DNA from: a virus | DNA: 28,463 nucleotides | Virus record (IMG/VR): IMGVR_UViG_3300046787_000322 | Span: 1-28,463 of that record | Direction: 5' to 3' (one strand) | Shown here: in pieces, positions 1 through 28,463 of the stretch | Position numbering within the stretch: the first letter of the stretch is position 1 | Layout: each line of letters starts with the position of its first letter | Made by a program: the position numbers and the translations under genes | The notes under the pieces: model-generated | The model's database searches: none | The model's input: only the letters and a program-made list of their open reading frames with translations | Told to the model about the DNA's origin: nothing

Positions 1-62
1 AACTCGTAAGCGAACTCAGGGTCGCTCATGTTATCGTCTAGGTCATCGTAAAAAGCACTCAC
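1..62 (-). CDS. Partial small protein, N-terminus only
   Basis: The gene runs off the left edge, so only about 20 residues are visible. It starts with GTG in a GTGA overlap with the stop of the gene to its right, the coupling used through this operon. The visible part is acidic and contains DPEFAYE. That resembles the N-terminus of some small phage or antitoxin-like HTH proteins (an LxDPEFA motif), but too little is present to assign a function. Confidence 0.5.
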   Translation of the reverse strand, partial: MSAFYDDLDDNMSDPEFAYE

Positions 63-373
63 TTGTTCTCTCCATCTATCTCACAAGGCTCAACCCAACC
101 ACATTTAAGGCAGTATTCGTGGAAATCTCCACCTAAACAAGGTGCACCAAATACCTCTATTTCGTGAATGCATTTGTTTTCCCCCTTGATAAGAGCGATA
201 GCGTGTTCAAAGCCTGCTTGGTATGCGGCTGAGCCGTCTGCCCCTGAGCAAGTTTCATCGTGGACATGTTCTAGCATTTTGATAATGCGTTCACGCTCAG
301 CATTTACGCCATACTGAAAGTCTTGCTCACTAATGTGAAGGCTAATTCCCTTAGCCATTTCATTGACATCCAT
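59..373 (-). CDS. Hypothetical protein with Cys-rich C-terminus; paralogue of its neighbour
   Basis: A 104-residue protein not recognised by family. The middle carries AERERIIKML and ALIKGENK, both almost identical in the neighbouring protein at 373-558, so the two arose by tandem duplication. A C-terminal extension absent from the neighbour holds CIHE, a YCLKCGW pair and a further Cys, which looks like a small zinc-binding knuckle. The ATG overlaps the upstream stop as TAATG, indicating translational coupling in the leftward operon. Confidence 0.8.
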   Translation of the reverse strand: MDVNEMAKGISLHISEQDFQYGVNAERERIIKMLEHVHDETCSGADGSAAYQAGFEHAIALIKGENKCIHEIEVFGAPCLGGDFHEYCLKCGWVEPCEIDGENK

Positions 374-558
374 TACTTGTTCTCTCCCTTGATAAGAGCG
401 ATTACATCTCCTGCAAAGTGTTGCTGATTTACGATCGCTGGGTATTCACCATAGTTATATACCGTATGAAATAGTTTCTTTTGTAGCAGTTTGATAATGC
501 GTTCACGCTCGGCACGAACACCAGCCTGAAACTCCTGCTCTTGATTCCAGCCACTCAC
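373..558 (-). CDS. Hypothetical protein; tandem paralogue
   Basis: A 61-residue protein of unknown function. It shares EFQAGVRAERERIIKLL and the terminal ALIKGENK with the product of 59-373, but lacks that protein's Cys-rich tail. The core is probably a charged helix. The start codon is GTG, overlapping the upstream stop as GTGA. Similarity to the neighbour extends to the DNA level, with about 20 identical bases around the AERERIIK codons, so the duplication is fairly recent or under common constraint. Confidence 0.8.
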   Translation of the reverse strand: MSGWNQEQEFQAGVRAERERIIKLLQKKLFHTVYNYGEYPAIVNQQHFAGDVIALIKGENK

Positions 559-761
559 TTTTCTTCATCCTCAGCTAACGGAGTAGTTATCTTGTTGATA
601 ATCAAATCAACAGTGGTAGCACGTTCCCACATGCCATTGCTTGCGTAGAACGCACGAAGTTTGTGCAAGTCCTTGAGAATGTCGCCACGCATATCGACAC
701 GACCGCTATCGTAAGCAATCTCTTCATCCTCAGTCATAAGACGTGTATATGGACTACTCAT
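555..761 (-). CDS. Hypothetical small acidic protein
   Basis: A 68-residue protein starting MSSPYTRLMTEDEE. The reading frame is open five codons further upstream (to 776), but the ATG at 761 makes the ATGAGTAG overlap with the preceding stop that also occurs at 5099-5106, so it is preferred. No recognisable domain. It is probably helical, with acidic ends. Its position next to the Nmad1-like gene is the only functional hint. Confidence 0.7.
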   Translation of the reverse strand: MSSPYTRLMTEDEEIAYDSGRVDMRGDILKDLHKLRAFYASNGMWERATTVDLIINKITTPLAEDEEK

Positions 762-1032
762 CAGGCCAATCACCATCCAAAACCATCAAAGCAATCAACG
801 CATAGTTAGCCAAATCAATGAACGAGTCACGCAGACTCTCATTCTCCGGCGTAGCACCCGAACCAATCAAGTGATTGATACGAGCAGTCTTGTCATGAAT
901 GCGAACAGTCAAACCATTCAACGCACCACGAGGGGCACGACTAATGTTAGTCGGTCCATAATCTGCATGCTTACGCAACAACAAAGCCACATTACTGTCA
1001 GCAACCTGACGAACCTTATCTTCAAAACTCAT
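754..1032 (-). CDS. DUF1599/Nmad1-like protein
   Basis: A 92-residue all-alpha protein. It has the pattern of the DUF1599 family (nucleotide modification associated domain 1): KHADYGPTN near the N-terminus, then RIHDKTARINHL, then an ESLRDSFIDLANYALIALM helix. The conserved E/D residues in the last two segments resemble those that bind metal in MazG/dUTPase-like all-alpha NTP pyrophosphohydrolases, so a role in nucleotide metabolism is likely. Family membership is judged by eye. Catalysis and substrate are inference. The start ATG overlaps the upstream stop as TAATG. Confidence 0.7.
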   Translation of the reverse strand: MSFEDKVRQVADSNVALLLRKHADYGPTNISRAPRGALNGLTVRIHDKTARINHLIGSGATPENESLRDSFIDLANYALIALMVLDGDWPDE

Positions 1033-1181
1033 TACTTACTCCTTTTAATTGTTGCAATGATATCCTCAGAAACTTTCAACGTTCTCAAAATATTCACAAC
1101 AGCATCGTTCTCAATTTTCATACCCAACAACAAGATTTCTCGTTGCCCATCAGTCATTTGTGCGAGATCTTCCTTACTCAA
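1032..1181 (-). CDS. Hypothetical 49-residue protein
   Basis: A short ORF filling the gap between the helicase gene and the Nmad1-like gene. It begins at TTG (1181), which overlaps the last codons of the helicase in another frame, with GAGAGGTGG about 8 bases upstream as ribosome binding site. The product starts MSKEDLAQMTDGQREILLLG and ends KRSK; it looks like a small helical protein. GTG at 1184 is an alternative start. Its stop overlaps the next ATG as TAATG, the signature of a real gene in this operon. Confidence 0.6.
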   Translation of the reverse strand: MSKEDLAQMTDGQREILLLGMKIENDAVVNILRTLKVSEDIIATIKRSK

Positions 1182-2565
1182 CACCCATACCACCTCTCAA
1201 AGAATTATTCATCTGCAACTGCTTCTCAACCAAATTCGACAACTGCCCCTCGTCATACGTGTCCTCAGCGACAATCTCATAAGACAACACCGAACGCTTC
1301 TGCCCACGCCTATCCAAACGACCAGCCGCCTGCTCATTCAACAAACGATTGTCGTCCTTAGATAACCAAACCATCACGTTAGCGGCCTCCTGCAAGCCGT
1401 CAGTCCCCTCACCGATCGCTGAAATAACAGCCACAATGAACTGAACCTCACCGGCAATGAAAGCCTCCAACGCCTTGTCACGAGCCGTCTGCGGTTGTGT
1501 GCCAGACCACTCGAAAGCAGTATGTCCAGCTTTTTGCAAACGCTTGACAACCACATTAGCAAACTTCTGGCTATGTGTCAATACCAACATCTGCTCACCA
1601 TCTGGATGGTCGGAGATAATCTGAAACAACTCGTCAATCTTCGTGGACTTGCAATCCTCTGCAAAAGACACCACACCATCATCAGAAATCATTGGGACAC
1701 CCAAAGTTATTTGACGCAACCTGATACGGACAGCGACCGGAACTTCGACAGCGAGAGGGTTATCCCCAAGCCACACAAACAAGTCCTTTTCGAGCCTCTT
1801 GTAAATCCTAGACTGCTCAGGTGAAAGCGTCACTGTGCGAACCTCAGTCGTCATGGCAGGCAACTCGTAGTCGATACCATTCGGGTGAAAGTCACAACAA
1901 GCGTCACGCTTCAAGTGCCGAATGTAACAAGGAATAGAACCAATAATTCCACCCACCTGCTTCTCACCCGACACAACTTTGCCAGCAAAGAAATCTACCT
2001 CAGTCGAACAATAAACCTCAACCCAATTCCAGAAACTACGACCAGCCACATCAGGATAAACCCAACGCAACACCGACCACATCCCCTCAATCTTGTTACC
2101 AGCGATCGTGCCAGACATGCCAATACGACGCTTAGCCTTGAGAGTGTGCAACATCTTAGCCGTCGCACTCTTGCGGTTGCTTGCTCGGTGAACCTCGTCA
2201 AACACAGCAAGATCAGGTGTGATACCAACCCAATGGTATCCTCTGAAGAACTCTGGGCTAATCAAATACCAGCCAGCAACGCCACGTTCCAAGTCCACAA
2301 AAGCCGCCTTACCAGCCTTACTGCTGTTGATGTAGCGAACCTGAGCTTCAGGTATCTGACGGCGAATAGTCTGCTCCCACGCCCTCTTGTGCGTCCCCTT
2401 AGGGGCAATCACAAAGTTCGTGCCAGTCCCCAAACGCTTAGCAACCTCAATAGCAATCAGCGTCTTACCGCCACCCACCTGTGTCGCCACAAGCCCAGTG
2501 CCATCATGCTCAATAAGCCGAGCAATGTCCAACTCTTGATAAGGGTAAGGTTTCAACGCCTCCAA
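1174..2565 (-). CDS. SF2 DEAD/DEAH-box (SNF2-like) helicase
   Basis: A 463-residue ATP-dependent helicase or translocase, probably acting in phage DNA replication or recombination. Seen in the sequence: a Q-motif-like PYPYQ at 6-10, Walker A QVGGGKT at 29-35, Walker B DEVH at 123-126, motif III SGT near 150, and motif VI EQAAGRLDRRGQ near 420, which is typical of SNF2/SWI2-type proteins. Both RecA-like lobes are present and the length is normal for compact phage versions. The start is TTG, with GAGG eight bases upstream; no ATG gives the QxxxG region in frame. It overlaps or abuts the genes on both sides. Confidence 0.9.
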   Translation of the reverse strand: MEALKPYPYQELDIARLIEHDGTGLVATQVGGGKTLIAIEVAKRLGTGTNFVIAPKGTHKRAWEQTIRRQIPEAQVRYINSSKAGKAAFVDLERGVAGWYLISPEFFRGYHWVGITPDLAVFDEVHRASNRKSATAKMLHTLKAKRRIGMSGTIAGNKIEGMWSVLRWVYPDVAGRSFWNWVEVYCSTEVDFFAGKVVSGEKQVGGIIGSIPCYIRHLKRDACCDFHPNGIDYELPAMTTEVRTVTLSPEQSRIYKRLEKDLFVWLGDNPLAVEVPVAVRIRLRQITLGVPMISDDGVVSFAEDCKSTKIDELFQIISDHPDGEQMLVLTHSQKFANVVVKRLQKAGHTAFEWSGTQPQTARDKALEAFIAGEVQFIVAVISAIGEGTDGLQEAANVMVWLSKDDNRLLNEQAAGRLDRRGQKRSVLSYEIVAEDTYDEGQLSNLVEKQLQMNNSLRGGMGVE

Positions 2566-2742
2566 CTATTTATCCTCATTCCAATAATTCTGATGCTCAC
2601 CAAAGTTATACTTATAACCCGAAGCGGACTGTGTTTCAACGCCACCCTTGTCAGTAAAAAAACTGACAAGGACAGCAAAGAAACCAACAACAACACTCGC
2701 CAACAAAAACCAGACAGCGAAACTAGCCAACGCTAGCCACAA
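2566..2742 (-). CDS. Small single-pass membrane protein
   Basis: A protein of about 58 residues with one long hydrophobic segment (LALASFAVWFLLASVVVGFF) followed by a polar tail rich in Gly, Asn and Tyr. The start is uncertain. TTG at 2742, TTG at 2730 and GTG at 2763 are in frame, none has a clear ribosome binding site, and all overlap the end of the upstream HTH-like gene. The topology is probably N-in or a signal anchor. The function is unknown; it lies immediately before the helicase gene. Confidence 0.55.
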   Translation of the reverse strand: MWLALASFAVWFLLASVVVGFFAVLVSFFTDKGGVETQSASGYKYNFGEHQNYWNEDK

Positions 2743-3211
2743 TCTCGTCAGCCAAACCCTCACGATACACCGCTGGAACAACGAAACCATCGCCATCCAC
2801 AAACGTAATCATGTCGTCCTCGATCGACACCTGAGCTTTACCTGACAAGCCAGCCGCCCCGAGAGAGTAAATGTCCAACGAGAACAACCCACCCTCGAGC
2901 CTGAGCAAAGCCCACTTACCAGAACCAGTCAGGTCGTCAGGGCGAATAACATCATCCTCAGTCGCCAACAAAATCTCCTGAACAGTGCGGTAATTGCTTG
3001 TGCCAATCGTCTTGCCCAACTGTGTGCGGGGCACACCAGCCTCAGCGGCAAGACGCAACGCAGTGTCACGTTCCTGCTTGTAAGACGACAAACGCTCAGT
3101 CAATTCATTCTTCAACTCAGCCTCAATAGTTAGTTTCGCAATCAGGAACGCTCGGTGCTTTTCATCCAAAACAGTCAAAGCCTGCTTAGCATGCTGATTT
3201 AGTTTAGTCAA
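2723..3211 (-). CDS. HTH-like DNA-binding protein, unknown role
   Basis: About 162 residues. The N-terminal half is a charged helix (KNELTERLSSYKQERDTALRLAAEAG) running into a helix-turn-helix-like stretch, GVPRTQLGKTIGTSNYRTV. The C-terminal half looks beta-rich (KAQVSIEDDMITFVDGDG). This suggests a DNA-binding protein with a second domain, but no family was recognised. The start chosen is TTG at 3211, with GAGGTGGGG just upstream and overlapping the upstream stop. The frame stays open to 3247, so GTG codons near 3226 are alternatives. Confidence 0.65.
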   Translation of the reverse strand: MTKLNQHAKQALTVLDEKHRAFLIAKLTIEAELKNELTERLSSYKQERDTALRLAAEAGVPRTQLGKTIGTSNYRTVQEILLATEDDVIRPDDLTGSGKWALLRLEGGLFSLDIYSLGAAGLSGKAQVSIEDDMITFVDGDGFVVPAVYREGLADEIVASVG

Positions 3212-3509
3212 TCGACCCCACCTCACCACCGCTAATGTAAGAAGCAACCGAGTTGTCAGGGTTCAACACACCAATGTCCATAGAGGTGTAGTGGTTCGTC
3301 AGCAACGCCAAGTCTGCCTCTGGAACATCTGCACCCTCTACCAAAGTAATCTCGATAGCGTGCAGGTCACTGCCAGTGCCGATCGGATACCATTTGAAGT
3401 CCTGAACATTCGCCGTATCAGACAAGAACCGGCGGTCCTTATTGATAGTAGTAGCAACACCCATAATGTCTTGCTCAAGGGCGGTTAGAATATATTGTTT
3501 GTTTTCCAT
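3204..3509 (-). CDS. Hypothetical protein
   Basis: A 101-residue protein with mixed alpha/beta character, no Cys cluster and no membrane segment. Not recognised. The ATG at 3509 follows a strong GGAGGA ribosome binding site, and the gene lies directly downstream of the SSB-like gene, so a DNA-replication accessory role is possible but unproven. Confidence 0.75.
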   Translation of the reverse strand: MENKQYILTALEQDIMGVATTINKDRRFLSDTANVQDFKWYPIGTGSDLHAIEITLVEGADVPEADLALLTNHYTSMDIGVLNPDNSVASYISGGEVGSID

Positions 3510-3518
3510 AAAATCCTC

Positions 3519-3923
3519 CTAAGATTTTTCGCAATTACCACAGTTACAATCATGCTTGTCAGTGTCATTATTCACATTCACAACCACAAAAGTGCTTGTT
3601 CCATAATTCATGTCATGCCCGATAGCGTCAACCACAATCTCGACACTCGTTCCGGCTCGTTCGCCATTATCCCAATCGCGAACACTAAGGTTACCATACA
3701 CCACAACACGATCGCCCTTGCTAATCGAACCAGCGGCATTGATAGCAACCCGACGGAACATGGTAATCGTATACCAGTTGCTTTCCTCAACGCTAGGCTC
3801 ACCATTCATACCGCCCCTAACCTCCTTAGAAACCAGACGGAACGAAGTGATAGGCAACCCATCCTGCGTAACCAAATGTCTAGGTGTGGTCGCAACCAAA
3901 CCTGTAACGCCAATTTTACTCAT
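3519..3923 (-). CDS. ssb: Single-stranded DNA-binding protein-like (OB fold)
   Basis: A 134-residue protein with the order of elements of bacterial/phage SSB: an initial strand KIGVTGLVATTPRHL, the SFRLVS strand, the SNWYTITMFRRVAINAAGSISKGDRVVVYGNL core, and a following W-containing strand ending EIVVDAIG. These are typical OB-fold SSB signatures. The usual acidic DDDIPF-type tail, which recruits host replication proteins, is missing. In its place the protein ends with a short Cys-containing tail (HDCNCGNCEKS), so partner binding probably differs. The ATG overlaps the end of a 28-codon ORF. Confidence 0.8.
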   Translation of the reverse strand: MSKIGVTGLVATTPRHLVTQDGLPITSFRLVSKEVRGGMNGEPSVEESNWYTITMFRRVAINAAGSISKGDRVVVYGNLSVRDWDNGERAGTSVEIVVDAIGHDMNYGTSTFVVVNVNNDTDKHDCNCGNCEKS

Positions 3924-4002
3924 TTGCAGACTCCTCTACACTAATCTGCGGTATCTCCGCAGGATAATTTTCTTCCAGCCACATCTCGTTCATTCTCGAC
4001 AT
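3916..4002 (-). CDS. Possible 28-residue microprotein
   Basis: An ORF (MSRMNEMWLEENYPAEIPQI...) filling the space between the 70-residue gene and the SSB gene. It has a near-ideal ribosome binding site, AGGAG four bases before ATG, and its start overlaps the upstream stop while its end overlaps the SSB start. It could instead be a translational-coupling leader for SSB. The function is unknown. Confidence 0.5.
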   Translation of the reverse strand: MSRMNEMWLEENYPAEIPQISVEESANE

Positions 4003-4003
4003 G

Positions 4004-4216
4004 TCACTCCTTTTCCAGATATTCCAATCTAACAGCCAAACGGCTCAACTTCTTCAGAGCCGCATCCAAACTATAATACGCCTCATTGAACGCTTTGTCA
4101 AGTTTTTCGTTATCCCATTCACCAATCACACAATCAGCCAACTCGAACATCTCCTGCTCGTCAAACAAGGTCACAAGGTGTTCACGAATAGCGTCACGAA
4201 AGTGCTGTTGCCTCAC
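4004..4216 (-). CDS. Hypothetical helical protein
   Basis: A 70-residue, highly charged, probably all-helical protein with no recognised family. The start is GTG at 4216 in a GTGA overlap with the previous gene, with AGG-type pairing sites just upstream. The C-terminal LDAALKKLSRLAVRLEYLEKE could form a short coiled coil. Confidence 0.7.
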   Translation of the reverse strand: MRQQHFRDAIREHLVTLFDEQEMFELADCVIGEWDNEKLDKAFNEAYYSLDAALKKLSRLAVRLEYLEKE

Positions 4217-4383
4217 CCTTGCACCTCTTCAACAGAGTAACTTACAAAGACCCTGATACTGTCCACATCACGACCCTCGAACGCTTGAGCGGTCTTTACA
4301 GCGTCCGCCTCGTCCTCGGCAAAAAATGTGTTAGCAACTTCCTCAGTGACAATCTTGGTCACCACAAACTTCTTCAACGCCAT
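4213..4383 (-). CDS. Hypothetical 56-residue protein
   Basis: A short gene found by reading the gap between its neighbours. ATG at 4383 overlaps the upstream stop (TAATG) and its TGA overlaps the next GTG. The product (MALKKFVVTKIVTEEVANTF...) looks like a single small alpha/beta fold with a strand-helix-strand pattern: KKFVVTKIV, EADAVKTAQAF, SIRVFVSYSV. This pattern recurs in several small proteins of this operon. The function is unknown. Confidence 0.65.
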   Translation of the reverse strand: MALKKFVVTKIVTEEVANTFFAEDEADAVKTAQAFEGRDVDSIRVFVSYSVEEVQG

Positions 4384-4583
4384 TAGCAGTCCAACGCTCC
4401 CTTGAGAATACGCTCAGCCTCATTTATGTCGCCGTCGTCAGCCACAACCCACTCGTCGAACTCAACATCATAAGCGTCACGACCCAACTTAGCCAACTCG
4501 ATCGTTCCCTCTTCATCAACAAACATTGCCCCATCCTCGAGGTCAACGCCTACAACAAAAAATATTTGCTTCTTACTAGCCAT
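4383..4583 (-). CDS. Hypothetical acidic protein
   Basis: A 66-residue, strongly acidic protein starting MASKKQIFFVVGVDL. The ATG is preceded by GGAGAG at a good distance. The alpha/beta pattern, ending in a helix NEAERILKGAL, is like that of its neighbours. No family recognised. The negative charge would suit a DNA mimic or inhibitor, but that is only a possibility. Confidence 0.7.
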   Translation of the reverse strand: MASKKQIFFVVGVDLEDGAMFVDEEGTIELAKLGRDAYDVEFDEWVVADDGDINEAERILKGALDC

Positions 4584-4585
4584 AC

Positions 4586-4762
4586 CTATCTCTCCACTAC
4601 ATCCGACAAAATATCAACAACATTCATATTGTCCAACACGATACCATGTTCCTCTGACAAAATTCGGTCAAAAATCAAAATCGCTTCATCACTATCATCA
4701 CACTCGATATGCCCAACCATATAAAAGTTGTCAAACAAAACAGTTACACTAAAAAGTTTCAT
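4586..4762 (-). CDS. Hypothetical 58-residue protein
   Basis: Read from the sequence in a gap between two longer genes. ATG at 4762 overlaps the upstream stop, and TAG at 4586 is followed three bases later by the next ATG. The product begins MKLFSVTVLFDNFYMVGHIE and continues with an acidic helix, DDSDEAILIFDRILSEEHG. This is the strand-strand-helix layout seen in the adjacent small proteins. The function is unknown. Confidence 0.65.
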   Translation of the reverse strand: MKLFSVTVLFDNFYMVGHIECDDSDEAILIFDRILSEEHGIVLDNMNVVDILSDVVER

Positions 4763-5106
4763 TACAGTCCCAATCCTTGACGAAGTTTAGTTGAAACTTC
4801 TCGCAAGCGAGGCTCAACAATTTGTGCGATACTGTCCTCGCTGAAAGACAACTCTGTAATCAGTCGAGAGAGCGTGTCCAACACAGCAGGAACATCCTGC
4901 CACAAAGCGAACTCCTCTTCGGCGTTAGCGGGGTTGTATGTGTTATTCAAAAGCGATAGCAGAGCGATCGACATTTTATCGCCATCAGAAGCCTCGTCAA
5001 TGTTAGCCCAATCAGCGTCACCAAAACTATCGCAAGGTAAAATCATAAAATCTTCCTCGTCGATAACACCCCAACTGCCGTTGCCAGCCACAAACATTCT
5101 ACTCAT
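4762..5106 (-). CDS. Hypothetical protein
   Basis: A 114-residue acidic protein. The N-terminal half, with FVAGNGSWGVIDEEDFMILP, looks beta-rich. The C-terminal half is helical (LDTLSRLITELSFSEDS...). Not recognised. The start overlaps the preceding gene as ATGAGTAG, indicating coupled translation. Confidence 0.75.
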   Translation of the reverse strand: MSRMFVAGNGSWGVIDEEDFMILPCDSFGDADWANIDEASDGDKMSIALLSLLNNTYNPANAEEEFALWQDVPAVLDTLSRLITELSFSEDSIAQIVEPRLREVSTKLRQGLGL

Positions 5107-5284
5107 AATTTTTCTCCAAAAATAAATCCAAAAACAAGCGGTTTGCTTGCTCCCTAGTTTTTACCGGCTCGGCTTGAGCCTCGTAAGGTTTGTCATAGTC
5201 AATCACATCATACTTGCCGTCCTCTTCAAAATACATGACGAGGCTACCAATTCTTTTCACAATTGTCAAGGTGGGTTTGTCCAT
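5099..5284 (-). CDS. Hypothetical protein
   Basis: A 61-residue alpha/beta protein (LTIVKRIGSLVMYFEEDGKYDV, then a helix TREQANRLFLDLFLEKN). No family recognised. ATG overlaps the upstream stop as TAATG. Confidence 0.7.
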   Translation of the reverse strand: MDKPTLTIVKRIGSLVMYFEEDGKYDVIDYDKPYEAQAEPVKTREQANRLFLDLFLEKNYE

Positions 5285-5469
5285 TAGTTTCCGCCCACCT
5301 CAAACATTTGTTCTTCATCCCATTCAACCACACCATTCTTGTAGAACGGCTCGTGGTCCTCTGTGAAGTCGCCCACACGAACGATCGCCTGAGCCTCCTC
5401 AAGGCTTTCAGCCTCAATGTAATAAAAGCCTGTCTGTTCCTCCCAGAACGGCAACGCAAATCTAGCCAT
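5284..5469 (-). CDS. Hypothetical protein
   Basis: A 61-residue protein with the strand-helix-strand layout FYYIEAESLEEAQAIVRVGDFTED, ending in an acidic segment. This resembles small phage proteins of unknown role that mediate host interactions, but no specific family is recognised. A strong GGAGG lies before the ATG, and its ATG lies next to the stop of the preceding gene. Confidence 0.75.
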   Translation of the reverse strand: MARFALPFWEEQTGFYYIEAESLEEAQAIVRVGDFTEDHEPFYKNGVVEWDEEQMFEVGGN

Positions 5470-5645
5470 TAGTCCTCCAACTCCTTAATTTTTTGGATAC
5501 AAACATCTGTATACCCCTTGTGCGTATATTGCATTGAAAGTTCTGTTGCTTCGTAAAATGTTAGATAATAGTCATTTACCTCTACACCACCAACCCACAC
5601 AGACCATGCTTTTTCCGAGTCGTAAATAGTCTCAACCTTAGCCAT
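5469..5645 (-). CDS. Hypothetical 58-residue protein
   Basis: The frame is open to 5687, but the ATG at 5645 (MAKVETIYD) has AAGGA in front and sits inside the end of the preceding gene by a few bases, as is usual here. The product carries beta-like segments VWVGGVEVNDYYLTFYEATEL and a single Cys near the end. Not recognised. Confidence 0.65.
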   Translation of the reverse strand: MAKVETIYDSEKAWSVWVGGVEVNDYYLTFYEATELSMQYTHKGYTDVCIQKIKELED

Positions 5646-5844
5646 CAGTGTCCTTGATACCTCCAATGAGTAGGCTACCCGAGCCATCCTCGTCCAACTT
5701 TACAATGTCGTCAATGTTTTCATCAGACTCAACAAATTCCCATTCACCATCAACAATAGCGTCAAGAACGCCGTCATTATCATCAGCCTCAACAATCATC
5801 ACCCAGTCAGTCGTGACTGTTTTCCAAACCTCATACTTAGGCAT
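5638..5844 (-). CDS. Hypothetical acidic protein
   Basis: A 68-residue protein starting MPKYEVWKTVTTDWVMIVEADD. This ATG is chosen over the upstream start at 5901 because AGGAGAAGA lies directly before it and the extra residues (LICRRTMVTLYTTLWRR) do not look native. The layout is strand-strand-helix-strand, very acidic, similar to the neighbouring small proteins. Unknown function. Confidence 0.7.
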   Translation of the reverse strand: MPKYEVWKTVTTDWVMIVEADDNDGVLDAIVDGEWEFVESDENIDDIVKLDEDGSGSLLIGGIKDTDG

Positions 5845-6067
5845 TCTTCTCCTCCAAAGCGTAGTGTAAAGCGTCACCATAGTCCTGCGACATATCAACA
5901 TATTTATTCATCCAATGCATGAACCGACCCCACTGCTCATCTGTTAGCGGTGGCAGGTTATCAAACTCTCGTTCGTAGTCGATATCAAACTTGCTGTAAG
6001 CAAAAATCACAATTTCCTCAGTGTCGCTCAGGCTATTAGCAAAGCGTAGCAGTTGCTCCTTGTTCAT
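5837..6067 (-). CDS. Hypothetical protein
   Basis: A 76-residue protein (MNKEQLLRFANSLSDTEEIV...), probably helical, with an aromatic segment EQWGRFMHWMNKYVDMSQDYGD. No family recognised. ATG overlaps the upstream stop as TAATG. Confidence 0.75.
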   Translation of the reverse strand: MNKEQLLRFANSLSDTEEIVIFAYSKFDIDYEREFDNLPPLTDEQWGRFMHWMNKYVDMSQDYGDALHYALEEKNA

Positions 6068-6345
6068 TACACTTTTCCGTTCTCTAGATACAGACGATCG
6101 AGTATGACACCCAACCGGACTGCTATCTTTTCAATGCGAATTGCTTTCCTTGAAAGTTTGCCAGCCAACTCAGCGTTTTTAGCATAAGCCTGAAACTCTG
6201 ACATGCTATCAAGAATGCTGGACTTCTCGTAAATCAAGTCCTCTAACTCTTTCAACTCCTCGATCGAGAAACTAACAGGGTAGCGTTTCGGTTCTGGCGT
6301 TGGTAGTAGGTTTGTGCCTACCGCTTGTTTAGTTGTTTGTTCCAT
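6067..6345 (-). CDS. Hypothetical helical protein
   Basis: A 92-residue protein starting MEQTTKQAVGTNLLP. The longer frame to 6483 is rejected because a GGAGA site lies five bases before the ATG at 6345 and the upstream frame overlaps the Cys-rich gene. After a Pro-rich linker the protein is a long helical segment (FSIEELKELEDLIYEKSSIL ... AVRLGVILDRLYL), perhaps a helical hairpin that oligomerises. Unknown function. Confidence 0.7.
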   Translation of the reverse strand: MEQTTKQAVGTNLLPTPEPKRYPVSFSIEELKELEDLIYEKSSILDSMSEFQAYAKNAELAGKLSRKAIRIEKIAVRLGVILDRLYLENGKV

Positions 6346-6547
6346 AGTGTTCTCCGTCTTTGTAAGTTTCGTGGCAGTAGTCGCAAGCGTCGCAACATGA
6401 GCCACCAGCCTCGTATGGTCGTCTCTGACCGCAATCTGGGCAGTCGAAGACGCAGTGTGAGCAGGTGTAAGCCCACTCCTCAAAAGTGTTCACAGGCTCG
6501 TCTTGGCAATAATTGCACAATCTTTGCTTACTGTAGTGTTGAAGCAT
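6329..6547 (-). CDS. Cys-rich zinc-ribbon-like protein
   Basis: A 72-residue protein with four Cys pairs: CNYC, CSHC, CPDC and CDAC, plus a CxxC-H-like CHE and further Cys. This is consistent with two or more treble-clef or zinc-ribbon knuckles. Such small proteins often bind nucleic acid or RNA polymerase, but the target is unknown. It overlaps both neighbours by about 20 bases. Confidence 0.75.
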   Translation of the reverse strand: MLQHYSKQRLCNYCQDEPVNTFEEWAYTCSHCVFDCPDCGQRRPYEAGGSCCDACDYCHETYKDGEHYGTNN

Positions 6548-6737
6548 AATTCTCCTTTAGGATAGCCTCACAAGTCTTTGCACCAGCATAGGTGAGGTTC
6601 TGCACCTGTTTTTGTGTCAGGTAGTTGTAGCGGACAATGTCGTAGGCGGTGTAAGCCCATTCTGCGGTTTCCTTTTTGGTGGTCACCACTGCGACAGGGA
6701 TGTAACTTTCTGCCAAATATACGGCGTAAACTGCCAT
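6528..6737 (-). CDS. Hypothetical protein, first gene of the leftward small-gene operon
   Basis: A 69-residue protein (MAVYAVYLAESYIPVAVVTTKKE...) whose first third is beta-like and the rest helical. GAAAGG lies before the ATG. It is the first gene after the AT-rich operator-like gap at 6738-7012, so it probably opens the main leftward transcript. Not recognised. Confidence 0.75.
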   Translation of the reverse strand: MAVYAVYLAESYIPVAVVTTKKETAEWAYTAYDIVRYNYLTQKQVQNLTYAGAKTCEAILKENYASTLQ

Positions 6738-6746
6738 CGTTACCTT

Positions 6747-6759
6747 TCATTGAATATGT
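6747..6759 (+). repeat. 13-bp motif copy 1
   Basis: TCATTGAATATGT, identical to copy 3 at 6886-6898. It overlaps the ribosome binding region of the leftward gene at 6528-6737, so a bound protein could block that gene. Confidence 0.6.
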
Positions 6760-6885
6760 AATAATCATCAAATATGTAAGACCATATTCCTACATATACT
6801 ATTTTATTTTTTGAAAAAAACAGTGTTTTGAAACTAAGAAAAAAATAGTGTTTGCCAATGTTGAGTTATGTTTGGGGAGGGATAA

Positions 6886-6922
6886 TCATTGAATATGTCT
6901 CGTGGTGAAACATATCCAATGA
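6886..6922. repeat. Inverted repeat of the 13-bp motif (operator-like)
   Basis: The left arm is TCATTGAATATGT at 6886-6898 and the right arm is ACATATCCAATGA at 6910-6922. Twelve of thirteen positions pair, around an 11-base spacer. This suggests a symmetric protein-binding site. Confidence 0.6.
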
Positions 6923-7012
6923 AAATTCGGAGGTTTTCTCATACCTACTAACACCTAGTATTATATACAATAATAATATATATATAAATAGATAGGTAGG
7001 TGAGTCAAACCA

Positions 7013-8029
7013 CTAATCCCAATCCCCAAACGACTTCGAACCAGTCGTATAAAGCGACGCATAATCAGACTCACCCATACCCGAACCAGCCCAATACTGC
7101 GAATAACGATAATCCTCAAACTGCTCCAACATAGTCGAACGATCGCCAACATAAATGCCATCCCAATTGAAAAACTGACCATCACTCTCATAAAAATTAC
7201 ACAAGAAATCCTCAAACTCCTCAGCAACCTCATCACTAGCAGGAGAAGCATAATCATCCCAACCATCCTCAGAACCAAACCCAGCAGTCATATTGCGATA
7301 ACCCTTATAAGACGAAGCAGAAACCTTCACCTCAAACTCAGGAGAAGTCGCAGGCAAAACATCAACACCATCAATACGACCCTCACGAACAGTCAGCAAA
7401 GTCCGCTCCTCAACACTAGCCAAGAAACTAAACGACAAACCAAGATTATCCAAAGCCCTACGCAACAAAGCCTCCGTAGAAGCAAACACAAACGAACCAT
7501 CATGAAGTTGTGCAACACACAAAGGAGAATGAGACAAACGACCCACCATCAACACACCACGATTATTCTCGTCAAGCCAAGCAACACTAGCATCGCCATC
7601 CAACATATCAAAACGCTCAAAACCAAACGACTGAACAATAGCAGGAATAACAGCAGTATCAACCTCAGCCAAACTACCAACAAACTGCTTACGAACAATG
7701 TCATGATTATAAATAACACCATTATGAACAAGCGAAATAGACTTATCAGGACTTAGAACAGGGTGATTATTAGCATTCACCTTGACACTACCATGAGTAG
7801 CCAAACGAGTGTGCAAAACCGCAACACGACTACGCTTATCCATAGTCTTCAAAGACAAACGAGAACCAGCAACATCCTGCTTGAAAAAACCAGAACCCTT
7901 ACCAGACTGCCACGCAACACCAGAAGCCTGACCGCCACGAGACTCAATACCACACAACAACTCATGAGCCAACTTACGAGCATTGACCTTAGAAGTAGAA
8001 GACAAACTAAAACCAGCAATACCACACAT
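7013..8029 (-). CDS. Class II glutamine amidotransferase (GATase-II) domain protein
   Basis: A 338-residue protein starting MCGIAGFSL. After removal of Met, Cys2 is the expected N-terminal nucleophile that hydrolyses glutamine to glutamate and ammonia. Other GATase-II landmarks are SRGGQASG at 30-37, HTRLATHG with Arg75, NNHPV at 87-91 and LVHNGVIYN with Asn103-Gly104 (oxyanion site). The glutaminase domain ends near 220. The roughly 120-residue acidic, aromatic-rich C-terminus is not a recognisable asparagine synthase, PurF or GlmS acceptor domain, so ammonia must go to a partner. The start is set by Cys2. The frame runs upstream to a GTG at 8062 that would bury the Cys, and no strong ribosome binding site decides. 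Divergent from the amidoligase gene. Confidence 0.85.
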   Translation of the reverse strand: MCGIAGFSLSSTSKVNARKLAHELLCGIESRGGQASGVAWQSGKGSGFFKQDVAGSRLSLKTMDKRSRVAVLHTRLATHGSVKVNANNHPVLSPDKSISLVHNGVIYNHDIVRKQFVGSLAEVDTAVIPAIVQSFGFERFDMLDGDASVAWLDENNRGVLMVGRLSHSPLCVAQLHDGSFVFASTEALLRRALDNLGLSFSFLASVEERTLLTVREGRIDGVDVLPATSPEFEVKVSASSYKGYRNMTAGFGSEDGWDDYASPASDEVAEEFEDFLCNFYESDGQFFNWDGIYVGDRSTMLEQFEDYRYSQYWAGSGMGESDYASLYTTGSKSFGDWD

Positions 8030-8083
8030 AATATCAAAACCAATCCGAGCCATCCGGCTCACTAAAAAAACTTGAATAACTAC

Positions 8084-8113
8084 ATTTTACCCAAAAAACA
8101 TCAGTCGTGTCAA
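8084..8113 (-). promoter_or_regulatory. Leftward promoter of the amidotransferase gene
   Basis: On the minus strand TTGACA (8113-8108), an 18-base spacer, then TAAAAT (8089-8084). The predicted start of transcription is near 8077, giving a leader of about 48 bases before the MCGI start codon. A near-perfect -35 makes this one of the best promoters in the window. Confidence 0.75.
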
Positions 8114-8176
8114 GGGTTTTTGGAAACTTTTTTGGGATAACTTCCGCTTTGTGGGGGTTTTGTTATTCCACTATGT

Positions 8177-8205
8177 AGCGTAGTCGATCGTGTTGGTGGT
8201 GTCAA
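8177..8205 (-). promoter_or_regulatory. Second leftward promoter
   Basis: On the minus strand TTGACA (8205-8200), 17 bases, then TACGCT (8182-8177). The -10 is weaker than in the proximal promoter. One copy of tagtcgatcg overlaps its spacer, which could make it regulated. Confidence 0.5.
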
Positions 8206-8216
8206 GGACAATTTTC

Positions 8217-8324
8217 TGGGCAAAAATGCTTGACAAATGCCCCCTTATATGCTAGTCGATCGAAATTGTGCAAAGAAATGCTTGACAAATCTGGGCAAAA
8301 ATGGTAAAATTCCGCCCCCTTATA
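8217..8324 (+). repeat. Two 33-base mosaic direct repeats in the control region
   Basis: Copies at 8217-8249 and 8292-8324 share a 12-base left flank (tgggcaaaaatg) and an 11-base right flank (gcccccttata), but carry different 10-base centres. One centre contains TTGACA and the other contains the TAAAAT -10 box. A further shared tgcttgacaaat (8227-8238 and 8279-8290) shows the region grew by overlapping duplications. Confidence 0.65.
8282..8310 (+). promoter_or_regulatory. Rightward promoter for the amidoligase block
   Basis: TTGACA at 8282-8287, exactly 17 bases, then TAAAAT at 8305-8310. Transcription should begin near 8317 and give a leader of about 150 bases containing an inverted repeat and a strong hairpin before the first start codon. 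A second TTGACA at 8230-8235 has no good -10 at 17 bases. Confidence 0.75.
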
Positions 8325-8409
8325 GGACAATTGCGTCTATAGTGAGCATAGATTTTTCAAAGAAAAAAGAAATGATAGACGCATAGATCAAGCATAAGTA
8401 ATATCAAAT

Positions 8410-8452
8410 GGGAAACCCCTCAGGCTCCTTCGGAAGCCTTCGAGGATTTCCC
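8410..8452 (+). other. Stem-loop with CCTTCGGA apex in the leader
   Basis: GGGAAA (8410-8415) pairs with TTTCCC (8447-8452). CCTC pairs with GAGG, and AGGCT pairs with AGCCT, around an apex containing C(TTCG)G. There is no T-run after it, so it does not look like an ordinary terminator. It lies 16 bases before the GTG at 8469 and resembles the hairpins at 11358-11400 and 11935-11978. Confidence 0.6.
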
Positions 8453-8468
8453 ACCAACCAAAAAGGAA

Positions 8469-8588
8469 GTGATAAATGACAATAATGGATTAGAAAAAAC
8501 AATAGCAACATTGCTGATAATAGCAGTAGTTGTCTATTGGATAGTAGCAATACAAACAGTAATCGAAAAAACAGGAGAAGCATTCTAA
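8469..8588 (+). CDS. Possible 39-residue single-pass membrane protein
   Basis: The ORF begins at GTG (8469) and ends two bases before the amidoligase ATG. The product starts MINDNNGLEKTIATLL and has one hydrophobic helix (IIAVVVYWIVAIQ) flanked by charges, like a small phage membrane protein. The ribosome binding AAGGA lies only one base before the GTG, which is too close. The better-spaced ATG at 8476 reads only five codons, so initiation is unclear. If real it is the first product of the rightward transcript. Confidence 0.4.
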   Translation: MINDNNGLEKTIATLLIIAVVVYWIVAIQTVIEKTGEAF

Positions 8589-8589
8589 C

Positions 8590-10083
8590 ATGTCAATAGT
8601 AGGAGCAACCCGCGTAAGGGCAGCACAACTAGAAGCTGCATACCGAGGCGCAAGAAGCGACCAACAGCGAGTAAACGAAGAAGCAACACGATGGTCTTCG
8701 TTCTCACATGAGACAAGAGAATCATTCGAAACAATGCTACCAGGGTATGTAACAACATACGGTCGCAGCGTTACGCTACAAATGTTCAAAACAGACGAAC
8801 AACCAACAGAAGAATACTGGAAAAACAACAGACTTACAATGATCCACATCATTGCATATCTGAAAGCAGTAGATGTAGCCACAAGAAAAGATGGCGACTT
8901 CTGGTCACAAGTATACGGATGCTCAACAATCGACACAGCACGACTAATGGTAACCGTCAATGTAGAAGGATACATTGACAGCGAACCATACGAAGCATAC
9001 CCACTCGAAGAACACCCAGCAGTAAAACTGCTAGATGTTATGTATGGTGTCACAATCGAAAAAGATGATATCATCTGGGCGCGAGACCGATACACCCGAC
9101 AACTTGAAGTATACGCAATGAACAAACCAAAAGTAAAAGGTGTCGGAATCGAAAAACTATTCGAAAACGCACCAGTAGTATACGAATCAGTAATCAACGA
9201 ACAGTTCAAAATGCTACAAGAAAATGTTACAAACAACCTAGTAGCAAGAACATGGGGTTTCGAAATTGAAATCCCAGACGCCAAAGGCGTCCCAGCACCA
9301 GCAGGAGTCGAGAAAGGCGACGACGGTTCACTAAGATCATACGAAGGGTCAGACGACTGCGAATGTGACTGCGACGACTGCATGTATCACGACTGCGACT
9401 GTGACAACTGCTACAGCAGAAACACAGACCCAGAACACTGCGGCAACAGCGAATGCGCAACATGCGACAGTGCAGAATACCGCACAATCGGAGGCATCCA
9501 AAGAATGCAACACGCAGGCATGTTCAAACTATGTCAAGACCTCGCAGACAAAGGTGCTGAACTAAACGACAGTGCAGGCACACACATCCACGTGTATGCA
9601 CAAGACCTAACAACCAACCAAGTTGGACAAGTCATGGCAACATACAGATGGCTCGACACAATCATCCGACCAATTGCAGGACGTAAAAACGTCAACTACG
9701 CAATGGAAATCCCAGTAAGCTACATCGCATCAGCGTTGAGCAGAAAGAACGCAACACTAGCAAAAGACAAGCCACGCGAAATCAACTGCATGCACTTGTT
9801 CAACGGGCGCGGAACAATCGAGTTCCGACAGATGGACTGCAACGCAAACGCAAAACGCATCACAGCATGGGCTTGGCTAGTTCGTGGACTAGTAACAGCA
9901 GCAAAACGAGGAGCAACACTCAGCAACTACAAAGAGTGCAAAGACCTCAACGACGTTATCGGCGTATTAGCAAAGTTCAATGTATACACAGATAACGAAC
10001 ACCCAGAACAAGTAGTCTACGGTTCAAAGAACGACGCAGACCTAGTAGCACCAATGCTAGTTCAGCACAAGTCAACAAACTAA
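8590..10083 (+). CDS. Amidoligase-family protein (COOH-NH2 ligase) with Cys-rich insert
   Basis: 497 residues. The core shows the amidoligase_2 signature (glutamine-synthetase/GCS-like fold): WGFEIEIP at 222-229, GTHIHV at 330-335 and RGTIEFRQMD at 407-416. These supply the metal/ATP-binding acids, His and Arg used to join a carboxylate to an amine with ATP. Two additions are unusual. One is an N-terminal extension of about 215 residues with no recognised family. The other is an insert at 257-292 with ten Cys in CxCxC and CxxC spacing between the first strand and the His motif, probably a metal-binding knuckle. AGGAGA lies before the ATG. Divergent from a GATase-II gene, a plausible ammonia source. 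The substrate is unknown. Confidence 0.8.
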   Translation: MSIVGATRVRAAQLEAAYRGARSDQQRVNEEATRWSSFSHETRESFETMLPGYVTTYGRSVTLQMFKTDEQPTEEYWKNNRLTMIHIIAYLKAVDVATRKDGDFWSQVYGCSTIDTARLMVTVNVEGYIDSEPYEAYPLEEHPAVKLLDVMYGVTIEKDDIIWARDRYTRQLEVYAMNKPKVKGVGIEKLFENAPVVYESVINEQFKMLQENVTNNLVARTWGFEIEIPDAKGVPAPAGVEKGDDGSLRSYEGSDDCECDCDDCMYHDCDCDNCYSRNTDPEHCGNSECATCDSAEYRTIGGIQRMQHAGMFKLCQDLADKGAELNDSAGTHIHVYAQDLTTNQVGQVMATYRWLDTIIRPIAGRKNVNYAMEIPVSYIASALSRKNATLAKDKPREINCMHLFNGRGTIEFRQMDCNANAKRITAWAWLVRGLVTAAKRGATLSNYKECKDLNDVIGVLAKFNVYTDNEHPEQVVYGSKNDADLVAPMLVQHKSTN

Positions 10084-10143
10084 ATTGATAAAACACCTGA
10101 GCAAGTGTCTAAACTGCTCACCAACTACAACAAGGAGAACAAC

Positions 10144-10473
10144 ATGAACGACGACCTATCACAAGGTATCTACCCAGATGTAGTAACCGAGTTCGATGTA
10201 GCACAAGCAGAAGAAGACATGCACCAAGCAATCACCAACTACGGCAACCTAGCATATCTGTTAGGTCAGCAGAGAGCGGAAGCAGCAATGCAAGAAGAAA
10301 AAACATTCACTGTCACAGCACACTTCGACGGAATGATGGAACTCACAGTCAAAGCCGCGAGCGCGGAACAAGCCAGAGACATGGCACAACACCCAGCATT
10401 CCAAAACGCATGGGTAATAGACGACAGCACAATCAAAATCAACACAATCTGGAAAGCAGAGGAAGTCAAGTAA
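10144..10473 (+). CDS. Hypothetical protein
   Basis: A 109-residue protein starting MNDDLSQGIYPDVV. The ATG at 10144 is set by an excellent AAGGAGAACAAC; the frame is open to 10105 without a site. The N-terminal half is helical and acidic. The C-terminal half (TFTVTAHFDGMMELTVKAAS) looks like a small alpha/beta domain of the kind seen in the left-hand small genes. It overlaps the next ATG (TAATG). No family recognised. Confidence 0.75.
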   Translation: MNDDLSQGIYPDVVTEFDVAQAEEDMHQAITNYGNLAYLLGQQRAEAAMQEEKTFTVTAHFDGMMELTVKAASAEQARDMAQHPAFQNAWVIDDSTIKINTIWKAEEVK

Positions 10474-10922
10474 TGGCAATCTACATCGCAAACTCAAACG
10501 GTGACTGGTGGGAATACCGACCAGGCGAAACACTACACATACTAAACACCGACGACCTCCCGGCAGAAGAAAAGGAAGACTGGGAAACATACCGCGACAT
10601 GAACGAAACATGGATTTGTGAATACGGCACAGAAGTTGTGCACGACATAACAATGCCAGAAGCACCAAAAGCCTGGTATACCGAAAAAGAACTCGAAGAA
10701 GAAGTAGACGAGTTCATCCAAGCTGAACTAAATGAAGCATACGACGAGACAATAGAGGAAGTCTCAGAAGAACTAGGCATCAGCAAAGAAACACTACGAG
10801 ACAGTCTCGCAGTTGACGAAATCATCAACTCATACATCCAAGACAACATCACATACGCTCAAATGATCAACAAAATCTACAGCAGAATGTCACACCCATC
10901 AGCACAAGGAGAAACCTTCTAA
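10473..10922 (+). CDS. Hypothetical acidic protein
   Basis: 149 residues starting MAIYIANSNGDWWEYRPGE. The ATG overlaps the preceding stop; the frame open to 10410 lies inside the upstream gene. A Trp-rich beta-like N-terminus is followed by a long acidic helical region, ending with EELGISKETLRDSL, which resembles a short HTH turn but is not convincing. Unknown function. Confidence 0.75.
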   Translation: MAIYIANSNGDWWEYRPGETLHILNTDDLPAEEKEDWETYRDMNETWICEYGTEVVHDITMPEAPKAWYTEKELEEEVDEFIQAELNEAYDETIEEVSEELGISKETLRDSLAVDEIINSYIQDNITYAQMINKIYSRMSHPSAQGETF

Positions 10923-10924
10923 CC

Positions 10925-11245
10925 ATGGAAATCAAATTCGTATCAGACGAAATGGTCACAGAACTGACCAGCCGCGGCAACCGCACCAAAGCAATCGTGT
11001 GGACAGAGTTCATCGAAGAACTCTACAAACACCCAAACCGTTGGGCAGAGTTCGGACACAAAGTTAACTCGTCCGCGAGCGCGTATACGGCAACCGCAAG
11101 GTTCAAAAACATTGAGGTGAGGCTCAGTGGTGGCAACAACCTAGCCAAGTCACACCCAGACAAGAAACAGTGGACAGTGTTCGTGCGTTTTGTGCCAGAA
11201 AACCCCGGCAAAACTGGCAAGACCAAAAGCTCCTTAAAAGCATAA
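10925..11245 (+). CDS. Hypothetical basic protein
   Basis: 106 residues starting MEIKFVSDEMVTEL. It ends in a Lys/Gly-rich tail (PENPGKTGKTKSSLKA), which suggests nucleic-acid contact. The middle repeats short beta-strands (YTATARFKNIEVRLSG, QWTVFVRFV). It follows the previous gene by two bases. No family recognised. Confidence 0.7.
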   Translation: MEIKFVSDEMVTELTSRGNRTKAIVWTEFIEELYKHPNRWAEFGHKVNSSASAYTATARFKNIEVRLSGGNNLAKSHPDKKQWTVFVRFVPENPGKTGKTKSSLKA

Positions 11246-11258
11246 ACAACACCAATTT

Positions 11259-11349
11259 CCTACCATAGAGGCCAACAAACCTGTGATCATCAACGCCAGG
11301 GTGCACAATGCACAAAGCAAGACACATGACGGTTGGCTTCTGTGGTAGG
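11259..11349 (+). ncRNA. Structured RNA element with an 18-bp stem
   Basis: Positions 11259-11276 pair with 11332-11349 over 18 continuous base pairs (sixteen Watson-Crick, two G-U). The 55-base interior can fold further: CCTG (11280-11283) with CAGG (11297-11300), and GTGCA (11301-11305) with TGCAC (11309-11313) around a 3-base loop. No ORF with a ribosome binding site spans it. It lies in the 178-base gap between genes ending 11245 and starting 11424, just before another hairpin. It could be a stable phage RNA, a riboswitch-like leader or an RNase processing site; it matches no class I recognise. Confidence 0.6.
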
Positions 11350-11357
11350 TTTGAAGA

Positions 11358-11400
11358 CAGGATTTTGTCAGGCCCCTTCGGAGACCTTCCAAAACCCCTG
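11358..11400 (+). other. Stem-loop with CCTTCGGA apex
   Basis: CAGG (11358-11361) pairs with CCTG (11397-11400), TTTTG with CAAAA, and AGG with CCT, with small internal loops and an apex ccccttcggag. It lies 23 bases before the ATG at 11424, like the similar hairpins upstream of 8469 and 12006. No T-run follows. Confidence 0.5.
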
Positions 11401-11423
11401 TGATATGAAATGAAAGGAAAAAA

Positions 11424-11723
11424 ATGACTGACAAACAATACGACGAAATTGTTACATCATGGCTTGATGGAAACATGACAAAAGAAGAGATGCTCGAAAA
11501 GATAAGGAAAGTGAGAAAAGAAGCGGAACACAAAGCATACGAACAGTGGCCATACAAGGACATGAACGGCTTCTGTCTCGACATTGGAGACACCGTGAAA
11601 CTGGTCGGATACGACAAATCTTGGGATAGATTCAAGATTATCGGATTCACAGTAACCGGCAAAACGCTCTACACAAACACAGGTCACACCATTCCAACAA
11701 ACAAGGTATTGTGGGTATCATGA
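11424..11723 (+). CDS. Hypothetical protein with SH3-like C-terminus
   Basis: 99 residues. The N-terminal 45 form charged helices (MTKEEMLEKIRKVRKEAEHK). The C-terminal half (LDIGDTVKLVGYDKSWDRFKIIGFT) resembles a small SH3/KOW-type beta barrel by its GDxVxLVG pattern. GAAAGG lies before the ATG. The function is unknown. Confidence 0.75.
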   Translation: MTDKQYDEIVTSWLDGNMTKEEMLEKIRKVRKEAEHKAYEQWPYKDMNGFCLDIGDTVKLVGYDKSWDRFKIIGFTVTGKTLYTNTGHTIPTNKVLWVS

Positions 11724-11938
11724 ACGCAGCACTAACCCTAGTAATCGCAGCATTCACAGGCATAATGGCTGCGGCATCATTCAAACAAGCATACCTCCTA
11801 TCGCTTGTGCAAAATCCAGACATGAACCACACGCTCTGGACCGTCGAGGAACTCTTCATCTTCGGGTTTCTCTTCACCACCGCAACAACACTACTAGTCG
11901 GGCTGGCAATCGGACTGTTCGTTACATCACGTAAGTGA
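11720..11938 (+). CDS. Two-pass membrane protein
   Basis: 72 residues starting MNAALTLVIAAFTGIMAAA, with two hydrophobic helices (about 3-25 and 47-68) separated by a short polar loop and ending SRK. The start overlaps the previous TGA as ATGA; a GTG three codons earlier is possible. The topology is like small holins, but it lies among non-structural genes and has no charged tail beyond SRK, so a holin is only one option. Confidence 0.65.
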   Translation: MNAALTLVIAAFTGIMAAASFKQAYLLSLVQNPDMNHTLWTVEELFIFGFLFTTATTLLVGLAIGLFVTSRK

Positions 11939-11978
11939 AACGCGTTTTTGGCACCTTCGGAAGCCAAAACGCTTTCAC
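11935..11978 (+). other. Stem-loop with CCTTCGGAAGCC apex
   Basis: GTGAAA (11935-11940) pairs with TTTCAC (11973-11978), GCGTTTT with AAAACGC and GGC with GCC, around accttcggaa. The stem overlaps the stop of the membrane protein gene. Twelve bases (ccttcggaagcc) are identical to the hairpin at 8410-8452. No T-run follows. It may shield or process the mRNA before the gene at 12006. Confidence 0.6.
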
Positions 11979-12005
11979 CCAACCAATCAATGAAAGAAGA
12001 ACAAA

Positions 12006-12413
12006 ATGACAAACATCATCAACCTACCTGACTTCACAGGCGCAGCAGCAACCACCGTAACCCTACTCGAACCAGAGACCTACACATTCGAGATTCGCGA
12101 AGTCCGTCAGCAGACCATCAAGGGCGGACGCTACGAAGGCCAGCCAGTTCTCAACGTAGGACTAGCAACATCAACCAACGTGTGGGTGTGGAAGCAACTA
12201 CCAATGTTCGCACCTGACGCAGACGACTCGAAAGGTCTAACCTGGTTGAGAATGAGCACTATGGCATTCGCAGAAGCACTCGGCGCAAAAGGCAAACTCG
12301 ACCTCGAAAAGTTGGTTGGGCAGTGCGTGGATGCAGAAGTTGGTATCCAAGCACGAGCAGACCGTCCGTCTGAGAACCAAAACTTCATCAAAACCTTCGT
12401 TACCGTAAAGTAA
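12006..12413 (+). CDS. DUF669-like protein, possible ssDNA-binding or recombination accessory
   Basis: 135 residues starting MTNIINLPDFTG. It has the shape of DUF669-type phage proteins: a beta-rich start (TYTFEIREVRQQTIKGGRYEGQPVLNVGLA), a VWKQLPMFAP segment, a helical centre (LSTMAFAEALGAKGKLDLEKLVGQ) and final strands (DAEVGIQARADRPSENQNFIKTFVTV). Members often sit beside recombinases and bind DNA; that role here is inferred. It is the last gene before the terminator and the compositional switch. Confidence 0.5.
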   Translation: MTNIINLPDFTGAAATTVTLLEPETYTFEIREVRQQTIKGGRYEGQPVLNVGLATSTNVWVWKQLPMFAPDADDSKGLTWLRMSTMAFAEALGAKGKLDLEKLVGQCVDAEVGIQARADRPSENQNFIKTFVTVK

Positions 12414-12424
12414 CGTAAACACAG

Positions 12425-12461
12425 TCCCCCAAGTCCTCCCCAGGGCTTGGGGGATTTTTTT
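12425..12461 (+). terminator. Intrinsic terminator of the middle block
   Basis: A GC-rich stem TCCCCCAAG ... CTTGGGGGA with a cctccccaggg-type loop, followed by a seven-T run. It ends transcription just after the DUF669-like gene and insulates the late block. Confidence 0.85.
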
Positions 12462-12463
12462 GC

Positions 12464-12648
12464 CCCTAAGAAAGAAGCATAATGCCAGGTCACAAAAGAA
12501 ATCATTTTATATAGGTTTTTATATATAAAAACCCCCTGTCTCCCTCCACGCTCTAATTGGCGGGTTTTTTGAAAAAAATCTTGTGGATCGGGTTTTGCTG
12601 GTATTATTGTGGTAGGAAAAATTTTCCGTGGGTTTTTTGGAGGTTTTG
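12464..12648. other. Non-coding boundary before the terminase genes, palindromes and possible packaging site
   Basis: No supportable gene. It contains a perfect 20-bp palindrome GGTTTTTATATATAAAAACC (12514-12533), TTTTTTGAAAAAA near 12565 and GGAAAAATTTTCC (12615-12627). The plus strand changes here from A/C-rich to G/T-rich. Being directly upstream of small terminase, it is where a cos or pac site or a physical genome end would be expected. A replication origin is the alternative. Confidence 0.45.
12599..12607 (+). promoter_or_regulatory. Extended -10 promoter for the terminase genes
   Basis: TGGTATTAT: a TG extension followed by TATTAT at 12602-12607, identical to the element at 25974-25982. 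It would start transcription near 12614, leaving a short leader with GGAGG before the GTG at 12649. No good -35 is present at 17 bases. Confidence 0.55.
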
Positions 12649-12846
12649 GTGTCTCGTTCTATTTTGGATGGTCCGGAGGATGTTGTTCCTGCGGCGCAGG
12701 AGGGTCCGTCGTTGGCGGAGTTGGCTGATATGTTGTTTACTGTGTTTTCGGCTGTTCGTGATGTTGAGGATAAGGTTGATGTTTTGTTGGAGGCGGTTGG
12801 GGGCTTGCAGGGCCAAGAGGAGCCGCGCGATTTGAGGGGGTTGTAG
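12649..12846 (+). CDS. Hypothetical small protein upstream of terminase
   Basis: 65 residues starting MSRSILDGPEDVVPAAQEG. A GGAGG five bases before GTG (12649) decides the start; the frame is open to 12628. The middle is a helix (LAELADMLFTVFSAVRDVEDKVDVLLEAV) that could be a coiled coil. It is translationally coupled to the next gene. The position at the start of the packaging genes suggests a role in packaging, not proven. Confidence 0.7.
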   Translation: MSRSILDGPEDVVPAAQEGPSLAELADMLFTVFSAVRDVEDKVDVLLEAVGGLQGQEEPRDLRGL

Positions 12847-13358
12847 TGGCTGTTTCGGGTTTGTCTTTGTTGGATGAGACGTTGATTAGTTTGGCGGCTT
12901 CTGGTCGTAGTGGTGAGGAGATTGAGCGTCGGACTGGTATTCCTGCTGAGCAGGCTGTTGCTCATGTTAAGGGGTTGATGCGTCGTCGTGATGTGTGGTC
13001 GGATGTTGAGCAGCGTCAGTTGCTTCTTTATGAGTTGAATGGGTTGAAGGATTCTTTGGGGGATGCGGCTTTGCGTTTGAAGGATCCTGAGTCTGCGAGG
13101 CTTCTACTTAAGACTTTGGAGTTGATTGGTAAACGTTTGGATTCGCAGAAGGCGCAGTTGGATGATCAGGTGTTGCGTTTGTCTGAGTATCAGCAGGGTG
13201 TGCTTCTTCGTGCTATGGATGCGGCTTTGAATTTTGCGAAGCGTGAGTTGGCGGAGCGTTATCCTGAGGTGTCTTCGGATGATTTGGATGCGTTGGTGGC
13301 TGAGGGTTTGTTTTTGGCTAAGTCTGAGTTGGCGGCTGAGTCTAATGAGCGTCTCTGA
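12846..13358 (+). CDS. terS: Terminase small subunit
   Basis: 170 residues. The N-terminus holds an HTH-like segment (GEEIERRTGIPAEQAVAHVKGLMRRR, about 26-51), as used by small terminases to recognise the packaging site. A long helical region follows (DSLGDAALRLKDPESARLLLKTLELIGKRLDSQKAQLDDQVLRL) that would form the oligomerisation core. GTG start overlapping the previous TAG. The assignment rests on this architecture and on its place two genes before the large terminase. Confidence 0.75.
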   Translation: MAVSGLSLLDETLISLAASGRSGEEIERRTGIPAEQAVAHVKGLMRRRDVWSDVEQRQLLLYELNGLKDSLGDAALRLKDPESARLLLKTLELIGKRLDSQKAQLDDQVLRLSEYQQGVLLRAMDAALNFAKRELAERYPEVSSDDLDALVAEGLFLAKSELAAESNERL

Positions 13359-13563
13359 GTCTTGTGGTTGTGGTGCGTCGTTTTCGGCGGATCGGCCGAA
13401 GGACGAGTTGCGTTTGTTGAATTCGTGGCGTTCGTCGCATACGTGTTTTTCTAGGGAGGAGTTGTTGTTGACTAGCGACAATTCTTTGGTTGTGCAGACT
13501 CCGGATGTTAAGGTTCCTGAGTTGCATATTGGTTTCCGTGGGCAGGAGTTTGATGATGATTGA
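13345..13563 (+). CDS. Small CxC-containing protein between terminase genes
   Basis: 72 residues starting MSVSESCGCGASFSADRP. The CGCGASF start and a later HTC suggest one zinc knuckle; the rest is polar. The ATG at 13345 lies inside the end of the small terminase, and the end overlaps the large-terminase start, so all three are translationally linked. Probably an accessory packaging or DNA-binding protein. Family not recognised. Confidence 0.65.
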   Translation: MSVSESCGCGASFSADRPKDELRLLNSWRSSHTCFSREELLLTSDNSLVVQTPDVKVPELHIGFRGQEFDDD

Positions 13564-15067
13564 TTCGGTTTTGGATGGTGTGGTTGCTGATTTGCGTCAG
13601 CGGTCGAAGTTGTCGTTGTATCAGCAGGATCCGGCTGCGTGGGTGTTTGATGTTTTGGGTAAGCATGTGTGGTCGAAGCAGCGTGAGATTTTGGAGTCGT
13701 TGGTTGATAATACGCACACTGCTGTTGTGAGTTGTAATGGTATGGGTAAGTCTGCTATTGCTGGTATGGCTGGTGCGTGGTGGGTTGCTACTCATGATCC
13801 GTATGAGGTTGCGTTGATTTGTTCGGCTCCTACTTATCCGCAGATTGCTCGTGTGTTGTTTCGTGAGTTGAAGGATAATCATAAGGCGGCTGCGTTGCGT
13901 GGTTTTCCTTTGGCTGGGCACATTAATCAGTCTGAGGAGTGGAAGCTTGATGATGCTTATGGCACGTTGGTTGGCTTTGGTCGTAGGCCTGCGGATACTG
14001 ATATTGTTTCTGCGTTTCAGGGTATTCACCGTCGTTTTGTGATGGTGATTTTGGACGAGGCTGGTGGTATTCCTACGGATTTGTATACTGCTGCTGAGGC
14101 TGTTACGACTACTGCGGATTCACGTGTGTTGGCTATTGGTAACCCTGACCGTCGTGGGACAGAGTTTCACCGCATTTTTCGTGAGGATGAGACTTGGAAT
14201 AAGATTACGGTTTCGGCTTTTGATACGCCGAATTTTACTGGTGAGAAGATTCCGGAGTCGTTGGCTCCGTTGTTGATTCAGCCTACTTGGGTTGATCGTC
14301 AGAAGATTGCGTGGGGTGAGGATTCTGCGCGTTACAAGTCTAAGGTGTTGGCGCAGTTCCCTGACGAGGACGATACTACGTTCTTTTCTCAGGTTGCGAT
14401 TGATCGTGCTGTTGATTTGGATGTTGTGGAGGATTTGGATGTTCCGGTTGTTTTGGGTGTGGACGTTGCGCGTTTTGGTGACGATGATTCTGTTGTTTAT
14501 GCTAATAGGGGTGGGCGTCTCCGCCATTTAGCTACCTGGTCTAAGTCGAATGCGGTTGAGTCTGCGAATAGGATTCATGAGTTGGCTGTGGCGCATGGTG
14601 CTGCTGAGGTTCGTGTGGATGGCACTGGTTTAGGTGCGCCGATTGTTGACATGTTGGCGTCTATGTGTAATGGTAAGTATTTGGTTATTTCGGTTGTTGG
14701 TTCTGCGGCGTCTCCGGATAATACTCGTTGGTTGAATGCTCGTGCTGCTGGTTATGATAATTTCCGTGAGGCGATGATTATGGGCCAGTTGGATGTTGAT
14801 ATGGATGATCGTGATTTGATTGACGAGATGATGGCGATTAAGTATAAGTTCAGTCCGAAGGGTTCGATTCAGATTGAGTCGAAGGATGATATGCGTTCTA
14901 GGGGCATGAAGTCTCCTGACCGTTTGGATGCGGCGATGTATGCGGTGTTGGATATGTCTGCTTTGGTGGGTAATAAGTTTGGTAATGCTAAGCCGGGTGA
15001 CCAGTTTTTTGCGGATGCGTCTGAGTTTAGTTCTGGTTCTAATTTTTTGAGCGACTGGGTTTGGTAG
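13553..15067 (+). CDS. terL: Terminase large subunit
   Basis: 504 residues starting MMIDSVLDG. This is the motor that pumps DNA into the prohead and cuts it. The ATPase domain has Walker A SCNGMGKS at 60-67 and Walker B MVILDEAG at 164-171. The C-terminal RNase H-like nuclease has LGVDVARFGDDDS with Asp304 and following acids, and DRLDAAMYAV with Asp456 and Asp459. AGGAG lies before ATG 13553, the reason for rejecting the longer frame. Codons are strongly G/T-ending, unlike genes further right. Confidence 0.95.
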   Translation: MMIDSVLDGVVADLRQRSKLSLYQQDPAAWVFDVLGKHVWSKQREILESLVDNTHTAVVSCNGMGKSAIAGMAGAWWVATHDPYEVALICSAPTYPQIARVLFRELKDNHKAAALRGFPLAGHINQSEEWKLDDAYGTLVGFGRRPADTDIVSAFQGIHRRFVMVILDEAGGIPTDLYTAAEAVTTTADSRVLAIGNPDRRGTEFHRIFREDETWNKITVSAFDTPNFTGEKIPESLAPLLIQPTWVDRQKIAWGEDSARYKSKVLAQFPDEDDTTFFSQVAIDRAVDLDVVEDLDVPVVLGVDVARFGDDDSVVYANRGGRLRHLATWSKSNAVESANRIHELAVAHGAAEVRVDGTGLGAPIVDMLASMCNGKYLVISVVGSAASPDNTRWLNARAAGYDNFREAMIMGQLDVDMDDRDLIDEMMAIKYKFSPKGSIQIESKDDMRSRGMKSPDRLDAAMYAVLDMSALVGNKFGNAKPGDQFFADASEFSSGSNFLSDWVW

Positions 15068-15075
15068 GGTATACT
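15047..15075 (+). promoter_or_regulatory. Promoter before the portal gene
   Basis: TTGAGC at 15047-15052, 17 bases, then TATACT at 15070-15075. It overlaps the end of the large terminase. GGG precedes the -10, as in the late-block motif family. Confidence 0.5.
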
Positions 15076-15110
15076 GTTTTTATTAGGTTTTTTAATTTTT
15101 TGGAGTTGTT

Positions 15111-16514
15111 TTGAATAATTTTGACGAGTTTTCTGAGGATCCTCAGGTGTTGGCTGAGTCTTATAGCGACATGGCGCGTGTCATGTTGAGCATTGAGGAT
15201 CAGGGTTGGACTTTGTTGGGTTTGCAGACCCCTGCTGGTGATTCTTTCCGTTTGGAGGAGCTGCACAGTTTGTCGGAGAAGCTGACTGAGAAGTGTGACG
15301 GTAACCCGTTGTTGAAGCGTGGGTTTGGTTTGCGTTCTAGTTACGTGTTCGGCAAGGGTGTTTCGTTTGAGGGTTTTTCTTCTAAGCGTATCGAGAATCT
15401 TGTCGCTGATGTTCAGAACCAGCAGGCTTTGTTCAGTCCTGAAGCTATGGTTATTAATGAGCGTTCTAACTTCACTTCGGGACAGTTTTTTATTTTGGGT
15501 GATAACGTGTCGAAGCGGTTACAGCGCATTCCATTTAAGGAGATCACTGGTTGGGTGACTGACCCTGACGATACTGAGGCTGTGCGCTTCATTCGCCGTT
15601 CTTGGTCTCGCATGGATTTGGATGGTCGCGCTTCTACTGTGCACGAATGGTATCCGGTTGACACTTATGAGAACCCTCAGCGCGTTTCTTCTATTCAGAA
15701 GCAGCCGGTGAACTACAACAAGACAATGTTCCCTTTCACTGTTAACCGCCGCACAGGCAGCGTCTGGGGTGTCCCTGACGCGTTTGCAGCTTACCCTTGG
15801 GCTTACGCTTACAATGACTATTTGAAAGATGGCGCACGTATCCTGAAGGCGTTGTCGATGTTTGCTTGGGCTTTGAAGTCGAAGTCTAAGGCTGGCACAA
15901 CTGCTGCGGCTGCAACTATTGCCACTCCTTCTAGTGCTGGTTCGACAGCGATCTTGGGTGCTGACATGGAGTTAGCTGCTTTGCCTCGCACAGGTAACAG
16001 TGTTGATTTGGGTAATGGTCGCCCGTTGGCTTCTATGGTTGCTTCGGCGCTTGAGGTTTCGGTTGTGGCGCTTATGTCGGACCCTGGCACTTCTGGTGCG
16101 TATGGTGTTGCACAAACTTTGGATGTGCCAACGTTGAAAGCTATGCAGGCTCGTCAGAAGTTGTGGGAACTTTATATGGCTCGCATTTTCCGTTTCTTTG
16201 GTGACAAGAAGGTTACTGTGAAGTGGCCTAAGATGGAGTCAGAGTCTAGCTACCGCCAGTTGCAGTCTTTGGCTTTGGCTAAAGAGTCTGGTGCGATTTG
16301 GATGGACGAGTTCCGCAACTCTGTGCTTGACGAGTTGGACATTGTTGCATTGCACGACATGGCTCCAGATGATGGCTCTGCTATGGATCCACAGCACACG
16401 CAGAACAGCGATACTTCATCTTTGCCTTCGCAAGGAAACAGTGGTAGCGTCGGTTCAATGCAGGATAATTCTAACGATCTACGCAACATGAATGATAACT
16501 CAACACAGCAGTAA
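15111..16514 (+). CDS. Portal protein
   Basis: 467 residues. The dodecameric ring at the capsid vertex through which DNA enters and to which the neck attaches. The order fits a portal of SPP1/HK97-like phages: an N-terminal helix, the RGFGLRSSYVFGKGVSFEGF strand region, a wing (GWVTDPDDTEAVRFIRRSW), the long stem helix region (AAYPWAYAYNDYLKDGARILKAL), the VALMSDPGTSG loop before LKAMQARQKLWELYMARIF, and a polar Ser/Asn-rich tail. Start TTG at 15111, with TGGAGTTG before it. Confidence 0.85.
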   Translation: MNNFDEFSEDPQVLAESYSDMARVMLSIEDQGWTLLGLQTPAGDSFRLEELHSLSEKLTEKCDGNPLLKRGFGLRSSYVFGKGVSFEGFSSKRIENLVADVQNQQALFSPEAMVINERSNFTSGQFFILGDNVSKRLQRIPFKEITGWVTDPDDTEAVRFIRRSWSRMDLDGRASTVHEWYPVDTYENPQRVSSIQKQPVNYNKTMFPFTVNRRTGSVWGVPDAFAAYPWAYAYNDYLKDGARILKALSMFAWALKSKSKAGTTAAAATIATPSSAGSTAILGADMELAALPRTGNSVDLGNGRPLASMVASALEVSVVALMSDPGTSGAYGVAQTLDVPTLKAMQARQKLWELYMARIFRFFGDKKVTVKWPKMESESSYRQLQSLALAKESGAIWMDEFRNSVLDELDIVALHDMAPDDGSAMDPQHTQNSDTSSLPSQGNSGSVGSMQDNSNDLRNMNDNSTQQ

Positions 16515-16520
16515 CTAAAT

Positions 16521-16530
16521 GTGGTATCAT
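16521..16530 (+). promoter_or_regulatory. Extended -10 motif before the protease gene
   Basis: GTGGTATCAT, with TATCAT at 16525-16530 preceded by TGG. No -35 is visible at the proper distance. The 5' leader would contain TTGGAG ahead of ATG 16564. Confidence 0.45.
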
Positions 16531-16563
16531 AACATATAGATTGTTAAAACAGTTGGAGATTTT

Positions 16564-17550
16564 ATGGCTATGATTCTTACCGAGAACCTTGGCTTTGGTG
16601 CACCCTCTTCAGGTAAGAAGTGGAGCGTTAAAGTTATCGAGGCTGGTTGGGGCTCTTCAGGCTACTACGGCGCAGACATGCTAAAGACTTACGGCCCTAA
16701 CGTTTTTAAGGCTGGCACAAAAGTTTACATGAACCACCCTTCAGTTACTGAAGAGTCGGACCGCCCAGAGCGCGACGTAAACCACTTGGCTGGTAAGCTT
16801 GTCTCTGACGCTGTTTTTAATGTTGACGGCTTGTATGCCGATATCGAGTTTTACTCACACTTTGCGCCTATCATTAAAGAGATGGCTTCTGATGTGGGTT
16901 TATCTATTCGCGCTTTTGGTTCTGCCATAACTGGTGAAGCTGAGGGTCGCAAAGGTCCTATCATCGAGTCTTTGGAATCAGATCCAATGACTAGTGTTGA
17001 TGTGGTAACAGTAGCCGGAGCTGGCGGAAAATTTATTTCGCTGCTTGAGAGCTATAAAAAGCAAGGTGAGGTTACCGACTTGGTTGCCGAATCCGAGACG
17101 GAAGGAAACGAAATGTCTATTTCAAAGGAAGAGTTTGAGGCAGCTGTTGCTGACCTTAAGACTGTTTTCGTTGAGGCACTCGGTCCACTACGCGAATCTG
17201 TTCAGGTTCTTGTAGAGGCAGCCACCCCGGCTGAGGAAACTGAGACTGAGGAAGAGGCTGCTGAGGAAACTCCAGCTCTTGACCCTGTTGATGTTGCTGA
17301 GAAATTCAACGAATCTGGTCTTCCAAAGATCGCTCTTAAGCGTGTCGCGGAAGCCCTAAAGTCTGACGCTAACGCTAAGACTATTGACGAACTCATTGAG
17401 GACGAGAAGGCTTACGCTGACTCACTTCGTGAGGCTGTCGCCGCCCCAGCTGCTGAGGTTGTAGGCGTAGTATACGAGGCTAACAAAGCCGCAACCACCA
17501 CACCAGTTGACGAGTTTGATGCAATCATTTCTCGTATTGCTGGTAAGTAA
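16564..17550 (+). CDS. Capsid maturation protease fused to scaffold
   Basis: 328 residues. The first roughly 160 are a serine protease-like domain: MNHPS with His58, NHLAGKLV with His74 and GLSIRAFG with Ser114 match the catalytic His/Ser style of actinophage prohead proteases. The segment from about 184 to 328 is acidic, helical and Ala/Glu-rich (TEEEAAEETPALDP...), as expected for a scaffold removed during maturation. An in-frame internal start exists (see 17113). TTGGAG lies before ATG. It lies just before the decoration-like and capsid genes. Confidence 0.75.
   Translation: MAMILTENLGFGAPSSGKKWSVKVIEAGWGSSGYYGADMLKTYGPNVFKAGTKVYMNHPSVTEESDRPERDVNHLAGKLVSDAVFNVDGLYADIEFYSHFAPIIKEMASDVGLSIRAFGSAITGEAEGRKGPIIESLESDPMTSVDVVTVAGAGGKFISLLESYKKQGEVTDLVAESETEGNEMSISKEEFEAAVADLKTVFVEALGPLRESVQVLVEAATPAEETETEEEAAEETPALDPVDVAEKFNESGLPKIALKRVAEALKSDANAKTIDELIEDEKAYADSLREAVAAPAAEVVGVVYEANKAATTTPVDEFDAIISRIAGK
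17113..17550 (+). CDS. Nested in-frame scaffold product
   Basis: ATG at 17113 (MSISKEEFEAAVADLK) is in frame with the protease start and has a strong AAGGAAACGAA directly before it, stronger than expected by chance inside a coding region. It would make a 145-residue protein equal to the acidic scaffold half without the protease, as lambda does with Nu3 inside C. The boundary coincides with the change from the protease domain to the acidic helical region. Confidence 0.5.
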   Translation: MSISKEEFEAAVADLKTVFVEALGPLRESVQVLVEAATPAEETETEEEAAEETPALDPVDVAEKFNESGLPKIALKRVAEALKSDANAKTIDELIEDEKAYADSLREAVAAPAAEVVGVVYEANKAATTTPVDEFDAIISRIAGK

Positions 17551-17564
17551 TCGAAAGGTAAATC

Positions 17565-17918
17565 ATGGCTCTTAATGAGATTTATGCAGTAGCTAATAGC
17601 CTTGTCCTCCCTGTTCACGCCGATGTTAATTCTGGCGACCTTGTTCAGGTAGGAAAGCTCATTGGCGTTGCAGAGCACGATGCAAAAGCAGGCGAGGACG
17701 GCAACAAGTATGCTACCCTCAAGTTGACTGGCGCATTTGAATTCCCAATTAAATCAGGCGTAACCACTCTAGCTCCTGGTTCATTGTGCTACGGCAACGA
17801 TGATGCAACCACTGGAGTAATTTCTGAAGTTAACGCAACCAACACCGACAAACTTGTTGGTCACGTTATCAAGGTTCGCACCGGCTTCGCTGTCGTCCGT
17901 CTAGTTCAGGGAGCGTAA
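17565..17918 (+). CDS. DUF2190-like capsid decoration protein
   Basis: 117 residues, beta-rich and Gly/Asn-rich: ADVNSGDLVQVGKLIGVA, KYATLKLTGAFEFP, LAPGSLCYGND and VGHVIKVRTGFAVVRLV follow the layout of DUF2190 proteins, which decorate the outer capsid near the major capsid gene. GAAAGG lies before the ATG. Identification is by pattern, not by alignment. Confidence 0.55.
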   Translation: MALNEIYAVANSLVLPVHADVNSGDLVQVGKLIGVAEHDAKAGEDGNKYATLKLTGAFEFPIKSGVTTLAPGSLCYGNDDATTGVISEVNATNTDKLVGHVIKVRTGFAVVRLVQGA

Positions 17919-17925
17919 GGAAAAA

Positions 17926-19035
17926 ATGACTGAAAACATTACATCACGTCAGGTTGAAGCCGCTAAGCTTCTCGAAGGTGCACTTCGTGGAGACCGCGCT
18001 GACAAGCTAAAGCTTCAAGAAGGTATCTCTACCTCAGACCTACCAGTTCAGTTGGCTCCAACGATCAACAAGATCATGTTGGCTAACTACGCTGAGCAGC
18101 CTAAGGTTTGGTCTTCTTTCGCACAGAAGCTCGTCGTTGACGACTTCCGCCCACAGCAATACATGAACCTTGCTTATGAGGACGAGGGTCTAGACAACGC
18201 TGGAGACAAGTTCCGCCCAGGATCACTTCCTACCGTTGGCGAGTATGACGAATACCCAACCGCTGGTTGGTTCACCGTCACCGAGCACGAGTTCGCAGTG
18301 AAGAAGGCCGGTTCACGTATCCGCTTCTCATGGGAATCAATCATCAACGATGGCAACATCTCGCTTCTTGAGCGTCTACCTATGGAGCTTGCTCGCAAGG
18401 CAGCTGGCAAGGAAGATGAAGAAGTTACCAAGCAGCTCGTTAACGCTTCTGGTCTAAACACCACCAACTTCAAGTCAGGCAACCAGAACCTCCTTTCAGG
18501 TAACCCTGTGCTTTCACTTGAGTCACTTGAGGCAGCTATCGAAGCAATCAACCTACAGACCTACAACGGAAATGCTGTATCTCCATTCAGCCGTTTTGTT
18601 CTTGTAGTTCCTGCAGCTCTTGAAATGACTGCTAAGAAGATCCTTGCTATCCAGCAGGTTCGCACCGAGACTACCGTTAGCAACAAGGTCACTTCGACCG
18701 TTACCGGTAACCCAATCGGCGCTTCAATCCAGATCGTTGTAAACCCTTGGATCAAGAAGATTTACAACAACTCTGCTGCTGACAAGTTCTGGTTCTTGCT
18801 TCCAGTTCCTGCTGACACCATCAACCCTGGTGTTGTCCTAGGCTTCCTCCGTGGCTACGAGGCTCCTGAGCTTCGCGTTAAGGCTAACGGCGGACTTTAC
18901 CTAGGTGGCGGCGCTGTGCCTGCTCGCGAAGGTTCGTTCGACAACGACGACTTCGAGATGCGTATTCGTCACATCGCAACTGGTGGATTCATGCTTCCTA
19001 CCGGAACCATTGCATCGACTGGTGCTGCTAGCTAA
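17926..19035 (+). CDS. Major capsid protein (HK97-fold)
   Basis: 369 residues. The N-terminal TENITSRQVEAAKLLEGALRGDRADKLKLQEGI is the delta-region/arm; later come MNLAYEDEGLDNAGDKFRPGSLP, the spine-helix region KAAGKEDEEVTKQLVNA and LEAAIEAINLQTYNGN, then RFVLVVPAALEMTAKKILAIQQV and EMRIRHIATGGF. All are typical of HK97-fold capsids of actinophages. AAGGAAAAA lies before the ATG. Third-position C codons increase here relative to the terminase region, a common feature of highly expressed capsid genes. Confidence 0.85.
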   Translation: MTENITSRQVEAAKLLEGALRGDRADKLKLQEGISTSDLPVQLAPTINKIMLANYAEQPKVWSSFAQKLVVDDFRPQQYMNLAYEDEGLDNAGDKFRPGSLPTVGEYDEYPTAGWFTVTEHEFAVKKAGSRIRFSWESIINDGNISLLERLPMELARKAAGKEDEEVTKQLVNASGLNTTNFKSGNQNLLSGNPVLSLESLEAAIEAINLQTYNGNAVSPFSRFVLVVPAALEMTAKKILAIQQVRTETTVSNKVTSTVTGNPIGASIQIVVNPWIKKIYNNSAADKFWFLLPVPADTINPGVVLGFLRGYEAPELRVKANGGLYLGGGAVPAREGSFDNDDFEMRIRHIATGGFMLPTGTIASTGAAS

Positions 19036-19048
19036 TAGCTATCCACTG

Positions 19049-19081
19049 AGAAACCCCCGACTTCGGTTGGGGGTTTTTCTT
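19049..19081 (+). terminator. Terminator after the major capsid gene
   Basis: AACCCCCGA pairs with TTGGGGGTT around a cttcgg loop, followed by TTTTTCTTTT. It strongly limits read-through into the fibre genes. Confidence 0.85.
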
Positions 19082-19094
19082 TTAGGGTATAATT
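19075..19094 (+). promoter_or_regulatory. Terminator-embedded promoter, copy 1
   Basis: TTTTCTTTTAGGGTATAATT. TATAAT is at 19088-19093 preceded by GGG. Perfectly repeated at 19158-19177. The predicted start near 19100 would make a short RNA ending at the next terminator. Confidence 0.6.
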
Positions 19095-19099
19095 GTTTT

Positions 19100-19166
19100 G
19101 TCCCACCCCTCCTTTGGGACCGCCCACTCCGTTGAGCTTTTGTTCCGGAGTGGGCACTTTTCTTTT
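19100..19166 (+). ncRNA. Possible short RNA between the capsid and fibre genes
   Basis: Beginning at the predicted start of copy 1, the sequence folds as GTCCCA/TGGGAC (19100-19105 with 19115-19120), then a 10-bp perfect stem GCCCACTCCG/CGGAGTGGGC (19122-19131 with 19146-19155), followed by ACTTTTCTTTT. That is the structure of a roughly 65-base terminated transcript. No ORF lies inside. A transcript has not been shown; a pair of terminator hairpins is the simpler reading. Confidence 0.45.
19122..19166 (+). terminator. Second terminator, ten-bp stem
   Basis: GCCCACTCCG (19122-19131) pairs perfectly with CGGAGTGGGC (19146-19155), loop 14 bases, then a T-rich tail that merges with the promoter at 19158-19177. 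Confidence 0.8.
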
Positions 19167-19177
19167 AGGGTATAATT
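19158..19177 (+). promoter_or_regulatory. Promoter copy 2, probable leaderless start of the collagen-like gene
   Basis: An identical 20-bp copy of 19075-19094. TATAAT (19171-19176) lies seven bases before ATG 19184, so transcription is predicted to begin at or next to the start codon. There is no ribosome binding site between. Confidence 0.65.
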
Positions 19178-19183
19178 TATACT

Positions 19184-19912
19184 ATGGTTTACTTTCCCGA
19201 TAATAATCTTCCGGCACAGTCACAGGACTGGGCTGATAAGGTCGAATCTGAAATTAATAAGCTTGAGAAGAAATCTAAAACTCGTGGCGGCAACGTTTAT
19301 GATATGGGTGGCGGTTCTTCTGGCAGCGATGGCGCTGTTGGTCCACAAGGCCCTGCAGGTCCAGCTGGTGCTGATGGTGCTCAGGGCCCTCAGGGTGAGC
19401 CCGGTGCGGATGGCGCTGATGGCGCTCAGGGACCTCAAGGCGATCCAGGTCCGCAAGGTGATCAGGGGCTTAAGGGCGATAAAGGCGATAAGGGTGACAC
19501 CGGGGACCAGGGTCCACAGGGCGATCAAGGACCTCAGGGAGATCAAGGTCCGCAGGGTGACACTGGACCACAGGGCGCACAAGGTTTACAGGGTCTTAAG
19601 GGTGACAAGGGTGACACCGGTGCGACAGGCGCGACTGGTGCGCAGGGCGAGCAAGGTCTTAAAGGCGACAAAGGTGACACTGGTTCTCAAGGCCCGAAAG
19701 GCGATACAGGTAATACTGGGCCGCAGGGTGAGCAGGGTTACACAGGTCTTTCTGCGTATCAGGTAGCTCAGCTTGAAGGTTTTAGCGGCACAGAAGTTGA
19801 GTGGCTTGAGTCACTCAAGGGCGCTGATGGTGAACCATACGGTAACATTGATGGTGGGTCACCAACTAGCGTTTATGGAGGAACAATGACACTTAACGGC
19901 GGAAGCGTATAA
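19184..19912 (+). CDS. Collagen-like fibre protein
   Basis: 242 residues. The N-terminal 35 include a helix ([16 protein letters not shown]) that could anchor or trimerise. A Gly-X-Y repeat runs from about 50 to 190 ([17 protein letters not shown]), compatible with a collagen triple helix. The C-terminus has [24 protein letters not shown], a short domain common after phage collagen segments, then IDGG and GGS motifs. The gene appears to be leaderless. It lies immediately after the capsid gene, so it could be a capsid or a tail fibre. Confidence 0.8.
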
Positions 19913-20178
19913 TGGCAGTTCAAATTCAACTTAGAGGCGGAACACTTGCTCAGTGGACTTCTGCTAACCCAATTATTGCTGAGCGCGAAATGGTCCTCGA
20001 GACTGACACCGACAAATTTAAAATTGGTAACGGTGTAGATAATTATCTTGACTTGCCTTATGGCGGCTTGGTTGGGCCGCAGGGTGAGACCGGGGCAACT
20101 GGGGCAACTGGGGCAACGGGCGCAACAGGTGCTACTGGAACTTTTGACGGAACAATTATTGATGGCGGAACCGCTTAA
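19912..20178 (+). CDS. Mtd-N-like fibre protein with GAT repeats
   Basis: 88 residues. The first 55 (VQIQLRGGTLAQWTSANPII ... NGVDNYLDLPYG) match the small N-terminal domain of Mtd and many fibre proteins. A run of GAT triplets follows, encoded by 9-bp GGGGCAACT-like repeats (20092-20118). It ends IDGGTA, shared with the next protein. ATG overlaps the previous stop (TAATG). Too short to be a full fibre; it may be a linker subunit. Confidence 0.7.
   Translation: MAVQIQLRGGTLAQWTSANPIIAEREMVLETDTDKFKIGNGVDNYLDLPYGGLVGPQGETGATGATGATGATGATGTFDGTIIDGGTA
20092..20118 (+). repeat. Tandem 9-bp repeats encoding Gly-Ala-Thr
   Basis: Three near-identical units of GGGGCAACT. As a multiple of three they can change in number without a frameshift, varying the length of the collagen-like linker. 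Confidence 0.7.
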
Positions 20179-20180
20179 TC

Positions 20181-20189
20181 TGATAGAAT
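20181..20189 (+). promoter_or_regulatory. Extended -10 before the gene at 20199
   Basis: TGATAGAAT, TAGAAT at 20184-20189 with TG before it, nine bases before ATG 20199. A weak GGA lies at 20190-20192, so leaderless or short-leader translation are both possible. Confidence 0.4.
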
Positions 20190-20198
20190 GGATTTATA

Positions 20199-20801
20199 AT
20201 GACTACTCTTCCATCAAATGTTGGCTACGGCACTGTTACTGGCCGTTTCCTTTTGGCATACGCTGACTCGAACGATGTTGACTCTTACCCAGATGGCGTT
20301 CCTTGTAAGGGAAGCATTTTGCTCACCCCTTCTGCTGCTTATGTAAAAAATGAGACAGCTTCTCCTGCGCCTGTAACTATTCTTCCAGCAACTATCGAAT
20401 GCTTGCTGGACTCTGAAGGTTACGTTCTTGGCTCGGACAATACTCGTGGCGTGCGCCTTGTTGCTACCGATGATGGAGATAACAATCCTGTTGATTGGAC
20501 TTGGCGTGTAGACTTCCGCCTAACTGATCAGAGCGACACCCCAACACGCGGTATCCCAACTTTCTATTTTGAGCTACCGCAGGGCACGACTGTAGATCTA
20601 ACAAGTGTCGCTCCTGTGCCAGATGCAAGTGGCGTATATTATCTAAACGGCCCTAAGGGCGATACTGGTGCTACAGGTTCTACTGGAGCAACAGGCCCAG
20701 GGGTTCCAGATGGTGGAACTACTGGACAAATACTTACTAAAACTAACGGAACAGACTACAATACTAGTTGGTCTAACACTATCGATGGAGGCACAGCCTA
20801 A
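20199..20801 (+). CDS. Fibre-associated protein with short collagen stub
   Basis: 200 residues. The first roughly 140 form a beta-sandwich-like domain (GTVTGRFLLAYADSND, PDGVPCKGSILLTPS, WTWRVDFRLTD). A collagen-like [17 protein letters not shown] stub follows, then TTGQILTKTNGTDYNTSW and the shared IDGGTA end. The TGQxLTKTNGTDYNTxW segment is the familiar fibre motif. Probably a fibre subunit or a receptor-contact protein. Confidence 0.7.
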   Translation: MTTLPSNVGYGTVTGRFLLAYADSNDVDSYPDGVPCKGSILLTPSAAYVKNETASPAPVTILPATIECLLDSEGYVLGSDNTRGVRLVATDDGDNNPVDWTWRVDFRLTDQSDTPTRGIPTFYFELPQGTTVDLTSVAPVPDASGVYYLNGPKGDTGATGSTGATGPGVPDGGTTGQILTKTNGTDYNTSWSNTIDGGTA

Positions 20802-22564
20802 TGCCAGTTCAAACCGTAATTAAAACTCGTAGAGATACTGCAGCTAACTGGCTCTCTACTAATCCTGTGCTTGCAGCCGGTGAGACTGGCCTTGAGTCAG
20901 ATACTGGGCTAGTCAAGTTTGGCAATGGAACTTCTGCTTGGGACGCATTGCAGTATTCTAGTGCAGCTCGTGTCGTAGAAGTTGTCAAGAACTCTACTGG
21001 CGGCACAGTTAGCAAGGGGAGTGTAGTTTACATTTCTGGAGCTAATGGAGCTAACCCTTTGATTTCTTTGGCGGATGCTGATAGCGAATCAACATCAAGC
21101 AAAACATTGGGTTTTGTTGTTGCGGATATTGCTGATGGTGCTCGCGGAATGGTGCTACAAAGTGGATTGCTTACTGGTGTAAATACTGGTTCTGCTAATG
21201 CTGGGGACTCTGTTTGGCTTTCTGGAACTGCAGGTGGATTTGTATTTGGTGCACCACCAGCAAAACCAGCTCACAGTGTTTATCTTGGTATTGTTACTCG
21301 GGTTCAATCACAGAATGGTGAGATCCTTGTTAAGGTTCAGAATGGTTACGAAATTAATGAGCTTCACGATGTGAATGCTGGCTCACCAAGCGACAATAAC
21401 TTGCTTGCTTGGGATTCGCTTACCTCAATGTGGACTAACCAGACAGCAGCCCAGGCTGGGCTTGCAACTGCAGCAAACCCAACCTTCACCGGCACGCTAA
21501 ACGCAGCAGCAGTAACTATCACCGGCAACTTGACTGTTGGTGGAACAACAACTACTGTAAATGCCACTGATCTTGTTGTAGAAGACCCACTGATTTACAT
21601 TGGTGAGGGTAACTCTGCAAACCTTGTAGACCTTGGCATTGTTTCTTCTTTCAACGATGGAACGTATCAGCACTCTGGTCTTGTGCGTGACGCTTCTGAT
21701 TCAAAGTGGAAACTCTTTAAGGGTGTAACTGACGAACCTACAACTACTGTGAACTTTGCTCAAGGCTCTCTTGACGCTCTTGCAGTTGGTGCATTTGAAG
21801 CTTCATCTGCAATCATTGGCAACGTTTCAAATACTGAGCTGCAGTATCTTGATGGTGTAACCTCTGCGATTCAGACACAGCTAAACGCTAAGGCTCCACT
21901 TGCCAACCCAACCTTTACTGGAACCGTTGATCTTACTGGTGCAACTGTAACTGGAATAACTGGCCTACCAAGCCAGACTGGTAACACTGGAAAATACCTA
22001 ACCACAAACGGTTCTGCAGCTTCATGGGCTACTATTTCTGGCGATGCAAGCACTTCTGGCACATTGGCTCAGTTTGCTTCAACAAGCTCTTCTCAGCTTG
22101 CTGGCGTTATTTCTGACGAGACTGGTTCTGGTGCACTTGTGTTCGGCACATCTGCTGCACTGAACTATCCAACTCTAAAGTCTCCAAAAGAAATCACAAC
22201 CGTATCTGCAACTTCTGCAACCGGAACCATAAACTACGATGTGCTCACTCAGGCTGATTTGTATTACACATCTAACGCATCTGCTAACTTCACCCTAAAC
22301 TTCAGGGGATCATCTGGTGCTACCCTAGACAGCTCAATGGCTACTGGCGAGACAGCAACACTTGTGTTCAGAAACACAAATGGAACAACTGCTTACTACC
22401 CTAACGCTTTCACAATTGACGGCACTTCAGTTACACCAAAGTGGCTTGGCGGAACAGCACCAAGTTCTGGCAATGCTTCAGCAATTGATGTTTACTCGTT
22501 TGTGATTACAAAGACTGGATCAGCAACATATACAGTATTAGCTTCAGTAGCTAAGTTCGCTTAG
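20801..22564 (+). CDS. Fibre/receptor-binding protein with Mtd-N-like start
   Basis: 587 residues. The first 55 (KTRRDTAANWLSTNPVLAAGETGLESDTGLVKFGNG) are homologous to the Mtd-N-like domain of the gene at 19912. A beta-rich shaft follows with repeated fibre signatures: ANPTFTGTL and ANPTFTGTV, then VTITGNLTVGGTTTTVNATDLVVEDPLIYIG, NTELQYLDGVTSAIQTQLNAKAP and a C-terminal beta region. It would bind the host surface. ATG overlaps the previous stop. Confidence 0.8.
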   Translation: MPVQTVIKTRRDTAANWLSTNPVLAAGETGLESDTGLVKFGNGTSAWDALQYSSAARVVEVVKNSTGGTVSKGSVVYISGANGANPLISLADADSESTSSKTLGFVVADIADGARGMVLQSGLLTGVNTGSANAGDSVWLSGTAGGFVFGAPPAKPAHSVYLGIVTRVQSQNGEILVKVQNGYEINELHDVNAGSPSDNNLLAWDSLTSMWTNQTAAQAGLATAANPTFTGTLNAAAVTITGNLTVGGTTTTVNATDLVVEDPLIYIGEGNSANLVDLGIVSSFNDGTYQHSGLVRDASDSKWKLFKGVTDEPTTTVNFAQGSLDALAVGAFEASSAIIGNVSNTELQYLDGVTSAIQTQLNAKAPLANPTFTGTVDLTGATVTGITGLPSQTGNTGKYLTTNGSAASWATISGDASTSGTLAQFASTSSSQLAGVISDETGSGALVFGTSAALNYPTLKSPKEITTVSATSATGTINYDVLTQADLYYTSNASANFTLNFRGSSGATLDSSMATGETATLVFRNTNGTTAYYPNAFTIDGTSVTPKWLGGTAPSSGNASAIDVYSFVITKTGSATYTVLASVAKFA

Positions 22565-22573
22565 TAGGTAAAA

Positions 22574-23422
22574 ATGCCATTAATTACATTATTTGCAGCA
22601 GCAGGAGCCCGAGCATACGGAATGCTCAGAGCTGTTGGTGGCGCATTGACCGATGCGTTTAACAGAACCACTTCAGGATCGCTAGGAAGCTTCTGGACGG
22701 CCGTTCGCGGCACTTGGTATGCTAACGGCAGTGCGGCTCAGAGCGACGATTCTGCGAGCAGCTACGCCATTGCAGCTGCTACCCTGGGTTCAAACAACAT
22801 GACAGTATCTGCTTCTGTTGGTGGTGGAACCGGTGTAAGCTTCTGGGTTTCAGATTCAAACAACTGGTGGAGTGCAGCATATACTAATAATGCATCTGGC
22901 TATTCTTGCAACTGTGGGACCTGCCAGAATCCAGCTACCTGCACAGTCACCGATTGCTCTAGATGCGGCTCATATAGATACTGCAACTCTGGCTATGTTT
23001 GCGCTATAACAAAATGCTGCGTTGGCGGTGGCTCAGTTATTGGAAACAACCTAGTTGGCTGTAATACCTGTAGCGTTACTGATAGCACAGCGTGCGGCTA
23101 TGGCCCACCATACTCTTGTAACTGCCAGACTTGCTACGACTACTACCACTACTTGAGACTATCAAAATCAGTATCTGGAACAATAACTACATCTGTTGTT
23201 AGCGACGTCTCATTGGGGCAAGCAGCAGCTGCTGTTAAAGTTGTTACGCTTGGTGACGCCATCACAGCAACAGCATACTCTGACGCTGGCAAAACAAACC
23301 TTATTGGAACAATCAGCACTACCCAGTCTGGTGCTACTAAAGCTGCAAAAGCTGGTATCATTAAGACACCATCATCATACACGCAAAGCTCAACCGTTGA
23401 CGACTTTGCTGCGGAAGGATAA
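22574..23422 (+). CDS. Lectin/LamG-like protein with 16-Cys insert
   Basis: 282 residues. Residues 25-105 (DAFNRTTSGSLGSFWTAVRG ... NNWWSAAY) and from 190 on (HYLRLSKSVSGTITT ... IKTPSSYTQSSTVDDFAAE) resemble a jelly-roll carbohydrate-binding fold. Residues 112-187 interrupt it with sixteen Cys, opening with SCNCGTC and closing with SCNCQTC. This looks like one knotted or metal-binding insert. The virion surface is a likely place, as it lies after the fibre gene. ATG follows TAGGTAAAA. Confidence 0.65.
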   Translation: MPLITLFAAAGARAYGMLRAVGGALTDAFNRTTSGSLGSFWTAVRGTWYANGSAAQSDDSASSYAIAAATLGSNNMTVSASVGGGTGVSFWVSDSNNWWSAAYTNNASGYSCNCGTCQNPATCTVTDCSRCGSYRYCNSGYVCAITKCCVGGGSVIGNNLVGCNTCSVTDSTACGYGPPYSCNCQTCYDYYHYLRLSKSVSGTITTSVVSDVSLGQAAAAVKVVTLGDAITATAYSDAGKTNLIGTISTTQSGATKAAKAGIIKTPSSYTQSSTVDDFAAEG

Positions 23423-23425
23423 CAA

Positions 23426-23839
23426 ATGGCGGAAACAAACCACGATCACTCATACGAAATTCCAACAGACAGCTACTCTATAGCTTTTGTGCTAGACGGA
23501 GTGGTTCAAGATGTTCTACACACGGAAACCAGGCTCGCTGCAATTTTCCTAAGCCAGCCAGAAATTATTGAAGTAACTGACTGGTATCAGTCAAGGGAAG
23601 ATAATACCAAAAATCTAGTTGGCGCTACTTATGAAAATGGTGAATTCACTCTGCCTGAAAACATTGAAGCAACTAGCAGAGTTGGCGAATCAATCGCGCC
23701 ACGCATGCACCCATCATTCGTTTGGAATAATGAAGAACAAAACTGGGAGCCACCAATTCCTTACCCATCAGACGGCAAAGATTATCGTTGGGATGAAGAA
23801 ACAATTTCTTGGATTGAACTCACTGAGGCTGATAAATAA
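23426..23839 (+). CDS. Hypothetical fibre-cluster protein
   Basis: 137 residues. The C-terminal half repeats a Trp-aromatic pattern, FVWNNEEQNWEPPIPYPSDG then YRWDEETISWIEL, widely seen in small proteins of phages next to fibre genes. The N-terminal half begins MAETNHDHSYEIPTDSY. The role is unknown; assembly or chaperone of fibres is possible. Confidence 0.65.
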   Translation: MAETNHDHSYEIPTDSYSIAFVLDGVVQDVLHTETRLAAIFLSQPEIIEVTDWYQSREDNTKNLVGATYENGEFTLPENIEATSRVGESIAPRMHPSFVWNNEEQNWEPPIPYPSDGKDYRWDEETISWIELTEADK

Positions 23840-24084
23840 TGGTTGACCCATTTGATAGACCAGCACGACCATGGGACATGCTCAATAAAAACATTGGGCG
23901 TGTAGAAACCGAAGTAGCGGCAGAGCGTTTTGCTATCTGCCAAGCATGCCCAATGTATATTGCCAAAACACACCAGTGCAAAGACTGCAAGTGTTTCATG
24001 GATATGAAGACCAAGCTACCAAATGCTGAATGTCCTATTGGTAAGTGGGGTCAAGTTAAGATTGATTTCAGAGAACGCAAGTAA
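23839..24084 (+). CDS. Zinc-ribbon-like protein
   Basis: 81 residues with CQACPMYI, CKDCKCF and a later CPIG: five or six Cys set as a zinc knuckle. Similar small proteins lie in many phages next to fibre or head genes. ATG overlaps the previous stop (TAATG). The role is unknown. Confidence 0.7.
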   Translation: MVDPFDRPARPWDMLNKNIGRVETEVAAERFAICQACPMYIAKTHQCKDCKCFMDMKTKLPNAECPIGKWGQVKIDFRERK

Positions 24085-24086
24085 GG

Positions 24087-24092
24087 TATAAT
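24087..24092 (+). promoter_or_regulatory. -10 box of a probable leaderless mRNA
   Basis: TATAAT preceded by AGG, six bases before ATG 24099. There is no ribosome binding site at a normal distance, so transcription should begin at or next to the start codon of the connector gene. Confidence 0.55.
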
Positions 24093-24098
24093 TAACTC

Positions 24099-24506
24099 AT
24101 GCCAACAATTCCAGACCTATACCCACCAGACTACTCTAGTGTTATTGGTCAAATTCGCCTACTTATTCCAGATGTTGAGCAGCTAGACAATCTCGCTGAT
24201 CCAGCTCAGGATGCCGCATACATTTTCAGTGATGCGCAGTTGCAGGCGTTTGCAACACTCTACTCTGACAATGTGAAGCGTGCAGCTGCCCAGGCGAAGC
24301 TGGTGCTTGCCACAAGCGAAGCTCTTATCAATAAGGTTATCCGCACATACGACTTCACAACTGATGGGGCTAAGCTTGGTGCTGAGCTTCGTGCGCAGGC
24401 TAAGCAGTTGCAGGAAGAGGCTGACAAGGACGACTTGGTTGACTCTTATGAATCTTCTATCACCATTGTGCCCTTGCTTACGAAGTGGGACAATGAATGG
24501 CTTTAA
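24099..24506 (+). CDS. Head-tail connector (adaptor-like)
   Basis: 135 residues starting MPTIPDLYPPDYSSVIGQIRLLIPD. The pattern is of the gp6/gp15-like adaptor family: an N-terminal QIRLLIPDV helix, the IFSDAQLQAFATLY segment, the AAAQAKLVLATSEALINKVIRTYDFTTDGAKLG helix pair and a C-terminal helix. It binds the portal ring. The gene appears leaderless. Confidence 0.7.
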   Translation: MPTIPDLYPPDYSSVIGQIRLLIPDVEQLDNLADPAQDAAYIFSDAQLQAFATLYSDNVKRAAAQAKLVLATSEALINKVIRTYDFTTDGAKLGAELRAQAKQLQEEADKDDLVDSYESSITIVPLLTKWDNEWL

Positions 24507-24982
24507 ATACTAGGGGCGCACTAGATCCGCGCTGGCAGTTCCACAACAGGGTTGTAGAGAAATCTATAGCCCTAGCAAGCGTTGAGATTTATGACCCAGC
24601 GACCGCTGGTAGCGAATACGACCCAGTAACTAATACTTGGGATAATGAGACAACCATTCTTTGGGAAGGTAAGGCTCGCATCCAGCCACGTTCAGCTAAC
24701 GCCAGAATGGGCTCTATGGGCACAGTAATCTCTGCGATTGATCCTGGTGCTTCACAGATTGTCGAGGTTCACATCGGGCTGCGTGAGAACCAATTGACTG
24801 GTTCTAATGGCGCTATGCCTGACCTTCGCCCAGGCCACCGCATGCGAGTAACCAACTCTCCACTAGACCAGGCTCTTTGCAACTTCGAGTTTGTTGTGCG
24901 TGGCGTTCTAAATGGCTCTAATCCTTGGCATCGCACTCTTCTGTGCGAGGTGAACCAGGAGCTGAACCCAAACAATGGCTAA
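24497..24982 (+). CDS. Head-tail stopper-like protein
   Basis: 161 residues, beta-rich, with VEIYDPATAGSEYDPVTNTWDN, ILWEGKARIQPRS and MPDLRPGHRMRVTNSP, resembling DUF6093-type stoppers that close the portal. It overlaps the adaptor by ten bases and the next gene by eight. Confidence 0.65.
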   Translation: MALNTRGALDPRWQFHNRVVEKSIALASVEIYDPATAGSEYDPVTNTWDNETTILWEGKARIQPRSANARMGSMGTVISAIDPGASQIVEVHIGLRENQLTGSNGAMPDLRPGHRMRVTNSPLDQALCNFEFVVRGVLNGSNPWHRTLLCEVNQELNPNNG

Positions 24983-25553
24983 ATTTAAACTTACCGGCGT
25001 TATCTCTCCTGAATATATTTTAAAGAAAAGCCCTGCCGCTAAAAAGCTATCAAAAGAGCTTAGGCTCGCCGTTAGCCGCGCAGGCATCGCTGGCGCTAAG
25101 GCAATGCGTGAACGTATCCTAGACAGCCCAACAGGCTCTGATTGGCACACTAGACGAAATGCTTGGCGTGGTATGAGTCGCCCATCAATCAATGGCAAAG
25201 ACGGTCCGGTCAACAACTCTTGGGGTTCGCGTCTTGAAACAGGAAATATGTATAACAGTGTTTCTGCCAACTATGGGAAAATTGTCCCAGGCCGAGATAA
25301 GCGCCGTATGCAAAGCATTCAGGGTGGTTTTGGTTGGCCAGCTACCAAAGATGGTAATATTAAACCAGCGCCTTCACGCCCATTAAATCGTAGTCGTCAA
25401 CCAGATACAGATAACTGGGGCGCTAACAGAAACTATTTTGAAATGCAAGAATATGGTTTTGGTGAAACCCCTGGAATGCACGCAACGGACGCAGGTAGGG
25501 AAGCTGCTCGTAAAAAACTTATTGAAGAGATCAACCGATTGAGGAACAAGTAA
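24975..25553 (+). CDS. Neck protein (HK97 gp10-like)
   Basis: 192 residues, basic, with a helical start (AKKLSKELRLAVSRAGIAGAKAMRERIL) and a Gly/Asn-rich end with GLETGxMYxSV-like LETGNMYNSVSANYG. This is the pattern of gp10/HK97-type neck proteins between stopper and tail terminator. The overlap with both neighbours supports the order. Confidence 0.65.
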   Translation: MAKFKLTGVISPEYILKKSPAAKKLSKELRLAVSRAGIAGAKAMRERILDSPTGSDWHTRRNAWRGMSRPSINGKDGPVNNSWGSRLETGNMYNSVSANYGKIVPGRDKRRMQSIQGGFGWPATKDGNIKPAPSRPLNRSRQPDTDNWGANRNYFEMQEYGFGETPGMHATDAGREAARKKLIEEINRLRNK

Positions 25554-25984
25554 TGGGACTATCACTACTACCTATTGAAGACGAAATCATTAATCGCCTA
25601 AAAGAACTACCACAAACTGTTTATGAGAATGGTGTGCCAGACGACGCACAGCTACCATACTCTAACGGCGCTATGCTGCCATTCCTTGTGCCATTCTTTG
25701 GTGGATTTGCCCGAGCAATCGATGGACATGGCATTCTTTCGTCACGACAAGACCTGGGAGAAAGCTACGTAATTATCCAGTGCGTCGGACCAACCGAACG
25801 ATCAAGCCGCCAAGTAGCGGACATTGTGCGAGACAAAATGATGGGCTTCAAACCAAACGACGCAGGGGAACTCACCCCTGCCGGAAACTCACGATTCATC
25901 ACACCAGATTTCAGTTCACGGCCAGCTAAATACATTTCAGAAGTTACCTTCCGTTATGTCGTGAACACAAATGTGGTATTATAG
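25553..25984 (+). CDS. Tail terminator protein
   Basis: 143 residues with INRLKELPQTVYENGVPDDAQLPYS at the N-terminus, a middle beta region SYVIIQCVGPTERSSRQVADIVRDKMMG and a C-terminal strand YISEVTFRYVVNTNVVL. The order (after gp10-like, before major tail protein) and the pattern fit a tail terminator that caps the tail tube. Confidence 0.7.
   Translation: MGLSLLPIEDEIINRLKELPQTVYENGVPDDAQLPYSNGAMLPFLVPFFGGFARAIDGHGILSSRQDLGESYVIIQCVGPTERSSRQVADIVRDKMMGFKPNDAGELTPAGNSRFITPDFSSRPAKYISEVTFRYVVNTNVVL
25974..25982 (+). promoter_or_regulatory. Extended -10 before the gene at 26007
   Basis: TGGTATTAT, with TATTAT at 25977-25982, overlapping the end of the tail terminator. No -35 at 17 bases. 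Leader with AGGAAGGA before TTG 26007. Confidence 0.45.
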
Positions 25985-26006
25985 TATAGATTAGGAAGGA
26001 CCACCC

Positions 26007-26273
26007 TTGGCACTTTTCAAGCATAAGGTCACTGGCGCTATTGTTGAGCGTCCAGCGCACTACGCAACCCACCCAGTTTTTGGCAGAAACCTCGAACCAA
26101 TTTCGGACAAGGAAACTGCAGCAGCCCCAAAGGCTAAAGAGACCCCAACTGTAATCGAACCAGTTGCCGAACCGGTAATTGAGGAAGTTCAGGGCGGAGC
26201 AAAATGGGACTTCACAGCCCCTGAGGAGCTAACTGCTCCAGAAGAAACCATCGAGAATAACGAGGAAAACTAA
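26007..26273 (+). CDS. Hypothetical tail-region protein
   Basis: 88 residues starting at TTG with a strong AGGAAGGA before it. The first 30 are KHKVTGAIVERPAHYATHPVFGRNLEP; the rest is Pro/Glu-rich and disordered (PTVIEPVAEPVIEEV). It overlaps the major tail protein start. Not recognised. Confidence 0.65.
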   Translation: MALFKHKVTGAIVERPAHYATHPVFGRNLEPISDKETAAAPKAKETPTVIEPVAEPVIEEVQGGAKWDFTAPEELTAPEETIENNEEN

Positions 26274-27349
26274 TGGCAAATACTAAAATGCTACGCCCTA
26301 ATGTGGGCATTTATGTTGCCGCTGCAGATGCGTTCGCTGACTGGACGGCTCCTACGCTGACCGAGATCACCGCCGCAACTAAGGTGTTCAACATTTCACC
26401 AGCCGTAACTGACGGCTACACCCTGAACATGACCGACTCACAGGCAGACAGCTCGCTTTCTGTTATTGACAACGCAGACGTTCAGACCCCAACCTACCAC
26501 AACTACGAGGCTTCACTTGACGTATTCCGCGACGCTAACCTAAGCGCAACCTCGGTTTACAACAAGGCACGCGACTTGTTCGCAGAGGCTGACGTCAAGT
26601 ATTACTTGATCAAGCGTGTTGGTAAGACTCACGATGCAGCTTTCGCAGCTGGCGACGAGATCTCAATCTACGGTGTAAAGACCGACTTCCCTGTTGACAT
26701 TGTTGGCGATGGCGAGATGGTGCGTCTAGGCGCTCGTTTCCTCACCACCGGTGAAGTTAAGGTTAACGTTGCAGTTGCTTCAGGAACCGCAGGAGCAGGT
26801 CCAGCACTTGCAGCAACCACTGGAACCAAGATGGTTTCAAACGGTAAGATCCGTGTTGAGTGGGTTGACGTTGCAGACGTTACCAACGAGGCAGCTTTCT
26901 TGACCTCACCTGACATTGCTGTAATTGGCGATGGCATCAACCTAACCCCAGCAATTGCTTGGGACAGCTACAACCTTGGCGCGACTGACTCAAACAAGAT
27001 CGACGACCGTGGCATCATTGACGAAGGACAGGTTCAGACTCGCGGTTTCGCACAGTATGACGCTTCGCTAATGTTCTTCCGTGACGCAGATCCAGAGGCA
27101 GTAAGCGACTACAACGACGTTTATGGTGCATTCAAGGCAGCAACTGACGGCTCACGTCCAGAAGGCTACCTAGTAATCCGTATCGGTGTTCCTGCAACCA
27201 CTGCTTATGCAGCTGGCCAGACCGTATCTGTTTACAAGTTCATTGCAGACACTTTTGCTGACAACACCGAAGGTGAAGACAGCGTGAAGTATATGGTCAA
27301 CTTTATGCCTCAGGGCAAGCTAGGCGTTAACGTTTCAACCAACGACTAG
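26273..27349 (+). CDS. Major tail protein with internal duplication
   Basis: 358 residues, beta-rich, forming the tail tube. Residues about 22-166 and 196-354 are related repeats: ADVQTPTYHNYEASLDVFRD against GQVQTRGFAQYDASLMFFRD, and MVRLGARFLTTGEVKVNV against KYMVNFMPQGKLGVNV. So the protein has two tube domains. ATG overlaps the previous stop (TAATG). Confidence 0.8.
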   Translation: MANTKMLRPNVGIYVAAADAFADWTAPTLTEITAATKVFNISPAVTDGYTLNMTDSQADSSLSVIDNADVQTPTYHNYEASLDVFRDANLSATSVYNKARDLFAEADVKYYLIKRVGKTHDAAFAAGDEISIYGVKTDFPVDIVGDGEMVRLGARFLTTGEVKVNVAVASGTAGAGPALAATTGTKMVSNGKIRVEWVDVADVTNEAAFLTSPDIAVIGDGINLTPAIAWDSYNLGATDSNKIDDRGIIDEGQVQTRGFAQYDASLMFFRDADPEAVSDYNDVYGAFKAATDGSRPEGYLVIRIGVPATTAYAAGQTVSVYKFIADTFADNTEGEDSVKYMVNFMPQGKLGVNVSTND

Positions 27350-27358
27350 TAACAGACT

Positions 27359-27395
27359 GTGGGGGAGGCATTTGCGCCCATTTGGCCTCCCCCAC
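27359..27395 (+). terminator. Strong stem-loop after the major tail protein
   Basis: GTGGGGGAGGC (27359-27369) pairs perfectly with GCCTCCCCCAC (27385-27395). No T-run follows (acttcatc). It can be a terminator of the actinobacterial type or an attenuating hairpin that lowers chaperone expression. Confidence 0.65.
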
Positions 27396-27444
27396 TTCAT
27401 CACCTCACAAAACGGCGTTTAAACTTTACTAGAACAGGCGAAAA

Positions 27445-28047
27445 ATGAGCGAAGAAACAACCACTAAGGATGCTGGAGCGGAAGCTCTGGAACTTGTCGA
27501 AGAGGCACAGTCTAAGAAGGTTTTTAACCTTGCAGACGCTATTAAGGGTCGTGCCCTTCCGCAGAAAACTATCACAATCTTTCTTGACGAAAATGCGGCT
27601 ATGGAGCTTGTTGAAGTCAACGAGTTAATGAACCAGACTACTGACGCTGACGAGATGGCCAAGCTTGAGGCACAGGCCGCTGAGCTGAAGAAGCTAATCA
27701 ATGACTCTGCTTTGACTATTGCTATGCGTGGCGTTAACCAGAAGACCATCGAAGAAGTCTCTGACCTGTGCAACTCTAAGCACAACGTTAAAGAGGGCGA
27801 AGGTCCAAGCAGCCTTGACTGGATGATTGACTACATTGTCACTCTTGTTGCCAAGAACATTCTTTCTATCACTACTGGTGATGGCGAAGTTGACCATGGC
27901 CCATTTGACTTTGACAAACTTAACGAAATTCGTGGCTTTATTCCAACAGCTGAATGGAATAAGTTGGTTGAGACCATGCAACGCTTGACGCTTGCTGGCG
28001 GCTACTTTGAGCAACTAACGGACGCTGGTTTTTTACAGAAGTCCTAA
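27445..28047 (+). CDS. Tail assembly chaperone, zero-frame product (gpG-like)
   Basis: 200 residues, acidic, helical, with MSEETTTKDAGAEALELVEEAQ at the start and helices NELMNQTTDADEMAKLEAQAAELKKLI and IVTLVAKNILSITTG. It lies directly after the major tail protein, in the normal place of the first tail chaperone that binds the tape measure. The slippery heptamer lies just before its stop codon. CAGGCGAAAA lies upstream of the ATG, so initiation may be modest. Confidence 0.75.
   Translation: MSEETTTKDAGAEALELVEEAQSKKVFNLADAIKGRALPQKTITIFLDENAAMELVEVNELMNQTTDADEMAKLEAQAAELKKLINDSALTIAMRGVNQKTIEEVSDLCNSKHNVKEGEGPSSLDWMIDYIVTLVAKNILSITTGDGEVDHGPFDFDKLNEIRGFIPTAEWNKLVETMQRLTLAGGYFEQLTDAGFLQKS
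28029..28035 (+). other. Programmed -1 frameshift site
   Basis: TTTTTTA, read in the zero frame as T TTT TTA, the X XXY YYZ form. It lies 12 bases before the zero-frame TAA (28045). Re-reading the A continues in an open -1 frame to the end of the window. Confidence 0.75.
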
Positions 28048-28463
28048 CTTGGGAACATAACCGAGGTTATGTAACTAAGCTTAGGGCAGCCATTGAGAAC
28101 GGTATACGGCCAGTAGCGATGCTCTTCCACGAGCAACCTACTGATCCGTGGACCAAGTTCGATTTCCTCCTTCTTGAGGCTTACCAGATTCTACAGGACG
28201 AAACCTGTCAGATGTGTGGCAATCCTATCTGGATTTGTCGCAACGAGTTTGCTGACAATGTTGGCTTTAAGATCAAGACTACTAAGTGTTTTGCTAAGGC
28301 TGAGCTTGACCGCCATGCCGAACAGCAGGAAAAGAAGAAGTCTAAAGCCAAGAAGCATGGTGAGCAGGAGTATGTGCTCGCTTACACTTATGATGGCTCT
28401 GACATGCCTACACGCATTTCTTATTACTCTAACCTTGCAAAAGTCGCTGAAGAGGTAGATGCC
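28035..28463 (+). CDS. Tail assembly chaperone, -1 frame extension (gpGT-like), partial
   Basis: The frame is open for all 143 codons to the window edge, beginning TEVLTWEHNRGYVTKLRAA. It has no plausible independent start nearby, so it is expected as a C-terminal extension of the gene at 27445. It contains a zinc-ribbon-like set, CQMCGNPIWIC and KCFAK, then a Lys-rich helix. The rest of the gene is outside the window. Confidence 0.7.

Follow-up and report, generated by a model that had tools for sequence, protein, structure and literature searches.

In a virus fragment of 28.5 kb we find a stand-alone class II glutamine amidotransferase (GATase) and an amidoligase encoded divergently from one region of about 560 bp, and among related phages the two genes are, as judged from gene neighbourhoods, obligatorily linked. 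GATase-amidoligase pairs are already known in phages; the present one is a variant, belonging to a lineage whose amidoligase carries a cysteine- and histidine-rich insert. The DNA analysed, called hereafter the window, is virus record IMGVR_UViG_3300046787_000322 from position 1 to 28,463. The right side of the window holds portal, terminase large subunit, maturation protease, capsid and tail genes, and the left side a helicase and SSB. The similarity to Arthrobacter phages is no more than a hint of an actinobacterial host.

Table 1. Features of the GATase-amidoligase locus (positions in the window)
Feature	Position	Strand	Basis
Class II (Ntn) GATase, 338 aa, stand-alone	7013..8029	-	Pfam, PHROG, conserved residues, fold
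Small C-terminal GATase domain, residues 264-315, no known family	7085..7240	-	Predicted, pLDDT ~80-90 over most
YRNMTAG motif, GATase residues 244-250, after the Ntn core	7280..7300	-	Alignment
Promoter-like TTGACA-18-TAAAAT, GATase unit	8084..8113	-	Consensus match only
Two 35-nt direct repeats, 8215-8249 and 8290-8324, TCTGGGCAAAAATG...CCCCCTTATA, operator-like	8215..8324	.	Repeat search
Promoter-like TTGACA-17-TAAAAT, TG before the second hexamer	8282..8310	+	Consensus match only
Leader hairpin ahead of the small ORF, UUCG in its loop	8409..8453	+	Fold; relatives compared
Predicted single-membrane-span protein, 39 aa, GTG start, MINDNNGLEKTIATLLIIAVVVYWIVAIQTVIEKTGEAF	8469..8588	+	ORF, relatives
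Amidoligase_2 (glutamine-synthetase-like COOH-NH2 ligase), 497 aa	8590..10083	+	Pfam, motifs, model
Cys/His-rich amidoligase insert, residues 257-289	9358..9456	+	Alignment of relatives

The glutamine amidotransferase

The GATase opens the leftward transcription unit. Its longest ORF (7013-8062, minus strand) opens with a GTG, and an extension to this GTG at 8062 is possible; the most likely start is nevertheless the ATG at 8029 (MCGIAGF), because the catalytic Cys must come directly after the initiator Met and because the ORFs of several, if not many, relatives open exactly at MC. The protein matches Pfam GATase_6 (E 2.5e-20, 73.3 bits for a cut-off of 27) and PHROG 14519 ‘glutamine amidotransferase’ (2.4e-35), and has the N-terminal Cys, the Gln-binding Arg/Asp and the oxyanion Asn-Gly of class II enzymes. 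Residues C2, R31, H73, R75, N87, H102-N103-G104 and D124 are invariant among 48 relatives, which extends to this whole set the intact Cys2, Arg75 and Asn103-Gly104 announced by the original prediction, made from the window alone.

The loop reads HTRLATHG and lines up with the HTRWATHG of GlmS (HTRxATHG type), and the best fold matches of the model (pLDDT 87) are the glutaminases of GlmS and PurF. GlmS ranks at 3e-14 versus 1.5e-10 for EgtC, the latter being absent from the sequence matches. The GlmS-type loop and this fold ranking favour free glutamine as the probable substrate, over an EgtC-like hydrolysis of gamma-glutamyl compounds.

The C-terminal isomerase, synthetase or transferase domain of GlmS, asparagine synthetase or PurF is missing from the 338 residues, and the NCBIfam scores stay below cut-off (glmS 62 bits versus 418, asn_synth 51 versus 267, purF 31 versus 350). 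Residues 250-338 match no family, in line with the earlier statement that no known acceptor domain is attached, though a small ordered domain is predicted within them. The region beyond the core also holds a conserved YRxMT motif.

The amidoligase and its insert

The amidoligase matches Pfam Amidoligase_2 (PF12224; E 1.8e-10, 41.5 bits for a cut-off of 22) and has the ExE, GxHxH and xIEFR motifs of the family in the forms already read from the window, WGFEIE (E225/E227), GTHIHV (H332) and RGTIEFR (E411/R413). Among 45 relatives E225, E227, D245, G330, H332, E411 and R413 are invariant. A non-catalytic pocket had been raised as a possible objection; the acidic, His and Arg residues are kept in these relatives and in the AlphaFold model (pLDDT 83), so that at the residue level the objection finds no footing. 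The top PDB folds are YbdK and glutamine synthetase, weak matches with a probability up to 0.99 but E of 3e-3 and TM of 0.2-0.3, and the best viral fold matches are phage amidoligases, with E down to 3.5e-34. Sequence searches gave no relative in the PDB and no close relative among named phages. In a scan of GTDB contigs only canonical amidoligases, mainly of Bacteroidales, were found, and none of the cysteine-rich type.

The insert, of about 33 residues with the pattern CxCxCx2Cx2HxCxCx2Cx8HCx4C, lies between two active-site strands, after the DGS motif and before the catalytic strand with E296. Its ligand-type residues are C257, C259, C261, C264, H267, C269, C271, C274, H283, C284 and C289. 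All nine Cys and both His are kept, with no exception, in 22 close relatives; in a wider set of 40, counted on the alignment, no sequence departs from C259, C261, C264, C274 and C284, and 38 have C257. The insert occurs in 40/40 relatives of the lineage, whereas canonical amidoligases are without it: in those of phages, the Arthrobacter ones included, DGS runs directly into the E strand. Most likely the insert is a structural metal (Zn) site shaping the binding of a substrate or partner; as the AlphaFold confidence over the loop is low, the metal is proposed solely from the pattern of residues.

The GATases follow the same division. Every one of the 40 GATases that accompany cysteine-rich amidoligases has a tail motif [YFW]RxxT[AS]G, and none of 13 insert-less amidoligases is paired with a GATase bearing it. 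This correlation may reflect one ancestral split.

Linkage of the two genes

A search of IMG/VR with the GATase alone returned 61 loci, 54 of them testable, and an amidoligase lies within 1.3 kb in 54/54, a count of loci from related phages and thus not of independent events. In the other seven the contig ends within about 1.1 kb of the GATase on the amidoligase side; in one of these, L016, a fragment clustering with amidoligases is still visible. The pair takes three arrangements: divergent, as in the window, amidoligase-GATase in tandem and GATase-amidoligase in tandem. In the reverse search, with the amidoligase alone, a GATase lies next to the amidoligase at all cysteine-rich loci but two, both at contig ends; among the more distant canonical amidoligases about two thirds have such a neighbour. 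In annotated phages of Arthrobacter, Pseudomonas and Proteus, too, the gene for an amidoligase or carboxylate-amine ligase adjoins that of a GATase or lies close to it. The GATase and amidoligase trees covary beyond what terminase or helicase account for (partial r about 0.35, 0/500 permutations each), which we take as supportive only, since the helicase-GATase comparison gives similar values. The co-occurrence in related phages that the original prediction had called for is thus essentially complete, and the pairing appears real.

Control region and small membrane protein

The control region first proposed as common to the two genes, with promoters in both directions, is borne out to the extent that the two promoter-like sites of Table 1, on opposite strands and recognised as consensus matches only, are the only 11/12 matches in the 3.5 kb scanned. 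The 35-nt repeats overlap the rightward site. Other divergent relatives have at the same place 11-bp tandem repeats and ~18-bp GCGCGAATTCCCAAAT repeats, such as would be seen at an operator or origin. Each of the two genes is first in its divergent unit, the units meeting at this central region, so that both are probably early genes.

One nucleotide separates the end of the small membrane ORF from the amidoligase ATG. About 12 relatives in the divergent long-form clade have homologous sequence, often of the form MINDN-TM-Cx5C, and membrane ORFs are enriched upstream of amidoligases (15/40 versus 20/513 control genes). Substitutions fall mostly at third codon positions in 5/6 pairs, the exception being the pair formed by the window and L011; codon position 2 is the most conserved, and dN is lower than dS in each of the five pairs that allow dS to be computed. 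Judging from these substitutions the ORF is under purifying selection. Its GTG/ATG overlaps an extended Shine-Dalgarno-like stretch; the start codon is ambiguous in about five relatives, some having no standard in-frame start. A general association of the ORF with amidoligases is not supported, since it is largely limited to the divergent long-form clade, to which the window belongs. A riboswitch reading of the leader hairpin was also rejected: there is no Rfam match and no sequence common to the relatives, several of which form, at the corresponding position, hairpins whose sequences are unrelated.

Comparison with known systems

Amidoligase-GATase modules are known in phiEco32, LUZ24-like, Marvin and OM43 phages (PMC3890496, PMC10580990, PMC11945000). 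The literature link between amidoligases and class II GATases stated in the original prediction was therefore correct, and systems of this kind were known before. The usual proposal for these modules is cell-wall modification or superinfection exclusion (PMC10580990, PMC11945000), and the superinfection idea recurs, for phage amidoligases, in PMC11318856. The OM43 phage and phiEco32/Marvin pair the same two families, with a superinfection or cell-wall role proposed; we compared them by description, and the insert and the membrane ORF are not described in the accessible text (PMC10580990).

The LUZ24-like Pseudomonas phages (UFV-P2, PaP3, tf, phiCHU) have a ‘putative peptidoglycan modification module’ with adjacent GATase_6 and Amidoligase_2 genes in the early region (PMC3890496, PMC11945000), to which are added a RimK-like ATP-grasp, a gamma-glutamyl cyclotransferase (GGACT) and a COOH-NH2 ligase. 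Their GATase is the longer one (UFV-P2, 486 aa; here 338 aa), the amidoligase sampled is without the cysteine-rich insert, and no small membrane ORF was noted. Among our records no RimK-like gene was found in 38 related ones, the window itself being a 28-kb fragment; GGACT was found in no record of the cysteine-rich lineage, and the seven records that have it all carry canonical amidoligases. The search for the COOH-NH2 ligase (PF14395) gave no match in the records, the control genomes being likewise without match.

The Arthrobacter phages Shrooms, Laroye and Ottawa, whose GATases are the closest annotated ones (36-39% identity), also have a minimal adjacent pair, but in tandem, with an amidoligase devoid of the Cys insert and a GATase tail without YRxxT[AS]G. 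In outline the pair also resembles MurT/GatD of Staphylococcus aureus, a glutaminase with an ATP-dependent amidating enzyme; MurT/GatD combines a class I GATase with a Mur-ligase fold and is not homologous to the phage pair. None of the PADLOC anti-phage defence profiles matches the GATase or the amidoligase.

Three features set the lineage apart, none of them part of the original prediction: the insert, the tail motif of the GATase and the small membrane protein. They appear new, and the open-licence papers searched hold no report of them or of the reduced gene set.

Possible functions

We propose a phage glutamine-dependent amide-forming system by which a carboxylate of the envelope would be amidated early in infection, a proposal to which we give about an even chance. 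The scheme we infer, from enzyme activities, ammonia transfer and timing to metal, substrate and function, is the following. The GATase would hydrolyse glutamine at its N-terminal Cys and release ammonia; the amidoligase, of putative glutamine-synthetase-like fold, would activate a carboxylate with ATP and join it to this ammonia, or possibly to another amine. The most likely target is a peptidoglycan stem peptide or other envelope carboxylate, since the gene immediately ahead of the amidoligase encodes a very small membrane protein; the conjecture of the literature points the same way. Alteration of the envelope might then shield the infected cell or keep other phages out.

The same enzymes could serve a gamma-glutamylation cycle, as do EgtA/EgtC for ergothioneine and PuuA/PuuD in putrescine use: the ligase would add glutamate to an amine, and the GATase-fold enzyme would hydrolyse gamma-glutamyl amides without supplying ammonia. 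YbdK, the best solved fold for the ligase, is of the gamma-glutamylcysteine-ligase type, EgtC is among the fold matches of the GATase and related phage modules include gamma-glutamyl cyclotransferases. However, the GATase has kept the full GlmS-type loop and is far closer in fold to GlmS than to EgtC, which its sequence matches do not include, and the cyclotransferase family is missing from the records of the cysteine-rich lineage; such a cycle thus seems unlikely. Amidoligases are also said to have been predicted as peptide ligases by Iyer in 2009 (cited in PMC10580990), and a conserved small peptide gene lies directly upstream, so that one may imagine a peptide-type bond formed on some protein, or else on the membrane peptide itself, and removed or edited by the GATase. 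The C-terminal ends of this peptide are not conserved (EAF, YC, TCN, YCKL), and the peptide, unlike the pair, seems confined to a single clade, which makes this tagging distinctly improbable.

Adjacency would be uninformative on a joint function if both genes were merely the first beside a central divergent control or origin-like region. In many relatives repeat arrays do lie between them, and the phage core genes are syntenic too. Yet the pair stays adjacent in tandem, in both orders, and in unrelated phages of Arthrobacter, Pseudomonas and Proteus, and the tree covariation persists after control for terminase or helicase; we judge a pure position effect insufficient and very unlikely. As for nucleotide or DNA hypermodification by amide transfer, some phage 7-deazaguanine pathways contain GATase domains; a thymidylate-synthase-family gene was not found in 20 relatives and no base-modification gene was recognised among the window ORFs scanned, and we hold this reading to be highly improbable.

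Within the amide-forming proposal, a more detailed three-part system is conceivable, though doubtful: a GATase with a docking tail, an amidoligase with a multi-cysteine metal module as a cap over its active site, and a microprotein in the membrane that would bring the reaction to the envelope, all first expressed in infection from the shared divergent control region.

Implications

Amidoligase-GATase pairs occur in many phages, and their roles are so far proposals in the papers found. The present lineage, in which neither RimK ATP-grasp nor GGACT was recognised, seems to carry a minimal form of the module, two enzymes and perhaps one membrane peptide, a set convenient for reconstitution, and its conserved metal-site-like insert offers a clear mutational handle. 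This lineage could thus make the target of phage amidoligase-GATase enzymes testable.

Between the divergent genes for the class II glutamine amidotransferase (GATase) and the amidoligase, the related IMG/VR loci L031, L032 and L036, which belong to the short-form clade, carry repeat arrays made of 11-bp tandem repeats, TCAGGAAACTC, and also of copies of GCGCGAATTCCCAAAT, about 18 bp long. These arrays are operator- or origin-like.

Features upstream of the amidoligase in the window and between the divergent genes in the short-form clade
Feature	Coordinates	Strand	Remark
Stable leader hairpin, 5' of the small ORF	window 8409-8453	+	about -23 kcal/mol for the folded 76-nt stretch
Membrane ORF, 39 aa, unannotated	window 8469-8588	+	putative start codon within an extended Shine-Dalgarno-like stretch
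Repeat array	L031:9469-9658		
Repeat array	L032:9305-9649		
Repeat array	L036:9530-9779		

Several relatives have a hairpin at the position matching that of the window leader, with an unrelated sequence. At the start of the small ORF, the ATG with the best spacing belongs to another frame, that of a 5-codon ORF (MTIMD*); this oddity recurs in several relatives.

Elsewhere, the window encodes a small protein matching DUF1599, "nucleotide modification associated domain 1" (757-1032, -; 6.3e-7), and a tail-fibre-like protein with the N-terminal domain of Mtd, the major tropism determinant (20801-22564, +).

In L061-L070, GATases partnered with canonical amidoligases (those devoid of the Cys/His-rich insert) bear a CxxC motif in their C-terminal tail, whereas those of the Cys-rich lineage display YRxxT[AS]G in the corresponding place; the cysteines of the canonical pairs thus appear on the opposite partner.
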